From contig NZ_CP075566.1 of NCBI RefSeq assembly GCF_018502625.1, forward strand, positions 6,017,001 through 6,081,000: a stretch of 64,000 nucleotides of DNA, read 5' to 3'. The position numbers were made by a program, and so were the translations under genes. Below, in pieces: positions 1 to 64,000 of the stretch. This stretch comes from Pseudomonas hormoni. GTDB taxonomy: Bacteria > Pseudomonadota > Gammaproteobacteria > Pseudomonadales > Pseudomonadaceae. A model generated the notes under the pieces. It worked only from the letters and a program-made list of their open reading frames with translations. It ran no database searches and had not been told where the DNA came from. Positions within the stretch are counted from its first letter, which is position 1; the number at the start of each line of letters is the position of its first letter.

Positions 1-127
1 GCGGCTCGCAATCTGGTCTTTCATTGGAACAGCGCCGAATAGAGGCGAGTGAAAGAGGCAAAAGCATTGCGCGCGGTCAGCTGCGATCAAAGTTGTAGGC
101 AAGAACTGGTCAGCGCCGCACCGGTAA

Positions 128-919
128 TCAAAGCGAAGCCAACGATTCAAGGACCGCGACGCGCAAGGGATTGGTTTCTATGCTCAGCAGCTTGATGGCC
201 AAGGCGCAGCAGACCACGATCAACATGGGTTTGATCAGCCGTGGACCGACGCGAACAGCGGCTCGTGCACCTAATTGAGCGCCGATGAAGGCCGCCAGAG
301 CCATGGCTATGGCAATCGGCCAAATAATCACACCCTTGGTAATGAAGACCGACAAAGAGCCCAGGTTGCATGAGGCGTTGGCCAGTTTGGTAAAACTCAT
401 GGCCCGCATCATGCCCAAGCCGCAGAGAAGTACAAACCCGACAATGAAGAAAGAGCCCACACCGGGGCCAAATATACCGTCGTAAAAGCCCAGGACCGGC
501 GCGACGGTAAACGAAAAAAGCAGAATGCCGATTCTCTTGCGTCGATCTTCATTGGCCAGCTTGGGAGAGAAAGCAAAATAGAGAGCCACCAGAATCAGCA
601 TGACAGGCACGCAAACTTCCAGATATCGCTTATCCACAGAGCTGACCAGCAAGGCACCACTGGCGCCGCCAATAAATCCACAGATCACCAGGAAGCGCCC
701 TTCGCGCCACTCGATCATTCCTTTGCGAGCGAAGGTCACAGTGGCCGAAACTGTTGCTGAAGCGGCCTGGAACTTGTTCGTTGCAATGGCACTGATCGGA
801 TCTACACCGGCCAGAAACAATGCAGGCAAGGTGATCAAGCCCCCACCACCGGCAATCGCATCAAAAAAACCGGCGCAAAAGGCGACAAGCGCCAACATCC
901 CTATCAAATCCCAAGACAT
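128..919 (-). CDS. TSUP (TauE/SafE/YfcA) family membrane anion transporter
   Basis: Predicted inner-membrane transporter of about 263 residues. The N-terminal glycine-rich stretch followed by ITLPAL is typical of the first TSUP repeat, and about eight hydrophobic segments are visible, with a second repeat around the GFYDGIFGPGVGSF motif near the middle. Family members export sulfite, sulfoacetate or related organic anions; the substrate here cannot be read from sequence. I chose the ATG at 919 because GAGGG lies about six bases upstream; an in-frame start at 952 lacks this. It lies downstream of a dioxygenase gene on the same strand (73-base gap), so the two may be co-transcribed, which would suit a sulfonate or organic-acid role, but that is inference. 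Confidence 0.85.
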   Translation of the reverse strand: MSWDLIGMLALVAFCAGFFDAIAGGGGLITLPALFLAGVDPISAIATNKFQAASATVSATVTFARKGMIEWREGRFLVICGFIGGASGALLVSSVDKRYLEVCVPVMLILVALYFAFSPKLANEDRRKRIGILLFSFTVAPVLGFYDGIFGPGVGSFFIVGFVLLCGLGMMRAMSFTKLANASCNLGSLSVFITKGVIIWPIAIAMALAAFIGAQLGARAAVRVGPRLIKPMLIVVCCALAIKLLSIETNPLRVAVLESLASL

Positions 920-991
920 TTCATTCCCTCTTTTATAGTTATTGGCCAGCATTCACATGACTGGTCCTACAGCAGCTTGAGCACTTAAAAA

Positions 992-2071
992 TCAGCCCTG
1001 CAGCAGTAACGGGTCCTCTGAAATAACGACAGAGGAAGAAAATTTCGAAAGCCCGAAAATACGAACCAGGACCCGTCTGTTGTCCTTAATGACATCGCGA
1101 CAGTGCAGGGCCCGGACGTTATTGATGACCATGGCCGATTCTTGCGTCAGCGTGTACTCGACTGGAGTTGCTTCGCTTACCCCTTGGCAAAGGGTGGCGT
1201 AGGCCGTTTTGACAAAATTCGAGGCGTTGTCGTTGACCGAAAAGCGATACGAGTTGAAGCGGGCTGCGAACCCGACCTTGTCGTCAAACTCCAGAATCGA
1301 AACGTTACGGCCATTTTCCCCTTTGCCACTGACAAAGGAGTCGCTACGAGTGAATTGGAAGTTGCCCGTGGTCAATGCGAGGCAGTGGGTGACACCGATT
1401 TTTTCTAATACGGGAGGCAGCGGAATGACCCGTGTAGGTTCCAGGCTCGGGTTCCACAGGGCGGAAAGTATGAGCGACGACGGAGAGGGCGAGTGCCCGT
1501 CTTTCGCGTTCACGGCGCACCAGTAAGGCGCCTCGGTATGCGGGCCCAGCGCGAGGCCGGAATGGGAACTCAATTCTTTGATTTCCGGCTCGGCATTGAT
1601 TTTGGTGAGTCCGCCACCCTTCAAGTTGGCGACCAATCGAACCAGTTTTCCTTCGTTGTCCATGTCATAGGCAAAGGCACTGTTATCCACCAGTTTCAAC
1701 AAGATCTGATTGCGGGCGGCCAGGCAAAGGACGTCGTATCGATTTTCCAGGGATGCCAGGTCTGGTAGTTCATTTGGAGGGCTGGCATCGGTGATTTTTT
1801 GCAGCCCTTCAAAGATCAGCACGCAAACAAGCCCATTGGAGTAGGCCGCCAGCAGCTCGCATTGGTCTTTCGAAAACGAGAACTTTAATTCGGTGGCTGC
1901 CAGAGAGGCTTTGGACCTGGCGCCTGGTGCCTGCGGCCCGCCGATGGCGGCCAGTTCTTCGGCGAACCTGTGAAGCAATATTGACTGCCGAATATCAAAG
2001 CTGAAAATTCTGATTTCCTGTTCAGTGAAAAGCTCAGCGGTTTCGACATCCTGTTTGATGGCGTCAGTCAT
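992..2071 (-). CDS. Fe(II)/2-oxoglutarate-dependent dioxygenase, TauD/clavaminate-synthase-like
   Basis: A soluble protein of 359 residues. The central HTEAPYW stretch supplies an HxE-type proximal iron-binding pair (H and E of H-T-E). Near the C-terminus, INNVRALHCRD followed by RVLVRIF looks like the distal histidine and the 2-oxoglutarate-binding arginine of the TauD/CAS superfamily. Such enzymes hydroxylate amino acids, sulfonates or other small molecules in the cytoplasm; the substrate is not predictable. The N-terminal third is divergent. It lies upstream of the TSUP transporter on the same strand. Start at the ATG at 2071, preceded by an AGGGACG-like ribosome-binding site. It is native chromosome, outside the tRNA-Phe island. 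Confidence 0.75.
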   Translation of the reverse strand: MTDAIKQDVETAELFTEQEIRIFSFDIRQSILLHRFAEELAAIGGPQAPGARSKASLAATELKFSFSKDQCELLAAYSNGLVCVLIFEGLQKITDASPPNELPDLASLENRYDVLCLAARNQILLKLVDNSAFAYDMDNEGKLVRLVANLKGGGLTKINAEPEIKELSSHSGLALGPHTEAPYWCAVNAKDGHSPSPSSLILSALWNPSLEPTRVIPLPPVLEKIGVTHCLALTTGNFQFTRSDSFVSGKGENGRNVSILEFDDKVGFAARFNSYRFSVNDNASNFVKTAYATLCQGVSEATPVEYTLTQESAMVINNVRALHCRDVIKDNRRVLVRIFGLSKFSSSVVISEDPLLLQG

Positions 2072-2350
2072 TGTCTACGTCCCTGTTGTGTATCTGCTCC
2101 CGGTTATGCGGCAGCTCCTCCGCCGATTCTGCCCAATCCGATGATCAGCGTATGTCATCCATTTCCCTTAAAGCATACGGAGCGTTCCGGTAGACCCGAG
2201 AGACTTCCAGAAAGGGCTGATGCTTCTCGGCACTCAGCTTCGGCAAGCCGTTACAGGCGCTTGCTGACGTGGCGATAGTAGGTGGGGAATTGATGCTTCG
2301 TCCGGCGCTTCGAGGGTGACTGGAACAGTGCCCTATCAAATCCCGGGCAT

Positions 2351-2384
2351 AAAAAAACCCTGAATCTTGCGATTCAGGGTTTTC
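2351..2384 (-). terminator. Rho-independent terminator beside the attL tRNA-Phe fragment
   Basis: Nine-base-pair stem CCCTGAATC/GATTCAGGG with a four-base loop, flanked by A and T runs. It sits just 3' of the tRNA-Phe 3' fragment when read on the minus strand, as a tRNA terminator should. It is probably the original chromosomal terminator of tRNA-Phe, stranded by the island insertion; the intact tRNA now uses a different hairpin at 23816. Confidence 0.8.
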
Positions 2385-2390
2385 GGTATT

Positions 2391-2435
2391 TGGTGCCCAG
2401 AGACGGAATCGAACCGCCGACACGGGGATTTTCAA
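2391..2435 (-). repeat. attL: 45-bp tRNA-Phe 3' fragment
   Basis: Identical over 45 bases to 23861-23905. It covers the tRNA-Phe 3' CCA end, acceptor 3' strand, T arm, variable region and the anticodon stem up to the anticodon loop. After base 2435 the two copies diverge at once (AACCT here, TCCCC in the complete gene). This is the footprint of site-specific integration at a tRNA gene. Confidence 0.93.
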
Positions 2436-2762
2436 AACCTGTGAACCTCCTTTCGCATTCGAGCAACGGCTGGTAATCCTTGCCCTATCTCAAATTCGCC
2501 AGCGTCGTGCCCGGCCAGAAACGGGCCAGATGGCTTCAAAACCTTCCGGACGTACCGGAGGAGCACCGGAGCGTGGTGTGCGATTGAGGCTGGTTTTTGA
2601 CGCACCGCGCGTACCGCGTGACATTTGTGTATCAGAATTTCAGTCGTCTAATTTATATCAACCTCTACGAACCCCTCCTGATGAGGTGAGCGAGAGTGAG
2701 TAAACCAGAGCATCCCGTTGTGGGTGTGGAGGCGGATACGACAATCTTCCCATAGTAGCTGC
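2436..2762. other. Island left-end spacer without a convincing gene
   Basis: Between attL and the first island gene I see no supported reading frame. It holds the first copy of the boundary motif (2607-2622) and a short GC-rich inverted repeat near 2547-2570 (CCGG...CCGG). Otherwise nothing recognised. Confidence 0.5.
2607..2622 (+). repeat. Island boundary motif, copy 1
   Basis: GCGCGTACCGCGTGAC. Identical over 16 bases to copy 5 at 23534 and sharing the core ACCGCGTGAC with copies 2, 3 and 4. It lies just inside the left end and left of the nuclease/ATPase/TOPRIM operon. Probably a recombination or former attachment site; the function is inferred. Confidence 0.6.
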
Positions 2763-3785
2763 TCAGTTTATTACTCGTCTCGTGCTCACGCCCCATTGGG
2801 CGACGATTTTTGTGACGCGAAGCCACTCACTGTCTAATCGCTCGTCAATCATCTCTGAAATTGATCTTGAACTTTTTGAGGCAAGATATGTTAAGCAACT
2901 AGATAATAAATTCTCACCAAATCCTGGGCAAATCACTTCATTTTCATTGTGTTTACTGAATTGACTCCAATATTCGCCACGATAAGACTCATCAGCTTTC
3001 AACGCCTCTCCTACGGAAAGTCCATTTTTATGGTCTGGATATTTTCTGAGTTCGTGATATTTAGAGTTGCTGAAGATTAGGGAAGATTTACATTCCGCTC
3101 CTGCTACTTCCCTCACCAGCGAAAAAGGTAAGATGTTTTCGATTTCATGGCACTCTAAAACTTCAAAATATCTTTTTTCTGAGTAACCAGCTTGCGTTTT
3201 TTTAAATTTTTTTGCGGTGCTGCCTAATTTAGCTTTGGGGTGGTCTTTGTCGCTATCGACGATGCATGCAAAAAAACGAGTGGACTTCAGATTCAATTTT
3301 TCAAACATTTTATGAGTAGTGTCGCCTCCTCCTGAAGCTGTTTCAAGTTTTATGTCGCACGCACCTAGTTTTAGTTTAGCGATGTACGCTTTGGCACCAT
3401 GTATAAATACTTCGCCATCATCGTCGTTTTCTGTTAATAAAATTGGCAGTTGGAGTGATTCGCTATCCCGAAAGTGGCCATAGCCAATGTGCCATGTTCC
3501 GGAAACATAATTTAATGTAAATTTGTCGTCGAAATGGACATTTACATATAGCTCAAGTTTTCTCAGCAAAGATTTGGTTTCATTCACTTGGCTCTGTAAG
3601 TCGTCAAGAACTCTTTTCGAATAGTAGCTCAGCTCTTTTATCGCTAAGTAGCTAATAACGAGTTCGTAGGGCATCCATAAGAAGTGCTTTCCTTCGCCGT
3701 GTGCCTTTAATATGTTGTCAATGGCTGCAAGTTTTATCAGCTTGTCCAAGGAAAGGTCTGGGAGTGTTTCGATAACTAGTATCAT
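2763..3785 (-). CDS. TOPRIM-like putative nuclease/effector, last gene of a candidate defence operon
   Basis: A soluble protein of 340 residues. A TOPRIM-like signature is visible: LPILLTEN with a glutamate near residue 119 followed by DDD, a GGGD turn near 152-155, ACIVDSDKD with the acidic pair near 177-179, and CHEIENIL near 212-219. Spacing and the HEIEN element resemble TOPRIM/DUF4435-type nucleases that partner AAA ATPases in OLD-like and PARIS-like systems. I prefer the ATG at 3785, whose ATGA overlaps the stop of the upstream ATPase gene (translational coupling); a TTG at 3815 is possible. Sequence is AT-rich and foreign-looking. Assignment to PARIS proper is not proven: lengths and gene order differ, and the operon starts with an extra nuclease. 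Confidence 0.65.
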   Translation of the reverse strand: MILVIETLPDLSLDKLIKLAAIDNILKAHGEGKHFLWMPYELVISYLAIKELSYYSKRVLDDLQSQVNETKSLLRKLELYVNVHFDDKFTLNYVSGTWHIGYGHFRDSESLQLPILLTENDDDGEVFIHGAKAYIAKLKLGACDIKLETASGGGDTTHKMFEKLNLKSTRFFACIVDSDKDHPKAKLGSTAKKFKKTQAGYSEKRYFEVLECHEIENILPFSLVREVAGAECKSSLIFSNSKYHELRKYPDHKNGLSVGEALKADESYRGEYWSQFSKHNENEVICPGFGENLLSSCLTYLASKSSRSISEMIDERLDSEWLRVTKIVAQWGVSTRRVIN

Positions 3786-5398
3786 GATTGCACCGACAGA
3801 AAGCCGATAGGCCAATCAACCAAGTATCCATCCTCGTCAAATCCAGCTAGGTTAGTTTCTGTCATGCCGCTTTCATTCTTGTCAAATAAAACGATATTGA
3901 CTTTTGTTTCCGAAATTTTGTCGTCTCTAATGCTTTGGCCTATTGCATCAATCAAATGTTTGCTGTGAGTTTCGATGATAAATAAAAATTTACTATGTTT
4001 TGTTGCTAGTGAGGCGACTTTTGCAATTGCGGTTCCAAATTTATATTGAAGTGCGGGGTGCAAATGAAGTTCGGGTTGCTCAAGTACTAATACTCTTGGC
4101 CATATATTTCGTTTGTGGATGTTTGATGGTTTTCTTTTGCCTTTTTTTGGTACTAATTCCAGCCATATAGATACGATTACAGGCAGTATTTGAGAGTATC
4201 CAAACCCCATGTCGCTAACGTTGTGAAACTCCTTGTCAGTACTCTCCTTTATTAATAGTTCGTAGTGAAGGCCTTGTTTAGATAAACGTAACTCGAAGCC
4301 GAATTGTTCCGCAATCCAAGCTCCAAGGCTTTTCTGGTTTTCTTCTGACATTGAGTTGATTACCATCGGTAGATTCGCTCCCGTATGGTCTACTTCATCA
4401 ATCTCTAGATCTTGATATCGATAAAATCTTTCCCCTGCGGCTCGCAAAGGTCCGGAGTAACGAACTCCACTAAAATAGTCTTTGAATAGAGTGTCGGTCG
4501 CTCTTAGAAATTTCGTCGTGTTAATCACAGTCAGATAGAGAAAAGCGGTTGCGAGGATTTCCTTCTCGTGTTTTTCCAGGTTTTTTATGAATACCTTGTC
4601 CTGTTGGAATAGTATTGATAGGTTCTCATAAAGCGTATCGCTGTGGCTCAATGGTAATTTGAGAAGTTCCAGTCTTATATTGGTCGCTTTTTTCGAGTGA
4701 TGGTGGAATTTTTTCAGGTAAGTTGCAAGCCTGTTAAGTCCTTCATGCTTGAGGCGGTCGAAAGCTAAGAAAAGCTTTTCTTCGTTTACTGTCATTGTAC
4801 GCCAGCCTACAACTCTTAAAGGAATAAGTGCTCCATTAACGCTGACCTTCTTTATGGAAAAGCTTTCACTGATTCCTGTCTCGTTACAGTTGATTGTGAA
4901 GCTGCTAACATTAGTTTCGGAATATATCATTCGTACTGATACGTTCCTTGTTTTAAGGTCTAGCGTATTTTCTACTAGTTCCGCGGCGTCTTTTTTTAAT
5001 GTGAGTGAAATTTCTGCATTAAAATCCGTGCTGGATTTTATTTTAGGTCGAAAAGCAAGTGGTGGAGTAGTCTCTATTTCAACTAAGAATTCATCTGCGT
5101 TTTCCCAGTCATCACCGGCAAAGTCTAGTGAGACATCGAAATCAAAAGATATACTGTTCGCATTTTGGCGTAGGGCTGTATGGAAATCACCAAAATCTGC
5201 AAATCGGCCATACCATAGTATTGGCGAGCGTGTATTCGCTTCAATCGACTGACGTAGAAGAGGAAATGTTCGAAGAAAAGTGCTTTTGCCGCAGCTGTTT
5301 CGTCCCACGAGAATGTTTACTGTTTTTAGTGGGATAAGGTTGCGTTCACTGCCAAAACTTCGTAGGTCGCGAACGCCGAAGGAATTAATGCGTGACAT
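3782..5398 (-). CDS. AAA ATPase, OLD-like/DUF3696 type
   Basis: 538 residues. Walker A is GRNSCGKST at residues 32-40, directly after an N-terminal FGVRDLRSFG strand typical of RecF/SMC-like AAA ATPases. Walker B with the ABC-type catalytic region is VLVLEQPELHLHP near 436-448, and ETHSKHL near 474-480 matches the switch region. A GFGYSQILPV stretch ahead of Walker B is the signature-like element. There is no fused nuclease domain; the partner is the TOPRIM-like protein encoded next, overlapping by four bases. Likely a sensor/motor that controls the nuclease, as in OLD, Gabija or PARIS systems (inference). AGGA lies five bases before the ATG at 5398. Confidence 0.85.
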   Translation of the reverse strand: MSRINSFGVRDLRSFGSERNLIPLKTVNILVGRNSCGKSTFLRTFPLLRQSIEANTRSPILWYGRFADFGDFHTALRQNANSISFDFDVSLDFAGDDWENADEFLVEIETTPPLAFRPKIKSSTDFNAEISLTLKKDAAELVENTLDLKTRNVSVRMIYSETNVSSFTINCNETGISESFSIKKVSVNGALIPLRVVGWRTMTVNEEKLFLAFDRLKHEGLNRLATYLKKFHHHSKKATNIRLELLKLPLSHSDTLYENLSILFQQDKVFIKNLEKHEKEILATAFLYLTVINTTKFLRATDTLFKDYFSGVRYSGPLRAAGERFYRYQDLEIDEVDHTGANLPMVINSMSEENQKSLGAWIAEQFGFELRLSKQGLHYELLIKESTDKEFHNVSDMGFGYSQILPVIVSIWLELVPKKGKRKPSNIHKRNIWPRVLVLEQPELHLHPALQYKFGTAIAKVASLATKHSKFLFIIETHSKHLIDAIGQSIRDDKISETKVNIVLFDKNESGMTETNLAGFDEDGYLVDWPIGFLSVQS

Positions 5399-5412
5399 GA
5401 TTTTCCTATATT

Positions 5413-5532
5413 TTATGTGTGGTGGTCTAAAGCTATTCTAGCTTCTTCTAGTAGCATGGAAAATAATTTATAATATACATCATTTGCAATTGCGAGGTGG
5501 TCGTGAATGCGTCCTATCAATTCCACAATCAT
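5413..5532 (-). CDS. Possible 39-residue protein between nuclease and ATPase genes
   Basis: A short open frame from ATG at 5532 to TAA at 5413. It starts four bases after the stop of the PD-(D/E)XK gene and ends 14 bases before the ATPase start, so it fills the only gap in the operon. The peptide has two short predicted helices (MIVELIGRIHDHLAIAND, then KLFSMLLEEARIALDHH) with no signal peptide or membrane span. The ribosome-binding site is weak (TGGAAT). Tight packing is the main support. It may be a small regulatory or structural subunit, or a chance frame in an operon spacer. Confidence 0.4.
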   Translation of the reverse strand: MIVELIGRIHDHLAIANDVYYKLFSMLLEEARIALDHHT

Positions 5533-5536
5533 GTTG

Positions 5537-6535
5537 CTATTCCAGCGAGTAGTAACGGGATTGAAGCTTTGTGGTGATATCTACTAGATGTTCTTTGAAC
5601 TGGGAATATGGGTTCTCATCAAAGAAAAAAATGATCACTTCGCTTTCTCTCACACCTTTATTCGAAAGCTTGCCGGGCTTCAAATTGTAATCTGCACTGA
5701 TATCGACTGCTAACTGGCGCAACGCTTGAAGGCGTCGCTTTTTTTGGGTAACGATTTCGGGCTGGTCCTTAGGGATGGCCGCGTACTGATTTACTCGTAG
5801 ATAGGTTCTCCCGGCGCGAGAATCCACTCTCCAAAATAAGGTTTCGTTTTTGCCTTCGTAGTAACCCTCACGACGACAAATATCCAGCTGAGTCCAAGGT
5901 GTACCGTTCATGTTGACGCCTTTCTTGAATTTCAAAGAAGGGTCACTGTTCTTGAGTTGGTCATAGAGCTCACCGATGAGGTGCCGTTGACCGATGGCGC
6001 TTTGAAATGCGGTTGGGCAGGAGATGGCTAAGCGCTGAAAGACCTGTTCTTCCTTAGAAATCCAGGCGTCTTTCAGGAACGCGCAGTACTGATCGATGAT
6101 TGGGTGGTATGGCGCTAAAAAGCTAACCGCTTGATAGAAATCATGGGCGGATATCAGCTGATAGCCCTGTAGATTCTGCCGTTCCCAGGTATCGACATAG
6201 CCGATTTTAAAGTAGACGTACTTGTCGCAATTCGGGAAGCGTTCCCGGTAGCGATTGAGTTGATCAGAATGAAAGGTCGATGAGGTTTTGTTCTCAAACA
6301 GGATGGCGCGAGGCACGCAATTTACTTCAAAGGTCAGGAGTAAATCGACATTACCGGATTGGAGTTTAGGCTCGGTTTTTACGGGTATCTCGCCTTCTGC
6401 GATGAGCCCTAAAGCGTGGAATACCTGAGAACGATAACCTGCGATATCCGGGTTGACCTCCAGTTCCTTGAAAAACCACGCTAAGAAAGCATCCGTGCTG
6501 AGTTCCTTGGGGGCGTACATGAACAGATTATTCAA
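5537..6535 (-). CDS. PD-(D/E)XK nuclease family protein (PDDEXK_4-like)
   Basis: 332 residues. The N-terminus (APKELSTDAFLAWFF, from residue 8) is the hallmark opening of PDDEXK_4-type proteins. The catalytic core is visible as NVDLLLTF, giving the aspartate, then AILFENKT, giving E-x-K, followed by a QLNRYRERFP helix. The rest of the protein (about 150-332) has no recognised domain and may serve recognition. I kept the TTG start at 6535 because AAGGA lies seven bases upstream; an ATG at 6520 lacks a site. It is the first gene of a leftward operon with the small frame, AAA ATPase and TOPRIM genes. A defence function is inferred. Confidence 0.75.
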   Translation of the reverse strand: MNNLFMYAPKELSTDAFLAWFFKELEVNPDIAGYRSQVFHALGLIAEGEIPVKTEPKLQSGNVDLLLTFEVNCVPRAILFENKTSSTFHSDQLNRYRERFPNCDKYVYFKIGYVDTWERQNLQGYQLISAHDFYQAVSFLAPYHPIIDQYCAFLKDAWISKEEQVFQRLAISCPTAFQSAIGQRHLIGELYDQLKNSDPSLKFKKGVNMNGTPWTQLDICRREGYYEGKNETLFWRVDSRAGRTYLRVNQYAAIPKDQPEIVTQKKRRLQALRQLAVDISADYNLKPGKLSNKGVRESEVIIFFFDENPYSQFKEHLVDITTKLQSRYYSLE

Positions 6536-7136
6536 CGTTTCTTCCTTGAGTGGGTGGGTGGTTTGAGGCTAGGACCGTGACGACCATTATCCGCTGAGCT
6601 TGCCTTTTCGTCGGCTTACTGTCTGCGTTACTCGGGTTTCCGGCTTGACCCTTTTTCGGGCTGCTGATTCATAGCGTACAAGCAAACGAAGCGTCTGGTA
6701 ATCCAGTGCTTTCATGGCGATGCTGCCCGTTCAGAAAGCGCCATGGTTTCGCACCACGCGCACCGCGTGACCTAAACACTGAAAATTCCAACCTCTCTGG
6801 ATCGAGCATGGAAAATGCCACCTTGCTACCGTTCGTCGGGTCGAAATTTGCATATGGAACGATATTTGCTCATCCGTTTTGGCAAGGATGTCCTTCTTAA
6901 AACGGTTTTTGAGTAGAGCCGATCTTGTGGAAAAATCGATAAAAGCCAATCACCCCAAAAATAAACCTCTAGGCAAAGTACATAGATCTCTTTAGATTCG
7001 TTTTAGTCAGTTCGGCCAGCACCTACTTTAACAGCTTGCCGCACTACGAATACTAAAGAGCTTCATTAGCGATTCACTTAATAGATGGACACCAAAATGA
7101 TTATTTACAGCACAAAACATTGTGTGGAGAATTCGC
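6536..7136. other. Intergenic region between divergent island blocks
   Basis: About 600 bases separating the leftward nuclease operon from the rightward integrase. It contains boundary motif copy 2 (6756-6771) and must hold promoters for both directions, but I see no clear -35/-10 pair. Short frames on both strands have no ribosome-binding site and no recognisable content. Confidence 0.5.
6756..6771 (+). repeat. Island boundary motif, copy 2
   Basis: ACGCGCACCGCGTGAC; 14 of 16 bases match copies 1 and 5. It lies between block 1 and the integrase-led block 2. Confidence 0.55.
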
Positions 7137-8246
7137 ATGCCTGTTACAACGCCAGCAAAACAGCACGAAAGAAGAGATCCTGTTGTAAAAAACTTGATTG
7201 TCACTAACTATTCAAGCACCAATAGTGTTACTTACAGCATCCGTGGGACGACTAATGGGCGTCGACGTATGGTGTTAGGGACGTCCAAAGAGCTATCTTT
7301 GACTCAGGCCCGTATCAAGGCATTGGAAGCTCAAGGAGCTGGTTACAACAATGCTTCTTTGACCCTTTCCCAGGTCTTCGAGCAGTACGAACATTCCGGC
7401 GAGTACAGCGGCAAGCGCAGCATGGGACGTGAGCGTAAACGCTACGATTCGGTGGTTGAACCACTTCTGGGTAGAAAAGCAATCAAAGCCATCAGCCTAG
7501 CGGATATTCAAGCCGTTTTGGCATCGCTTCGCCCATCACTAAGTGATGCGACTAAGAACCGTTATTTGGCCATGCTGCGCTCCATCTTTCGGTTTGCGGT
7601 GGACCAGGACTATTGCGAGAAAGATCCCACCCGCAGCATAAAACTGAAGCGCGAGGTGCCGGTTAAGCTGTATGAGGTCAACAATGAGCTCATTGATCGC
7701 CTCGGCGTAGCGGTTAACTGGCTGGAAGACCGTTTTCCTCGGACCTCCTGCCTCGTGGAGTTTCTTTTACTAACGGGGATGCGCTTGGGGGAGGCACTAC
7801 CCCTGACGTGGTCGGATGTCGATTTCACGCTAAAGCAAATCACCTTGAGGACGACCAAAAGTGGTCGTGTCAGGCACGTGCCCCTCAGCGAAGAATGCGT
7901 TGAAGTCCTTGATAGGCTTGCCGACGTTACCGCTGACTTTCCTAAAGATGGCTGGCTGTTTCCTTCGTCATTTGGCTCGTCGCACATGACCCGGCCAGTG
8001 CGCCCTTGGAAAAAAGCGTGTGGGGCGGCAGGACTCCCCTTGTCGTTACGCTTCCATGATTTGCGCCATATCTTTGCCTCGGCCTGCGTCAAGGATGGTA
8101 TCCCGCTGTACACCGTGCAAGGGTTGCTCGGTCACTCCTCGATCAGAATGACGGAGCGTTATTCCGCCTTGGCGTCTTCAGATTTGTTGAAGGCCAGTTG
8201 CCGTGTTTCAAGTGCCCTTGCCCTACGTGCTGGGGGTGCGCAATGA
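7137..8246 (+). CDS. Tyrosine-type site-specific integrase
   Basis: 369 residues. Catalytic residues of the tyrosine recombinase family are all visible: R216 in LLLTGMRLGEA, HDLR at 307-310, H333 in LLGHSS and the nucleophile Y342 in TERYSAL. An N-terminal arm-binding region (1-70) precedes a SAM-like core-binding domain (about 75-170). The start at 7137 has GGAGA six bases upstream; a GTG at 7122 overlaps that site and is less likely. The stop overlaps the start of the DUF927 gene (ATGA), so the two are co-translated. It is the first gene after boundary motif copy 2, making that motif a candidate for its attachment site (inference). Confidence 0.92.
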   Translation: MPVTTPAKQHERRDPVVKNLIVTNYSSTNSVTYSIRGTTNGRRRMVLGTSKELSLTQARIKALEAQGAGYNNASLTLSQVFEQYEHSGEYSGKRSMGRERKRYDSVVEPLLGRKAIKAISLADIQAVLASLRPSLSDATKNRYLAMLRSIFRFAVDQDYCEKDPTRSIKLKREVPVKLYEVNNELIDRLGVAVNWLEDRFPRTSCLVEFLLLTGMRLGEALPLTWSDVDFTLKQITLRTTKSGRVRHVPLSEECVEVLDRLADVTADFPKDGWLFPSSFGSSHMTRPVRPWKKACGAAGLPLSLRFHDLRHIFASACVKDGIPLYTVQGLLGHSSIRMTERYSALASSDLLKASCRVSSALALRAGGAQ

Positions 8247-10444
8247 GGAAGTTTTTTTCAAGTGAAGACTTGAGCTATGACGTCGCTTATGCGGTGCTAT
8301 TGGCCAATGGAACCCCTCTTGACGGTGAAATACTCACACTCGCGTGTATACAAAGTGTTGAGTTTAATGAAGGTACAGTTATTTTTGATTTGCCAAAAAC
8401 GCATCGGGATTGCAATCGCTTTATGCCGCTGTTGAGGAAGTGGTGTTTGATCTTTGAAACGACTACTAGCATTTTCTTGCCATTTTCTAGAGAGCATATT
8501 AATGACAATAAATTGCTGGCGTTTTTACAGCAGGCCTTCGAAGGAATCGGCTTAAGTGTTGACCTGGGGCGGTTTAACAGTCACTCGGAGCATGGTCAAT
8601 GGTCGGTGCCTGAGACCGGCGTAGAACCTCATTCACACCCCTTTGACTTTCTGAAGCTCATTGAGTCTTGCGACATAGGTTTGATTGAGGCGATGTATAG
8701 ACATAGTCAGCTCAAGGGCTTTGAGTTTTCGTTAGAAAAAGTCCGATTACGTAAAAAGCAAGACGTGGAGGATGTTGCGCCGTGTATGTGGATCGATAAA
8801 GTATTGCGGGATCCAGTCACGAAGCACTACTTTACGAGGATTAACATTCTGAGCCGTTCAGGGATGAAATATGGCGTGATATCGGCCGTTATCCAAAATA
8901 CTGACCTTCAAGATTCCAAGAAGTTAACGGACTTGGTACTTTCTGTGACCCCGAGTGTTGTTGACCGAAAATTGTTGGGGGCTCTTGTTAAAGAACTCCT
9001 TCGAGATGCTTTTGATCACATTGACACCCAGGTTTGGATACGCACTGAGGGATGGATTCGAGGTGAGGACGGGGGAATTGAGGGCTGTGCTTGTGGGCAG
9101 GAGCTGCTGCTGGCTCCTGGGGTTGACCCTGATCTGTTTCACATGGATGTCGTGGCACCGAGGCTTTCGCAGATTGGAGCACTCAGTGGGTGGAATGATG
9201 CTGTGCTGGCCCCTGTCAGTCAGAACCTCACACTTATCGGAGCGTTACAACTTGGATTGGCAGGGTTGATGGTCGATTCAGTGCCCGGAGTGTCGTCTTG
9301 CATCTTCAACTTCTTCGGAGGAGCAGGTCGGGGAAAGACCTTGTTGCTGTCTACAGTGGCTAGCCTGTATGGCAATACCGGTGCACCGGGGCAAAGTAAA
9401 CCCGGTCAGGTAGGCAAACCCATGATTGAGACGTTTGGTTCAACACAACGAGCGCTTCAGGCCAAAGGCCAGCAAACGTCCCTTGGACCGTTTTTGATTG
9501 ATGAAATTGGTAGTAACAGCTACGGCGACCTCGACAGCTATGTCTATGAAACGGCCAATGGCAGTTGCCGTACTCGGCTTGCCAGCAATGGGGATGTGCA
9601 AGAGTCGCCGCCTAAAACGTTGTTCGTCCTGACGACCGGTGAAGTATCCATCATGTCGTTGGTCAGCCGTAACGCCAAGCAGGGCATTTTTGATCGAGGT
9701 GTGGATATCAATGTCGGGGGTGGCGATGTCAGCTTTGAAGGGGAAGATACAGACGACTTCGCCTTCCTGCCGGACGACATAAAAAAAGCGCTTTCTGCAT
9801 CTATTTCGCAGCACTACGGTACGGTGGCCCCGGCGTTTGTCCGAGCTCTTTTGGTTGAAATGAAAAGCCAAAGCTGGGAGCAGGAGCTTGCCAACAGGCA
9901 CTGGGAACTCGCTGACGCATTGCCTCGTTACGTCAGCAAGGACGGTGCGGATCGAGTGTTATGGCGATTTGCGCTTGCAGCGTTGGCAGGGGAAGTGGCC
10001 TTGCGAAATGGCGTATTCAGCGAACAGTATGTGGATTCGGATGACCTCTTTAATGGGGTGCTGGTGTGTGCTCATCGCTGGGTCACCACTCGTTGGAATC
10101 ATCTGTTTGTGCTGGCCGATGCACTAACTTCGCAAAAGCGCATACCGCTCTCCACGCCAAAATCCGGTTTGCCGTTGTATCGCCACAAAGATCAAAGCGG
10201 TGGCATGCCCACGTTGATGATTGCCAAAGAGTTTTTGGAAGATATTTTTCCAGGCAGCAATCAAGTTGAAACCATCAGCAAGCGATTCAAGGAAGATGAT
10301 CTGATTTTTCGTGCTGATAGTGGGCGTAATACTGTAGGTAAGGAGCCGTATTACCACCTCCGAACCGAATGGTTGCTGGAACATCAGATCGAGTGGTCTG
10401 AGGAACGGGAGCGTTTCGAGGCAATTGAATTGCTTGAGGCGTGA
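8243..10444 (+). CDS. DUF927 domain ATPase of a mobile element
   Basis: 733 residues from an ATG that overlaps the integrase stop by four bases. The C-terminal half is a DUF927-like P-loop ATPase: Walker A in FFGGAGRGKTLLL near residue 357, an acidic FLIDEIG Walker B near 417, and TTGEVSIMSL downstream as a sensor-type element. The N-terminal 250 residues have no recognised domain. DUF927 proteins occur in phages, satellites and genomic islands and resemble replicative helicase/primase modules; a role in element replication or mobilisation is plausible but unproven. A contiguous integrase-DUF927 pair suggests the two are the core of a small integrative unit. Confidence 0.8.
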   Translation: MRKFFSSEDLSYDVAYAVLLANGTPLDGEILTLACIQSVEFNEGTVIFDLPKTHRDCNRFMPLLRKWCLIFETTTSIFLPFSREHINDNKLLAFLQQAFEGIGLSVDLGRFNSHSEHGQWSVPETGVEPHSHPFDFLKLIESCDIGLIEAMYRHSQLKGFEFSLEKVRLRKKQDVEDVAPCMWIDKVLRDPVTKHYFTRINILSRSGMKYGVISAVIQNTDLQDSKKLTDLVLSVTPSVVDRKLLGALVKELLRDAFDHIDTQVWIRTEGWIRGEDGGIEGCACGQELLLAPGVDPDLFHMDVVAPRLSQIGALSGWNDAVLAPVSQNLTLIGALQLGLAGLMVDSVPGVSSCIFNFFGGAGRGKTLLLSTVASLYGNTGAPGQSKPGQVGKPMIETFGSTQRALQAKGQQTSLGPFLIDEIGSNSYGDLDSYVYETANGSCRTRLASNGDVQESPPKTLFVLTTGEVSIMSLVSRNAKQGIFDRGVDINVGGGDVSFEGEDTDDFAFLPDDIKKALSASISQHYGTVAPAFVRALLVEMKSQSWEQELANRHWELADALPRYVSKDGADRVLWRFALAALAGEVALRNGVFSEQYVDSDDLFNGVLVCAHRWVTTRWNHLFVLADALTSQKRIPLSTPKSGLPLYRHKDQSGGMPTLMIAKEFLEDIFPGSNQVETISKRFKEDDLIFRADSGRNTVGKEPYYHLRTEWLLEHQIEWSEERERFEAIELLEA

Positions 10445-10971
10445 GGGCTTTAGCCTGATCGATTTGACCTGAATCATCCCTCCGGCCTGCGACCGTTCAC
10501 CCACTCAGCACTAAGCCCTGCGTTCTCCTGGGAAGACGTGGGGCTTTCACGATGCTTACCTACGATTGAGCTTCATCGCCCTGTACCGGTTTCTTGGTGT
10601 AGCTGTCGAAGCCCCGAAGGACGGGGCAGTACTACAGCGGCCTTTCGGTGGTATCAGCGGTTACCTGTCTGGATAATTGAACAGACTTACCCCCCATTTG
10701 CATTCGACCTGACCAATCATTTCCATCGGATTCGATCATCACACTGCGTGGCCATGACTGGGAGAGAACGGCCAAAAGCTGCCGGTGTGGATAGCCGTTT
10801 GCGAACATCATCTTTTCTGCTTCGAACGCTATGTTTGTGCATTGATCCTGAGGCAATACAAAAACCTGCGCTGTCAGGGTGAAAGTCAGGTAACGCAATG
10901 CTCGAGGAAAGACTGGATGACAACCTGCAAACGGCAAGTCGTCGAGCGGAGCCCAGAAAAAACTGAAGCGT
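10445..10971. other. Intergenic region, no supported gene
   Basis: About 530 bases between the convergent DUF927 and lipoprotein genes. It holds a weak hairpin at 10513-10547. Short frames on both strands have no ribosome-binding site and no recognisable content. Confidence 0.5.
10513..10547 (+). terminator. Weak hairpin after the DUF927 gene
   Basis: AAGCCC and GGGCTT arms (10513-10518 and 10541-10546) with further CGT/ACG pairing inside; only three T follow. Possibly a terminator for the integrase-DUF927 operon. Confidence 0.4.
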
Positions 10972-11928
10972 CTATTTGGCGTCCTTTTTCTCCGCATTGG
11001 TCTTCCAGGCTTCGCGAACGTTCTTCACTTGTCCGATGATCGCGCTAACGATGTCAGCGGTCGAGCCGACGCCGGAGGCTTCACTGGTCGTGTTCACGCC
11101 GCACGCTGAGTGCATGTCCACTTTGCCCTTTGCCGGAAGTTTCACGGTTTGGATGAAGTTCGGGTCGGCAACAGTGGTTGTAAATTGCTGCCCTTTGAGC
11201 GGTTCCGTGGTGAAGGTGATCGTCACCGGTCGGCAGGCGGAATAAAACATCACCTCCTGTGGCCCTTGCTTGATGTGCTCAAGATAAGTGGCGCGAGCGA
11301 CTGCATCGTTTGGCACCGGCCCGAATTTGAGATCGAAGTCCACCGGCATAACGCAACGTTTCTCAACGGCGCCGCTGCGTGCGTTTTTGTCAGCAGCTTT
11401 CGAATGGGTCTGATTTAGGTAAGCCTCGGTGTCGATCACCAAAGGCAATACGGCTGTGGGCTTTGGGTTAGGGCACGAGCTTTGCCTGTCGAGTGGGGCG
11501 TCTAATGGTAGTACACCGACCAACGCCACCACGATCCCGCCAACGCTCTCGATGGTTTTCGTCCTGGTGTCTTCAATTGTCGTGCCCACCGACTCAAGCA
11601 ATTGGGTGTTGGCGCGTTTTGTCACTTGCAGGTGCGTTTTTGGATGCGGGAAGCCCGAGGGCTCCATCATGAAATTCACCTGCGACAGATCACCATTGGC
11701 TTCGGCCTCTTCAGGGGTCGAGACCAGGACAGCTCCGGTTTTTTTCTCAGGGTCAGCGTAATTCACGAACAGCGTGGACTTGGCCAGGCTGAACTTGGAT
11801 AGCCCATCCATGTCACCTTGGTACTGTGGTTGCGTAGGCGCTTGCTGGTAGTTCATGGACGGTTGGCTTGAGCAGCCGGCAAGCACAGAGGTCGCGGTAA
11901 CAGCGGCAAGGAGCAGACGAGCGCGCAT
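10972..11928 (-). CDS. Lipoprotein of unknown function
   Basis: 318 residues. A type II signal peptide is clear: positively charged MRAR, hydrophobic stretch and lipobox VLAGC with the lipidated cysteine at about residue 18, followed by SSQPS. Ser+2 predicts outer-membrane rather than inner-membrane retention. The mature part has no recognised domain; four later cysteines may form disulfides, and a hydrophobic GGIVVALVGVLPL stretch near 130 could be buried or membrane-associated. It lies alone between the DUF927 gene and a small secreted protein. Its GC-rich codon use differs from the AT-rich blocks, so it may be recent cargo from another pseudomonad. Function unknown. Confidence 0.7.
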   Translation of the reverse strand: MRARLLLAAVTATSVLAGCSSQPSMNYQQAPTQPQYQGDMDGLSKFSLAKSTLFVNYADPEKKTGAVLVSTPEEAEANGDLSQVNFMMEPSGFPHPKTHLQVTKRANTQLLESVGTTIEDTRTKTIESVGGIVVALVGVLPLDAPLDRQSSCPNPKPTAVLPLVIDTEAYLNQTHSKAADKNARSGAVEKRCVMPVDFDLKFGPVPNDAVARATYLEHIKQGPQEVMFYSACRPVTITFTTEPLKGQQFTTTVADPNFIQTVKLPAKGKVDMHSACGVNTTSEASGVGSTADIVSAIIGQVKNVREAWKTNAEKKDAK

Positions 11929-12454
11929 TGCGAGGTTCCATCCTTGAGTCAGTGGCCAAACCTGTAGGCTGGCACGGTGCTACATACACCGTAGTCGGTA
12001 GGAATACAGGCGTCCAATTACCACATGGAGAGTTGAGAGCAGCTAAAAGTCACGCCCCGGTCCTGCGCTTCTGGTTTTGACGGCGAAAATTCGCTCACAT
12101 GCAGTTTCGGAGCCGACCAGCGGTTAACAACTGTGCAGCTGACATGACGATTTCAAACTGGCTGACATTGAGGGAAGTACGAAATAGAGCCCCGATGGTG
12201 TCCGCCTTTACATTACACATGCCGATAAACAGAGCTACCCTCATCGCTCCCAACGCCAAAAAAGCTAAGCCTTAGTTACCCAGAGTTGGGTGTTGCTAAA
12301 ATATTTTGTTGAAATTGCATGAGAGATGAGGTTCTTCGGTGTACATGAATTTGCACTATGCTAAGAATCGATATCGAGGGTTGTCAGTGACCGCATGCTT
12401 GTTAGGCATTGTCGCCTCCGTCGAGGATCAATTTATATTCTTGGAGGGATTATG
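11929..12454. other. Divergent intergenic region in island block 2
   Basis: About 525 bases between the divergent lipoprotein and small secreted protein genes. It must hold their promoters. I see no RNA gene, repeat or convincing frame. Confidence 0.5.
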
Positions 12455-12769
12455 ATGAATAGAGTATTTGCGAGTGTTCGAAAGGTCGTTTTTCTCAGCT
12501 GCCTCTGCGTCCTTGCATTGTTAGCGGTTGCTCAGTCGCCTAGCGCTGTAGCAACCGAAGCAAGTCCGTCCACTGCTGAAACAAAAGCTGATTTTGTGCC
12601 GTTAAGGGAAATCCCCAAAGACTATAATTTTCTTGAACGAAAAAAAATGGTTGCTGACCCAAAATTTAAGAAATGTCCAGCTGGGTTTCAGGAAGTTTGC
12701 GATATCTATCAGAGGTGTGATGCTCGTGGATGTTTTAAGTCCACGATCTGTGCGTGCATGCCGATCTAG
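12455..12769 (+). CDS. Small secreted cysteine-containing protein, unknown function
   Basis: 104 residues from the ATG at 12455, which has GGAGG seven bases upstream (an adjacent ATG at 12452 is closer). A signal peptide is evident (charged N-terminus, hydrophobic FLSCLCVLALLAVA, cleavage near SAVA-TEA). The mature C-terminus has a cluster of six cysteines (KKCPAGFQEVCDIYQRCD, then CFKSTICACMPI), suggesting disulfides and an extracytoplasmic location. No family recognised. It may be an inhibitor, a toxin-like or an immunity peptide, but nothing in the sequence decides this. A terminator follows at 12793. Confidence 0.65.
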   Translation: MNRVFASVRKVVFLSCLCVLALLAVAQSPSAVATEASPSTAETKADFVPLREIPKDYNFLERKKMVADPKFKKCPAGFQEVCDIYQRCDARGCFKSTICACMPI

Positions 12770-12792
12770 CAGGGAACGTTAAAGGCGTTCAG

Positions 12793-12822
12793 CAAAAAAC
12801 CCGTCGATCGACGGGCTTTCAG
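12793..12822 (+). terminator. Hairpin after the small secreted protein
   Basis: A-run, then CCCGTCG/CGACGGG arms and a short T-rich tail. It lies about 25 bases past the stop of the secreted protein gene. Confidence 0.6.
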
Positions 12823-12829
12823 TTTCTCG

Positions 12830-13185
12830 GCCTATGGATTAGCAGCTTTGCTTCCTTGCCAGCGGAGTTGGCAGCGCGAAGGGTAACTGCCTTAGTGAAA
12901 TGCCAGTCTGGCGGCGACAAGACTGAGCGCTTGTCCTATGAGACGGTGGGGACCTGTGCGGACACACACCTGTTTTCCGAAATCGAGACGATCCGACCAC
13001 GGTTCCTGCTGGCCTTGGGCGGAGAGGCATACAACTACCTTATGTTGCCTGTCATCAGGGCCCGCCACGGCCTCCCAGTGGGCAAGCTTTATCATCCGAG
13101 TTGGTCGAACATGAGAGGTGGCGAAGCTCGCTATATCGATGAGGAACTCTCGAAACTGCGCAAGCAGTATCAAGACGCCCTATGA
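12830..13185 (+). pseudogene. Uracil-DNA-glycosylase-like C-terminal fragment
   Basis: An open frame runs from before 12830 to 13185. The part VTALVKCQS, a C-x-H pair, IRPRFLLALGGEAY and YHPSWSN matches the C-terminal half of family 4/5-type uracil-DNA glycosylases (NLVKC, C...L, kP..vv.LG..A, HPS). The N-terminal part with the active-site GExPG and the first cysteines is missing, and a terminator hairpin lies directly before the fragment. There is no start codon with a ribosome-binding site. It is a remnant of a gene cut by rearrangement, next to other decayed sequence. Confidence 0.6.
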
Positions 13186-13199
13186 GCTTGCTTTAAGTT

Positions 13200-13597
13200 A
13201 ACAACCCCCATTGCATTGATACTCGCAAGCCGGTCGCCTTCCCAGTGACCTGGCACCGCCCGATCCTTAGCCGCGGCCGGGCGTTCGCGGATCGATACCG
13301 CGTCAATGATTCGACCGTGATTTTCTTTCTTCTGCGTGTGATGGCGCGAGCGACGCATGGCCCGCGTGCGCCGTAAATGCTCAAGCAACTCCTTCTTCAG
13401 AGCCCCACGAGCCTGTATGAAGAGCGTGCGATAGATCGTCTTGTGTGACACCTGATAGCTCGTATCGTCCGGGTAGTACGCTTCAACCAACCGGCAATTT
13501 GTTCCGGTGACCACTGCAATTGAGGCTTGTCTGCAACAATTTGCGCCACCGTTCGGTTCTCAACAAGTTTGCAGACCTTAGGTCGATGCGCGCGATC
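13200..13597 (-). pseudogene. IS30-family transposase fragment, frameshifted
   Basis: On the minus strand, PQLQWSPEQIAGWLK, SHKTIYRTLFIQARGAL and RAVPGHWEGD are IS30 transposase signatures; the last includes the first aspartate of the DDE triad. A one-base frameshift near 13481 separates the SPEQIAGWL part from the YPDDTSYQ part. The 5' end is fused to a truncated regulator near 13597, and the 3' part stops soon after GHWEGD, so the second D and the E are missing. No terminal inverted repeats can be placed. Inactive remnant. Confidence 0.8.
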
Positions 13598-13961
13598 CCA
13601 GGTTAAAACCAGACAGCAGGAACACTGGCGAGGCGGTCGGCCCGAGCCATTGACTGATTAGCGCTGGGTGATTGTCAGGGAACAACGCCGTGGCACCGAC
13701 CTGCTCCCACAGGCGAAATAATGCCGAGGTGTTCGAGCGACCAAAATAGGTCGGATCCAGTGAGTAATGTTGCCCTTCTCGCTGCAACGGAAGATAAGCC
13801 AATCGGACGTTTAAATCCCGTTGAATGGTGCGCTCGGAGACGTTGAACTCTTCAGCCAAGCTGCTGATGGATAAGCGCTGTCCGTTATTGAACTTGGTCA
13901 GGATGATGCCCAAGCGCTGGGCTAACGTATCGTGCTCGGCCATTTGTCGTCGGAGAATCAT
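13578..13961 (-). pseudogene. Truncated helix-turn-helix (WYL-type) transcriptional regulator
   Basis: The N-terminal part of a DeoR/WYL-type regulator: QRLGIILTKFNNGQRLSI, then LAEEFNVSERTIQRDLN is a winged helix-turn-helix with the usual SERTIQRDL recognition helix. The frame runs into IS30 sequence near 13597, so the WYL sensor domain is mostly lost. The start is uncertain; ATG codons at 13961 or 13943 are possible, both with weak ribosome-binding sites. A longer frame upstream crosses the terminator at 14125 and boundary motif copy 3, so it is not coding. WYL regulators often accompany island integrases and defence loci. Confidence 0.65.
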
Positions 13962-14095
13962 TGTCCTGTCAGTGCCCGACAGGGCGTGTCGAGCCCGATT
14001 TTCACGACATCGAACGGGTGAGGTATGCACTGTTGTTACTACGAGTGCGGTACTGACATTGCGGCGAAAAAATGCTTTCCACGGCAGGCAACACC

Positions 14096-14111
14096 GCACG
14101 CACCGCGTGAC
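14096..14111 (+). repeat. Island boundary motif, copy 3
   Basis: GCACGCACCGCGTGAC followed by TTTT, as in copy 5. It lies between the decayed end of block 2 and the gene-terminator pair that begins block 3. Confidence 0.55.
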
Positions 14112-14124
14112 TTTTGAATCAAAA

Positions 14125-14155
14125 ATAAAAAAGCCCAGCAATCGCTGAGCCTTTT
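14125..14155 (-). terminator. Terminator of the small secreted-protein gene
   Basis: Read on the minus strand: GGCTCAGC, four-base loop, GCTGGGC, then six T. It lies about 35 bases past the stop at 14190. Confidence 0.75.
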
Positions 14156-14189
14156 CAGTGCCTGTCATGAAGTCATGTTCTTGATGACT

Positions 14190-14540
14190 TCAACGCTGGC
14201 ATCGCAAGGTGCCGATGCTTTCCATCTTGTTGGCTTCCGCTTGCTCGTTTTTCGCCAAGTATTTATCCAAGTCCGCTTCGGTTGCACGTTGCCCACTCAT
14301 GCTCGCTTCCAATAGTGCGGTGGTTTTTGAGTGTTTCAAGGTGGAGGCGATATCTCGGTAACTATAAGGCTGCATCGATCGGCCTTGGTCGTTGCTGACA
14401 TAGCTTGTACCGCCTCGTTTTTCACAATTCTTGGCGAAGTACTGCATGCCTGAAAGTGACACCAGGCTACTGGCGTGGGACTGAACGCTGATCGACAGCA
14501 GCGATGTGGTGACGGCGGCAATAACAACAATTTTTCGCAT
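14190..14540 (-). CDS. Small secreted protein, unknown function
   Basis: 116 residues. The signal peptide is clear (MRKIVVIAAVTTSLLSISV, cleavage near SHA-SSL). The mature protein of about 93 residues has two cysteines (NCEKRGGTSYV and the C-terminal TLRCQR) that could form one disulfide, and a charged C-terminal region. No family recognised. The start ATG at 14540 has TTAGGAG six to eight bases upstream. It has its own terminator and lies downstream of the block 3 integrase on the same strand. Periplasmic or extracellular location is predicted. Confidence 0.65.
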   Translation of the reverse strand: MRKIVVIAAVTTSLLSISVQSHASSLVSLSGMQYFAKNCEKRGGTSYVSNDQGRSMQPYSYRDIASTLKHSKTTALLEASMSGQRATEADLDKYLAKNEQAEANKMESIGTLRCQR

Positions 14541-14621
14541 GGTTAACTCCTAAGGAAATATTGAGTGTCGCGGTGTTGTAAGCATGACTAGGTCGCCCGA
14601 CAGGACGTGTCGGGGATTGGG

Positions 14622-15776
14622 CTAAGTGGTTGCGGTCACGAGATCACTGACCCGATTGGAGGCCACCCGCAGGTTCTCGGACGCGAGGTGGGCATAGCGC
14701 TGGGTGGTTTTGTTACTGGCATGGCCCAGCAGGTGCTGGACTTCATACAGGCTGGCCCCATTGTTGATGGCCAATGAGGCGAAGGTGTGGCGCAAGTCGT
14801 GAATGCGTAGATGAACCAGCCCCGCGACTTTCAACGCTCGCTGAAAGCATTTGCGAGCGTTGTTGAGTGGCTTGCCGGGTTTGGCGCCTGGGAAGAGATA
14901 AGGGCCGCAATTTGTACCGGGCAATTCGTTGATGACGGCCAATGCCGGTTCGCTGAGCATCACAAAGCGTTGGCGCCCGCTCTTGGTGATCGGTAGGTTC
15001 CATAACAGGCGCTCCTGATCAATGTCCTCCCATCGCGCCTTTAATGCTTCTTCGCGCCGTACACCAGTGAGCAGCATCAGCTTGATGGCTTTTGCCGCAA
15101 TCTGGTTTTGCTCGGTGCTGAGAACCGTCCACAACCGCTTGGCCTCATCGATGCTGAGGAAACGCTGGGATTGGTTGTTCTCCGTGTGCATGCGAATGCC
15201 GGTCGCCGGGTTTGTATCGAGGTAACCCCATAAGATGGCGAGGTTGAAGCTACGTTTGAGAAGGGCGAGATGTCGGTTTGCTGTTGCTGGGGCTCTGCGG
15301 CTGATTAATTCGTCGTGGTACCGTTGAATCTCCTGTCGACTGATGGAGGCCAACGGGCGAGCACCAAACATCTCGAAGAGGTGGGTTTTGAACTTTGAAT
15401 CATCACTGTTAGCGCTGCGCTTGCTGGCGTAGGCGTGGGGCAGGTAGTGATCATCGATGAAGCGGCGAAAGGTCATTCCTGATTCGAGGATGGTTTCTTG
15501 TGGGTCAATGCCGTTTGAAAGCTGAGCCCTGTGTTTGAGCGCGAGCAAGCGGGCATCGGCGACGTCCAGCTCTCCATAATTCCCCAGCTTCATGCTTCGC
15601 TGTCGCCCGGCATGTCGGTAGCGCAGATAGAAGAACTTGCGCCCTTGTTTGTTGATCAGCAGTTTAAGGCCTGAAACTTCGGTGTCGGAATACTCACTCT
15701 CCCTGGCTTTGGCATCGGTGGGTTGCGGTGGTAGTGCGTCAATCACACGCTTGGAAAGGCGGATGAGCTTGCTCAT
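14622..15776 (-). CDS. Tyrosine-type integrase with N-terminal arm domain (DUF4102-like)
   Basis: 384 residues. An N-terminal arm-binding domain of the P4-integrase type (about 1-95; GLKLLINKQGRKFFYLRYRH region) is followed by a core-binding domain (100-195) and the catalytic domain. Catalytic residues: R240 in LLTGVRREEAL, HDLR at 326-329, H352 in LLGHAS and the nucleophile Y361 in TQRYAHL. This class usually integrates at tRNA or tmRNA 3' ends, so it is the better candidate for the tRNA-Phe event, but it sits 8-12 kb from both ends. AGGTG lies four bases before the ATG. Confidence 0.92.
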   Translation of the reverse strand: MSKLIRLSKRVIDALPPQPTDAKARESEYSDTEVSGLKLLINKQGRKFFYLRYRHAGRQRSMKLGNYGELDVADARLLALKHRAQLSNGIDPQETILESGMTFRRFIDDHYLPHAYASKRSANSDDSKFKTHLFEMFGARPLASISRQEIQRYHDELISRRAPATANRHLALLKRSFNLAILWGYLDTNPATGIRMHTENNQSQRFLSIDEAKRLWTVLSTEQNQIAAKAIKLMLLTGVRREEALKARWEDIDQERLLWNLPITKSGRQRFVMLSEPALAVINELPGTNCGPYLFPGAKPGKPLNNARKCFQRALKVAGLVHLRIHDLRHTFASLAINNGASLYEVQHLLGHASNKTTQRYAHLASENLRVASNRVSDLVTATT

Positions 15777-15946
15777 AGGGCACCTTTTTTGACACGCGTT
15801 TGGACTATCCCTGAGTCAGCTCAGAAAGCTGAGCCAGGGCAGTCATCAGTGGTCGGTATGGTTGGGTTGATGAGGTGGTTAACGAGAGACTGTTGATTGC
15901 TCCCGTCGCTCCGGTCCATTTCCGGTGCTTTCGGTGGTGGGGCCGG

Positions 15947-16315
15947 TCAATGCGAACTCCATTGTGTAAGTTGTGTGTTCATCTCTGATTGGAGATTGAG
16001 TCCTTTCGGAATCAGTACTTCCACCGAGAGCAGGTCAGACAGGAGGATGACGGCGGTATAGAAGTGACCGTGGTCCTCGACGATTTCAAATGAGGCTGCC
16101 GGATCATAGGGACTGTGCAGGAAGCTTCTAACGCCAAGGAATAGCCCTTTGTCGTAGGGATCATCGCCTTCACCCCAGACGGCGAACCAGCCGAGTTCAT
16201 CGGGTTGCCACTGTGTGCCGTAACCTTGTAAAACCCGGAACTGGTTCTCCACCCATTGGCGCATATCAGTGTCGAGGATTTGGGCAGCAGCTTCACTCTG
16301 ACGAATCAGCAGCAT
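15947..16315 (-). CDS. Unknown protein overlapping the upstream island gene
   Basis: 122 residues from ATG at 16315. It overlaps the end of the preceding gene (stop at 16293) by 23 bases, so the two are translationally linked. The protein is acidic and soluble (WQPDELGWFAVWGEGDDPYD, later SPYDPAASFEIVEDHGHFYT), without signal peptide or membrane span. No family recognised. A longer upstream frame (to 16540) lies within the preceding gene and is not needed. The gene pair may be island maintenance or cargo; nothing more can be said. Confidence 0.6.
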   Translation of the reverse strand: MLLIRQSEAAAQILDTDMRQWVENQFRVLQGYGTQWQPDELGWFAVWGEGDDPYDKGLFLGVRSFLHSPYDPAASFEIVEDHGHFYTAVILLSDLLSVEVLIPKGLNLQSEMNTQLTQWSSH

Positions 16316-16847
16316 GCTCTGTCTCCTGGGTTTTCCCTTGCTCGATGTTTGGCTCCGACGATGAGTTGCTCGCCTGCGATGTCGACAGGATCGGTTTACC
16401 ATCGAGCCGAACCCGCATGAGCTTACCTTTGAGTGCCAGCACAGCTTTTTTCCAGCTGCTAGCGTCGTCAAGCACACGCAATTTGGATTCAAGCTTCCCA
16501 TCTCTGCCCAGTAGCTTTTCAGCCAGTAGGGCGGCAGCAAGGAACGGAGCGTTATTGCTGGAGCGTCCTGTAAAGACTGGTAGGAGTACTTTGCTGGGGA
16601 ACGCTTCTGCCCGTTGACCTAGGCTTTCCAGTATTTCGAGGATGGCATCGGTATTGATCCACTCTCGGCTGAAGTAGCCTTGACTGCCACTGTCGATCAA
16701 CGCAATGAACACCTGTTTTCTGTCGGTTGAAAGGGCGAGTTGATAGGTGATCTTTCCTTCGGCACCGGAGCTCAGTTTTGATGCTTGGGCTTCTTTTACC
16801 GCGATGAGATCCATAAAGCTGGGTTCGACGGCTTTGGTTCTGCTCAT
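16293..16847 (-). CDS. Unknown island protein, first of an overlapping pair
   Basis: 184 residues, soluble, no signal peptide. The N-terminal two thirds looks folded (ITYQLALSTDRKQVFIALID, then GYFSREWINTDAILEILESL), while the last 30 residues are low-complexity and rich in Ser, Glu and Gln, hence probably disordered. Features such as FIALIDS and the isolated helix do not identify a family. It overlaps the next gene by 23 bases. A 7-bp inverted repeat lies about 85 bases upstream of the start and could be an operator. Confidence 0.6.
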   Translation of the reverse strand: MSRTKAVEPSFMDLIAVKEAQASKLSSGAEGKITYQLALSTDRKQVFIALIDSGSQGYFSREWINTDAILEILESLGQRAEAFPSKVLLPVFTGRSSNNAPFLAAALLAEKLLGRDGKLESKLRVLDDASSWKKAVLALKGKLMRVRLDGKPILSTSQASNSSSEPNIEQGKTQETEHAADSSE

Positions 16848-16932
16848 ATTATTTCCGAAGTGTGTCGACGTGACGGGCTCAGTGTCCGCTCAGGCGGGTT
16901 GACGGCGTGGTCACGTTGATTAGTCTATTTTG

Positions 16933-16965
16933 AATACCCTCCAATCGCTTAGATAAGGGGGTATT
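16933..16965. promoter_or_regulatory. Inverted repeat upstream of the unknown gene pair
   Basis: AATACCC at 16933-16939 and GGGTATT at 16959-16965, arms of seven bases with a 19-base spacer, between the 41-residue gene and the overlapping pair. Could be a regulator-binding site; no regulator is assigned. Confidence 0.35.
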
Positions 16966-17027
16966 AACGAGGCTAAAGCTATGAAGCCTGTGCGACATGA
17001 GCTTTAGTGTGAATACGGTTTAAACGC

Positions 17028-17153
17028 CTACTTTTCGCGGCAAAACGTGCAGAGCAGATCGTAGATACTGATGGCGACTTGAACGCGCGGGTCCGGGATG
17101 TTTCGGCCTGTGTCAACGGCGCTGGAAATCCAAGGGTTTTTACATGTGCACAT
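17028..17153 (-). CDS. 41-residue cysteine-motif protein
   Basis: A short gene from ATG at 17153 to TAG at 17028, with GGAGA five bases upstream of the start, a strong ribosome-binding site. The peptide begins MCTCKNPW and ends LLCTFCREK. Its four cysteines form a C-x-C and a C-x-x-C pair at opposite ends, which could bind one zinc ion and give a tiny zinc-ribbon fold. No signal peptide. It lies upstream of the unknown gene pair on the same strand (180-base gap). Could be a small DNA-binding or regulatory protein; function unknown. Confidence 0.5.
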   Translation of the reverse strand: MCTCKNPWISSAVDTGRNIPDPRVQVAISIYDLLCTFCREK

Positions 17154-17298
17154 AGATCTCTCCTGAATACTCACCCGACAGAGTGTTGGGATCATAGAAA
17201 TATATCTGCGTGAAATTTGCGTAAATACGGTTTGCTCAGAACTTACAGGGCGAAAGTGGATGGATCTGTTTTGTCCTGGATATTCAGGGCTTTCAGTT

Positions 17299-17326
17299 TT
17301 GAGAGATTTTTTTTGAACAATACTAT
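17299..17326 (+). promoter_or_regulatory. Putative sigma70 promoter of a short transcript
   Basis: TTGAGA (17299-17304), 16-base spacer, TACTAT (17321-17326). Transcription would start near 17333 and meet a terminator at 17369-17391, giving an RNA of about 60 bases before the next gene. Confidence 0.4.
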
Positions 17327-17368
17327 AGGGGACTTACAAATCCTCTCGCTTCGAATGATCGGCGCCGA

Positions 17369-17391
17369 GCTCCCCTAGGAGCGCGTTTTTT
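17369..17391 (+). terminator. Terminator or attenuator ahead of the 117-residue gene
   Basis: GCTCC, four-base loop, GGAGC, then GCG and six T. It sits between a promoter-like sequence and the next start codon, so it is either the end of a small RNA or a leader attenuator. Confidence 0.6.
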
Positions 17392-17466
17392 GCTGTGTTT
17401 CAAGGTGAATCGAGTTTTTAAAATTATTAACCGCTTGGCCGCTAATGCTGAGCTATGGAGATTCAA

Positions 17467-17820
17467 ATGAACTGTGTATTGTTTTATGAACTGGTAAGCA
17501 CTTCGGCTAGGAAAGAAGTCGATTTAAGAACCCAAGAACTTAATATTACTCAATGTGCCGCTTACGCTTTCCCGGAATCGAAAGAAATAGTGGTTTTTAA
17601 GAGGTTTTACGCAATTTCCCTGCCGCCCGATGTGGGGAACGATCGTTCTGCGAGGCTTAGAAGGCTTGGTCGGGCATTGGCTAGTAAAATGCCTGGTTTA
17701 TGCCAAGAGGCAATGAAGCACTATGGATCAAAAGAAGGCGCAGCCAGCAGTCAGCTTTTTCGCAGGGTAAGGGGAAAGAAAAGGTTGGAGGTGTGTAAAA
17801 ACTACTATGATGATGTTTGA
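17467..17820 (+). CDS. Unknown basic protein, 117 residues
   Basis: I chose the ATG at 17467 because GGAG lies six bases upstream; the ATG at 17455 has no such site. The protein is small and basic, with no signal peptide or membrane span. Its C-terminal half is rich in Arg and Lys (ARLRRLGRALASKM, later FRRVRGKKRLEVCKNYY), suggesting contact with nucleic acid. No family recognised. It is a single gene with a leader containing a terminator and with a strong terminator after it (17853), so it is expressed alone. It lies between the unknown gene pair and the restriction-modification genes. Confidence 0.6.
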   Translation: MNCVLFYELVSTSARKEVDLRTQELNITQCAAYAFPESKEIVVFKRFYAISLPPDVGNDRSARLRRLGRALASKMPGLCQEAMKHYGSKEGAASSQLFRRVRGKKRLEVCKNYYDDV

Positions 17821-17852
17821 GATTTTTAATACCTACTGCTGAGTGAACAACC

Positions 17853-17886
17853 GCCGCAAAAGCTTTTGAGCTTTTGCGGCAGTTTT
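17853..17886 (+). terminator. Strong terminator after the 117-residue gene
   Basis: Perfect 11-bp stem GCCGCAAAAGC/GCTTTTGCGGC with a six-base loop and AGTTTT tail. Confidence 0.8.
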
Positions 17887-17991
17887 AGCGCTTTAAAGTT
17901 GCAGCCCGAAAGTGAATTAAAGTCGAGCGTTAGCGGGCTTCATCAAAAAATAATGAGGCGTCACGATTGGGTGAGCTGACTTTAACTTATT

Positions 17992-19047
17992 TCAGGGTTT
18001 GCTTAAAATTTCGAGTCTCACAAGAAGTTCTGGTTCACTTCTGAACCATATGTCTGAACCTCGTGCAATTTCACTGATCCTTTTTTTGAAGGGGGAGGCG
18101 TTTCGGTCTTCAAATGCAGTGATCATTCGGACATGGCTCTCCGGAATTCCTGCATCAGCAGCAATTTTTAGTAGAGACTCTTTGCGCAGCTCAGTAATGG
18201 GGCCGTCGCTGTGCACAACTTCGATAAATATCAGCCGAAGTCCATCTTTGTGACCAGTATCAGCAGCCACAATATCAGGTAGTTCCGCAGACGAGGAAAT
18301 ATGCAAATCAATATCCTCCGCCTCACCAGAAAGCTCCCGGAATGTTTTCCTTTCCGATGTACTTATATGAACAACTACAGGTTCAATCATGATCTGCTTC
18401 AGTAGCTCTTCGCAAACGTCGCGTGTGATTACAGAAGCCTCACCGGGTGGTAAACGTAAAGTAGTGCCGGTGGTCGGCAGCGTGACTGCTATTTGACCTT
18501 CTTTGGCTCCAGTTCTTCTGAGAAGGCGCATTCTTTTGAGAATCATGGGGTCTAGGTTCTGTTCCTGCCAGCGCCCAATGAGTTCGGTCAGACTTGCGTC
18601 ATCAAGTGACGGATCAAAAAGTGCTGCAAAGCTCTCTGCTAAGCAGTAAATCGGCGCAGGAGAGGTCGTTGGTACCCCTTCACGTTTTACGATCAGGCCA
18701 ATGGGTATTGCCCTGTTTCTGATTAAGTCGTCTCGAAGCGGCTCTCGGGTGTTGTCGGCATACCATTGATCTACCGCTTTGTACCCTGGTGTGTGGCAAG
18801 TCGAGATCCACAGGAGCCGTTCCTCATCGGAGTCCTTCTCTGACTGGGGATACCCAAACCGAATCACCGTTGAGGGGCGAAAGTAACGCTCCATGCCTTC
18901 AGTAAAGGCGCCATACAAGCATACAAAAACCATTTTTGCTGCCATGTCGCCGACCAATATTGCGCGGTCTGGAAAGGTCTCAGGGAAAACCAAGGCGAGG
19001 CGATCTTGTACAAATTTGAGGGGGGCAAACGGCGGTAGGCTGGACAT
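17992..19047 (-). CDS. Type II restriction endonuclease, BsuBI/PstI family
   Basis: 351 residues; start at ATG 19047, which has GGAG seven bases upstream (an ATG at 19086 has none). The C-terminal part resembles the BsuBI/PstI endonuclease domain: ELPDIVAADTG, then LIFIEVVHSDGPITELRK, then IPESHVRMITAFEDR, where D and E-x-V are candidate PD-(D/E)XK-like metal ligands. The N-terminal domain binds DNA in this family. BsuBI and PstI (316 and 326 residues) cut CTGCAG, so that target is predicted. The gene follows its methyltransferase on the same strand with a 95-base gap, the usual order for co-expressed R and M. No controller gene is seen. Confidence 0.82.
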   Translation of the reverse strand: MSSLPPFAPLKFVQDRLALVFPETFPDRAILVGDMAAKMVFVCLYGAFTEGMERYFRPSTVIRFGYPQSEKDSDEERLLWISTCHTPGYKAVDQWYADNTREPLRDDLIRNRAIPIGLIVKREGVPTTSPAPIYCLAESFAALFDPSLDDASLTELIGRWQEQNLDPMILKRMRLLRRTGAKEGQIAVTLPTTGTTLRLPPGEASVITRDVCEELLKQIMIEPVVVHISTSERKTFRELSGEAEDIDLHISSSAELPDIVAADTGHKDGLRLIFIEVVHSDGPITELRKESLLKIAADAGIPESHVRMITAFEDRNASPFKKRISEIARGSDIWFRSEPELLVRLEILSKP

Positions 19048-19142
19048 ACGGATTCTCCTCATTGGGGGTGAGATGAATCCTATCAATGCGCTCTCATTGC
19101 TGCAACTAAAATAAATCCACTTCAGTTCTGGAGTTATTTTTT

Positions 19143-20648
19143 CTATACCGCAGCTAGGAGGTGTCTTATCTGTAGCGTCACCGTAACGGCGTGATCTGCC
19201 TCAGCTAGCGTCGGCGTGTCAGGTAGCAGATTTCCGATAGCAATAAGCGATTCAAGTGGTGGTAGACGGAGCTTCCGAAGCTCGGTTGCATTCACTTGCG
19301 TGCTACCGGAAACCGCTCGGAAATGGGCGTCTACTACGGTGCTGTTGAGAAAGGCTGCGAGTCCTATGGTCTCCGAACGAGTGAGCTCTCCTCCGGGGCG
19401 GTAGATGTAATTCAGATGATTTTCTAGGCCAATGAACTCGCCAGGCAAGCTTCCAGCAAGGTACGGAGCTGCTGTCACCCGCCTGATATCCTCTTTGGGG
19501 CTGAAGCGTCGCATGACCACGTAGTTGGTGTTTCTTAGGAGCATCCAAGCGCTAGCCGCATTGGAGAGTATGTGCTCGCGTTTTTTCTGTATTGGCCACC
19601 TTATGCCCGTATGTTTTACGTGCTGCATCCATAGCAACGGAACAGCTCCTCTGGCAAAGGATTCCAAAATGAATTCTTTGGAGCGAAATGGGACTACTGG
19701 ACCAGTCGATACCTTGAGTCCGAGTGTGGCCAAGGTGTCGTGCCACTCCTCAAAATCATTTCCAGCATGATTTGCCCCCGCTGCCACCGGAATAGCGATT
19801 GTCATTTGGTCATCGTTGGCGATCACCTCGGTGGTTGGAATCGCGAAGAGCTCGGCGTCACGTAGGTCCAAGACTCCTTGGCTCGTACTGAAGGCAATTT
19901 CTCCAGCGCGTAACGGTTGAGCCGTAGCCCAAGCTATTACGGCCTCTTGTAGGATGGTGTCCTCGTAGAAGTGCGCTTGGCGGCTCTCAAAAAGATGCAA
20001 GGCATCGATGTGAAGGTAGTGAAGTAGATGCCTTCTCACAGCAGCGAAATAGGAGCCGTTGAGCCAGGATCGCGGGGTAATGAAACACCAGCGCCCTGTT
20101 GGTTTGATTAGGCTGGCGCAAGCTGCTTGGAACAACCCGTAGATATTTGGTTGGCCATAGACCGCGTAGGTATGAGCCTTGGCTCTGGGATCCGCCTTGT
20201 TCAGCTTAAAATAGGGAGGGTTAGCTATGCAGACATCGAACTCCGGCCTAGCGGATTGCGCTAAAGCAGATAGCAGAAAGTCCCCAATTACGATGTGGCA
20301 CGAAAGCGTCACGCCCGAGTCTTTTGCGGCTCGCCGTAGACGGTCAGCCAAGCGCCTCAGATAAGGCTTGAGTCGTGTATCTATCTCGTAAAGTGTCAGC
20401 TCTATACGAGAAGGGCGTTCCTCGCGCCTTAGAAGCTCTTGCACGACGGCGGCAGCGAGTATTCCCGCTCCTGCTGATGGCTCTAGGATGCTAACGACAT
20501 CAGAGAATATCCCGGTAGTTGCCCGCTGCGCCATGAACGTAGCTATAGGAGGGGGGGTCATGAACTGCCCCAGGCTCTTCTGCTCATCTTTGCTAAGAGA
20601 CGAGACAAAGGCTTTTCCATTTTGGTGTGCGAACTGGGTGATTGGCAT
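19143..20648 (-). CDS. Type II DNA adenine methyltransferase, BsuBI/PstI partner
   Basis: 501 residues, the length of M.BsuBI. The N-terminus carries GQFMTPPPIA (motif X, 27-36), the SAM-binding motif LEPSAGAGILA (55-65) and the catalytic NPPY at 143-146, in the gamma-class order of N6-adenine methyltransferases. The remaining 300 residues hold the target-recognition region. It should methylate the adenine of CTGCAG and protect the host from the adjacent endonuclease. The gene starts the RM operon; boundary motif copy 4 lies 127 bases upstream. Confidence 0.88.
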   Translation of the reverse strand: MPITQFAHQNGKAFVSSLSKDEQKSLGQFMTPPPIATFMAQRATTGIFSDVVSILEPSAGAGILAAAVVQELLRREERPSRIELTLYEIDTRLKPYLRRLADRLRRAAKDSGVTLSCHIVIGDFLLSALAQSARPEFDVCIANPPYFKLNKADPRAKAHTYAVYGQPNIYGLFQAACASLIKPTGRWCFITPRSWLNGSYFAAVRRHLLHYLHIDALHLFESRQAHFYEDTILQEAVIAWATAQPLRAGEIAFSTSQGVLDLRDAELFAIPTTEVIANDDQMTIAIPVAAGANHAGNDFEEWHDTLATLGLKVSTGPVVPFRSKEFILESFARGAVPLLWMQHVKHTGIRWPIQKKREHILSNAASAWMLLRNTNYVVMRRFSPKEDIRRVTAAPYLAGSLPGEFIGLENHLNYIYRPGGELTRSETIGLAAFLNSTVVDAHFRAVSGSTQVNATELRKLRLPPLESLIAIGNLLPDTPTLAEADHAVTVTLQIRHLLAAV

Positions 20649-20954
20649 CGGTTTCTACGTAAAGAGAGAGTGGTCAGCTACTAGTCGGCTTCTAAGTCGC
20701 AACGGAATTTTGCCTTCTTTCACCCTCTCTCAGGGAAAGTTTTCGCATTTTTAAGACCGGGCGTCTGGCAATCCGCGCACACCGCGTGACTTCTAAGCGT
20801 CTGGAGTGCGAGGTGGTAGAGGGCGCTCAGAGGTCCCGTTGCGTGCCAAGGGAGACGAGAGAGCTGCGCTGGCTCAGTTTCGGTCAGCGGCAACAGGAGG
20901 ATATCAAGTGATTGTTGAGATGATATTCAATGACGTATTTACACCCACATCGCG
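20649..20954. other. Block boundary region with motif copy 4
   Basis: About 300 bases upstream of the methyltransferase gene and downstream of the block 4 genes. It contains boundary motif copy 4. A plus-strand frame (20806-21003) has no ribosome-binding site or recognisable content and I do not call it. Confidence 0.5.
20775..20790 (+). repeat. Island boundary motif, copy 4
   Basis: GCGCACACCGCGTGAC, then TTCT. It shares the core ACCGCGTGAC and lies between the RM block and block 4. Confidence 0.55.
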
Positions 20955-21506
20955 TCATTCCTCATCAAATGCCATTGTCCATCCGGCGACGTACAAGATA
21001 TGAGACGTGTCGGTCTGATTGGAAGGGGTGGTGTGCGCATCTATTTTCACTTGGTCGCGTCTAGTTTTGGGGGATGGGGGTAGGGAGCTTTGGATACCGA
21101 GACCAATTCGTGGTGATGCGTTCCAGTCCTCAATCGTTTTGCTTGATGATGGCTTCGCTTTACGCAACTCTTTTGCTAGGTGGCGTTCTGCTTTACTGGG
21201 GCCTTCCCGGCTCAAACGGCGTCGCTCTTTTTTTGCCAGTGCCTTGCTTGGATTTAGAGTGGTGTCTCCAGATTTTGGCCTGTACCTCTCTATGAAGCCA
21301 ATGAGTCGGGCGGCTAATATTTCGAACTCTTCCTGTCCTTGGAGGCCTAGCATGGCCTTGTAAAGTACACAAAATTGCTGCCACTCACTGTAGTCGGAGA
21401 AATTTTGGCGATCCATGCCGACGAGATAAATATAACCATAAAGGCTTCTGGGAAGCTTCATAGATTTGATCTCGCTGATCTGTCGAGTCAGGAATCTGCT
21501 AGGCAT
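20955..21506 (-). CDS. Unknown basic protein
   Basis: About 183 residues from ATG at 21506; the start is uncertain, as a TTG at 21530 and an ATG at 21461 are also in frame and none has a strong ribosome-binding site. The first 90 residues look folded and partly aromatic (YIYLVGMDRQNFSDYSEWQQF, broken here at the helix end), the middle is very basic and helical (KALAKKERRRLSREG, then AERHLAKELRKAKP), and the C-terminus is low-complexity. No membrane span. Possibly a nucleic-acid-binding protein. It lies downstream of the three-gene membrane operon but is separated from it by a hairpin. Confidence 0.5.
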   Translation of the reverse strand: MPSRFLTRQISEIKSMKLPRSLYGYIYLVGMDRQNFSDYSEWQQFCVLYKAMLGLQGQEEFEILAARLIGFIERYRPKSGDTTLNPSKALAKKERRRLSREGPSKAERHLAKELRKAKPSSSKTIEDWNASPRIGLGIQSSLPPSPKTRRDQVKIDAHTTPSNQTDTSHILYVAGWTMAFDEE

Positions 21507-21545
21507 TAGTTTTCGAACCCCCAAAAACAAAAAGCTTCATATATG

Positions 21546-21570
21546 AGAGCCCAGCGATCGGCTGGGCTCT
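21546..21570 (-). terminator. Hairpin after the three-gene membrane operon
   Basis: Perfect 10-bp stem AGAGCCCAGC/GCTGGGCTCT with a five-base loop, just past the stop at 21578. It lacks a long T run, so it is a weak terminator or an RNA-stabilising hairpin. Confidence 0.55.
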
Positions 21571-21577
21571 TAGTATG

Positions 21578-21970
21578 TTAGCGTACCTTTCTGGCTTTCA
21601 GTTTTCCGCTATAAAAATCTTGATGTGCTGTCGATAGCTTCTCAAGAGTTGAGCGTTGGTTCGCTTCAATTATTTTTCTAGTTTCGTCTGGGAGATTTTT
21701 GCCCTTGAGTTGATCATTCTGGAACTCAAGGTCTCGTTCAAGGTACGACACTGTTCTGATAAGGTCGGGGTCGATATTCATCTTATGGAATGCTCTCATA
21801 AGTAGAACAACGATGAATGGGCTAATGACCGCGATTAGTGCGGAAGCTGCTTGCCGCATATCTGAAGAGATACTTTCAGGTGAGCAGATTGTAAATACAG
21901 ATATGAGAGCGATACTAACGGTTGCGGTAAGCCCCGGTTGAGTCAGCCCAGAGTTGCTTTGCTCACTCAT
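21578..21970 (-). CDS. Two-span membrane protein, unknown (third gene of candidate membrane operon)
   Basis: 130 residues. Two hydrophobic segments are visible (TATVSIALISVFTI near 15-30 and SALIAVISPFIVVLLM near 43-59), followed by a charged cytoplasmic-type helix (SYLERDLEFQNDQLKG, then IIEANQRSTLEKLSTAHQDF) that looks coiled-coil. The start overlaps the end of the preceding gene by eight bases. With the preceding one-span protein it resembles the small membrane effector pairs of some phage-defence loci, but I know of no named family match. Confidence 0.65.
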   Translation of the reverse strand: MSEQSNSGLTQPGLTATVSIALISVFTICSPESISSDMRQAASALIAVISPFIVVLLMRAFHKMNIDPDLIRTVSYLERDLEFQNDQLKGKNLPDETRKIIEANQRSTLEKLSTAHQDFYSGKLKARKVR

Positions 21971-22241
21971 CCTTATGTGTCTCCGAATCTAAACTCAAAA
22001 GAGTTTTTACAATTCTACCATCAGAGTATTTGCTGATTTTTATTTTGGATGTCATTACTCCATTCTGGGCGTAGATCACAATGACGTCTTCGTCAGATAT
22101 GAAACGATTGAATATATATCTAAAAAAAACACGAGCGAATTTGTACGTGGCTGGTGCCAGTAATATTAGGCTCAGGTATAAAGCCGCCCATGCGATGTCT
22201 TTTTCAGTCCACATATCAATGTCAAACCTGGCGTCTGTCAC
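21963..22241 (-). CDS. One-span membrane protein, unknown (second gene of candidate membrane operon)
   Basis: 92 residues. One hydrophobic segment near 17-33 (WAALYLSLILLAPATYK) is followed by a basic, aromatic stretch and a C-terminal soluble tail with two beta-like segments (DVIVIYAQNGVMTSKIKI). The GTG start at 22241 lies 20 bases inside the preceding gene; an ATG at 22214 is an alternative. It overlaps the next gene too, so all three genes are translationally tied. The tail could bind the soluble partner or a ligand. Function unknown. Confidence 0.6.
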   Translation of the reverse strand: MTDARFDIDMWTEKDIAWAALYLSLILLAPATYKFARVFFRYIFNRFISDEDVIVIYAQNGVMTSKIKISKYSDGRIVKTLLSLDSETHKDE

Positions 22242-23154
22242 CGCTTGCCCAGTGGCGTGTCACCTCAACAACTACACGATCAATTGTAGATCTCGTGGGC
22301 CTTGAGGTCGTTGTTACTTCTAGATCTATTTCGTATAAGTCATCTTTTTTGAACGCTTGCTGGTTTTGTCTGACTTTGTCCAGGAATGTTTTATCCTTCA
22401 TCGTCACTGGATATTCTTCATGGTCTTTGTTTTTGATTCGCCATCCTTTGCTTGAGTCAAAATTTATCTGGGAAAAGCTAACGTTAATCTTTTCTCGATC
22501 TATCGAAATTTCTTCTAGTGTTCCAGCAGGTAAAGGCTTGTAGTCGTTAATTTCCTCTTCCTGTGCAGTCCAGACTGGTAGTTCATTTTTATCTAAAACT
22601 TTAAAAATGGCATTGGGCTTTCCGATGAGCGGTGCTTGAATGATTTTGTGCAAAGACTCTCGTGCCCGTTTGTTGGCTATTAATTTAGCCACGGTTTTGT
22701 CCATTACAAATGTACCGTCATCAGTTGTTACTTTGGCTTCCTCGCTATCGCCATCAATCGCTATGTTCGTGATTTTTTTGTTTCCGATTTTTTGCACCAT
22801 TTCAACCAGTGCGGCTTTGGCGATTGCCGCTCCTTGTGCTGCAAATCCTAGTGTCGCTAAAACCTTTAAAGCTACGCCTGGGTCTGCCAGTAATGCGAAC
22901 ACTACCTCGACAGAGCCTTCCTTGACAGGAGTAGTTACCTTTAGCTGGACCTTTTCGATACTTGAGCCAATTGCCTTGGCTGTTTCCTCAATCAAGTTAT
23001 TCATGCCAAGGATAGCCTCTCCCAACTCCTTAGCATTTATTTCGTGATGGGATAGTGATTTGTCTTTTGCGTCATAAGAAATGACAAACTTATACTCGGC
23101 AAGTTTTTTTTCTTCATTTTTCTCGGTCAGATTGCCATTTTGCTCGTTTGTCAT
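22222..23154 (-). CDS. Unknown soluble protein, first gene of candidate membrane operon
   Basis: 310 residues; start ATG 23154 has GGAG five bases upstream. The N-terminal 55 residues suggest an alpha/beta domain (FVISYDAKD, then INAKELGEAILGMNNLIEET). A small-residue, weakly hydrophobic segment near 95-120 (ALKVLATLGFAAQGAAIAKA) could be membrane-associated or a buried helix. The C-terminal part (from about 200) looks like a beta-rich domain ending VVVEVTRHW. I do not recognise a family. The tight overlap with two small membrane proteins suggests a sensor that signals to a membrane effector (inference). Confidence 0.6.
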   Translation of the reverse strand: MTNEQNGNLTEKNEEKKLAEYKFVISYDAKDKSLSHHEINAKELGEAILGMNNLIEETAKAIGSSIEKVQLKVTTPVKEGSVEVVFALLADPGVALKVLATLGFAAQGAAIAKAALVEMVQKIGNKKITNIAIDGDSEEAKVTTDDGTFVMDKTVAKLIANKRARESLHKIIQAPLIGKPNAIFKVLDKNELPVWTAQEEEINDYKPLPAGTLEEISIDREKINVSFSQINFDSSKGWRIKNKDHEEYPVTMKDKTFLDKVRQNQQAFKKDDLYEIDLEVTTTSRPTRSTIDRVVVEVTRHWASGDRRQV

Positions 23155-23815
23155 TTCCGCTCCATTCTTAAAGCTAATATCTAATGTCCGTTTTCAGACT
23201 TTAAATTCTTTACGGTATTTCCCCGCCGGCAAGAATGCTATCAAATCCCCTCCTTGACAATCCTGCGAGGGTCTATCACCAGCGAAAGCCGTTCCGCAAT
23301 TTTTTCTACGGCTTGGGTACGGGCAAAATTTGGTTTGCAACGGTGTGTCTAGATCTAGGTATTTGGATTTTTTCCATCTGTTACTGGGCGCGTTTCCAAG
23401 CCGTCGTTTCATGTCACAACAAAGCTAATCATGCCCACTTCATCCTATGTATTTCCCCTGGATTCGGATAGGGGCCCGTTTTCTTTACATCTTGCACATG
23501 GAGGGCTGCGATGGAGCGTTTTGCCGTGACGGCGCGCGTACCGCGTGACTTTTGTTGGTGTCGAAACGAGCGCTCTGGCGCAGGTGCTGAGAGCCCCTGT
23601 GGCGCGGTTTGGGAGGCGAGAGGGTGGTGCTGGGGCGGACTGTGTTGCCACTCGCCCGGGCGAGCTTAGGTGGGCCCTCTGTTGTATCTTCGAAACTGCC
23701 TTAAAGCATTTACTTTTGGGGAGATGGCCTAGGACGTGGTTGGAGGGGTAGTCAAAGAAAGGTGCGAAGTGGCTTGGTCCAGAAATGGTCCAGCAGCTAT
23801 TAAATCGCAGGCAAT
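23155..23815. other. Island right-end region without a supported gene
   Basis: About 660 bases between the membrane operon and the tRNA terminator. It holds the operon's promoter region and boundary motif copy 5. Open frames on both strands lack ribosome-binding sites and recognisable content. Confidence 0.5.
23534..23549 (+). repeat. Island boundary motif, copy 5
   Basis: GCGCGTACCGCGTGAC, identical to copy 1 at the other end, then TTTT. It is 312 bases from attR; copy 1 is 172 bases from attL. Confidence 0.6.
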
Positions 23816-23850
23816 AAAAAACCCCAAGGACACATTGTTCCTTGGGGTTT
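23816..23850 (-). terminator. Terminator of the intact tRNA-Phe gene
   Basis: A-run, CCCCAAGGA/TCCTTGGGG arms and T-run, just 3' of tRNA-Phe on the minus strand. It differs in sequence from the hairpin at attL, so it was probably brought in by the island. Confidence 0.85.
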
Positions 23851-23860
23851 CTCGGTATTT

Positions 23861-23905
23861 TGGTGCCCAGAGACGGAATCGAACCGCCGACACGGGGATT
23901 TTCAA
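23861..23905 (-). repeat. attR: 45-bp direct repeat inside tRNA-Phe
   Basis: The same 45 bases as attL at 2391-2435, from the CCA end to the anticodon loop. Confidence 0.93.
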
Positions 23906-23936
23906 TCCCCTGCTCTACCGACTGAGCTATCTGGGC
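23861..23936 (-). tRNA. tRNA-Phe (anticodon GAA)
   Basis: 76 bases on the minus strand starting GCCCAGATAGCTCAG and ending with an encoded CCA. The anticodon stem and loop read GGGGATTGAAAATCCCC, so the anticodon is GAA. The D arm, T arm (GGTTCGATTCC) and acceptor stem GCCCAGA/TCTGGGC pair correctly. The 3' 45 bases are supplied by the island end, keeping the gene functional. Confidence 0.97.
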
Positions 23937-23946
23937 AACGGGGCGC

Positions 23947-23975
23947 ATTAAACTGGTTTTTCAGGGGGTCGTCAA
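23947..23975 (-). promoter_or_regulatory. Promoter of tRNA-Phe
   Basis: On the minus strand TTGACG (23970-23975), exactly 17 bases, then TTTAAT (23947-23952), ending 10 bases before the tRNA 5' end. Confidence 0.8.
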
Positions 23976-24039
23976 GAAAGTTTTCAAAAAAATTTTAATT
24001 ATTACCGTCGCTTACGTTCCGACCCTCGAAAAAGCGGAA

Positions 24040-24312
24040 TTATTCAGCCGGCGGAACGTAGCCGTCAGCCTTGGCGTATTCCTCGCCGGAGAAGTACTTG
24101 TCCATCTCGCCCTGAAGGTATTTGCGGTCTTCGGCGTTCATCATGTTCAGGCGTTTTTCGTTGATCAGCAGGGTCTGGTGTTTCTGCCAGTCGGCCCAGG
24201 CCTTGGCGGAGACGTGGTCAAAAATGTCCTGGCCTTTTGCGCCCGGGAATGGAGCGCGCTCCAGGGCGGGCAGTTCTTCTTTGTACTTGCGACACATGAT
24301 GGTGCGGGTCAT
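24040..24312 (-). CDS. yggX: Oxidative damage protection / Fe(II)-trafficking protein YggX
   Basis: 90 residues, the family length. Opens [18 protein letters not shown] with the conserved Cys7 and contains [17 protein letters not shown] and [10 protein letters not shown], all YggX hallmarks. The protein supports iron-sulfur cluster repair and protects against oxidative damage in the cytoplasm. The start overlaps the stop of mutY by four bases, so the two are coupled; MutY itself carries a 4Fe-4S cluster. Confidence 0.96.
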
Positions 24313-25376
24313 GACGACTCTCCTGCGTTCAATACGGCGGCCGCGCGTTCGAGCAAGGTTTTGACCGGGGCGGCAAGGCCCAGGCGCGGCGGGGTGGCGA
24401 GGTTATACCAGAGCCAGTCGGCCTCGGCCACGTGATGGCCGGCCTCCTGGACCTGAACCAGCCAGGGTTCGATGGATAACTGAAAATGGCTGAAGGTATG
24501 CACCAGGCTCGGCAGCGCTTGTTGGCTGCCCAGTTCCAGCGAGTGCTGCGAGGCCAGATGCTGCAGGTCGTCGAGGTCGTCGAGTTCCGGCAGGCTCCAG
24601 AGGCCGCCCCACAAGCCCGTGGAAGGGCGTCGGTAAAGCAGAATCGCGCCCTCGCCGTTGGCGAGCATCGGCATCAGCGTACGTTTCTGCGGCACGGTTT
24701 TGCGCGGTTTGGGAATCGGGTAGCGGGTTTCCAGACCGAGCATGTGCGCTTCGCAGCCCTTTTCCAGCGGGCAGAGCAGGCAGCTCGGTTTGCTGCGGGT
24801 GCAAAGCGTGGCGCCCAGATCCATCATCGCCTGGGTGTAGGCGTTGACCCGATCATGGGGCGTGAAGCGCTCAGCGTTCGCCCACAGCTGTTTGGCGACC
24901 TTCGGTTCGCCCGGATAACCCTCCTGCGCCGTAAACCGCGCCAGCACCCGTTTGACGTTGCCATCCAGAATCGGTGCTCGCAGGCCCATGCTCAGGCTGG
25001 CGATGGCGCCCGCCGTGGACAGACCGATCCCCGGCAACTCAACCAGCTTTTCCACATCCCGTGGAAATTCGCCACCGTACTCGGCGACGACGATCTTCGC
25101 GGTCTTCTGCAAATTGCGCGCACGGGTGTAGTAGCCGAGGCCTGTCCACAGGTGCAGCACTTCGTCTTCCGGCGCAGCGGCCAGCGCTTCGACCGTCGGC
25201 AGGGAGGCCATGAAACGGTCGAAGTAATTCAACACGGTGCTGACCTGGGTCTGCTGCAACATGATTTCCGAGACCCACACCCGATACGGTGTGATGCCTT
25301 GTTGCCAAGGCAAGTCGTGGCGGCCATGGCGGTCGTACCAATCCAGCACCGCCGATGAAAACTGCTCGGCTCTCAT
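24309..25376 (-). CDS. mutY: A/G-specific adenine glycosylase MutY
   Basis: 355 residues. It removes adenine opposite 8-oxoguanine to prevent G:C to T:A changes. Visible: catalytic Glu region [13 protein letters not shown] near 36-48, helix-hairpin-helix [13 protein letters not shown] near 115-127, catalytic Asp in [13 protein letters not shown], the 4Fe-4S ligands in [17 protein letters not shown] near 193-209, and a C-terminal NUDIX-like domain for 8-oxoG recognition. It overlaps yggX by four bases and starts within the asmA stop (ATGA), so asmA-mutY-yggX form one operon. Confidence 0.97.
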
Positions 25377-27598
25377 CGCTTGAACAGCCCCTTCAATGCG
25401 TTTTTCAACTCAGGGCTGACCTTGTCGCCAAGCTTCTCATCGATCTTTTCGCTGATTTTGTCGCCGGCGATTTTGGTGGCGACCTGGCCCATGCGCTCAT
25501 TGTCCAGGCGGCAAGCCTTGGCGCCGAGTTCCAGTGGGCCGCGGCAGCGCAGCGGCCACTGGATACCGACGAACTTGTCGCCGACCTGACAGGCCGGATC
25601 CGGCATGGCGCTCGTATCGCCTTCGACGATGATGCCAACGCGGTAATCCATGCCCAGCACCCGCAGGTCGATGTCGCCGTCACCATTCACGGTCATGCCA
25701 GGAATACGAACTTTCAGGTCCGGGTTGCTGGCTACACCATTGCGGAAAGTCAGGTTGCCTTTGAGTTCCTGGAACGGTGTGTCCTTGCCTCGCGGTTCGC
25801 CGCTCAGGGTTTTGCGGTTCAGCGTGGCGATGCCTTTGCACAGTTGCTGTTCGAGGTTGGCATTGAGCAGCACGCCGTTGTTGATGACGAAACTGGCGTT
25901 GCCGTTGAGGGTTTCGATCAGTGCTTTCTGGCTGTTGCCATTGCCGGTCAGGTTGCTGTCGAGCGTGACCAGGCCTTTGACCGGCGGATTTTTACCCTGG
26001 CTTTCGAGGATTTTCTCCACAGGCACTTTGCTGATGCGCGTCTGCATGTTCAGCGCCGGGGCCTGTTGACGCACGTCGAGGGTGCCCTTGGATTCGAAGG
26101 TGCCGTCGTACAGGTCGCCGCGCAGGTTCTCAAGCGTCAGCAGGCCTTCCTTGCCATTGGCCTTGAGCACCGCGTTCTGGATTGGCAGTTTGTCGAGGGT
26201 CAACTGGCCAAACGTCAGGTCAGCGTCCACATCAAGTTTGCTCAGGCGTTCCACCGGCAACAGGCGCTCGCTGCTCCACGCGTCTTTGGTGGGCTTGTCC
26301 GGCAGCGGCGTACTACCCGCGCCAGCCATGGCGTCGGCTTCGGTGCTGGCCACTTCAGCCTTGCGCACTTGTGTCGCGCTGTTGGCTTCGGCGGATTTTG
26401 GCGGCAGGTAACGGTCGACGTTGAAGGTGTCAGCCTTGAGGACCGCGCGCAGCGATTGCTTGGCGAAGTCCTCGACGGCGATGCGGCCGGTGAAGGTGCT
26501 GTCGTCGACTTTCAGGTTGATGTTGTCGAACACCACGCTGGTCGGCGTACCGGCAACGCGGCTGACCAGTTCAACTTTGCTCAGGCTACCCTCAGCCATG
26601 GCCGGGAGTGTCTGGCCGATGCTGTCGACGAACTTCGCCAGGTCGAACTGGGCAATCGAAATGCCGCCGTTGATTTGCGGCGTCTTGTCGAGGTCGTTGA
26701 CCTTCAGCTCACCCAGTGCGCGCAGCTGGTTGGCGGAGATCTTGATGCCGGTCCATTCGGCGACGTTCGCTGCTTTATCCAGCAACAACTGGCCTTGGGC
26801 GGCGAAGGTCACGGTCTTGCCTTGCAGCGGATCGCCGGCGACTTCACCGGACAACTTCAGGTCTTCGAATTTGTAGCGTTGCAAGGCGCGTTCAAAACGC
26901 AGCTCGCCATTGAGCTCGGTACGCACCCGCAGAACCGGCTGATTGGTGCCGAGGAACGCGGTGAGTTTGACCGGGATGTTGGTGGAATCGTGGACCGGCC
27001 CGGTGCTCAGCTGGATGCTTTCGGCGCTGAACTGCTTGCCGGTCTTCTCGTCGCTGTATTCAACGCGGGCGTTATTGACGGTCAGGCTGTCGATGTCCAG
27101 GCGAATCGGCTGCGCCGGTTTTTCCACCTGGACGGTGGTTTCCGGTGCAGGTTCGCCAGGAGTGACCGCCGGTGCAGTCGGGTTGGCAGTCACCGGCACC
27201 TTGCCGATGTCTTCCCAGTTGCCGTGGCCGTCCTTGTCGCGGTTCAGGCGCAGGTTCAGGCCTTCGACACGCACGTCGCTCATTTGCACTTCGCGGCGCA
27301 GCAGCGGCAGCACGCGCACCGACAGACCGAGCATCTGCAAGTCAGCGAAGGGCTCGGTGGGCTTGGCCAGGGTCGCGACGCTGGCTTCGTGCAATTCCAG
27401 GCCGAGCCACGGGAACAGACTCCAGCCGATGTCGCCATTGAGCGTCAGCTCGATGTGGGCCTTGTCGCGGGCAATCTGGCGGATCTCGTCTTTGTAGTCG
27501 TTGGGATCAAAGAGGTGGGTCAGGGCAAAGCCCAGCGCCACAATGATCAGCAACAGCCCGAGAAGTACCAGACCCAGGATTTTGCCGAACGCTTTCAT
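25373..27598 (-). CDS. AsmA family protein
   Basis: 741 residues. An N-terminal membrane anchor ([20 protein letters not shown]) is followed by the AsmA domain ([20 protein letters not shown]), long beta-rich repeats, and the C-terminal AsmA signature ([20 protein letters not shown], then [14 protein letters not shown]). Such proteins span the periplasm as bridge-like lipid carriers and affect outer-membrane assembly. A Pro/Ala/Thr-rich linker lies near 140-165. First gene of the asmA-mutY-yggX operon. Confidence 0.93.
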
Positions 27599-27675
27599 GG
27601 GCGAGTCCTTGTAGTTAGTCGAATTCGAATTTAGCCGGGGAGTATAGCGCTCCGAAGTGGACGACCGGTCAGCGA

Positions 27676-28080
27676 TCAGCCGGGCAGTGTATCCAGCGGC
27701 ACTTTCAGTTTGGCCGCCAGTGCTTGTGCTTCAAGGTGCCCGGCAGGTGCCAGCAGGCGTAATGTCGCGCCCGATTGCGACGCCATTTCCCGGGCTTCGT
27801 TCACCAGCCGCTCAGCAACCCCGCGACGGCGGGTGATTTTTCGTACACATAGCTGGGACAGATGCCAGACATCCTGGTGCCTTTGCAGGCGCGCGGCACC
27901 CAACAGGCGATCGTTGAAACGCCCGCCGATCAGCGAACCTTCCCGCAGACAGCCTTCGATCAACTGCACATCACCAGCAAACGGGGCGAACAACCAGTCC
28001 GGCGCGTCGCGGTAGATTTTCTGCAGATCCTGCTGATCCTGATAGCTGGCTTCGTTCAGCAGCTCGACGATGATAGGCAT
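27676..28080 (-). CDS. GNAT-fold acetyl-CoA sensor, PanZ/PanM-like
   Basis: 134 residues. A GNAT-like fold is visible with the acetyl-CoA binding loop LCVRKITRRRGVAERLVNEA (R/Q-x-x-G-x-A type). The protein resembles PanZ/PanM of gammaproteobacteria, which activates self-cleavage of aspartate 1-decarboxylase (PanD) in an acetyl-CoA-dependent way and links coenzyme A supply to demand. It is alone between asmA and an oppositely oriented transporter; no pan gene is near. The specific role rests on overall resemblance and length. Confidence 0.7.
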   Translation of the reverse strand: MPIIVELLNEASYQDQQDLQKIYRDAPDWLFAPFAGDVQLIEGCLREGSLIGGRFNDRLLGAARLQRHQDVWHLSQLCVRKITRRRGVAERLVNEAREMASQSGATLRLLAPAGHLEAQALAAKLKVPLDTLPG

Positions 28081-28301
28081 GGCGGTTCCTTCAGTGGTAC
28101 GAGAACAGACGACTTGCGAAAAGGTGATATCAGTTTGGTTTTTCTGTCACGTGCAAATGGTAACCTCTGCCAGTTCGTCCGTCCTTCTGCGACGTGATGT
28201 CGCACCAAAATGGAGCTCCACCTTAAAAACAGTCATGCGTGCGCATAAAGGCTGGGGGTGGGGAGTACTGGCGAACCATACTAATAATTGGGGGATACAC
28301 A

Positions 28302-29966
28302 ATGACCACGAGCATCACGGCGGACGGCCTCAACGCCGACCAGCCCTCGTTCCTGTCCAAGGAGCGCATCATCGCCAAGCCCGGTTTCAACCGTTGGCTG
28401 GTGCCACCGGCCGCGTTGGCCATCCACCTCTGCATCGGCATGGCTTACGGTTTCTCGGTGTTCTGGCTGCCCCTGTCCAAGGCGCTGGGCGTGACCAAGG
28501 CAGTCGCGTGTGCGCCGGACATGAGCTTCATCTCGCAGGTTTTCTCGTCGCAATGCGACTGGCCGATCTCGATGCTCGGCTGGATCTACACCCTGTTCTT
28601 CATCTTCCTCGGCTGCTCGGCAGCGATCTGGGGTGGCTGGCTGGAACACGCCGGGCCGCGCAAAGCTGGTGTTGTGTCGGCACTGTGCTGGTGTGGTGGT
28701 CTGCTGATTTCGGCGCTGGGCGTGTATACACATCAGATCTGGCTGATGTGGATCGGCTCCGGGGTCATTGGCGGTATCGGCCTGGGCCTGGGTTACATTT
28801 CGCCGGTTTCGACCCTGATCAAGTGGTTCCCGGACAAGCGCGGCATGGCGACCGGCATGGCGATCATGGGTTTCGGTGGTGGCGCGATGGTTGGTGCTCC
28901 ACTGGCCGCGGCCTTGATGGGTCACTTCGCATCGGCAGAAAGCGTAGGCGTGTGGCAGAGTTTCCTGGTGATGGCCGCGATCTACTTTGTGTTCATGATC
29001 GGCGGCGCATTGTCCTACCGCGTTCCGCCAACCGGCTGGAAGCCTGAGGGCTGGACTGCTCCGGCGAAAAAAGCCTCGAACGCGATGATCACCCATCGCC
29101 ACGTACACGTGAATGTGGCGTGGAAAACCCCACAATTCCGTCTGGTGTGGCTGGTGCTGTGCCTGAACGTTTCTGCCGGTATCGGCATCCTCGGCATGGC
29201 TTCGCCGCTGTTGCAGGAAGTGTTCGCCGGCAAATTGCTCGGCACTGGCCAGACGTTTGGTCAGCTGGACGCGGGCCAACTGGCCTCGATTGCCGCGATT
29301 GCTGCCGGCTTCACCGGTTTGCTGAGCCTGTTCAACATCGGCGGGCGGTTCTTCTGGGCTTCGTTCTCGGATTACCTGGGTCGTAAAAACACTTATTTCG
29401 TGTTCTTCGCCCTCGGTTTTGCGTTGTACGCACTGATCCCGAACCTTGGTCACCTGGGCAACGTTGCGCTGTTCGTAGCGGCGTTCTGCGTGATCCTGTC
29501 GATGTACGGCGGTGGTTTTGCGACGGTGCCGGCTTACCTTGCCGACCTGTTCGGTACGCAAATGGTTGGCGCGATCCATGGTCGTCTCCTGACCGCCTGG
29601 GCTGCCGCTGGCGTGCTGGGTCCGGTGTTGGTGAACTACCTGCGTGAGTATCAGCTGAGCATCGGCGTTGAACGCGCCGCAGCCTATGACATCACCTTGT
29701 ACATCCTCGCGGGCCTGTTGGTGCTGGGGTTCCTGTGCAACCTGCTGGTTCGCCCGGTGGCCGACAAGTACTTCATGACCGACGCTGAACTGGCCGCCGA
29801 ACAGGCGCTGGGCCACGACAAGGGTGCTGATGCCAGCACCGTGCTGGAGTGGAAAGCGGATGCAGGCACCAAGCCGTTGGCAGTGGCTGCGTGGCTGGTG
29901 GTGGGTATTCCGTTGGCGTGGGGTGTTTGGGTGACTCTGCAAAAAACTGCGGTCCTTTTCCACTGA
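28302..29966 (+). CDS. OFA (oxalate/formate antiporter-like) MFS transporter
   Basis: 554 residues; ATG at 28302 with a GGGGGA site six bases upstream. About twelve transmembrane segments are visible, with a large extracytoplasmic insert near the first pair (GVTKAVACAPDMSFISQVFS) and a cytoplasmic loop near 260-290. The MFS motif FPDKRGMATGMAIMGFGGGA lies after segment 4, and FFWASFSDYLGRKNTYF after segment 7 is the repeated MFS motif. This subgroup exchanges small carboxylates such as oxalate, formate or pyruvate; the substrate is not shown. A REP pair follows. Confidence 0.88.
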   Translation: MTTSITADGLNADQPSFLSKERIIAKPGFNRWLVPPAALAIHLCIGMAYGFSVFWLPLSKALGVTKAVACAPDMSFISQVFSSQCDWPISMLGWIYTLFFIFLGCSAAIWGGWLEHAGPRKAGVVSALCWCGGLLISALGVYTHQIWLMWIGSGVIGGIGLGLGYISPVSTLIKWFPDKRGMATGMAIMGFGGGAMVGAPLAAALMGHFASAESVGVWQSFLVMAAIYFVFMIGGALSYRVPPTGWKPEGWTAPAKKASNAMITHRHVHVNVAWKTPQFRLVWLVLCLNVSAGIGILGMASPLLQEVFAGKLLGTGQTFGQLDAGQLASIAAIAAGFTGLLSLFNIGGRFFWASFSDYLGRKNTYFVFFALGFALYALIPNLGHLGNVALFVAAFCVILSMYGGGFATVPAYLADLFGTQMVGAIHGRLLTAWAAAGVLGPVLVNYLREYQLSIGVERAAAYDITLYILAGLLVLGFLCNLLVRPVADKYFMTDAELAAEQALGHDKGADASTVLEWKADAGTKPLAVAAWLVVGIPLAWGVWVTLQKTAVLFH

Positions 29967-30002
29967 TGATCTCGCGCCCGACCCGTTGGGCGCACCGCTT
30001 CC

Positions 30003-30084
30003 TGTAGGAGCGAAGCTTGCTCGCGAAGAACGATGACGCGGTGTATCAGGTACACCGTCTTCGCGGGCAAGCCTCGCTCCTACA
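30003..30084. repeat. Paired REP element (REPIN)
   Basis: TGTAGGAGCGAAGCTTGCTCGCGAA faces its imperfect inverted copy ending GCCTCGCTCCTACA; about 80 bases in total, between the OFA transporter and hisB. Confidence 0.85.
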
Positions 30085-30146
30085 TGTCATTACAGGTACA
30101 ACCCCGGCACGGTCGGATTCCCTCCGTCAGCGATATCACCTCTCGT

Positions 30147-30176
30147 GTTTCTGTTTCCCGCCCGCGCCCCTATAAT
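30147..30176 (+). promoter_or_regulatory. Candidate promoter of the his operon
   Basis: A perfect -10 hexamer TATAAT at 30171-30176, 38 bases before the hisB start. The -35 region is poor (TTTCTG-like). No leader peptide rich in histidine is visible. Confidence 0.5.
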
Positions 30177-30214
30177 GGCTGCCTTTTTCGCCCAATGATT
30201 TTGCGGAGCTGGTG

Positions 30215-30808
30215 ATGGCCGAACGTAAGGCGTCAGTCGAGCGCGACACTCTGGAAACCCAGATCAAAGCCTCGATCAACCTGGATGGCACCGGAAAGGC
30301 CCGATTCGATATCGGTGTTCCTTTTCTTGAGCACATGCTGGACCAGATCGCCCGTCACGGGCTGATCGACCTGGATATTGTCAGCAAGGGCGACCTGCAT
30401 ATCGACGACCACCACACCGTGGAAGACGTCGGTATCACCCTCGGTCAGGCCTTCGCCAAAGCCATCGGCGACAAAAAAGGCATCCGTCGCTACGGCCACG
30501 CCTACGTCCCGCTCGATGAAGCGCTGTCGCGCGTGGTGATCGACTTCTCCGGCCGTCCTGGCCTGCAGATGCATGTTCCCTACACCCGCGCCACCGTCGG
30601 CGGTTTTGACGTTGACCTGTTCCAGGAATTCTTTCAGGGCTTCGTCAACCATGCCCTCGTCAGCCTGCACATCGACAACCTGCGTGGCACCAACACCCAC
30701 CACCAGATCGAAACCGTGTTCAAGGCATTCGGCCGCGCACTGCGCATGGCCGTAGAGCTGGATGACCGCATGGCCGGTCAGATGCCGTCGACCAAAGGCG
30801 TTCTGTAA
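30215..30808 (+). CDS. hisB: Imidazoleglycerol-phosphate dehydratase
   Basis: 197 residues, the length of the monofunctional Pseudomonas enzyme (no phosphatase domain). It carries out the dehydration of IGP to imidazole acetol phosphate in histidine synthesis. Two copies of the metal-binding histidine motif are visible: [12 protein letters not shown] near 64-75 and the [17 protein letters not shown] stretch near 161-177. Start at ATG 30215; a GTG directly before it is less likely. The stop overlaps the hisH start (TAATG), giving coupled translation. Confidence 0.98.
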
Positions 30809-31446
30809 TGCAGACGGTCGCGGTTATCGATTACGGCATGGGCAACCTGCACTCGGTGGCCAAGGCCCTCGAGCACGTGGGTGCCGGCAAGGTCTTGATC
30901 ACCAGCGATGCCGACGTGATTCGCGAAGCCGACCGGGTGGTTTTCCCCGGCGTCGGCGCGATTCGCGATTGCATGGCGGAAATCCGTCGCCTGGGCTTCG
31001 ACTCGCTGGTGCGTGAAGTCAGCCAGGACCGTCCGTTCCTCGGCATCTGCGTCGGCATGCAAGCCTTGCTCGACAGCAGCGAAGAGAACGACGGCGTCGA
31101 CTGCATCGGCCTGTTCCCGGGCGCGGTGAAGTTCTTCGGCAAAGACCTGCATGAAGACGGCGAGCACCTGAAAGTCCCGCACATGGGCTGGAACGAAGTG
31201 AAGCAGACGATCGCGCATCCGCTGTGGCACAACATTTCGGACCTGGCGCGTTTCTACTTCGTGCACAGCTACTACATCGCTGCCGGCAACGCGCGGCAGG
31301 TGGTGGGTGGCGGTCATTACGGTGTCGATTTCGCTGCAGCGCTGGCCGATGGCTCGCGTTTCGCCGTGCAATTCCACCCGGAGAAGAGCCATACCCATGG
31401 CCTGCAATTGCTGCAGAACTTCGCCGCGTGGGACGGTCGCTGGTAA
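30808..31446 (+). CDS. hisH: Imidazole glycerol phosphate synthase, glutamine amidotransferase subunit
   Basis: 212 residues. Class I glutaminase that feeds ammonia to HisF. The nucleophile Cys is in FLGICVGMQ near residue 77-85 and the His-Glu pair in [10 protein letters not shown] near 190-199. It overlaps hisB by one base and is followed without gap by the DUF2164 gene. hisF, its partner, is two genes downstream. Confidence 0.98.
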
Positions 31447-31704
31447 ATGGCCGTCAAGAAGAAGCCGCCGATTCTGACCCTCACTCCCGAACAGGAGAAC
31501 GAGGCCAATCACAAGATCAAGCGCTTCATGGAGGATCGCTTCGAACTGGACCTGGGTTCGTTCGAAGCGGCTGAAATCCTTGAGCTGTTTACCCGTGAAA
31601 TTGCGCCGCACTATTACAACAGGGCGATTTTCGATGTGCAGACGCACCTCAAAGAGAGGTTCGAAAGCATCGAAAGCGACCTGTGGGCGCTCGAGAAAAA
31701 CTGA
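31447..31704 (+). CDS. DUF2164 family protein
   Basis: 85 residues. Small, helical, charged and soluble (FMEDRFELDLGSFEAAEI, then HYYNRAIFDVQ), matching the DUF2164 family, which often sits inside his operons of pseudomonads. It begins directly after the hisH stop, so it is co-translated. No function is known; its conserved position suggests it may affect the HisH/HisF or HisA enzymes, but that is inference. Confidence 0.9.
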   Translation: MAVKKKPPILTLTPEQENEANHKIKRFMEDRFELDLGSFEAAEILELFTREIAPHYYNRAIFDVQTHLKERFESIESDLWALEKN

Positions 31705-31746
31705 TTTCCGAGCGAAGCTGAACAATCGAATTTGAAGGTTTGCCAG

Positions 31747-32484
31747 ATGCTGATTATTCCCGCTATCGATCTCAAAGACGGTGCCTGTGTTCGTCTGCGC
31801 CAGGGCCGCATGGAAGATTCCACAGTGTTCTCCGATGACCCGGTGAGCATGGCTGCCAAGTGGGTGGAGGGCGGTTGCCGTCGTCTGCATCTGGTCGACC
31901 TGAACGGCGCCTTCGAAGGCCAGCCGGTCAACGGCGAAGTGGTCACCGCCATCGCCAAGCGCTACCCGAACCTGCCGATCCAGATCGGCGGCGGTATCCG
32001 TTCCCTGGAAACCATCGAGCACTACGTGAAAGCGGGCGTGAGCTACGTGATCATCGGCACCAAAGCCGTGAAAGATCCGGCTTTCGTGGCTGAAGCCTGC
32101 CGCGCTTTCCCGGGTAAAGTGATTGTCGGCCTCGACGCCAAAGACGGTTTCGTCGCCACCGATGGCTGGGCTGAAATCAGCACCGTCCAGGTGATAGACC
32201 TGGCCAAGCAGTTCGAAGCCGATGGCGTGTCCGCGATCGTTTATACCGACATCGCCAAAGACGGCATGATGCAGGGCTGCAACGTGCCGTTCACCGCGGC
32301 GCTGGCCGCTGCGACGAAGATTCCGGTGATCGCTTCCGGCGGCATCCACAACCTCGGTGACATAAAGTCGCTGCTCGACGCCAAGGCGCCAGGCATCATT
32401 GGCGCGATCACCGGCCGGGCGATCTACGAAGGCACCCTCGACGTCGCCGAAGCGCAAGCTTTCTGCGATTCGTACAAAGGCTGA
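31747..32484 (+). CDS. hisA: Phosphoribosylformimino-AICAR ribotide isomerase
   Basis: 245 residues, standard length. A (beta/alpha)8 barrel: catalytic Asp in [12 protein letters not shown] near residue 8, phosphate-binding IGGGIRS near 81-87 and the second Asp in [11 protein letters not shown] near 129-178. It opens the ProFAR ring to PRFAR in histidine synthesis. Start at ATG 31747; an upstream in-frame codon at 31732 lies outside the conserved N-terminus. Confidence 0.98.
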
Positions 32485-32493
32485 GGACTGACC

Positions 32494-33264
32494 ATGGCGC
32501 TGGCCAAACGCATCATCCCTTGCCTGGACGTGGACAACGGCCGGGTCGTTAAAGGTGTGAAGTTCGAGAACATTCGTGACGCCGGTGACCCGGTGGAAAT
32601 CGCCCGTCGCTACGACGAGCAGGGTGCCGACGAGATTACCTTTCTCGACATCACCGCCAGCGTCGACGGTCGCGACACCACGCTGCACACCGTTGAACGC
32701 ATGGCCAGCCAGGTGTTTATTCCGCTGACCGTGGGTGGCGGCGTGCGCACCGTGCAGGACATTCGCAATCTGCTGAATGCCGGCGCGGACAAGGTCTCGA
32801 TCAACACCGCCGCGGTGTTCAACCCGGAATTCGTTGGCGAGGCCGCGCAGCATTTCGGTTCGCAGTGCATCGTTGTCGCCATCGACGCCAAGAAGGTCTC
32901 CGGCCCGGGCGAAACCCCGCGCTGGGAAATCTTCACTCACGGCGGACGCAAGCCGACCGGTCTCGATGCCGTTGAATGGGCGAAGAAGATGGAAGGCCTG
33001 GGTGCCGGTGAAATCCTGCTGACCAGCATGGATCAGGACGGCATGAAAAACGGCTTCGACCTGGGCGTCACCCGCGCCATCAGCGATGCCTTGGGCATTC
33101 CGGTGATTGCCTCTGGCGGTGTCGGCAACCTGCAGCACTTGGCCGACGGCATTCTCGAAGGCCACGCCAGCGCGGTATTGGCGGCGAGTATTTTCCACTT
33201 CGGCGAATACACCGTGCAGGAAGCCAAGGCCTACATGGCTCATCGCGGCATCGTGATGCGCTAA
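32494..33264 (+). CDS. hisF: Imidazole glycerol phosphate synthase, cyclase subunit
   Basis: 256 residues. Barrel partner of HisH; uses ammonia and PRFAR to make IGP and AICAR. Catalytic Asp in [14 protein letters not shown] near residue 11, VGGGVRT near 82-88, second catalytic Asp in [13 protein letters not shown] near 130-180, and IASGGVGN near the C-terminal phosphate site. It follows hisA by nine bases and ends the visible his operon; hisI, hisE and other genes are elsewhere. Confidence 0.98.
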
Positions 33265-33342
33265 ACAAACCGATACAGGCCAGTGGACATCATGGCGGGC
33301 TCAAGGCACTCTTGGGTACGCCATGGATCTCGGTAGCCAGAC

Positions 33343-34098
33343 ATGCTCAAACGCCTTCTACTTGCCCTCGCCAGCGCATCTCTATTGCTCATCAATGGAG
33401 TGCACGCTGCAGAAAATCCTGACGCCGACCTCGTGTTGCTGACGGAAAACTTCCCGCCGTACAACATGGCCAAGAACGGCAAGAACTTCGCTCAGGACGA
33501 GAACATCAATGGCATCGCCGTGGACATCGTCCGCGAGATGTTCAAGCGTGCTGACATTACCTACAGCCTGACGCTGCGTTTCCCTTGGGAGCGAATCTAC
33601 AAGCTCGCCCTCGAGAAACCTGGATATGGCGTCTTCGTGATGGCGCGGTTGCCGGATCGCGAGAAGCTTTTCAAGTGGGTCGGCCCGATTGGTCCGGATG
33701 ACTGGATCATGCTGGCCAAGGCGGACAGCAAAATCAGCCTGGAAACGCTGGAAGATGCGCGCAAATACAAGATCGGTGCGTACAAGGGCGATGCGATTGC
33801 CGAGACACTGGCCAAGCAAGGGCTGAAGCCGATTGTTGTGCTGCGCGACCAGGACAACGCGAAGAAACTGGTCAGCGGCCAGATCGATCTTTGGGCCACC
33901 GGCGACCCGGCAGGCCGCTATCTGGCCCGCCAGGACGGGGTGACCGGTCTCAAGACCGTGCTGCGCTTCAACAGCGCCGAGCTGTACCTGGCGCTGAACA
34001 AGGACGTGCCGGACGAAACCGTCGCCAAGCTCCAGGCTGCGCTGGATCAGTTGCGCAAGGACGGGGTGGTCGATGAAATCATGGGGCGGTATCTGTAA
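33343..34098 (+). CDS. Periplasmic substrate-binding protein, family 3-like
   Basis: 251 residues. A signal peptide is clear (MLKRLLLALASASLLLINGVHA). The mature part is a single type II periplasmic binding domain (LTENFPPYNMAKNGK, IAVDIVREMFKRADI, then KIGAYKGDAIAETLAKQG), typical of amino-acid-type SBP_bac_3 proteins. No ABC permease or ATPase genes are adjacent, so it may be an orphan binding protein or sensor. The last 20 bases overlap the end of the convergent Vps62-like gene. Confidence 0.88.
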   Translation: MLKRLLLALASASLLLINGVHAAENPDADLVLLTENFPPYNMAKNGKNFAQDENINGIAVDIVREMFKRADITYSLTLRFPWERIYKLALEKPGYGVFVMARLPDREKLFKWVGPIGPDDWIMLAKADSKISLETLEDARKYKIGAYKGDAIAETLAKQGLKPIVVLRDQDNAKKLVSGQIDLWATGDPAGRYLARQDGVTGLKTVLRFNSAELYLALNKDVPDETVAKLQAALDQLRKDGVVDEIMGRYL

Positions 34099-35392
34099 CG
34101 GCTGACGAATCGCTCACCGGCATAGGGACTGCGATGACATCACCGACTTCAGTCGGATACTCGGCAAAGTACAAACTGTCGCTATCTGCGTAAGCGAAGT
34201 TGACAGCCGCTTGCGTGCCATCTTCGCGCAATAACTCGTAGTGACTCTGCAATTGATAAACCGCCACCATCTTGTTTTTCGGAACAAAGGAGACGACTTC
34301 TATGGCTTTCGAAGTGGTCCATCCGCTGGATGTTGATTCGGTATGAGTGAAAAGCTTGTTCAACTGTGCCGAGAATTTTATTGGCCGGTTTACTTCCGAA
34401 CCGCCCATTGGCCATTCGGTTTTGACCTCGATAGAGGTGAGGCGAGTGAATAACTGCAAAACCTTGCCGATCAGCACTCGGGACGCTGTCCATCTGAATA
34501 GCTTGCTCCCGTCGCCTGTGTTGTGGCCGTAACCGACGAGTGCATATCGGTCTGTTCTTTCCAGGCGGTAATACGGTGATTTGCTTAATCTTTCGATGGG
34601 GCTCAAAGCATTGTCTTCGACGGCGAACCAGGGAAGGATGGCAATTTGCGTGGCCTCGGATGCTTCAAGAGGTGAGGGCGCCGCGAATCCTGAAAGTACT
34701 GGAACTTCAGGTGCGGGATTGATCAGCTGGGGGATCTGCATTCGCAATGAATAAGCGGCGACTTGGGTCGACGGATGGGCAACGTTCTTGAAGCCGACGA
34801 AGGTGCCGGGTGCGAAGTAGATCTCTCCTGCTGCCGCGACTGGAGGCTTGATATGCCAGGCGCCGAAATCTTGCGTCCCGCCATTGCCCCAATTGTTCCA
34901 GATCGAGTCGCCGAGGCTTGAATCGATAACCAGATCCGCCCGTACGCAACGTATCGCGTGAAGTGGCGGCTTTTCGTCGTCCCTGCTACACACCAGCCCC
35001 AGTGCTACATATCCATCAGGCGGGATCGGTCGCCATAGCGTACCGACCGATTCTGAGCCCGGGTCCCTCCATATTTGCTCATAGTCAACCGGCCGGTTGA
35101 GTGCTTTTGCTTGCGACGAATCTCCGATTTGCGCAATGCCCTCGCAAACAACCGCTGCGACTCTCTTGCCGTTGATGTTGTCATCCCCGGATTCGACGAT
35201 ATCGCCCAGCGGGAAAAAACCCGGCAGCAAATCAGGAGCGGGCGTGGGGCGCCAAAAGGTGCCGGGTTTTGGCGCCGAGCCACTGAAGTTCGAGCTCCGG
35301 TTGAATTCGGTCGTAAAGTTGATCAGCAGGTTTTTGTATTTAATTGATTCCATCTGTCTGCCGACAGAGGCGATATTGTCATCGGTGATCAT
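34079..35392 (-). CDS. Vps62-related (DUF946-like) protein
   Basis: 437 residues; ATG at 35392 has AGGA six bases upstream. The central region TLWRPIPPDGYVALG and later the LHAIRCVRADLV stretch match the Vps62/DUF946-like repeat found in fungi, plants and some bacteria. A GTFWRPTPAPDLLPGFFPLGD segment near 45-65 is a second copy of the same motif, so at least two repeats are present. No signal peptide. The C-terminal 150 residues have no recognised domain. Function in bacteria is unknown; some related proteins are toxin-associated. It overlaps the convergent binding-protein gene by 20 bases. Confidence 0.7.
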   Translation of the reverse strand: MITDDNIASVGRQMESIKYKNLLINFTTEFNRSSNFSGSAPKPGTFWRPTPAPDLLPGFFPLGDIVESGDDNINGKRVAAVVCEGIAQIGDSSQAKALNRPVDYEQIWRDPGSESVGTLWRPIPPDGYVALGLVCSRDDEKPPLHAIRCVRADLVIDSSLGDSIWNNWGNGGTQDFGAWHIKPPVAAAGEIYFAPGTFVGFKNVAHPSTQVAAYSLRMQIPQLINPAPEVPVLSGFAAPSPLEASEATQIAILPWFAVEDNALSPIERLSKSPYYRLERTDRYALVGYGHNTGDGSKLFRWTASRVLIGKVLQLFTRLTSIEVKTEWPMGGSEVNRPIKFSAQLNKLFTHTESTSSGWTTSKAIEVVSFVPKNKMVAVYQLQSHYELLREDGTQAAVNFAYADSDSLYFAEYPTEVGDVIAVPMPVSDSSAVTDTAP

Positions 35393-35414
35393 AAGCAATC
35401 CTGATAGTTGAAAG

Positions 35415-35432
35415 GCGGCTCAGGGGAGCCGC
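35415..35432 (-). terminator. Terminator of the gpmI-envC-ctpA-yibQ operon
   Basis: Perfect stem GCGGCTC/GAGCCGC with a four-base loop, 75 bases beyond the last gene of the operon on the minus strand, followed by CTTTC. Confidence 0.6.
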
Positions 35433-35507
35433 GACCTTTTGCAGGTCTCACTATCCGGAATGGCGGAACGCATCTGGCGGTAATTATTTATCGGTTGTGA
35501 CGGGGTA

Positions 35508-36275
35508 TTACCGATAAATCCCGTCTTTGCCGTGAGCGGCCGTTGCGCGATTGCTGCGCACGCTGATCATCTGCTTGATGTCGATCCATTCGATACCCTG
35601 AGCTTTGAGCTTGGGCAGCTCTCGCTCAAGAACTGCCAGCGTCTGCGGGTATGGATGTCCGATCATCACCGCCGAACCCTGCTTGCGCGCCAGATTGATT
35701 GCCGTTTGCAGCTGCGTAAAAATCGCGGCTTCAGTGCGCTCATCGTCCAGAAACACATCCCGCGAAACACTCGCCAACCCAATCTTCTGCGCCTCGGCCG
35801 CTGCCACGGTTTGCGCGCTGGTGCGGCTATCGACAAAGAACTTGTGCCGACTCTGCAAGTCCGCCATCAACCAGGCCATAGCGGGTTGCTGTGCGGTCAT
35901 GCGACTGCCCATGTGGTTGTTGATGCCGCTTGTGTACGGGACCATTTTGAACGCCGCGTTGAGGCGCTTCTCAAGCTCGTCGGTGGGCAGATCGGGATGC
36001 CAGGCGAATGGCCCCGTGGCTGGGTCCATCGGCATATGCAGGATGACGATCTTGCCGGCGCGATGGGCTTCGCGGGCAAATTCGGTGGCGTGGGGTGTGT
36101 CGGGCATGATCGCCGTGGTCACCGGGCCGGGCAGGGCCAGCACGCGGCGATCCCGGGGCAGGTTCTGCCCCAGGTCATCGATGATCAGCGTGATGTAGGC
36201 CTTTTGAGGGGCGGGCGCCGCGTGAGCAACACCCGCCAGACAACACAACAGACCGAGGATCAACCGCAGGCGCAT
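35508..36275 (-). CDS. Divergent polysaccharide deacetylase family protein (YibQ/DUF610)
   Basis: 255 residues with a signal peptide (LILGLLCCLAGVAHA). The NodB-like fold is visible: AYITLIIDDLGQN near 27-39, ILHMPMDP near 77-84, NNHMGSRMT near 118-126 and FFVDSRTSA near 147-155, the pattern of the divergent polysaccharide deacetylase family. It follows ctpA by one base and is the last gene of the gpmI-envC-ctpA-yibQ operon, pointing to a cell-envelope role. Whether it deacetylates a glycan is unproven. Confidence 0.9.
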   Translation of the reverse strand: MRLRLILGLLCCLAGVAHAAPAPQKAYITLIIDDLGQNLPRDRRVLALPGPVTTAIMPDTPHATEFAREAHRAGKIVILHMPMDPATGPFAWHPDLPTDELEKRLNAAFKMVPYTSGINNHMGSRMTAQQPAMAWLMADLQSRHKFFVDSRTSAQTVAAAEAQKIGLASVSRDVFLDDERTEAAIFTQLQTAINLARKQGSAVMIGHPYPQTLAVLERELPKLKAQGIEWIDIKQMISVRSNRATAAHGKDGIYR

Positions 36276-36276
36276 C

Positions 36277-37596
36277 TCAGCGGCCGGAGGTGATGCTCAA
36301 CCCTTTGAGCAGGCTCAGGGCCTGGGCCAACTGGTAATCATCATCCTGCGGCATCGCCTTGGCCTTGCCGCTGGAGCTGGTCGGTTTGTCGGCGCCGCCG
36401 TTGCCATTGCCCAGGTGACCTTGCAGATCGGCTTCCTTGAAGTATTCGCCGTCCTGCTCGCTGGTGATCTTGGCCTTGCGCACTTCGATGTCCGGAACGA
36501 TGCCTTGCGCCTGGATCGAGCGGCCGTTCGGCGTGTAGTACAGCGCCGTGGTGATCTTCAGTGCGCGGTCGTTGTTCAGCGGCAGCACGGTTTGAACCGA
36601 GCCTTTGCCGAAACTGGTGGTGCCCATGACCACTGCACGTTTCTGATCCTGAAGGGCGCCGGCAACAATTTCCGAGGCGGAGGCGCTGCCGCCGTTGATC
36701 AGCGCAACCATTGGCACGGCTTCACTTTCGTCCTTGCCGGTGGCGGAGAAACGCAGCTCGGAATTGGCGATGCGGCCCTTGGTGTAAACGATCAGGCCTT
36801 TGGTGATGAAGTGGTCAACCACTTCCACCGCCGCTTGCAGCACGCCGCCCGGGTTGTTGCGCAGGTCGAGGATGATGCCGTTGAGCTTCTTGCCGTTGTC
36901 CTTGCGCAGTTTGGCCAGGGCCTTGGAGACTTCGTCGCCGGTCTTGACCTGGAACTGGGTGATGCGAATGTAGCCGTAGCCAGATTCCAGCAGCTGCGCC
37001 TTCACGCTCTTCACCTGAATGATGGCACGGGCCAGGGTCACGTCGAACGGCGTGCCGCCATCGCGAACCAGGGTCAGGGTGATTTTCTGGCCGATCTTGC
37101 CGCGCATCTTGTCTACGGCTTCGGTCATGCTTTGGCCGCGAGTCGGCTGGCCGTTGATCTTGACGATGAAGTCGCCGGCCTGGATGCCAGCCTTGGAGGC
37201 CGGAGTGTCATCGATAGGCGAAACCACCTTGATGAAACCGTCTTCGGCGCCGACTTCGATGCCCAGGCCGCCGAATTCGCCGCTGGTACTTTCCTGCAAT
37301 TCAGCGAAGTCTTCCGGGCCCAGGTAGGCGGAGTGCGGGTCGAGGTTGCTGAGCATGCCCTTGATCGCATTTTCCAGCAGGGTCTTGTCGTCCACCGGCT
37401 CGACATAGGCTGCCTTGATCCGATCCATGACCTCGGCAAAGGTGCGCAACTCTTCCAGCGGCAACGGCGCCTTGGTGGTCGCAGCAGTGCCCGCCGGCGC
37501 GACCGCCGGAGCCGGTTGAGCAGCGAACGCCAGGGGCGCGCCGATCACCAGGGCGATCGTCAGGGCCAGCGAGGTAAGACGGGACAAATGCAGCAT
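36277..37596 (-). CDS. Carboxyl-terminal processing protease, S41 family
   Basis: 439 residues. A signal peptide (LTSLALTIALVIGAPLAFA) and an Ala/Pro-rich linker precede a PDZ domain (GGLGIEVGAEDGFIKVV, near 92-180) and the S41 catalytic core: serine in GGSASASEIVAGAL near 307-320 and lysine in TTSFGKGSVQT near 332-342, the Ser-Lys dyad. It cleaves periplasmic proteins, likely peptidoglycan hydrolases or their regulators, consistent with its neighbour envC. The C-terminal tail is low-complexity. Confidence 0.95.
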   Translation of the reverse strand: MLHLSRLTSLALTIALVIGAPLAFAAQPAPAVAPAGTAATTKAPLPLEELRTFAEVMDRIKAAYVEPVDDKTLLENAIKGMLSNLDPHSAYLGPEDFAELQESTSGEFGGLGIEVGAEDGFIKVVSPIDDTPASKAGIQAGDFIVKINGQPTRGQSMTEAVDKMRGKIGQKITLTLVRDGGTPFDVTLARAIIQVKSVKAQLLESGYGYIRITQFQVKTGDEVSKALAKLRKDNGKKLNGIILDLRNNPGGVLQAAVEVVDHFITKGLIVYTKGRIANSELRFSATGKDESEAVPMVALINGGSASASEIVAGALQDQKRAVVMGTTSFGKGSVQTVLPLNNDRALKITTALYYTPNGRSIQAQGIVPDIEVRKAKITSEQDGEYFKEADLQGHLGNGNGGADKPTSSSGKAKAMPQDDDYQLAQALSLLKGLSITSGR

Positions 37597-37630
37597 GTCG
37601 AACGAACTCCTAATGTAGGTGACTCAACGC

Positions 37631-38929
37631 CTATCCTTGCGCGCGGCACCATTGCGCCGGATCACTCGGGTGACCCTGCTGACGAATAGCGAAATACAGC
37701 GCTGGTGTGTCCTGTCCGCCACTGTTACCGACAGTGGAGATGGACTCACCGGCTTTTACCACGTCACCCGCAGACTTGAGCAGCGTCTGGTTGTGACCGT
37801 AAAGACTCAAGAAACCGTTGCCGTGGTCGAGAATCACCAGCAGCCCCGCACCGCGCAACCAGTCGGCAAACACCACGCGACCGCCATGCACGGCATGCAC
37901 CTGGCTGCCGGCGGAGGCGCTGATCATCACGCCGTCCCACTTGGTCCGGGCATCGTCGCCACGGGTTTCGCCAAAGCGTGCCAGCAGTCGACCATCAACC
38001 GGCCACGGAAGTTTTCCCCGGCTTGAAGCAAAGGGGCCGCCAAACGTCTCACCTGAGCTTGATACCAGGGCGCCGGGTGTCGATTTAACGGGTTTGCGTG
38101 GGGCGTCAGTGGCTTCTGCGTCTGCTGCAGCCTGAGCCTCACGTAAACGCTTTTTTTCGGCTTCCTGCTGGGCGATCAGCGCTTTTTGCCGCGCTTCTTC
38201 TGCCTCACGAGCCTGGCGGGCCAGGGTTTCTTCGATGGTTTTAAGGACTTTAGACAGGTCCGCCTGATCCTGCTCGCGGGCGGCCAGCTTCTGGTCGCGA
38301 GCCTTTACGTCGTCGCTCAGCTTGGCCAGGACTTGCTGGCGCTCCTGACGGACTTTGTCGAGTTCATCGCGCTGGCTGTCGAGGCTGCTCTTCTGCACCA
38401 GCAATTGCGCTTGTTGCAGGGCGATGTCTTTTTCGACGTTGGCCAGTTGGCGCAGGGTTTCGTTGAAATTCTTCAGCTGTTCCAGGCGGGCCTGGCTCAG
38501 GTAATCGTAATAGGTGAGGGTGCGGGCGAATTTTTCCGGGTTCTGCTGGTTGAGCAACAGCTTCAAGTACTCCTGACGGCCGTTCTGATAGGCTGCGCGG
38601 GCCTGAATGGCGATCAGTCGTTGCTGTTCAATGCGCGCGCTCTGGAGTTTTTTTTTCTCACCATCGAGTCGCTGCAGCTCGGATTCGCTTTTCTTCAGCT
38701 CTTTCTGCAGGGCTTCGACCTGCTTCTCGAGCTTGCCCATCTCGGTCTCGGTGCCTTTGAGGTCTTTCTGCACACCGGACTTTTCTTCCTGGAGCTTGCC
38801 CAGCAGTTTTTTCAGCTCGGCAATGTCCTGACGCGTGGCGTCCAACTGTTGTTGGGTTTGCGCGCGCTCGTCAGCAAAGGCCGGTTGGAGCAGGCAAGTC
38901 AGAGCAAGGGCTATCAGGACGCGAAGCAT
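37631..38929 (-). CDS. envC: Murein hydrolase activator EnvC
   Basis: 432 residues; ATG at 38929 opens a signal peptide (LRVLIALALTCLLQPAFA). A long coiled coil spans about 20-265 (heptad-like, Glu/Gln/Lys-rich), followed by a LytM domain near 310-432 containing ILDHGNGFLSLYGHNQ. The domain lacks the full set of zinc ligands, as expected for EnvC, which activates amidases AmiA/AmiB instead of cutting peptidoglycan. It is between gpmI and ctpA in the usual Pseudomonas order. Confidence 0.95.
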   Translation of the reverse strand: MLRVLIALALTCLLQPAFADERAQTQQQLDATRQDIAELKKLLGKLQEEKSGVQKDLKGTETEMGKLEKQVEALQKELKKSESELQRLDGEKKKLQSARIEQQRLIAIQARAAYQNGRQEYLKLLLNQQNPEKFARTLTYYDYLSQARLEQLKNFNETLRQLANVEKDIALQQAQLLVQKSSLDSQRDELDKVRQERQQVLAKLSDDVKARDQKLAAREQDQADLSKVLKTIEETLARQAREAEEARQKALIAQQEAEKKRLREAQAAADAEATDAPRKPVKSTPGALVSSSGETFGGPFASSRGKLPWPVDGRLLARFGETRGDDARTKWDGVMISASAGSQVHAVHGGRVVFADWLRGAGLLVILDHGNGFLSLYGHNQTLLKSAGDVVKAGESISTVGNSGGQDTPALYFAIRQQGHPSDPAQWCRAQG

Positions 38930-39040
38930 AGAGGCGGGCGACACCAGGGAAAGGGACGGCCTAGTATGCCCGCCATGAGCTGCAAAAAAAACGCCCAATT
39001 GGGGCTGTGTGATAACCGGCCTGAAAAACACTGAAACTAA

Positions 39041-39130
39041 TGTGGGAGCTAGCCTGCTGGCGAAAGCGGTGGGTCAGGCAACGTTGATGTTGGCTGACAC
39101 TCCGCATTCGCTAGCAGGCTAGCTCCCACA
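39041..39130. repeat. Paired REP element (REPIN)
   Basis: TGTGGGAGCTAGCCTGCTGGCGAAAG and its inverted copy ending CTAGCTCCCACA, 90 bases, between gpmI and envC. Confidence 0.85.
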
Positions 39131-39155
39131 GGGTTTACGGCGTTTGTAAGAGCGA

Positions 39156-40685
39156 TTACACCAGGATGGAAGTACCGGTCATTTCCGCCGGTTTCTCAAG
39201 CCCCATCAGCATCAGCATGGTCGGCGCCACATCCGCCAGCACGCCGCCATCGCGAACCTTGAAGTCACGCTTGCCAACATAGATAAACGGCACCGGCTCG
39301 GTGGTGTGCGCGGTGTGCGCCTGGCCGGTGGATTCATCAGCCATTTGCTCGACGTTGCCGTGGTCAGCCGTGATCAGCGCTTCGCCGCCGACTTTTTCCA
39401 GAGCTTCGACGATGCGGCCGACGCACAGGTCCAGGCACTCCACGGCTTTCACCGCTGCATCAAACACACCGCTGTGGCCGACCATGTCGCCGTTGGCGTA
39501 GTTGACCACGATCACGTCGTAACGCTGGTTTTCGATGGCATCGACGATGCGGTCGGTGACTTCGGGCGCGCTCATCTCCGGCTGCAAGTCATAAGTGGCG
39601 ACTTTCGGCGACGGGATCAGGATGCGCTCTTCACCCGGGAACGGTTCTTCGCGACCGCCGGAGAAGAAGAAGGTCACGTGGGCGTATTTCTCGGTTTCAG
39701 CAATGCGCAGTTGGGTCTTGCCGTTTTTTGCCAGGTAGTCACCGAGCACGTTGTCCAGGCTGCCGGCGGCGAAGGCCGATGGTGCAGGAATGCTCGCGGC
39801 GTATTGGGTCAACATGACGAAGCCGGCCAGTTTTGGCTGGCGCGCACGCTCGAATTCCTTGAAATCGTCTTCGACGAATACGCGAGTCAGCTCGCGGGCG
39901 CGGTCGGCGCGGAAGTTCATGAACACCACGGCGTCGCCGTCTTCGACTTTCACCGGCTCACCAATGGAGGTGGCTTTGACGAACTCGTCGCTCTCGCCAC
40001 GTTCGTACGCGGCTTGCAGACCTTCCTGGGCGGTGGCGGCGTTGAATTCGCCGTTGCCATCGACAATCAGGTTGTAGGCCTGGGACACGCGATCCCAACG
40101 GTTGTCGCGGTCCATGGCGAAGTAACGGCCGATAATACTGGCGATCCGGCCTTTGCCCAGGGCCTGGAAGGTCGCGTCGAGCAATTCGATGGACGACTGG
40201 GCGCTTTTCGGTGGCGTATCGCGACCATCGAGGAAGGCGTGCAGGTAGATTTTTTCGGCACCGCGCTTGTAGGCCAGTTCAGCCATGGCGATCAGGTGAT
40301 CCTGGTGGCTGTGAACCCCGCCATCGGACAGCAGGCCCATGAAGTGCACGGCTTTGCCGGCAGCCACGGCTTTATCCACCGCGGCGCAGATGGTTGGATT
40401 CTCGAAGAACTCGCCGTCGCGGATCGATTTCGTCACGCGCGTAAAGTCCTGATACACAACGCGGCCGGCACCGAGGTTCATGTGACCGACTTCGGAGTTG
40501 CCCATCTGGCCATCCGGCAGACCGACGTCCATGCCACTGCCCGAGATCAGGCCGTTCGGCACGGTGGCCCACAAACGGTCCAGCACGGGCTTCTTCGCGG
40601 CGAAGATGGCGTTGGATTCAGGGCTCTCACTGTGACCGAAGCCGTCGAGAATAATCAGGACCAAAGGTTTAGGCGTGGTAGTCAT
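39156..40685 (-). CDS. gpmI: 2,3-bisphosphoglycerate-independent phosphoglycerate mutase
   Basis: About 509 residues. It interconverts 3- and 2-phosphoglycerate in glycolysis with two manganese ions. [13 protein letters not shown] near the start supplies the first metal-binding Asp, [16 protein letters not shown] near 58-73 contains the phosphoryl-accepting Ser, and [12 protein letters not shown] and [11 protein letters not shown] near the C-terminus supply later metal ligands. Start at ATG 40685 with GTGGA ahead of it; a GTG at 40694 would overlap that site. Confidence 0.97.
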
Positions 40686-40838
40686 GGATTCCACTCGTGG
40701 CTGAGTTAAAAGAGGGCAATGGAAAAGGGAGTGGCAGTTTAAAGCGAAGTTCCGACGGCGTCACCGCCGGACGGGGTTTGGCCCACCATAGTGGCTGTGT
40801 ATACTGGCCGACATTTTAACGCCCTGGAACCTCCTTCG

Positions 40839-41252
40839 ATGGTTGATCATCTGATTCAATTCGCCACCAACCACTACATTCTCGTGGGTATCTTCGTCGT
40901 ACTGGCGGCCTTGCTGTTGGCCTATCAGATGCAAGGCGGCGGCCGCAGCCTGAGCACCGGTGAACTGACCGGGCTGGTCAACAAGGACGCGGGCGTTGTG
41001 ATCGACATCCGTCCGGTCAAGGATTTCGCCGCTGGTCACATTGTTGGCGCGTTGAACATTCCTCACGACAAACTGGCCGCTCGCGTCGCCGAACTGGAAA
41101 AGCACAAGGCCAAGACCATCATCCTGGTCGACGCTATGGGCCAGACCGCCGGCACGCATGCCCGCGAGCTGATGAAGTCCGGCTTCACCGCCGCCAAGCT
41201 GTCCGGCGGTATTTCCAGCTGGAAAGGCGACAACCTGCCGCTGGTGAAGTGA
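40839..41252 (+). CDS. Rhodanese-like membrane-anchored protein lacking the active-site cysteine
   Basis: 137 residues; ATG at 40839. An N-terminal membrane anchor (HYILVGIFVVLAALLLAYQM) precedes a rhodanese domain: VVIDIRPVKDFAAGHIVGAL, then LSGGISSWKGDNLPLV. In the position where active rhodaneses have a cysteine loop, this protein reads ILVDAMGQTAG, and it has no cysteine at all. It is therefore probably a non-catalytic, binding-type rhodanese (YibN-like). It starts the operon with grxC (one-base gap) and secB. Confidence 0.88.
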   Translation: MVDHLIQFATNHYILVGIFVVLAALLLAYQMQGGGRSLSTGELTGLVNKDAGVVIDIRPVKDFAAGHIVGALNIPHDKLAARVAELEKHKAKTIILVDAMGQTAGTHARELMKSGFTAAKLSGGISSWKGDNLPLVK

Positions 41253-41253
41253 T

Positions 41254-41508
41254 ATGAGCAACGTCGTCGTCTATTCCAGCGATTACTGCGGTTATTGCTC
41301 CCGGGCCAAGCAACTGCTCGAGAACAAAGGCGTGGCCTTCGAAGAGATCAAGGTCGATGGCAAGCCGCAGGTGCGCGCCGCCATGGCCCAGAAAGCCGGA
41401 CGTACGTCTGTGCCGCAGATCTGGATCGGCGAGCGCCACATTGGCGGCTGTGATGATTTGTTTGCCCTTGAGCGCGCCGGCAAGCTCGACGCCATGCTCA
41501 AGGCCTGA
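41254..41508 (+). CDS. grxC: Glutaredoxin 3
   Basis: 84 residues. A thioredoxin-fold redox protein: active site [11 protein letters not shown] (CxxC) near residues 11-21, cis-proline SVPQIWIG near 49-56 and the glutathione-binding GGCDDL near 60-65. It reduces protein disulfides using glutathione. Start one base after the rhodanese stop, 41 bases before secB. Confidence 0.97.
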
Positions 41509-41549
41509 ATGCCTTCCCTATAAGACCCCAAGATCAGAAAGGATCTGAG

Positions 41550-42041
41550 ATGACTGACCAACAGAACACTGCAGCCAGCGAAGAAGAAACCGCACCGCAA
41601 TTCTCCTTGCAGCGCATCTACGTACGTGACTTGTCTTTCGAAGCCCCGAAAAGCCCGGCGATCTTCCGCCAGCAGTGGGAGCCGAGCGTCGGTCTGGATC
41701 TGAACACCCGTCAAAAGGCCCTGGAAGGCGACTTCCACGAAGTCGTACTGACCCTGTCCGTGACCGTGAAAAACGGTGAGAACGGCGAAGTGGCGTTCAT
41801 CGCTGAAGTGCAACAGGCCGGGATCTTCCTGATCAAGAACCTGGACGACGCTTCGATGAGCCACACCCTGGGTGCTTTCTGCCCGAACATCCTGTTCCCG
41901 TACGCTCGCGAAACCCTGGACAGCCTGGTGACTCGCGGTTCGTTCCCCGCCCTGATGCTGGCTCCGGTGAACTTCGATGCGCTGTACGCGCAAGAGCTGC
42001 AACGCATGCAGGCTGCGGGCGAGACTCCGACCGTTCAGTAA
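41550..42041 (+). CDS. secB: Protein-export chaperone SecB
   Basis: 163 residues, acidic. SecB keeps precursors unfolded and passes them to SecA. The core [19 protein letters not shown] near 17-35 and the later [11 protein letters not shown] and [11 protein letters not shown] segments are family hallmarks. The N-terminus is Glu-rich. AAAGGA lies ahead of the ATG. Third gene of rhodanese-grxC-secB, which are all related to protein folding and redox. Confidence 0.97.
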
Positions 42042-42068
42042 GCGGTCCGAGCGTCGAAGCAAGTCCAA

Positions 42069-42158
42069 TGTGGGAGCGGGCTTGCTCGCGAAAGCGGTTG
42101 ATCATTCAACATTGATGTTGACTGACACGACGCCTTCGCGAGCAAGCCCGCTCCCACA
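42069..42158. repeat. Paired REP element (REPIN)
   Basis: TGTGGGAGCGGGCTTGCTCG and its inverted copy, 90 bases, between the convergent secB and trmL genes. Confidence 0.85.
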
Positions 42159-42172
42159 TTTGTTATGCGGTG

Positions 42173-42628
42173 TTACTTGAAACCGAGCTGGCGCCAGCCT
42201 TCATACACGGCAACCGCCACGGTATTCGACAGGTTCAGGCTGCGACAGCCTTCGCGCATCGGCAAGCGCAGGCGTTGTTCGCCGGGCAGGGCGTCGAGCA
42301 CTTCCGCCGGCAAGCCACGGCTTTCCGGACCGAACAGGAACGCGTCGCCCTCGGCGAAACTGGCATCGTGGAATGGCCGCGAGCCCTTGGTGGTAAAGGC
42401 GAACAGCCGCGGATGACCAAGGCTTTCCAGGCAGCTGGCGAGGTCTGCGTGGCGTTGCAGGGTGGCATACTCGTGGTAGTCGAGGCCGGCCCGGCGCAAG
42501 CGCTTGTCGTCCATCTCGAAGCCTAGCGGTTCGATCAAATGCAGGTGGCAGCCACTGTTGGCGCACAGCCTGATAACGTTGCCGGTATTCGGCGGAATTT
42601 CTGGTTGGAAAAGGATGACGTGAAACAT
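42173..42628 (-). CDS. trmL: tRNA (cytidine(34)-2'-O)-methyltransferase
   Basis: 151 residues, a SPOUT methyltransferase. MFHVILFQPEIPPNTGNV opens the protein, and the trefoil-knot SAM site is FLFGPESRGLP near 97-107 and LPMREGCRSLNLSN near 120-133. It methylates the wobble base of certain leucine tRNAs. The ATG at 42628 has GGAG seven bases upstream; it overlaps the start of the divergent gene at 42627 (both share CATG), so their ribosome-binding sites lie within each other. Confidence 0.95.
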   Translation of the reverse strand: MFHVILFQPEIPPNTGNVIRLCANSGCHLHLIEPLGFEMDDKRLRRAGLDYHEYATLQRHADLASCLESLGHPRLFAFTTKGSRPFHDASFAEGDAFLFGPESRGLPAEVLDALPGEQRLRLPMREGCRSLNLSNTVAVAVYEGWRQLGFK

Positions 42629-43067
42629 GCACGGCTCCGAAGGTAAAGATGACGGGCATTCTACGCCGCAAGCGGACCCGCGTTCGAAACTATTCCCGCG
42701 GGTGATGGGGTCGCTGGCGATTGTCGGGGTGATGGTGGGGCTGATGATCGGTCGCCTGACCGCGCCCGACCCCAGCGAATTGCAGCAAGTCGACGTGACG
42801 AACGATGGCCTGGTGGTGTGGTTCAACAATGAGCCCAAGAGCCATGGCGAGTTTGTGGACGGCAGCCTGGCGCTGTTGTTCGAGGCGGAAGGCAAGGCGC
42901 AGAAGGGTCAGCTCAAACTCAATGACAAGAGCGTGAACTGGCGGGTGCGTTTGAGTGATGGGGGGCTGTTGCTGTCGGTCGTGGCGGCCCGGCCGCTGCA
43001 GGGCGAGTGGGCCGGTAGCGAGGTCGATGACCGCTGGCGGCTGGAGATCCATCTCCGAGAGCAATAA
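42627..43067 (+). CDS. Unknown membrane-anchored protein, divergently overlapping trmL
   Basis: 146 residues. After a short charged N-terminus comes one membrane segment (GSLAIVGVMVGLMIGRL, near 28-44), then a beta-rich domain (VDVTNDGLVVWFNNEPK, ALLFEAEGKAQ, then a KSVNWRVRLSDGGLLL stretch). No family recognised. The first ATG overlaps the trmL start; there is AGGA about 12 bases before it, a poor spacing, so an internal start is possible. Periplasmic orientation is predicted. Confidence 0.7.
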   Translation: MHGSEGKDDGHSTPQADPRSKLFPRVMGSLAIVGVMVGLMIGRLTAPDPSELQQVDVTNDGLVVWFNNEPKSHGEFVDGSLALLFEAEGKAQKGQLKLNDKSVNWRVRLSDGGLLLSVVAARPLQGEWAGSEVDDRWRLEIHLREQ

Positions 43068-43272
43068 AAGAGGGAATCCCCGGCCTGCCTGTACCAAGGT
43101 CCCCAAAACGGGAGGGCTCGCGCATTGCGTCGTGAGCCCGGTGTAAAGAAGGAACCCCTGACCTGCCTGTATCAAGGGCCCCAAAACTGTCTGGGCTCGT
43201 CGCAAGTGCGGTGTGAGCCCGATGTAAAGAGGGGAATCCCCGGCCTGCCTGTACCAAGGTCCCCGAAACCGG
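43066..43272. repeat. Imperfect ~80-bp tandem repeat, 2.6 units
   Basis: Units start at 43066, 43145 and 43226 (the last incomplete). Each begins AAAGAGGGAATCCCC-like, continues CTGCCTGTACCAAGG and GTCCCCAAAAC, and in units 1 and 2 contains a GGGCTC...GAGCCC inverted repeat. Not a REP and not a CRISPR (no constant spacer). Confidence 0.75.
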
Positions 43273-43357
43273 GTAGTGAACTGAATCACTGAATGGACTA
43301 TTGCAGGGGGCGTGCCAGGTTTTAATAAGTTGAAACAGAAACGCTCTCTGAAACGCT

Positions 43358-43391
43358 GAAAGCCCCGGATTACGGGGCTTTCGTGTTTTTT
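43358..43391 (+). terminator. Terminator after the tandem repeat
   Basis: AAAGCCCCG, five-base loop, CGGGGCTTT, then CG and GTTTTTT. Strong rho-independent type. Confidence 0.85.
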
Positions 43392-43493
43392 CGATAAGGG
43401 TTCGATTGCGAATGCAGGCAGGATTTCGAATCAGCTGGCGTGCGCGATTGCGGTTCACGGTGCCTTGCGGCGGTGCACCAGGCCCCCAAAAGC

Positions 43494-43586
43494 ATCGCGG
43501 GCAAGCCCGCTCCCACAGGGTTCAATGGTGCTCACGCAATCGTGAAACGCCACAATCCACTGTGGGAGCGGGCTTGCCCGCGATTG
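43494..43586. repeat. Paired REP element (REPIN)
   Basis: TCGCGGGCAAGCCCGCTCCCACA and its inverted copy TGTGGGAGCGGGCTTGCCCGC, about 90 bases, downstream of ntrC. Confidence 0.85.
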
Positions 43587-43618
43587 GATCTAACTGTCAG
43601 CGAAGACCTAAAGGCTGT

Positions 43619-45055
43619 TTAACCCTCTTCCCCCTCATCATCATCCCCACCATCAACCTTCATCCCCAATTCCTTGATCTTGCGCGTCAGGGTATTACGC
43701 CCCCAACCCAGCAAAACCGCGGCATCACGACGGCGGCCAGCCGTGTGTTTGAGCGCAGTCTCGATCATGATCCGTTCAAAGGCTGGTACCGCCGTGTCGA
43801 GCAGGCTCGACTGACCACGCGCCAACGCCTGATCAGCCCACTGGCGCAACGCTTGCTCCCAGTTGGTCACCGGAGCCGAATCCTGCGGCAGGCTCAGCAA
43901 TTCCGGCGGCAGGTCGCTGATGTGCACTTCGCGACCCGAAGCCATCACCGTGATCCAGCGGCAGGTGTTTTCCAGCTGTCGCACGTTGCCGCCCCACGGC
44001 AGGTTCTTCAGGTATTCCTCTGTTTCACTTTTCAGCAGCTTCGGCTCCACCGCCAATTCTTGCGCGGCGCGGCTGAGGAAGTGCTTGGCGAGCGTCGGGA
44101 TGTCTTCGCGACGGTCCGACAGCCGCGGTATATGAATACGGATCACGTTGAGACGGTGAAACAAGTCCTCACGGAATTTCCCGGCGTGCACCAGGGTTTC
44201 CAGATTCTGGTGCGTCGCGGCGATGATTCGCACATCAACCTTGACCGGCACATGACCGCCGACGCGGTAGAACTCGCCGTCGGCCAGCACGCGCAGTAAA
44301 CGGGTTTGCGTGTCCGCCGGCATGTCACCGATTTCATCAAGGAACAGCGTGCCGCCGTCCGCCTGCTCGAACCGTCCGCGACGCAGATTGGCCGCGCCGG
44401 TGAACGCGCCTTTTTCATGGCCGAACAGTTCGGACTCCATCAGATCCTTCGGGATCGCCGCCATGTTCAGCGCAATGAACGGCGAAGCCGCCCGCGGGCT
44501 ATGACGGTGCAGGGCGTGAGCCACCAGTTCTTTACCAGTCCCGGATTCGCCGTTGATCAACACGGTGATGTTGGAGTGGCTCAAGCGCCCGATGGCGCGA
44601 AACACTTCCTGCATCGCCGGCGCTTCGCCGATGATTTCCGGGGTACGGGTCAGGGCGACCGGGACTTCCAGGCCTTGCTGTTCCTGGGCGTGCTGGTTGG
44701 CGCGCTTGACCAGTGACACCGCTTCGTCGACGTCGAACGGCTTGGGCAGGTATTCGAACGCGCCGCCCTGATAGGACGCGACAGCGCTGTCCAGATCGGA
44801 GTGCGCGGTCATGATGATCACTGGCAACCGTGGGTGTTGCTCGCGAATCCGCGCCAGAAGGTCCAGACCGCTGGCACCCGGCATACGGATGTCGGAGATG
44901 ATCACATCCGGCTGTTGGCGCGCCAGACGGCTCATCACGCCATCGGCGCTGTCGAAGCTTTGCGTGGTCATGCCTTCTTGCTGCAAGGCTTTTTCCAGGA
45001 CCCAACGGATAGAACGGTCGTCATCGACGATCCACACGGTTTCACTACGGCTCAT
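43619..45055 (-). CDS. ntrC: Nitrogen regulation response regulator NtrC
   Basis: 478 residues. Receiver domain with the phosphorylated Asp in DVIISDIRMPGASG near 54, then the sigma54 AAA+ domain with Walker A GESGTGKELVA near 168-178, the GAFTGA loop near 216-221 and Walker B LFLDEIGDMP near 238-247, then a Fis-type helix-turn-helix (DAAVLLGWGRNTLTRKIKEL). It activates sigma54 promoters such as that of glnA when nitrogen is limiting. The start overlaps the ntrB stop by four bases. Confidence 0.98.
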   Translation of the reverse strand: MSRSETVWIVDDDRSIRWVLEKALQQEGMTTQSFDSADGVMSRLARQQPDVIISDIRMPGASGLDLLARIREQHPRLPVIIMTAHSDLDSAVASYQGGAFEYLPKPFDVDEAVSLVKRANQHAQEQQGLEVPVALTRTPEIIGEAPAMQEVFRAIGRLSHSNITVLINGESGTGKELVAHALHRHSPRAASPFIALNMAAIPKDLMESELFGHEKGAFTGAANLRRGRFEQADGGTLFLDEIGDMPADTQTRLLRVLADGEFYRVGGHVPVKVDVRIIAATHQNLETLVHAGKFREDLFHRLNVIRIHIPRLSDRREDIPTLAKHFLSRAAQELAVEPKLLKSETEEYLKNLPWGGNVRQLENTCRWITVMASGREVHISDLPPELLSLPQDSAPVTNWEQALRQWADQALARGQSSLLDTAVPAFERIMIETALKHTAGRRRDAAVLLGWGRNTLTRKIKELGMKVDGGDDDEGEEG

Positions 45056-46137
45056 GTCGATGTGGCTCCTTGTTCCAGTGGCAGAAAGATCGAGAAGGTG
45101 GTGTGGCCTGGGTGGCTGTCACACTCGATCAGGCCCTGGTGCTGGCTGATGATGTTCTGGGTAATGGCCAGGCCCAGCCCGGTACCGTCCGGACGGCCGC
45201 TGACCATGGGGAAGAAGATGGTTTCCTGCAGGTCTGCGGGAATGCCGGGACCGTTGTCGATGATTTCGATCTTGGTCACGAGGCGATGCCGCACGTGGCC
45301 AATGGTGAACTGACGCATGGCGCGGGTGCGCAAACTGATGCGGCCCAGGCGCAGCTCGTTCTGGCTGCTGATGGCCTGCATCGCGTTGCGCACAATGTTC
45401 AGGACAGCCTGAATCATCTGCTCGCGGTCGATCAGGACGTCGGGAATGCTCGGATCGTAGTCGCGCACCAGCGTGATGCAGCCTTGGCTTTCCGCCTCGA
45501 CCAAGTGGCAGACGCGTTCCAGCACTTCGTGGACGTTGCACATGGCCAGCGACGGCAGCTTGTTCGAGCCGAGCATGCGGTCCACCAGGTTTCGCAGGCG
45601 GTCGGCTTCTTCAATGATGACGTTGGTGTAGTCGCGCAGGCTCTCTTCCGGCAGTTCGCGGGCAAGCAACTGGGCTGCGCCGCGAATCCCGCCCAAGGGG
45701 TTCTTGATTTCATGAGCCAGGCCGCGCACCAGCATCTTGCTGGTTTCCTGCTTCGACAGCTGCGCCTCTTCCTTGGTGATTCGCAACAAGCGGTCCCGCG
45801 GATGGACTTCCAGCAGCAGCATGGTGGCGCCGTTGGCCAGGATCGGTGTTACCGCGTAATCGACGGTCAGCGTCTGGCCGGTGAGGGCCGTGAGCATCGC
45901 TTCGCGTTTGGTAAATGGATGCGCCTGCTCGACCGCCTGACGCAGGGAGTTCAGCGCCTCGGTGGATTCGGTGAACAACTCGCTGATGAACTGCCCATGG
46001 CTACGCTGACCGCTGATGGCCAGGAGCATCTCTGCCGCCGGATTCATGTACTCGAGGCGCAGTTCGGCATCGAGCAGAATGGTGGCGGTGGTGAGGTTGT
46101 CGAGTAGCAAACGGTGTAGTGCGTCGCTAATGGTCAT
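45052..46137 (-). CDS. ntrB: Nitrogen regulation sensor histidine kinase NtrB
   Basis: 361 residues, soluble. An N-terminal PAS domain (1-120), the phospho-accepting His in LVRGLAHEIKNPLGGIRGA near 139, and a HATPase with N box (AVLNIVRNAMQAI), G boxes (IEIIDNGPGIP and GRPDGTGLGLAI). It phosphorylates or dephosphorylates NtrC under control of the PII protein. Four-base overlap with ntrC. Confidence 0.98.
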   Translation of the reverse strand: MTISDALHRLLLDNLTTATILLDAELRLEYMNPAAEMLLAISGQRSHGQFISELFTESTEALNSLRQAVEQAHPFTKREAMLTALTGQTLTVDYAVTPILANGATMLLLEVHPRDRLLRITKEEAQLSKQETSKMLVRGLAHEIKNPLGGIRGAAQLLARELPEESLRDYTNVIIEEADRLRNLVDRMLGSNKLPSLAMCNVHEVLERVCHLVEAESQGCITLVRDYDPSIPDVLIDREQMIQAVLNIVRNAMQAISSQNELRLGRISLRTRAMRQFTIGHVRHRLVTKIEIIDNGPGIPADLQETIFFPMVSGRPDGTGLGLAITQNIISQHQGLIECDSHPGHTTFSIFLPLEQGATST

Positions 46138-46367
46138 CGGGACCTCTTTTGGAGCAGGGCGCGCGCATGAATAAAGCGCTGATGCGAGGAAAATGCAAAA
46201 ACCAAACCAAGGCTCCGAAAAGAAGCGTTAAAGGCCTGAAACGGGCGTTTGACGCTCGTTTGCGTAGCGTTCTGCCAGCTTTCGCGGGTACTTTCGAACC
46301 AAAATGGGTTGGAATGTGGGTACGGTGCAATCTGTTGCACCAATATAGTGCGCAAAGCTGAGCGACG

Positions 46368-46988
46368 TTAGAAGAAGCGCAGGAAGGGATTTTTTTCTTC
46401 TTCAGGTTTGTCTTTGAGCGGACATTCCGGTCGTTGACCGTAGTCTGTCAGCGTGCAGGGTTTGACCTGACGTTTCTGCGCGAGGGAGATGCGCAGCATG
46501 TGGAAGGGTTGATTGGCCGTGCGCTCGACGGTGCGGCCGTGCTCATCGAGAATTTCTACCGAAAGGTTATGGCTGCCGCGGTCGATGTTGCCCAAGGCAA
46601 ATACCGGACTCGGACCGGGTTCAGCGGTGGGCTGCCCGTCCAGCAACAAACGGTAGCGATGACCCGGTTGCAGGCCGGGTTCACTGGTGATGCTGACGAT
46701 CAACTCGCCAGCGCTGCTACGGATCGTGGCATCGGGCTCGGGCACCAGCACTCTGAGCAGGTCGTAGCGGAACAGGGGTTTGGTTTCGGTTTTTTTCTCG
46801 GCAATTACCGGCGCTGCGCCGGTCGGATTGGCGGACATGCGGTTGCTCGGCGCCAGCGGCACGCGTTTGGCGTTGCGGGAGCCGGGCTGGTCAGTGAAAA
46901 CCCGATTGCCCTGGGCGTCGATGTAGGTGAAGACCTCGGCCGACACGGGCGGCACGATCAGGCAGGCGATCAACAGGCACCACCTCAC
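46368..46988 (-). CDS. DUF4124 domain secreted protein
   Basis: 206 residues. A signal peptide (MRWCLLIACLIVPPVSA) is followed by a DUF4124 domain (EVFTYIDAQGNRVFTDQPG), then a linker and a second beta-rich domain (RYRLLLDGQPTAEPGPSPV, then a NIDRGSHNLSVEILDEHGR stretch) that is shared with the next upstream gene. Periplasmic. The start overlaps the stop of that gene by four bases. A pair of related genes between glnA and ntrB is typical of pseudomonads; function unknown. Confidence 0.9.
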   Translation of the reverse strand: MRWCLLIACLIVPPVSAEVFTYIDAQGNRVFTDQPGSRNAKRVPLAPSNRMSANPTGAAPVIAEKKTETKPLFRYDLLRVLVPEPDATIRSSAGELIVSITSEPGLQPGHRYRLLLDGQPTAEPGPSPVFALGNIDRGSHNLSVEILDEHGRTVERTANQPFHMLRISLAQKRQVKPCTLTDYGQRPECPLKDKPEEEKNPFLRFF

Positions 46989-47494
46989 GGCTTGTGCACC
47001 CGCTGGACGGTGAAGGTCACGATCGGGCTCTGCTGGACGACGTTTTCCCCTTCGATCACCTGGACCGCGAGGCTGTGGGTGCCGCGATCAATGTTGACCA
47101 GTTGCAGGATCGGCACGTTGCTCGGCTGGCCGTAAGGCTGATCGTCCAGCAACAACCTGAATAAATGCGGACCTTGCAGACGGGGTTTGATCAGCACGTT
47201 GACGGTGAATGTGCCGTTGTTGGCGCGCAGCGCCTCGGTGGTGGGCAAGTTGGTCAGCTCCAGCACCTCGTAGGCGCTGCGGGACTGTTCGCGGCTGGTG
47301 GTTTCGGCAGGTGGGGCAGGAGGTGCCTGGCGCTCGACGCTATTGAGCGGCGGTAGCTCGACCGGCTCCGCCTTCACGCCGTCGGGCGGTTGATTGCTGT
47401 AAGCGGTGTTACCGGCGGCGTCGGTGTACTTATAGATCTGCGCTGTGGCGGGCAGGGCGATCAACAGCAGCATCAATAGAAAACCACGACCCAT
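46985..47494 (-). CDS. DUF4124 domain secreted protein (paralogue)
   Basis: 169 residues or so from ATG 47494. Signal peptide (LLMLLLIALPATA) then QIYKYTDAAGNTAYSNQPP, the DUF4124 core. The C-terminal part (LFRLLLDDQPYGQPSNVP, then NIDRGTHSLAVQVIEGENVV) is clearly homologous to the end of the next gene, so the two arose by duplication. An upstream frame to 47575 is not part of the gene because the signal peptide starts at 47494. Confidence 0.88.
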   Translation of the reverse strand: MGRGFLLMLLLIALPATAQIYKYTDAAGNTAYSNQPPDGVKAEPVELPPLNSVERQAPPAPPAETTSREQSRSAYEVLELTNLPTTEALRANNGTFTVNVLIKPRLQGPHLFRLLLDDQPYGQPSNVPILQLVNIDRGTHSLAVQVIEGENVVQQSPIVTFTVQRVHKP

Positions 47495-47610
47495 AAAATC
47501 GACCAGAAACGAAAGCGTTGGATTGCAGCATAGGTCAGAGGCGGCGGTTGGCCCAAGTTGTAAACATTTGGGCATGATTTCCGAGATTCTTCAAAACCGC
47601 CGCATAACCC

Positions 47611-47700
47611 TGTGGGAGCGGGCTTGCCCGCGATAGCGTTGCACCAGTCAACATTGCTGTCGGATGTGCTAACGCCATCGCGGGCAAGCCCGCTCCCACA
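47611..47700. repeat. Paired REP element (REPIN)
   Basis: TGTGGGAGCGGGCTTGCCCG and its inverted copy, exactly 90 bases, between glnA and the DUF4124 pair. Confidence 0.88.
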
Positions 47701-47731
47701 GGGTTTCTTCGTCAGGCCTGAATCGCGCCCA

Positions 47732-47764
47732 CAAAAAAGGCCTCCCGAAGGAGGCCTCTTTTTG
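47732..47764 (-). terminator. Terminator of glnA
   Basis: AGGCCTCC, four-base loop, GGAGGCCT, flanked by A6 and T5; it can act in both directions and lies 30 bases past the glnA stop. Confidence 0.85.
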
Positions 47765-47792
47765 TCACGCCGCTTGCGCAGGCGCTACCGGA

Positions 47793-49199
47793 TCAGCAGC
47801 TGTAGTACAGCTCGTATTCCAGTGGGTGTACGAAGGTACGAACCTTGATTTCTTCTTCGCTTTTCAGAGCGATGTAAGCGTCGATGAAGTCATCGGAGAA
47901 CACGCCGCCTTTGGTCAGGAACGCACGACCTTTGTCCAGCTCTTCCAGGGCTTCTTTCAGGCTGCCGCAAACTTGTGGGATCTCTTTCGCCTCTTCAGGC
48001 GGCAGGTCGTACAGGTTTTTGTCAGCTGCGTCGCCAGGGTGGATCTTGTTCTGGATGCCGTCCAGGCCAGCCATCAACAGTGCGGCGAAGCCCAGGTATG
48101 GGTTGGCTGCTGGATCCGGGAAGCGAGCTTCGATACGGCGAGCGCGAGGGCTGGACACGTAAGGAATACGGATCGAAGCGGAACGGTTGCGAGCCGAGTA
48201 GGCCAGCATTACTGGAGCTTCAAAACCTGGGACCAGACGCTTGTAGGAGTTGGTCGACGGGTTGGTGAAGCCGTTCAGTGCCTTACCGTGCTTGATGATG
48301 CCGCCGATGAAGTACAGAGCGGTGTCGGACAGGCCGGCATAGCCTTCGCCAGCGAAGGTGTTCTTGCCATCTTTGGCGATGGACAGGTGAACGTGCATAC
48401 CCGAGCCGTTGTCGCCGTACAGAGGCTTGGGCATGAAGGTCGCGGTGCGGCCGTAGGCATCAGCCACGTTGTGCACGCAGTACTTCAGGGTCTGAACTTC
48501 GTCAGCCTTGGCAACCAGGGTGTTGAACTTCACGCCGATTTCGTTCTGACCGGCAGTCGCCACTTCGTGGTGGTGAACTTCGATGACCAGGCCCATTTCT
48601 TCCATGGCGTTGCACATGGAGGTACGGATTTCGTGGTCATGGTCGAACGGCGGAACAGGGAAGTAGCCGCCTTTGACGCCTGGACGGTGGCCGCGGTTGC
48701 CGCCTTCCACGTCCTGGTCGGACATCCACGAACCTTGTTCGGAGAAGATTTTGAACATGGAGCCGGAGATGTCGGACTTGAACTTCACTTCGTCGAAGAT
48801 GAAGAATTCTGGTTCCGGACCAACGAATACGGTGTCACCGATACCGGTCGACTTCAGGTATTCCTCGGCGCGCTTGGCGATCGCACGTGGGTCGCGGTCG
48901 TAGCCTTGCATGGTCGAAGGCTCGATCACGTCGCAAACCAGGATCAGGGTCGGCTCTTCGGTGAACGGGTCGAGAACAGCGGTGCTGTCGTCCGGCATCA
49001 GGATCATGTCGGAGGCTTCGATGCCTTTCCAGCCAGCGATGGAGGAACCGTCGAACATTTTGCCTTCTTCGAAGAAAGCTTCATCCAGCGCGTCGCGAGC
49101 CGGCATGGTCACGTGGTGCTGAGTGCCTTTGGTGTCCGTGAAGCGCAGATCAATCCACTTGACGTCATGATCTTTGATGAGTTGAACCGACTTCGACAT
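47793..49199 (-). CDS. glnA: Glutamine synthetase, type I
   Basis: 468 residues, type I length. It makes glutamine from glutamate, ammonia and ATP in a dodecamer. [17 protein letters not shown] near 49-65 and [20 protein letters not shown] near 206-226 are catalytic-site segments, [11 protein letters not shown] is the Arg-containing loop, and the adenylylation Tyr is in [10 protein letters not shown] near 397. A sigma54 promoter sits upstream (49297-49311), and ntrB/ntrC lie downstream, so expression responds to nitrogen supply. Confidence 0.98.
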
Positions 49200-49296
49200 A
49201 GTGTCCTCCGGGTGGATTAGGGCTGGTAGTGGTTGCCCTTAAATGTTTGTGATGCCGGCGCGAATACTCTGCCAAGGCAACCTGCCTCACAAGGGA

Positions 49297-49311
49297 GCAA
49301 ATTGCATGCCA
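49297..49311 (-). promoter_or_regulatory. Sigma54 (-24/-12) promoter of glnA
   Basis: On the minus strand TGGCATGCAATTTGC, matching TGGCAC-N5-TTGC with GG and GC ten bases apart. Start of transcription would lie about 85 bases before the glnA ATG. Possible NtrC half-sites further upstream: TGCACC (49372-49377) and GCACC (49426-49430). Confidence 0.75.
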
Positions 49312-49456
49312 GTGCCCCAGCATGGGTTTTTTGCCCCAATATCACGCTTATAAAGGCACAAATCGCATTGCGGTGCAAAATGTCGCCCTACAATGTTGCG
49401 TCAAAATCAGTAAATGACCCGTTTTGGTGCGTCGAAAACCTTCTGCACATTAACTG

Positions 49457-49485
49457 GTTAAACCTTGAGCAATTTCCGCTATAAT
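49457..49485 (+). promoter_or_regulatory. Candidate promoter of thiI
   Basis: TATAAT at 49480-49485 with a weak -35 (GTTAAA) 17 bases upstream; 42 bases before the thiI ATG. Confidence 0.55.
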
Positions 49486-49527
49486 CCGCGCCCCCCTTTT
49501 TCGGCTGGCCCAGCGCGCGCTGTTTTC

Positions 49528-50982
49528 ATGAAACTAATCGTAAAAGTCTTCCCCGAGATCACCATCAAGAGCCGCCCGGTACGGATGCGTTTCATCCGCC
49601 AGTTGGCCAAAAACATCCGCACCGTGCTCCGCGATCTGGACCCGGCCGTGGTGGTGAACGGTGTGTGGGACAATCTCGAGCTTGAAACCCGCGTGACTGA
49701 GCCCAAAGTACTGAAGGACATGACCGAGCGCCTGAGCTGCATGCCGGGCATCGCGCATTTCCTGCAGGTCGACGAGTACCCGCTGGGCGACTTCGATGAC
49801 ATCGTCGCCAAGTGCAAGCTGCACTTCGGTGATTCGCTGGCCGGGAAGATTTTTTCGGTGCGCTGCAAGCGCGCCGGCAAGCATGAATTCAGTTCGATGG
49901 ATGTCGAGAAATACGTCGGCAGCCAACTGCGTCGTCAGTGCGGTGCCGCCGGAATCTCGCTGAAAGAGCCGGAAATCGAAGTCCGTATCGAAATTCGCGA
50001 CAAACGGTTGTTCGTGATCCACAGCCAGCACAACAGCATCGGCGGTTATCCGCTGGGTGCACTGGAGCAGACGCTTGTACTGATGTCCGGCGGCTTCGAT
50101 TCCACTGTTGCCGCTTACCAGATCATGCGCCGCGGCCTGATGAGCCATTTCTGCTTCTTCAATCTGGGCGGGCGGGCCCATGAACTGGGCGTCATGGAAG
50201 TCGCGCACTTCATCTGGAAGAAGTACGGCAGCTCCCAACGCGTGTTATTTGTCAGTGTACCGTTCGAGGAAGTCCTGGGAGAAATTCTCGGGAAAGTCGA
50301 TAACAGTCATATGGGTGTAGTTTTGAAGCGTATGATGTTGCGCGCTGCTTCCCGTATTGCCGATCGGCTGGACATCGAGGCGCTGGTTACCGGTGAAGCG
50401 ATTTCCCAGGTTTCCAGCCAGACGCTGCCGAACCTGTCCGTGATCGACTGCGTGACCGACAAGCTGGTCTTGCGTCCGCTGATCGCCAGTCACAAGCAGG
50501 ACATCATCGACCTGGCCAACGAAATCGGCACTGCCGACTTCGCCAAGCACATGCCGGAGTATTGCGGGGTCATCTCGGTGAACCCCAAGACCCACGCCAA
50601 GCGTCCGCGCGTGGAGCATGAAGAGAAAGAATTCGACATGGCGGTCCTTGAGCGTGCGCTCGAGAACGCCAAACTGGTGCCGATCGATCGCGTGATCGAC
50701 GAATTGGGCCAGGACTTGCAGATCGAAGAAGTCAGCGAAGCACTGGCGGGCCAGATCATCATCGACATCCGTCACCCGGATGCCGCTGAAGACGAGCCGC
50801 TGGAACTCGGTGGCATTGAGGTACAGACGATGCCGTTTTATGCATTGAACGCTCGTTTCAAGGAACTGGACCCTACTCGCCAGTACCTGCTGTATTGCGA
50901 CAAAGGCGTGATGAGTCGCCTGCATGCCCACCATTTGCTCAGTGAGGGGCATGCCAATGTGCGCGTTTATCGACCGAGCTAA
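49528..50982 (+). CDS. thiI: tRNA 4-thiouridine synthase / thiamine thiazole sulfur carrier enzyme
   Basis: 484 residues; ATG at 49528 fits the conserved start ([19 protein letters not shown]). THUMP domain (about 60-165), PP-loop ATPase with [16 protein letters not shown] near 183-198, and a C-terminal rhodanese domain with the active Cys in [10 protein letters not shown] near 456. It thiolates uridine 8 of tRNA and supplies sulfur for thiazole. Confidence 0.97.
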
Positions 50983-51121
50983 GAGCCCGGGGCTGTTTGC
51001 CTGTGGCCTGCGTCATCGGCCCCCCGACTCTGCCGTCAAGCTGTAACGGCAAGGCCTGACTCTACTGTTAATCGCTGCCAAGACTTGTCAGCACACCGAA
51101 TCCTCTGATCGAGATACACAA

Positions 51122-52942
51122 GTGATCGAAAATCTACGCAACATCGCCATCATTGCTCACGTTGACCATGGTAAAACCACCCTGGTAGACAAACTCTTGC
51201 GTCAATCCGGCACTCTGGAGCGCAACGAGCTCAACGACGAGCGCGTGATGGACTCCAACGACCAGGAGAAAGAGCGCGGTATTACCATTCTGGCGAAAAA
51301 CACCGCCATCAACTGGAACGGCTTCCACATCAACATCGTGGACACCCCGGGCCACGCCGACTTCGGCGGCGAAGTAGAACGCGTAATGTCGATGGTTGAC
51401 TCCGTTCTGCTGCTGGTTGACGCTCAAGACGGCCCTATGCCGCAAACCCGTTTCGTGACCAAGAAGGCTTTCGAAGCCGGCCTGCGTCCGATCGTGGTCA
51501 TCAACAAGGTTGACCGTCCAGGCGCGCGTCCGGACTGGGTTCTGGACCAGATCTTCGACCTGTTCGACAACCTGGGTGCCACCGAAGAACAGCTGGACTT
51601 CAAAGTCGTCTACGCCTCGGCCCTGAACGGTATTGCCGGTCTGGACCACACCGAAATGGCCGAAGACATGACCCCGCTGTACCAGTCGATCGTCGACAAC
51701 GTACCTGCGCCGAAAGTCGACCGTGACGGTCCGTTCCAGATGCAGATCTCCGCTCTGGACTACAACAGCTTCCTGGGTGTTATCGGCGTTGGCCGTATCG
51801 CTCGTGGTCGCATCAAGCCGAACACTCCGGTAGTCGCTATCGACGCCGACGGCAAGAAGCGTAACGGTCGTATCCTGAAGCTGATGGGTCACCACGGTCT
51901 GCACCGTATCGACGTTGAAGAAGCAGCTGCCGGCGACATCGTCTGCATCAGCGGCTTCGACCAGCTGTTCATCTCCGACACTCTGTGCGACCCACTGAAC
52001 GTCGAAGCGATGAAGCCGCTGACCGTTGACGAACCAACCGTTTCCATGACCTTCCAGGTAAACGACTCGCCTTTCTGCGGTAAAGAAGGCAAGTTCGTGA
52101 CCAGCCGTAACATCAAGGAACGTCTGGACAAAGAGCTGCTGTACAACGTTGCTTTGCGCGTTGAAGAAGGCGACTCGGCTGACAAGTTCAAAGTCTCCGG
52201 CCGTGGTGAGCTGCACCTCTCGGTACTGATCGAAACCATGCGTCGCGAAGGCTTCGAAATGGGTGTTGGTCGTCCGGAAGTGATCATCCGTATGGTTGAC
52301 GGCGTGAAGCACGAACCGTACGAAAACGTGACCATCGACCTGCCGGAAGAATCGCAAGGTTCGATCATGGAACAGATCGGTATCCGTAAGGGCGACCTGA
52401 CCAACATGGTTCCGGATGGCAAGGGCCGTGTGCGCCTTGAGTACAACATCCCGGCCCGTGGTCTGATCGGTTTCCGTAACGAGTTCCTGACCCTGACCTC
52501 CGGTGCAGGCATCCTGACCTCGATCTTCGACCGTTACGACGTGATGAAGTCCGGCGACATGTCCGGCCGTCAGAACGGCGTGCTGGTTTCGGTTGCTACC
52601 GGTAAGGCTCTGACTTACTCGCTGGAAACCCTGCAAGCTCGCGGCAAACTGTTCCTGGGTCACGGTGAAGACGTGTACGAAGGTCAAATCGTCGGCATCA
52701 ACAGCCGCGACAACGACCTGGGCGTCAACCCAACCAAAGGCAAGAAGCTCGACAACATGCGTGCTTCGGGTAAAGACGAAACCATCGCTCTGGTTCCGCC
52801 TATCCGTTTCACCCTGGAACAAGCTCTTGAGTTCGTGCAAGAAGACGAACTGTGCGAAGTCACTCCTAAGTCCATCCGTCTTCGCAAGAAGATCCTGGGC
52901 GAAAGCGAGCGTACCCGCGCTGCCAAGAAAAGCGGCAACTGA
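51122..52942 (+). CDS. typA: Translational GTPase TypA/BipA
   Basis: 606 residues. EF-G-like GTPase: G1 [12 protein letters not shown] near 12-23, G2 ERGITI, G3 [10 protein letters not shown] near 75-84, G4 NKVD, then beta-barrel and the BipA C-terminal domain ([16 protein letters not shown]). It binds ribosomes under stress and aids 50S assembly. The gene starts with GTG. A terminator follows at 52965. Confidence 0.97.
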
Positions 52943-52964
52943 GTTTCGACTTAGTTAGCGCTTA

Positions 52965-53003
52965 AAAAAAACGCCCCCGACCGCAAGGTCGGGGGCGTTT
53001 TTG
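52965..53003 (+). terminator. Terminator of typA
   Basis: A8, then CGCCCCCGACC, short loop, GGTCGGGGGCG and T5. Very strong. Confidence 0.9.
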
Positions 53004-53028
53004 TTTGTCTGGGGTTTGTGCAATAACT

Positions 53029-53140
53029 GTGGCGAGCGAGCTTGCTCGCGCTGGGCTGCGTAGCAGCCCCAGAATTTTGCAGCGAATGCAGATTTTTGTG
53101 AGTGCTGCGCACTCAAGCGGGAGCAAGCTCCCTCGCCACA
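53029..53140. repeat. Paired REP element (REPIN), variant type
   Basis: TGTGGCGAGCGAGCTTGCTCGC and an inverted copy ending CTCCCTCGCCACA, about 112 bases. Confidence 0.75.
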
Positions 53141-53156
53141 GTGCGCAGGCTGAGGA

Positions 53157-53600
53157 TCAGAATTTCTCGAGGGTTCGACGGGAGCTGCTGGTCTCGCGCG
53201 CCACTTCCTTCGGCTTGTAAGCGCAATACCCCGGTCGCGGCCCGATTTTCGGGTGATTGCGGCAGGTGTCCGGGCGCTTTTCATAAATAGTGCACAGACG
53301 GCTCTTACGATCCAGGTACAGGCAATCGTTGTTGCTCATGCGCTGGAGGGTGAAGATCTCGGTTTTCTGGCTGTAGCGCTCGACGATCCCTTCCTTCTGC
53401 AGCCGCTTGGCGATGTTCTTCGCCGGTTCGCCGCGCTCGAACTCGTCGACGATGCCGATGCGGATCAGATCCTTGATCTTGACCTCGACCGGCAGGGTGC
53501 AGCAGCTGGATACACACGAGCCGCACATCGGCGCAGAATATTTGGCCCAGGTATCGAGACGATCGATCTCTGCGGCGGCGATCAGGTTGGGCTTCATCAT
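53157..53600 (-). CDS. YkgJ family cysteine-cluster protein
   Basis: 147 residues. Cysteines in APMCGSCVSSCCTLPVEV, LCTIYEKRPDTCRNHP and PGYCAY form the YkgJ pattern (C-x2-C-x3-CC ... C ... C), a zinc- or iron-sulfur-binding cluster. Function not known. The C-terminus is basic (ETSSSRRTLEKF). Two adjacent ATG codons start it; 53600 is the outer one. Single gene. Confidence 0.88.
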   Translation of the reverse strand: MMKPNLIAAAEIDRLDTWAKYSAPMCGSCVSSCCTLPVEVKIKDLIRIGIVDEFERGEPAKNIAKRLQKEGIVERYSQKTEIFTLQRMSNNDCLYLDRKSRLCTIYEKRPDTCRNHPKIGPRPGYCAYKPKEVARETSSSRRTLEKF

Positions 53601-53856
53601 CGGTTGTTACCAGCATGTGTATCAGGGCGCGCGATCATACCGGGACTGGTGGATTTTTGAACAACCTTTCGCCAGATTTTTTCTTTGCCGTCCAATAAAC
53701 ACCGTTAATCCGGCACGGCCCCTGCATTGATTCAGACACACGACAATGTAATGCCGGCCTATCTCGCACTAACAGGAAAAACTGCCGAACCAGAGCCCAC
53801 ACCGCCTGTCTGACCGTCTAGGCTCAACTACTTCACGCTCGCTCGAGGTCCTATCG

Positions 53857-56307
53857 ATGACTCAAGAACCACTTGTTCGCGAAGCAGAGGTGGCCGCATT
53901 TCGCGACGCCGTCTTGACCAAGCTCACCTACGCGGTGGGTAAAGACCCGGATCACGCCTTCGACCACGACTGGTTCGAAGCCATTGCGCTGGCCGCGCGC
54001 GATCACATGGTCGAGCACTGGATGGATCACACCCGGCAGATCTACCGCAAAGGTCAGAAGCGGGTTTACTACCTCTCCCTGGAATTTCTCATTGGTCGGC
54101 TGCTCTACGACAGCCTGAGCAACCTCGGCCTGCTTGACGTCGCCCGCGAAGCGCTGACCGAACTCGGCGTCGACCTGGAGCGCATCCGCCTGCTGGAGCC
54201 CGATGCGGCCCTGGGTAACGGCGGCCTCGGTCGTCTGGCGGCGTGCTTCATGGAAAGCATGTCGACCCTCGGCATCGCCGGCCATGGCTACGGCATTCGG
54301 TATGAACACGGCTTGTTCCGTCAGGCGATTGTCGATGGCTGGCAGCAGGAACAGACCGAGCACTGGCTGGATTTCGGTAACCCATGGGAATTCGAACGGC
54401 CAGAAGTCGTTTACCCGATCGGCTTCGGCGGCAGCGTCGAAACCGTCACCGACGAAAACGGCAAGTCCAAACAAGTCTGGTCCCCGGCGGAAACCGTGCG
54501 CGCCATTGCGTATGACACCCCGGTGGTCGGCTGGCGCGGGGCGAGCGTCAACACGCTGCGCTTGTGGCGTGCCCGTGCGATGGAAGATTTGCACCTTGAG
54601 CGCTTCAACGCCGGCGACCATTTGGGCGCGGTCGCGGAAGTGGCCCGGGCGGAAAGTATTTCCCGTGTGCTCTACCCGGCGGACAGTACCGAAGCCGGTC
54701 AGGAGCTGCGCCTGCGCCAGGAATACTTCTTTGTCGCTGCGTCTCTCCAGGACTTGCTGCGCCGCCACCGCAACATGCACACCTCGGTGCTGACCCTGGG
54801 CGATCACGCGGCGATCCAGCTCAACGACACTCACCCGTCCATTGCCGTGGCCGAGCTGATGCGTCAATTGGTCGATGTCTATGACGTGGCGTGGGACGCC
54901 GCGTGGCAGGTCACCGTCGACACGCTCTCGTACACCAACCACACGCTGTTGCCGGAAGCGCTGGAAACCTGGCCGGTCGGTTTGATGGAGCGGATGCTGC
55001 CGCGGCACATGCAGATCATTTACCTGATCAACGCCCAGCACATCGACTCGCTGCGGGCCAAAGGCATTCACGATTTCGACGTACTGCGCGCGGTATCGCT
55101 GATCGAAGAGGACAACGGACGCCGTGTGCGCATGGGCAACCTTGCGTTTCTCGGCTCACACAGCGTCAACGGCGTGTCCGGGCTGCATACGCAGCTGATG
55201 CGCAAGACCGTGTTCTCCGAACTGCACAAGATCTACCCGGAGCGGATCAACAACAAGACCAACGGCATCACCTTCCGCCGCTGGTTGTATCAGGCCAACT
55301 CGGAGTTGACCTCGATGCTGGTCGACGCCCTTGGCCCTGATCTTCTGGATAACCCGGAAGAGCGTTTGCTTGATCTGGAACCGTTCGCTGAAAAAGCCGC
55401 GTTCCGCAAAGCCTTCGCCGAGCAACGCCTGCACAGCAAGAAAGCCCTGGCGTACATCATTCATGAGCGGCTTGGGGTCGCGGTCAACCCGGCGGCGATG
55501 TTCGACGTTCAGGTCAAACGGATCCACGAATACAAACGTCAGTTGCTCAACCTGCTACACACCGTCGCGCTGTATCAGGCGATCCGTGCCGAGCCGGAAA
55601 TCGACTGGGTACCGCGAGTGAAGATCTTCGCCGGCAAGGCCGCCGCCAGTTATCACCAGGCCAAGCTGATCATCAAACTCACCAACGACATCGCCCGGGT
55701 GGTGAACAACGACCCGACCGTGCGCGGTTTGCTCAAAGTGGTGTTCCTGCCCAACTACAACGTCAGCCTGGCGGAGAGCATCATTCCGGCGGCGGACTTG
55801 TCGGAGCAGATTTCCACCGCAGGCTTCGAAGCCTCGGGCACCAGTAACATGAAGTTCGGCCTCAACGGCGCATTGACCATCGGCACCCTGGACGGCGCCA
55901 ACGTGGAAATGTGCGAACGCATTGGCGTCGAGCACATGTTTATCTTCGGCCTCAGTGCGCAGCAGGTAGAAGCGCGCAAGCAGAACCACGAGTTCAGCGC
56001 GGTGCCGGACATTGCCGCGTCCCATCGATTGAATGACGTGCTGCAAGCGATTCGCGGCGGGGTGTTTTCGCCGGACGATCCGTCCCGCTACACCGGCTTG
56101 ATCGATTCGCTGATCGACTACGACCGCTTCCTGGTCTGTGCCGATTTCGATTCCTACTGGGATGCGCAGATGCGCGTGGAAGCCCATTGGCACGATTCGA
56201 ACGAATGGTGGCGTTCAGCGGTGTTGAGCACGTCCCGGATGGGCTGGTTCTCTTCAGACCGGACCATTCGCGAGTACGCCACGGATATCTGGAAAGCATT
56301 GGAGTAA
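53857..56307 (+). CDS. glgP: Glycogen/starch phosphorylase
   Basis: 816 residues, family length. It releases glucose-1-phosphate from alpha-1,4-glucans. LNDTHPSIAVAELMR near 325-340 and the PLP site EASGTSNMKFGLNGALTIG near 657-675 (K is the Schiff-base lysine) are clear. RVYYLSLEFLIGRL near 69-82 is the N-terminal signature. A GAGG site precedes the ATG. No other glycogen gene is in the window. Confidence 0.97.
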   Translation: MTQEPLVREAEVAAFRDAVLTKLTYAVGKDPDHAFDHDWFEAIALAARDHMVEHWMDHTRQIYRKGQKRVYYLSLEFLIGRLLYDSLSNLGLLDVAREALTELGVDLERIRLLEPDAALGNGGLGRLAACFMESMSTLGIAGHGYGIRYEHGLFRQAIVDGWQQEQTEHWLDFGNPWEFERPEVVYPIGFGGSVETVTDENGKSKQVWSPAETVRAIAYDTPVVGWRGASVNTLRLWRARAMEDLHLERFNAGDHLGAVAEVARAESISRVLYPADSTEAGQELRLRQEYFFVAASLQDLLRRHRNMHTSVLTLGDHAAIQLNDTHPSIAVAELMRQLVDVYDVAWDAAWQVTVDTLSYTNHTLLPEALETWPVGLMERMLPRHMQIIYLINAQHIDSLRAKGIHDFDVLRAVSLIEEDNGRRVRMGNLAFLGSHSVNGVSGLHTQLMRKTVFSELHKIYPERINNKTNGITFRRWLYQANSELTSMLVDALGPDLLDNPEERLLDLEPFAEKAAFRKAFAEQRLHSKKALAYIIHERLGVAVNPAAMFDVQVKRIHEYKRQLLNLLHTVALYQAIRAEPEIDWVPRVKIFAGKAAASYHQAKLIIKLTNDIARVVNNDPTVRGLLKVVFLPNYNVSLAESIIPAADLSEQISTAGFEASGTSNMKFGLNGALTIGTLDGANVEMCERIGVEHMFIFGLSAQQVEARKQNHEFSAVPDIAASHRLNDVLQAIRGGVFSPDDPSRYTGLIDSLIDYDRFLVCADFDSYWDAQMRVEAHWHDSNEWWRSAVLSTSRMGWFSSDRTIREYATDIWKALE

Positions 56308-56397
56308 CTTTTAGCAATAATTGCGAGCAAGGTCCGACGGTTGTTGGACCTGGCCGATATACTAAGCACCAGTTTCAGTGAGCGCTGCGCCAACGTC

Positions 56398-56481
56398 TTC
56401 GCGGGCAAGCCTCGCTCCTACAGGTTATGTGCCGCTCTCGCGACTTGTGCAAATCCTGTAGGAGCGAGGCTTGCCCGCGAA
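56398..56481. repeat. Paired REP element (REPIN)
   Basis: TTCGCGGGCAAGCCTCGCTC and its inverted copy ending GCTTGCCCGCGA, 84 bases, between glgP and the DUF2339 gene. Confidence 0.85.
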
Positions 56482-56531
56482 AGCGTTAGAGCAGACGCCA
56501 CAAGGCAATGGGCCGCTTAGGGATATCGACC

Positions 56532-59500
56532 ATGCAATGGATGTTCATGCTGATTGGGCTGGTGCTGGGCTGGATACTCGACGAGTCGTTCAGCGACGCG
56601 CTGTTGGGCGCGTTGCTCGGGTTGGGTATTGGCCAGGCCATCCGCCTCGGCCGTTTGGGTTCACAAACCGCCGAACAGCGCGTTCTGCTGGAGCAGGCGC
56701 AAGTAGCGTTGAATGCGGTCCAGCAACGCCTGGCCTTGCTGGAGATGTCTGGCGTCACAGCGCCTGAAGCCAGCGTGCCGACTGCCGAGGCGCCGGTTGC
56801 CAGCGACCCCGCCCCCTCTCCTGTCTTCATTCTCGAAGAAATCCCTGTCTCGCCCCCGGAGATGGTCTGGGAGCTTCCGCCCCAACTCGAACCGATCACC
56901 GCAACGGCGACGCAAGCCAGCCGCCCGCTGCCCGACGATGTCTGGAAAGCCGAGCCAGTCGCCCGCGGGCCGCAGCAACCCGCCGTCCCCCGTGGCCCGA
57001 ACTTCATCGAACGGGCCATCAGCGGTGCGCGTAACTGGCTGTTCGGTGGCAACACGGTGCTGCGGGTCGGCGTGGTGCTGTTGTTCCTCGGCCTGGCGTT
57101 CTTGCTGCGTTATGCCACCGAAGGCATGGTGGTGCCGATCGAACTGCGTTACGCCGGGGTCGCGGCGGCGGCGTTGGGTTTGCTTGGGCTCGGTTGGTGG
57201 CTGCGCCATCGCAACAACCACTATGCGTTGATGCTGCAAGGTACCGGGATTGCCGTGTTGTACCTGACGGTGTTTGCGGCCATGCGTTTGCATCCACTGC
57301 TCGATCCAACGGCGGCGCTCGGTCTGCTGGTGGCGGTGACGGTGTTCTCCGCCATTCTGGCGATCACCCAGGATTCCCTGGCACTGGCCTGCGCCGCGGC
57401 GCTGGGCGGTTTCGCCGCGCCGATCCTGACGTCTACCGGCGCCGGCAACCACGTCGCGCTGTTCAGCTACTTCGCCTTGCTCAACGCCGGCATCCTCGCC
57501 ATCGCCTGGTTCAAGGCCTGGCGGCTGCTCAACCTGATCGGTTTCGTCGGCACCTTCGGCATCGGTTTCGCCTGGGGCCTGCGTTCCTACACGCCGGAAT
57601 TGCTGTGGAGCACCGAACCGTTCCTGATTCTGTTCTTCCTGATGTACCTGGCCATCGGCCTGCTGTTCGCCCGGCGCAAGTTGCTGGAAATGAGCGACGC
57701 GCCCGAGGACGATAGCCGCGAGGCACTGCTGCGCTGGTCGACGCGTAAAGGCGATTACGTCGACGGTACGATGCTGTTCGGCCCGCCGTTGGTGGGTTTC
57801 GGTTTGCAGTTCGCGCTGGTCCAGCACCTGGAATTCGCCGCCGCCTTCAGCGCCCTCGCGCTGGGCATGATCTACATGGGGCTTGCTCGTCTGCTGATGG
57901 GCGGACGGGCGCTGCTGCTGGCGGAAACCTGTCTGGCGCTGGGCGTGATCTTTGCCAGCCTGGCGATTCCATTGGGCCTCGATGCGCGCTGGACCTCCGC
58001 CGCCTGGGCCGTGGAAGGCGCGGGGATTTTCTGGCTCGGCCTGCGTCAGCAACGACCACTGGCCCGCGCGTTTGCCTTGCTGCTGCAACTGGGATCGGCG
58101 CTGGCGTTTCTCAGCGAGTTGCGGATCGGCGAAAGCAGCCTGCTCGATGGTTCACCGCTGGGTGCGTTGATGCTCGGCGTGGCATTGCTGTTCAGCTTCT
58201 ACCAATTGCGCAACGCTTTGCCCGAGCAGACGTCGGAGTGGGAGCGCAAAGGCCTGCCGGTGTTGGCGTGCCTCGGCCTGACTTTTCTCTATCTGCTGGC
58301 GCCGCTGTTCTTCTTCACCCACGGCACGGCGATCAGTTGGGCGCTGGCCGGTCTGGCGACATTGTTTGTCGGCCTGCGCCTGCAATCGCGGACCTTCCTG
58401 TTTACCGCGTTTGCTGTGCAGTTGTTGGGTGGTGCGTTGTTCCTGCTGCGGCTGCAAGGCGCGAGCGGTGAGTCCGGCGCAGTGTTCAGCGCGGGTTGGA
58501 GCGGCTTGCTCAGCGCGTCCCTGATCGGTCTGGCGTTGATCGCCGGTATGTTGCTGGCAGCGCGCGATGACATGGTGCGCAGCGACGTTCGGTTGTTGCG
58601 CGGTTTGTCGGTGGTGTTGCTGGCCGGTCTGGTGCTGATCAATCTGGCGGTGCTGTTCGTGCTGCCGTGGCAAACCGCGAGCGCGGTGTGGGCGACCAGT
58701 GGTTTGTTCATTATCTGGCTGAGCCTGTACTTGAAGCAGCGCGTGAGTTTTGTCTTCGGTCTGCTGCTGCAGGTGATCGGCGGTGCGGCGTTCCTGTTCG
58801 CCGGGCCGGATCTGATGGGGCCGCTGGCCAGCGAAGGATTGAAACCGCTGGCGCACAGCAGTTTCTGGACGCCGTTGGTGTTGGGATTGGCCGCGTTGGT
58901 TGGCGCCTGGCGCTTGCAGTTCGGCAATCATGCTTCGGCGTTTGATGTGCTGAGCTTGCAGCGTTTGTCCGAAGTGCTGCTGGTGTGGGGCGCCGGTTGG
59001 TGGGCGCTGGCGTGGATCAGTGAAGTGCTGCGGTTTGCACCGGTGAATGTTCAAGCGACATTGCTGCTGACAGTCGCGGCGGTGAGTGTGGCGTTGTGGG
59101 CTGTGTTGGCGTTGCGCCTGAAATGGCCGTCGCTGGGCCTGCTCTGCACCTTGCTGATTCCCGTGGCCGGTGTGGTGTTGCTCGCAGCCTGGCACTCGCG
59201 TTATCACCCGGCGGCGGATGTCGGTTGGCTGGCCTGGGCGGCGGTGTTCGTCGTGCATTTCATCTCGTTGCGGCGTCTGGCGCCGATGCTGCCGGCGCGG
59301 GCCCTGAGCACTGCTCATGTGCTCGGTTGCTGGCTGTTGATCGGGGTGCTCGCGCTGGAGCTACGCTACGATCTGCTGTTGCTGTCCGAGCAGTACAACG
59401 CCTGGCGCTGGTTGGGTTGGGCGATTCTGCCGAGTCTGTACCTGGTGCTGATGGCCGCGCCACGCAACTGGCCTTGGCCGGTATCGGCTTTCTCGCGCGA

Positions 59501-60134
59501 ATATCGACTGTACGCGGCGGCGCCACTGGCGGTGCTGATGCTCGGCTGGTTCTGGCTGGCGAACATCGTCAGCGACGGCACTGCCGAACCGTTGCCTTAC
59601 GTGCCGCTGATCAATCCGCTGGAATTGGGCCTGCTGTTTGCGCTGTTCGGGGTTTATGTCTGGGCACGCAGCGCGGTGACGCAACTGGCGATCCGCAAGG
59701 ACATCTTTGATCACGCCACGCAACTGATCGCCGGCGTTTCGCTTTTCGCATTCTTTACCGCGCTGGTGAACCGCACGGCCCACCATTGGGGAGGCGTACC
59801 GTTCGAGCTGGATTTGCTGCTCGCGTCGATGCAGGTGCAGGCCGGTCTGTCGATCGTCTGGACCTTGATGGCCCTGAGTCTGATGATCGGCGGCCATCTG
59901 CGGCATCGTCGCGAAGTCTGGCTGATTGGCGCGGCTTTGATCGGCGTGGTGGTGGCCAAATTGTTCTTTGTCGAATTGAGTAACCGCGGCGGGCTGGCGC
60001 GGATCGTCTCGTTTATCGGCGTGGGTGTGTTGCTGTTGGTGGTGGGCTATTTCGCCCCGTTGCCACCCAAGCGCGCCGAGGCTGCGCCGGACTCTGAAAA
60101 ACCGGCCCCGCAAACCGAAGGAGTGTCATCTTGA
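56532..60134 (+). CDS. DUF2339 family large membrane protein
   Basis: 1200 residues; ATG at 56532 (MQWMFMLIGLVLGWIL). After one N-terminal membrane segment and a soluble Pro/Ala-rich linker (about 40-165) come more than 25 hydrophobic segments, starting VLRVGVVLLFLGLAFLLRYA. It matches the DUF2339 family. Function is unknown; the pair with a DUF3999 protein is conserved in pseudomonads and overlaps by four bases here, so the two probably form a complex. Confidence 0.9.
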   Translation: MQWMFMLIGLVLGWILDESFSDALLGALLGLGIGQAIRLGRLGSQTAEQRVLLEQAQVALNAVQQRLALLEMSGVTAPEASVPTAEAPVASDPAPSPVFILEEIPVSPPEMVWELPPQLEPITATATQASRPLPDDVWKAEPVARGPQQPAVPRGPNFIERAISGARNWLFGGNTVLRVGVVLLFLGLAFLLRYATEGMVVPIELRYAGVAAAALGLLGLGWWLRHRNNHYALMLQGTGIAVLYLTVFAAMRLHPLLDPTAALGLLVAVTVFSAILAITQDSLALACAAALGGFAAPILTSTGAGNHVALFSYFALLNAGILAIAWFKAWRLLNLIGFVGTFGIGFAWGLRSYTPELLWSTEPFLILFFLMYLAIGLLFARRKLLEMSDAPEDDSREALLRWSTRKGDYVDGTMLFGPPLVGFGLQFALVQHLEFAAAFSALALGMIYMGLARLLMGGRALLLAETCLALGVIFASLAIPLGLDARWTSAAWAVEGAGIFWLGLRQQRPLARAFALLLQLGSALAFLSELRIGESSLLDGSPLGALMLGVALLFSFYQLRNALPEQTSEWERKGLPVLACLGLTFLYLLAPLFFFTHGTAISWALAGLATLFVGLRLQSRTFLFTAFAVQLLGGALFLLRLQGASGESGAVFSAGWSGLLSASLIGLALIAGMLLAARDDMVRSDVRLLRGLSVVLLAGLVLINLAVLFVLPWQTASAVWATSGLFIIWLSLYLKQRVSFVFGLLLQVIGGAAFLFAGPDLMGPLASEGLKPLAHSSFWTPLVLGLAALVGAWRLQFGNHASAFDVLSLQRLSEVLLVWGAGWWALAWISEVLRFAPVNVQATLLLTVAAVSVALWAVLALRLKWPSLGLLCTLLIPVAGVVLLAAWHSRYHPAADVGWLAWAAVFVVHFISLRRLAPMLPARALSTAHVLGCWLLIGVLALELRYDLLLLSEQYNAWRWLGWAILPSLYLVLMAAPRNWPWPVSAFSREYRLYAAAPLAVLMLGWFWLANIVSDGTAEPLPYVPLINPLELGLLFALFGVYVWARSAVTQLAIRKDIFDHATQLIAGVSLFAFFTALVNRTAHHWGGVPFELDLLLASMQVQAGLSIVWTLMALSLMIGGHLRHRREVWLIGAALIGVVVAKLFFVELSNRGGLARIVSFIGVGVLLLVVGYFAPLPPKRAEAAPDSEKPAPQTEGVSS

Positions 60135-61504
60135 GTTCGAAGCTGAACCTGGTCTGGTTGGGCGCTGTTGCCATGGGTGTGGCGCTGTCGGCTGGCGCGC
60201 AGGAAAAACCGGCGGATTTCACCACGCAAGTGCCATTGACCGTGAGTGGCGAGGGGCCGTGGTATCGCCTCGAACTGCCCTTGTCCGTGCAATTGAATGC
60301 GCGGCAGACCGACCTGAGCGACGTGCGCGTGTTCAACGCTGCAGGTGAGGCTCAGGCCTACGCCTTGGCGCGAGAAACGGCGCCAACCCGCGAAAACCGT
60401 ACCCTGACCGATGTGAAGTGGTTCCCGCTTTACAACTCTGCGGACGACACCGAGCGCGCACCGAGTGTGCGGGTGCAATCAAGCGCCAATGGCACGCTGG
60501 TCGAAGTGCAGCCGTCGAGTCAGCTGGAGGCGGGCGAAGAAATGCTGCGCGGCTGGTTGCTCGACGCCAGCGGCATCAAGGCACCGCTGCAGCAGTTGAT
60601 CCTCGACTGGACCAGCGAGCGCGACGGCTTCCAGCGTTTCAGTATCGAAGCCAGCGACGACTTGCAGCATTGGCAGTCGTGGGGCGACGGGCAGGTGGCG
60701 CGGCTGACCTTTGCCGACGAGCGGGTCGAGCAGCATGAAGTCGGCTTGCCGGGGCAATCGGCGCGCTATCTGCGTTTGTTGTGGAGCACGCCGCAGTCGG
60801 CGCCGACGCTGACCTCGGTGCAACTGGAAAGCGCCAGCACCCGCAGCCTGCCGCTGCCGTTGGTCTGGTCGCAACCGTTGGCCGGCAGCAGCGTGAAGGC
60901 CGGGGAATACACCTGGCAATTGCCGATGGGGCTGAATGTCGAGCGCTTGCAGGTCGAGTTGAGTCAGCCGAACAGCCTGGCGCCGGTGACCTTGTCCGGT
61001 CGTCGGGACAGCAGCCTGCCGTGGCAGCCGCTGAGCAGCGGCTTGCTCTATCGCCTGACCCAGAGTGGCCAGGATGTGGTGCAGAACGAATTGCAGCTGT
61101 CGGGGCAAACGGTGCAGCAGTTGAAGCTGACGGTGGACGAGCGGGGCGGTGGCTTGGGTGCCGAAGCGCCGACTGTGAAGTTTGCTGTTCGCTCGACGCA
61201 ATTGGTGTTCCTGGCGCGCGGTGCCGGGCCTTATACGCTGGTGTTGGGCAGTGCGACGGCGAAGGCGGCGAACCTGCCGTTGTCGACATTGATTCCGGAT
61301 TACAGCGCGGCGAAGTGGGCGGCATTGGGCAGGGCGACGGTGGAAAGCGGGGTGGTCGCGACACCGACATCGACAGTCACATCGACTTCGCAGGTTGGGA
61401 CCAACTGGAAGAAGTTCGGGTTGTGGGCGGTGTTGTTGCTGAGCGTTCTGTTTTTGGCGGCGATGGCGTTCAGCTTGTTGCGCAAACCCCCGGTAAAACC
61501 TTGA
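60131..61504 (+). CDS. DUF3999 family membrane-anchored protein
   Basis: 457 residues from a TTG start that overlaps the previous stop (TTGA). A signal peptide (LVWLGAVAMGVALSAGA) and a long beta-rich periplasmic part (WYRLELPLSVQLNARQTDLS) are followed by one C-terminal membrane segment (FGLWAVLLLSVLFLAAMAFS). It fits DUF3999. Function unknown, probably partner of the DUF2339 protein. Confidence 0.88.
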   Translation: MSSKLNLVWLGAVAMGVALSAGAQEKPADFTTQVPLTVSGEGPWYRLELPLSVQLNARQTDLSDVRVFNAAGEAQAYALARETAPTRENRTLTDVKWFPLYNSADDTERAPSVRVQSSANGTLVEVQPSSQLEAGEEMLRGWLLDASGIKAPLQQLILDWTSERDGFQRFSIEASDDLQHWQSWGDGQVARLTFADERVEQHEVGLPGQSARYLRLLWSTPQSAPTLTSVQLESASTRSLPLPLVWSQPLAGSSVKAGEYTWQLPMGLNVERLQVELSQPNSLAPVTLSGRRDSSLPWQPLSSGLLYRLTQSGQDVVQNELQLSGQTVQQLKLTVDERGGGLGAEAPTVKFAVRSTQLVFLARGAGPYTLVLGSATAKAANLPLSTLIPDYSAAKWAALGRATVESGVVATPTSTVTSTSQVGTNWKKFGLWAVLLLSVLFLAAMAFSLLRKPPVKP

Positions 61505-61525
61505 AGGCGGGTGCTGCGCACCCGA

Positions 61526-61589
61526 TCGCCAGCAGGCTGGCTCCCACAGTTAATCGCATTCCCCTGTGGGAGCCAGCCTGCTGGCGAAT
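61526..61589. repeat. Paired REP element (REPIN), short spacer
   Basis: TCGCCAGCAGGCTGGCTCCCACA and inverted copy TGTGGGAGCCAGCCTGCTGG, 64 bases. Confidence 0.85.
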
Positions 61590-61742
61590 GCGGTTTATCG
61601 GACGGTAAAGATGCCGGTTTCGAACTACGCTAAACCCGGCGCATGAACTCTATTGGGTGTTCCACGTCTGATAGGAGGAAATGCGCCCCGACTCGCGTTA
61701 AACTGCGCGGGTTTTTAGCCCCCCATTCCACCGGAGCCTTCC

Positions 61743-62753
61743 ATGTCCCGCGTTACCCTGAGTCGCTATTTGATTGAGCAGACCCGTAGCAACAACACTC
61801 CTGCCGATCTGCGCTTCCTGATCGAAGTGGTGGCGCGTGCCTGCAAGGAAATCAGCCACGCCGTGTCCAAAGGCGCCCTGGGTGGTGTTCTGGGCAGCAT
61901 GGGCACCGAAAACGTCCAAGGTGAAGTGCAGAAGAAACTTGATGTGATGTCCAACGACATCCTGCTCGAAGCCAACGAATGGGGCGGTCACCTGGCCGGC
62001 ATGGCATCCGAAGAAATGGACAATGCCTACCAGATCCCGGGCAAATACCCGAAAGGCGCGTACCTGCTGGTATTCGACCCACTGGACGGTTCGTCGAACA
62101 TCGACATCAACGCGCCGGTCGGTACGATCTTCTCGGTGCTGCGTTGCCCGAACGAATACCTGACCCAGAACGAGCCTTTGAACGAAAAGGCCTTCCTGCA
62201 GCCAGGCACTCAGCAGGTTGCCGCCGGTTACGCGATTTACGGTCCACAGACCATGCTGGTGCTGACCCTGGGCAATGGCGTGAAAGGCTTTACCCTGGAC
62301 CGTGAAATGGGCAGCTTCGTGCTGACCCATGAAGACATCACGATCCCGGAGTCCACGCAGGAATTCGCGATCAACGCGTCCAACAAGCGTCACTGGGAAG
62401 CGCCGGTACAACGTTACGTCGACGAATTGCTGGCTGGCGACGAAGGCCCGCTGAAAAAGAACTACAACATGCGCTGGGTCGCCGCGATGGTTGCCGACGT
62501 GCACCGCATCCTGACCCGTGGCGGCTTGTTCATGTACCCACGCGACAGCCGCGAGCCGTCGAAGCCGGGCAAACTGCGCCTGATGTACGAAGCCAACCCG
62601 ATGTCGTTCCTGGTTGAGCAGGCGGGCGGTGCCTCCACCGATGGTCACCAGCGCATCCTCGACATTCAGCCAGAAGGCTTGCACCAGCGCGTAGCGGTGT
62701 TCCTCGGTTCGAAAGAAGAAGTCGCACGCGTCACGGCTTACCACAAGGAATAA
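61743..62753 (+). CDS. fbp: Fructose-1,6-bisphosphatase, class I
   Basis: 336 residues. It forms fructose-6-phosphate for gluconeogenesis. [19 protein letters not shown] near 107-125 is the metal-binding motif of class I FBPase, GAYLLVF precedes it, and [20 protein letters not shown] near 260-280 is substrate-binding. CCGGAGCC precedes the ATG. Followed by the DUF924 gene after three bases. Confidence 0.97.
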
Positions 62754-62756
62754 ACC

Positions 62757-63359
62757 ATGACCGCGCCCTGGCAGCCGTTGCTCGAATGGTGGTTCGGAAA
62801 CTCCGAATCACCGAACGAAACAGCGGCAGAGAAGGGCAAGTTATGGTTCGGCAAGCGCGACAGCCAGGACCTCGATGCGCAGACGCGTTTCGGGGACTGG
62901 GTCGAGCAGGCACTGGCCGGCGGATTGACTGACTGGGCGCAACGCCCCGACGGTTGGCTGGCCCTGGTGCTGCTGCTCGATCAACTCCCGCGAATGATCT
63001 TTCGCGACACTCCCAAATCCTTTGCAGGCGATCTCAGGGCGCAGGCTCTCGTAGCGCAAGGCATTGCTGCGGATTTCGATCGACAGTTGCGGCCGATTCA
63101 GCGGGTGTTCATCTACCTGGTGTTTGAGCATTGCGAGAATCTGGCGGTGCAGAATGAAGCTGTCTCGCGCTATATCGACCTTGTGGCACAGCAGCCGGAG
63201 GCCGACCGGAAACTCTTTAACGACTATCTGAGCTATGCCGAGAAGCATCAGCGGGTGATTGCGCGGTTTGGGCGGTTTCCGCATCGCAATGCGGTGTTGG
63301 GAAGGGAGTCTACAGCGGAGGAATTGGAGTTTCTTTCGGGGCCAGGCTCAAGGTTCTAA
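62757..63359 (+). CDS. DUF924 family protein
   Basis: 200 residues, soluble and helical. LLEWWFGNSESPNETAAEK opens it; ALVLLLDQLPRMIFRDTP near 78-95 and QRVFIYLVFEHCENL are the DUF924 (TPR-like) hallmarks, and FPHRNAVLGRESTAEE the C-terminal one. Function unknown. It starts three bases after fbp, so it is co-transcribed. Confidence 0.92.
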   Translation: MTAPWQPLLEWWFGNSESPNETAAEKGKLWFGKRDSQDLDAQTRFGDWVEQALAGGLTDWAQRPDGWLALVLLLDQLPRMIFRDTPKSFAGDLRAQALVAQGIAADFDRQLRPIQRVFIYLVFEHCENLAVQNEAVSRYIDLVAQQPEADRKLFNDYLSYAEKHQRVIARFGRFPHRNAVLGRESTAEELEFLSGPGSRF

Positions 63360-63382
63360 ATCTTCATTGCAGCTGATGCCGT

Positions 63383-63460
63383 CATCGCCAGCAGGCTGGC
63401 TCCCACAATAGGTTTGTGTCGATCACAAACCCCCTGTGGGAGCCAGCCTGCTGGCGATGG
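63383..63460. repeat. Paired REP element (REPIN)
   Basis: ATCGCCAGCAGGCTGGCTCC and inverted copy ending CAGCCTGCTGGCGAT, about 78 bases. Confidence 0.85.
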
Positions 63461-63476
63461 GGCCAGTGAAAGCGCC

Positions 63477-64000
63477 TTAGATTCTGAAACTGCCGACCAA
63501 CTGCTTCAACCGCGCCGCCTGCTGTTCAAGGTCAGAACACGCGCGCAACGTCGCTTGCAGGTTCTCCACCCCTTCCTGATTCAGCGTGTTGATCTCGGTG
63601 ATGTCGACGTTGATCGATTCCACCACGGCGGTCTGCTCTTCGGTCGCCGTCGCCACGGACTGGTTCATCCCGTCGATCTCGCCGATCCGCTGCGTCACGC
63701 TGCCGAGGCGCTCGCCAGCCTGGTTGGCGATGCCGACGCTGCTTTCGCTCTGGCGCTGGCTGTCGGTCATGGTGCTCACCGCTTCGCGGGCGCCGACTTG
63801 CAGTTCCTCGATCATCTTCTGCACTTGCTGCGCCGAATCCTGGGTGCGGTGGGCGAGGTTGCGGACTTCATCGGCGACCACGGCGAATCCGCGTCCGGCT
63901 TCACCGGCCCGGGCCGCTTCGATGGCGGCGTTCAACGCTAGCAGGTTGGTCTGCTGCGAGATGCTGGTGATCACTTCCAGAATCTGCCCGATGTTCACCG
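63477..64000 (-). CDS. Methyl-accepting chemotaxis protein, C-terminal part (cut by window edge)
   Basis: About 174 residues of the cytoplasmic signalling domain. The highly conserved hairpin tip is visible: [20 protein letters not shown], then [18 protein letters not shown], followed by a long coiled coil to the C-terminus ([10 protein letters not shown]). It lacks a CheR-type pentapeptide tail. The ligand-binding and membrane parts lie beyond the window. Confidence 0.97.

Follow-up and report, generated by a model that had tools for sequence, protein, structure and literature searches.

Four adjacent frames on the reverse strand lie at the distal end of an integrative island in the window, which is the whole 64,000-nt stretch of DNA analysed here. 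The features of the locus and of the island are as follows:

2389-2435, forward strand: distal copy of the attachment-site repeat (3′ part of tRNA-Phe), a 47-bp perfect direct repeat of 23859-23905
2628-5534 (approximate), no strand assigned: putative acquired cassette with the ATPase-TOPRIM pair, 2.9 kb, 40% GC
2763-3785, reverse strand: TOPRIM-like putative nuclease, 340 aa, putative effector of the pair
3782-5398, reverse strand: OLD-type ABC/AAA_15 ATPase, 538 aa, putative sensor/regulator
5413-5532, reverse strand: 39-aa frame, probably no component
5537-6535, reverse strand: PD-(D/E)XK nuclease gene, 332 aa, TTG start, PDDEXK_4-like, at the island end, judged outside the pair
7122-8246, forward strand: tyrosine recombinase of the island (Pfam Phage_integrase, 4e-33)
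23859-23905, forward strand: attachment-site repeat within tRNA-Phe (23861-23936), 47-bp perfect repeat

We re-derived the coordinates and obtained the same spacings as a sequence-only reading of this DNA, namely 4, 14 and -4 bases from the nuclease to the TOPRIM end, the last being an overlap of the ATPase and TOPRIM genes by 4 bases (ATGA). That reading took the four frames for one defence operon; as argued below, they are most probably two neighbouring units with no relation to each other, and not one system.

Profile matches to known families were strong for the ATPase and weak for the nuclease and the TOPRIM protein. The ATPase matched Pfam AAA_15 (7e-18), and among the PADLOC profiles NsnB scored best (1.7e-42, 144 bits), followed by PDC-M55A (3.9e-29) and AriA (3.7e-20). 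Its Walker A residues (G32, G37, K38 and S39), the signature from D396 to Q403, the Walker B residues E440/E443, and H478 were invariant in all six aligned proteins, which confirms the ATPase motifs noted earlier, and when solved structures were searched by sequence with the ATPase alignment, an OLD protein (6p74) and the nuclease of retron Eco8 were matched.

TOPRIM domains carry a glutamate after the first strand and a D-x-D after the third, in a beta-alpha-beta order. The protein downstream of the ATPase satisfies this pattern in both its sequence and its model: the acids E119, D177-x-D179 and E216 were invariant in 72/72 aligned proteins, as the TOPRIM signature seen in the letters had suggested, and the AlphaFold2 model (pLDDT 96.6) has the TOPRIM topology and order of elements, with E119 after strand 115-118, D177-x-D179 closing strand 172-177 and E216 after strand 205-210. 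About 110 residues precede this core. Ranks 1-4 of a PDB fold search were all TOPRIM regions of OLD proteins, but with E-values of 0.011-0.026, none at or below 0.001, and with low TM-scores, and unrelated proteins appeared from rank 5. A viral fold library gave nothing at E ≤ 0.001 for the model, Pfam TOPRIM matched none of the 72 family members scanned, and the solved-structure sequence search with the TOPRIM alignment returned chance matches only. We thus call the protein TOPRIM-like on its invariant acids, its confident model and its alignment to AriB, the fold matches being statistically weak.

The ATPase and the TOPRIM gene form a conserved pair with fixed order. In the best-scoring 80 loci from an ATPase search of genome contigs, which were anchored on the ATPase alone, a same-strand TOPRIM gene lay downstream in 79 with a median spacing of 0, a count that takes in broken copies (a gap of up to 380 bases in L071 and a shared frame in L091), and in the 80th the contig ends there. 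This bears out the earlier suggestion of an OLD/Gabija/PARIS-type ATPase paired with a TOPRIM-like protein. Moreover, the TOPRIM gene accompanied the ATPase in all five of the other Pseudomonas genomes that carry it. The distances of the two proteins correlated (Spearman 0.593, 77 pairs, 0 of 999 permutations reaching that value), in trees built without the truncated or broken frames (ATPases of L057, L071, L089 and L091; TOPRIM rows of L036, L071, L075, L083, L091 and L095) and in which one record is counted twice (L016 is L019; L019 is the locus of genome G816, and L068 that of G613). By record titles, the best loci extend over Proteobacteria, Campylobacteraceae, Clostridia, streptococci, Bacteroidales, cyanobacteria, Chloroflexi and myxobacteria. 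The pair also occurs in one viral contig and in filamentous phage 62-2, where it adjoins the repressor. Among phages, 16 records matched the ATPase, and one of these matches was full-length. Two phage proteins, ORF555 of P2-EC5 and the ATPase of a Klebsiella phage, were set aside, being only distantly related and having no adjoining TOPRIM profile match. Searches with the single TOPRIM sequence performed poorly (a relative in 1/143 related genomes and in 0/368 others of the class, own genome aside, and none in the genome contigs), and it was the ATPase alignment search that recovered the loci. The TOPRIM protein had no match among plasmids, nor did the region among E. coli genomes by megablast.

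Such a pair might serve DNA repair, plasmid exclusion or housekeeping instead of antiviral defence, and there is a precedent in Cran1, which the available part of PMC12796447 presents as a member of the OLD family that acts outside defence. The neighbours of the pair are mixed and include some core genes along with scattered defence families (123 script-chosen proteins with no control set, judged on the first 25 of the 94 PADLOC families listed), and four of its ten long upstream neighbours match PADLOC models. A housekeeping function is nevertheless at odds with the sporadic range of the ATPase, which is present in 5/397 other Pseudomonas genomes at E ≤ 1e-30, and with the carriage of the pair on an island and on a filamentous phage, and we regard it as unlikely.

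The nearest named relatives of the pair are PDC-M55 and Menshen. PDC-M55 comprises an ATPase (M55A), a TOPRIM-like protein (M55B) and a DUF262/GmrSD_N protein (M55C), and the two of its loci that were read, L129 and L130, have a homologous ATPase and TOPRIM-like protein in the same gene order as here. In hhalign the window's TOPRIM protein aligned to PDC-M55B with a probability of 96.9% over 259 columns, most of its length. The PADLOC PDC-M55B profile matched it weakly (E 1.2e-7, 30 bits, compared with 94 bits in L130 and 103 in L129); it matched 49/72 family members at E ≤ 0.001, and a genome-wide search at that threshold did not call the own-genome copy. The two systems differ in the size of the ATPase, 538 aa here against 387 and 446 aa in the PDC-M55 loci, and in the third gene, since L129 and L130 bear a DUF262/GmrSD_N gene and none was detected here, where the pair is flanked by the attachment-site end on one side and the PD-(D/E)XK gene on the other. 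According to the part of PMC10952713 available, Menshen (NsnABC) joins a DUF262 gene to one predicted to encode an OLD nuclease. The window ATPase is nearest to NsnB, but an NsnA-like gene was not detected and the NsnC profile had no match. We take the Nsn names to be those of the Menshen genes.

Hence one could view the pair as a Menshen or PDC-M55 system whose DUF262 partner has been lost or is encoded elsewhere in the genome, as its nearest profiles (NsnB, PDC-M55A and PDC-M55B) and the third gene of L129 and L130 would lead one to expect. DUF262 had no match among the window proteins scanned, and a two-sequence DUF262 profile found nothing near the pair in 91 loci and the window island, although this profile, which recovers its own two members and was checked on these, has low sensitivity. 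The wide spread of the bare pair suggests self-sufficiency, and we consider a lost or unlinked partner quite improbable. Regarding the literature, no paper naming PDC-M55 was found, the works listed for NsnA/NsnB were unrelated by title, the available portions of papers on two-gene TOPRIM/OLD systems held no description that we recognised as this pair, and the accessible text of one Pf-phage paper had no match for OLD nucleases or phage 62-2.

PARIS (AriA/AriB, OLD class 4) likewise has split, adjacent ATPase and TOPRIM genes, and cleaves host tRNA once AriA senses a phage trigger. If the pair were a true PARIS system, both its gene arrangement and its AriA match would be accounted for, and the TOPRIM catalytic columns of AriB do align with the window protein (hhalign E 5e-5, probability 67%). 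The AriB profile, however, did not match the window protein at E ≤ 1 and matched only 3/72 family members at E ≤ 0.001, and on this profile we rejected PARIS membership; the TOPRIM family is a different one, with the region before its core as a further difference, and on the ATPase both NsnB and PDC-M55A score above AriA. With default filters the pair's TOPRIM profile was silent on AriB, which alone says little because one of the two PDC-M55B proteins was missed as well; with filters off, the scores were 5e-10 and 1e-4 for the PDC-M55B proteins and only 0.15 to 1.7 for the seven of AriB. We therefore hold a true PARIS system to be very unlikely. OLD class 1 and Gabija GajA have OLD-type ATPase motifs and OLD-like TOPRIM fold matches in common with the pair, but here these are divided between two polypeptides, and no GajB-like or UvrD-like helicase was matched among the 17 window proteins scanned. 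WonAB, from the V. cholerae WASA-1 prophage, is described in the available text of PMC12137116 as a prophage-borne two-gene combination of an OLD-ABC ATPase and a nuclease. The window pair is alike in this respect, whereas the WonAB nuclease is of the PD-(D/E)XK type and that of the pair is TOPRIM-like.

A PD-(D/E)XK gene is nevertheless present next to the pair. In its product E11, D64, E81-x-K83 and Q92 were invariant in 7/7 aligned proteins, so the E-x-K core reported earlier is sound, and in the model (pLDDT 84.8) D64 and E81/K83 lie on adjacent strands (strands 65-71 and 74-83, helix 90-99), satisfying the D...E-x-K active-site pattern of the superfamily on core strands. Pfam PDDEXK_4 scored 0.002, under its cut-off, which the remote relatives in L109 and L110 pass. 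Two related tRNA-Phe islands, L006 and L007, have this nuclease at the same place at the island end and lack the pair; their flanking homology ends at ∼2625-2627 and ∼5535-5550, and in one of them island-end DNA resumes ∼15 bp past the nuclease, so that 2628-5534 looks like an inserted cassette. The GC content is 0.36-0.41 in the cassette, compared with 0.47 in the nuclease gene and 0.60 in core DNA. The tyrosine recombinase of the island has an 86% identical copy in L006 and none in L007. Alongside the ATPase-TOPRIM pair the mobile island carries a restriction-modification pair of type II and one PADLOC candidate gene, and the earlier description of the island as defence-rich holds.

None of the 80 best ATPase-anchored loci held, in the DNA read, the second nuclease that had been proposed as part of the system; it may be missed in the shortest of these (52/80 are longer than 13 kb, and in 71/80 the DNA upstream of the ATPase exceeds 1.1 kb). 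Conversely, the pair was not nearby in any of the six other nuclease-bearing genomes, two of which hold remote copies, and this neighbourhood comparison was the one on which the sequence-only reading had let its proposal depend; it speaks against the combination. The nuclease had no match among plasmids, viral contigs or phages. A single four-frame operon in which the ATPase runs the PD-(D/E)XK protein as a second effector, as in WonAB-type dyads, is highly improbable: the tight co-directional packing and the PD-(D/E)XK partners of OLD-type ATPases elsewhere (available parts of PMC12137116 and PMC12839542) would fit it, but against it stand these two counts, a homology break that falls either at the stop codon of the nuclease or no more than 13 bases from it, the GC step, and an ATPase that is already provided with a nuclease. 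The PD-(D/E)XK gene may still share a transcript with the pair in this genome, given the 4-base spacing and a promoter/terminator scan in which promoter-like sites were no more frequent than in shuffles; as a gene, the nuclease is, on sequence comparison, most likely a stand-alone member of the island end. The 39-aa frame, also counted earlier as a component, is marginal and probably none: 69 of 5000 Markov shuffles (1.4%) of the 138-nt gap hold one as long, and a search of the DNA before the related ATPases examined gave no relative (best match nine residues, E 0.048).

Taken together, we propose that two modules meet at this locus, which lies at the distal end of an integrative island of 21.5 kb in tRNA-Phe, one a solitary PD-(D/E)XK gene of the island end and the other a two-gene OLD-type ATPase/TOPRIM cassette for putative phage defence, a split relative of OLD, Gabija and PARIS that is closest to PDC-M55/Menshen and has no DUF262 gene detected beside it; we put the probability of this explanation at roughly 0.7. 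By analogy with these relatives, the pair probably protects bacteria against phages, and probably by abortive infection. Conserved pairing and order, intact catalytic motifs, modelled TOPRIM topology and carriage on mobile elements are observed, and the mechanism is modelled on the known relatives: the ATPase would keep the TOPRIM protein inactive, would respond to a phage product or a nucleotide change, and would then license metal-dependent nucleic-acid cleavage by the TOPRIM protein, probably of host or phage DNA or tRNA, stopping infection most likely at the cost of the cell. A bolder proposal, to which we give somewhat less than even odds, is that the pair is sufficient by itself and constitutes a widespread, unnamed defence system of the split OLD type, separate from PARIS, from Gabija and from Menshen; its TOPRIM protein, with its own N-terminal region, may cut a substrate new for OLD nucleases.

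The locus illustrates that tight packing at an island junction can mimic an operon. The pair offers a clean family for testing, with a TOPRIM protein that Pfam does not recognise in the members scanned, and should the pair prove protective by itself, the core of ATPase and TOPRIM protein common to PDC-M55 and Menshen would work without a DUF262 partner.

The sequence-only reading had described a candidate operon of four leftward frames, and all four are present with the spacings (4, 14 and -4 bases) and motifs that it gave. For the TOPRIM-like gene the most probable start codon is the ATG at 3785, which overlaps the ATPase stop, and the locus occupies the distal end of an island. The features, in window positions, are:

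2763-3785, minus strand: TOPRIM-like protein, 340 aa
3782-5398, minus strand: OLD-type ATPase, 538 aa
5413-5532, minus strand: small frame, 39 aa
5537-6535, minus strand: PD-(D/E)XK nuclease
2389-2435 and 23859-23905: perfect 47-bp island boundary repeats, the second copy inside tRNA-Phe
17992-20648: BsuBI/PstI-type restriction endonuclease and adjacent Eco57I-like DNA methyltransferase, same island
22222-23154: homologue of PDC-S42, a PADLOC candidate (5.6e-31), close to the island's tRNA-Phe end

The description of this island as defence-rich agrees with its gene content, in that the BsuBI/PstI-type enzyme with its methyltransferase and the PDC-S42 homologue share it; the latter had no Pfam match at E <= 0.001. 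A second tyrosine recombinase inside the island (14622-15776) is ∼30% identical to the first, and a similar match is present in L006, a related tRNA-Phe region of genome G695.

The same reading had joined the nuclease to the ATPase-TOPRIM pair as one system, and this was not supported. Of 298 Pseudomonas genomes, 3 carry the nuclease, and an alignment search across 369 genomes of the class detected it in 5, its own genome counted each time; both surveys together gave six other carriers, two of which (L109 and L110) encode remote relatives of 20–22% identity. No ATPase or TOPRIM gene lay near the nuclease in any of these six genomes (7–20 kb read around each), and a profile made from three closely related nucleases found nothing at E <= 1 in the best 80 ATPase-anchored loci listed. 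The nuclease is judged to be a separate module, most likely not part of the pair's system. L006 is a related island (recombinase 86% and nuclease 90% identical) in which the site taken by the pair in the window is filled by genes for a serine recombinase and two RepB/ParB-like proteins (L006 5755-9175). The corresponding region of genome G015, L007, sits at a tRNA-Phe gene without the island's recombinase, and its nuclease (73% identical) is followed ∼15 bp further by island-end DNA matching window 2391-2627. Homology on the nuclease side stops 2 bases beyond the stop codon in L007 and 13 bases short of the frame end in L006. The pair has a GC content of 0.40–0.41, the small frame 0.36, the nuclease gene 0.47 and core DNA 0.60. 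The simplest history is that a cassette carrying the pair, with limits near 2628 and 5534, was inserted or replaced other DNA. As a protein the nuclease looks genuine, both from its invariant residues in the alignment (D64, E81-x-K83 and Q92) and from a predicted model (pLDDT 84.8, seven sequences) in which they are surrounded by strands 65-71 and 74-83 and helix 90-99. Another OLD/PARIS-like protein is encoded at this tRNA-Phe hotspot in L007, where one frame (11734-13344) combines an AAA_21/ABC ATPase and a DUF4435 region.

The ATPase was detected at E <= 1e-30 in 6 of 398 Pseudomonas genomes, own genome included, and a TOPRIM-like gene follows it in all five others. Scanning genome contigs with an ATPase alignment gave a longer list, from which the 80 best-scoring loci were named; with a TOPRIM profile started from six Pseudomonas proteins, 79 of these 80 proved to have the partner gene next downstream in the same orientation, and in the one exception (L079) the contig stops 248 bases beyond the ATPase. 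Spacing had a median of 0 and was within 60 bases in 70 of the 80 measured pairs, including one from a viral contig (L099). The pair is also present in the filamentous Pseudomonas phage 62-2 (L100 5001-7637), where it adjoins the phage's repressor gene and is annotated as a rad50-like ATPase and a putative OLD family nuclease. ATPase and TOPRIM tree distances were correlated (Spearman 0.593, 77 pairs; none of 999 permutations as high), a value to which common host ancestry and a record present twice contribute. In a Streptococcus mitis locus (L091 6001-9223), one frame covers the ATPase and the beginning of the TOPRIM protein, whose remainder lies in another, either a fusion or a broken copy. 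The pair is a conserved module, and it is rare per genome by single-sequence TOPRIM search, which matched in one of the 143 related genomes and in none of the 368 other genomes of the class.

TOPRIM domains have a glutamate after strand 1 and a D-x-D motif after strand 3, in a beta-alpha-beta order. E119, G154, D177, D179 and E216 were invariant in all 72 aligned TOPRIM-like proteins, and in the AlphaFold2 model (mean pLDDT 96.6, pTM 0.93) E119 follows strand 115-118, D177-x-D179 ends strand 172-177 and E216 follows strand 205-210, so that the predicted element order is that of TOPRIM. In a profile comparison with seven AriB proteins of PARIS (E 5e-5, probability 67%), the catalytic columns fell into register. 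Among PDB fold matches, the top four were TOPRIM regions of OLD proteins, with E values of only 0.011–0.026 and low TM-scores; retron Eco2 ranked 6 and GajA 15 and 33, with unrelated proteins interspersed from rank 5. The viral fold library gave nothing at E <= 0.001, and Pfam TOPRIM models matched 0 of the 72 members at E <= 0.01. The TOPRIM call thus stands on residues, model topology and AriB columns; it is well supported, though not proven by fold statistics.

The comparison of the pair with OLD, Gabija and PARIS in the sequence-only reading is supported. The ATPase matched the PADLOC models of Menshen NsnB (1.7e-42), PDC-M55A (3.9e-29) and PARIS AriA (3.7e-20). The TOPRIM-like protein matched PDC-M55B weakly (1.2e-7) and had no match to PADLOC AriB; of 72 family members, 49 matched PDC-M55B and 3 matched AriB. 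The pair's TOPRIM profile found one of two PDC-M55B proteins and none of seven AriB proteins with default filters, and with filters off gave 5e-10 and 1e-4 for the former and 0.15 to 1.7 for the latter. PDC-M55 loci from Pseudomonas (L129 and L130, two examples) consist of three genes, encoding an ATPase, a TOPRIM-like protein homologous to that of the pair across 259 columns (probability 96.9%) and a DUF262/GmrSD_N protein. Neither the window island nor any of 91 loci yielded a DUF262 gene with a profile from two sequences checked on those two only. The 82 ATPases of the pair cluster apart from PDC-M55A in their tree with support of only 0.47, and in the TOPRIM tree both PDC-M55B proteins nest inside the pair's group. 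From these profile scores, the DUF262 search and the trees, the pair is best called a PDC-M55/Menshen relative in which no DUF262 gene was detected, more distantly related to PARIS.

TOPRIM-linked OLD-ABC pairs are already published as a class (PMC12839542, which credits earlier work), as are OLD classes 1–5 (PMC12796447, PMC10568477). A search mostly outside subscription journals found no literature naming PDC-M55 and no description recognizable as this pair, and we therefore rate it as a variant within the known class. Ten long genes upstream of the pair elsewhere were compared with PADLOC models, and 4 of them matched at E <= 1e-8. Among 123 neighbours, mad3 was the commonest PADLOC family (6; E <= 1e-15), and restriction methyltransferases and candidate families occurred in twos (25 of 94 PADLOC families listed); core genes such as tRNA synthetases were also present (25 of 138 families listed). 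Because these counts are raw, without a control set, the defence association is only suggestive.

In PARIS, PMC12409363 describes AriA as keeping AriB inactive, sensing phage proteins and freeing an AriB dimer that cuts tRNA; in Gabija, according to PMC12796447, the TOPRIM nuclease is gated by its ATPase domain according to ATP level. By analogy with these two systems, the pair probably works as a putative sensor and gate, the 538-aa ATPase, and a putative two-metal nuclease, the 340-aa TOPRIM protein, whose action would abort infection.
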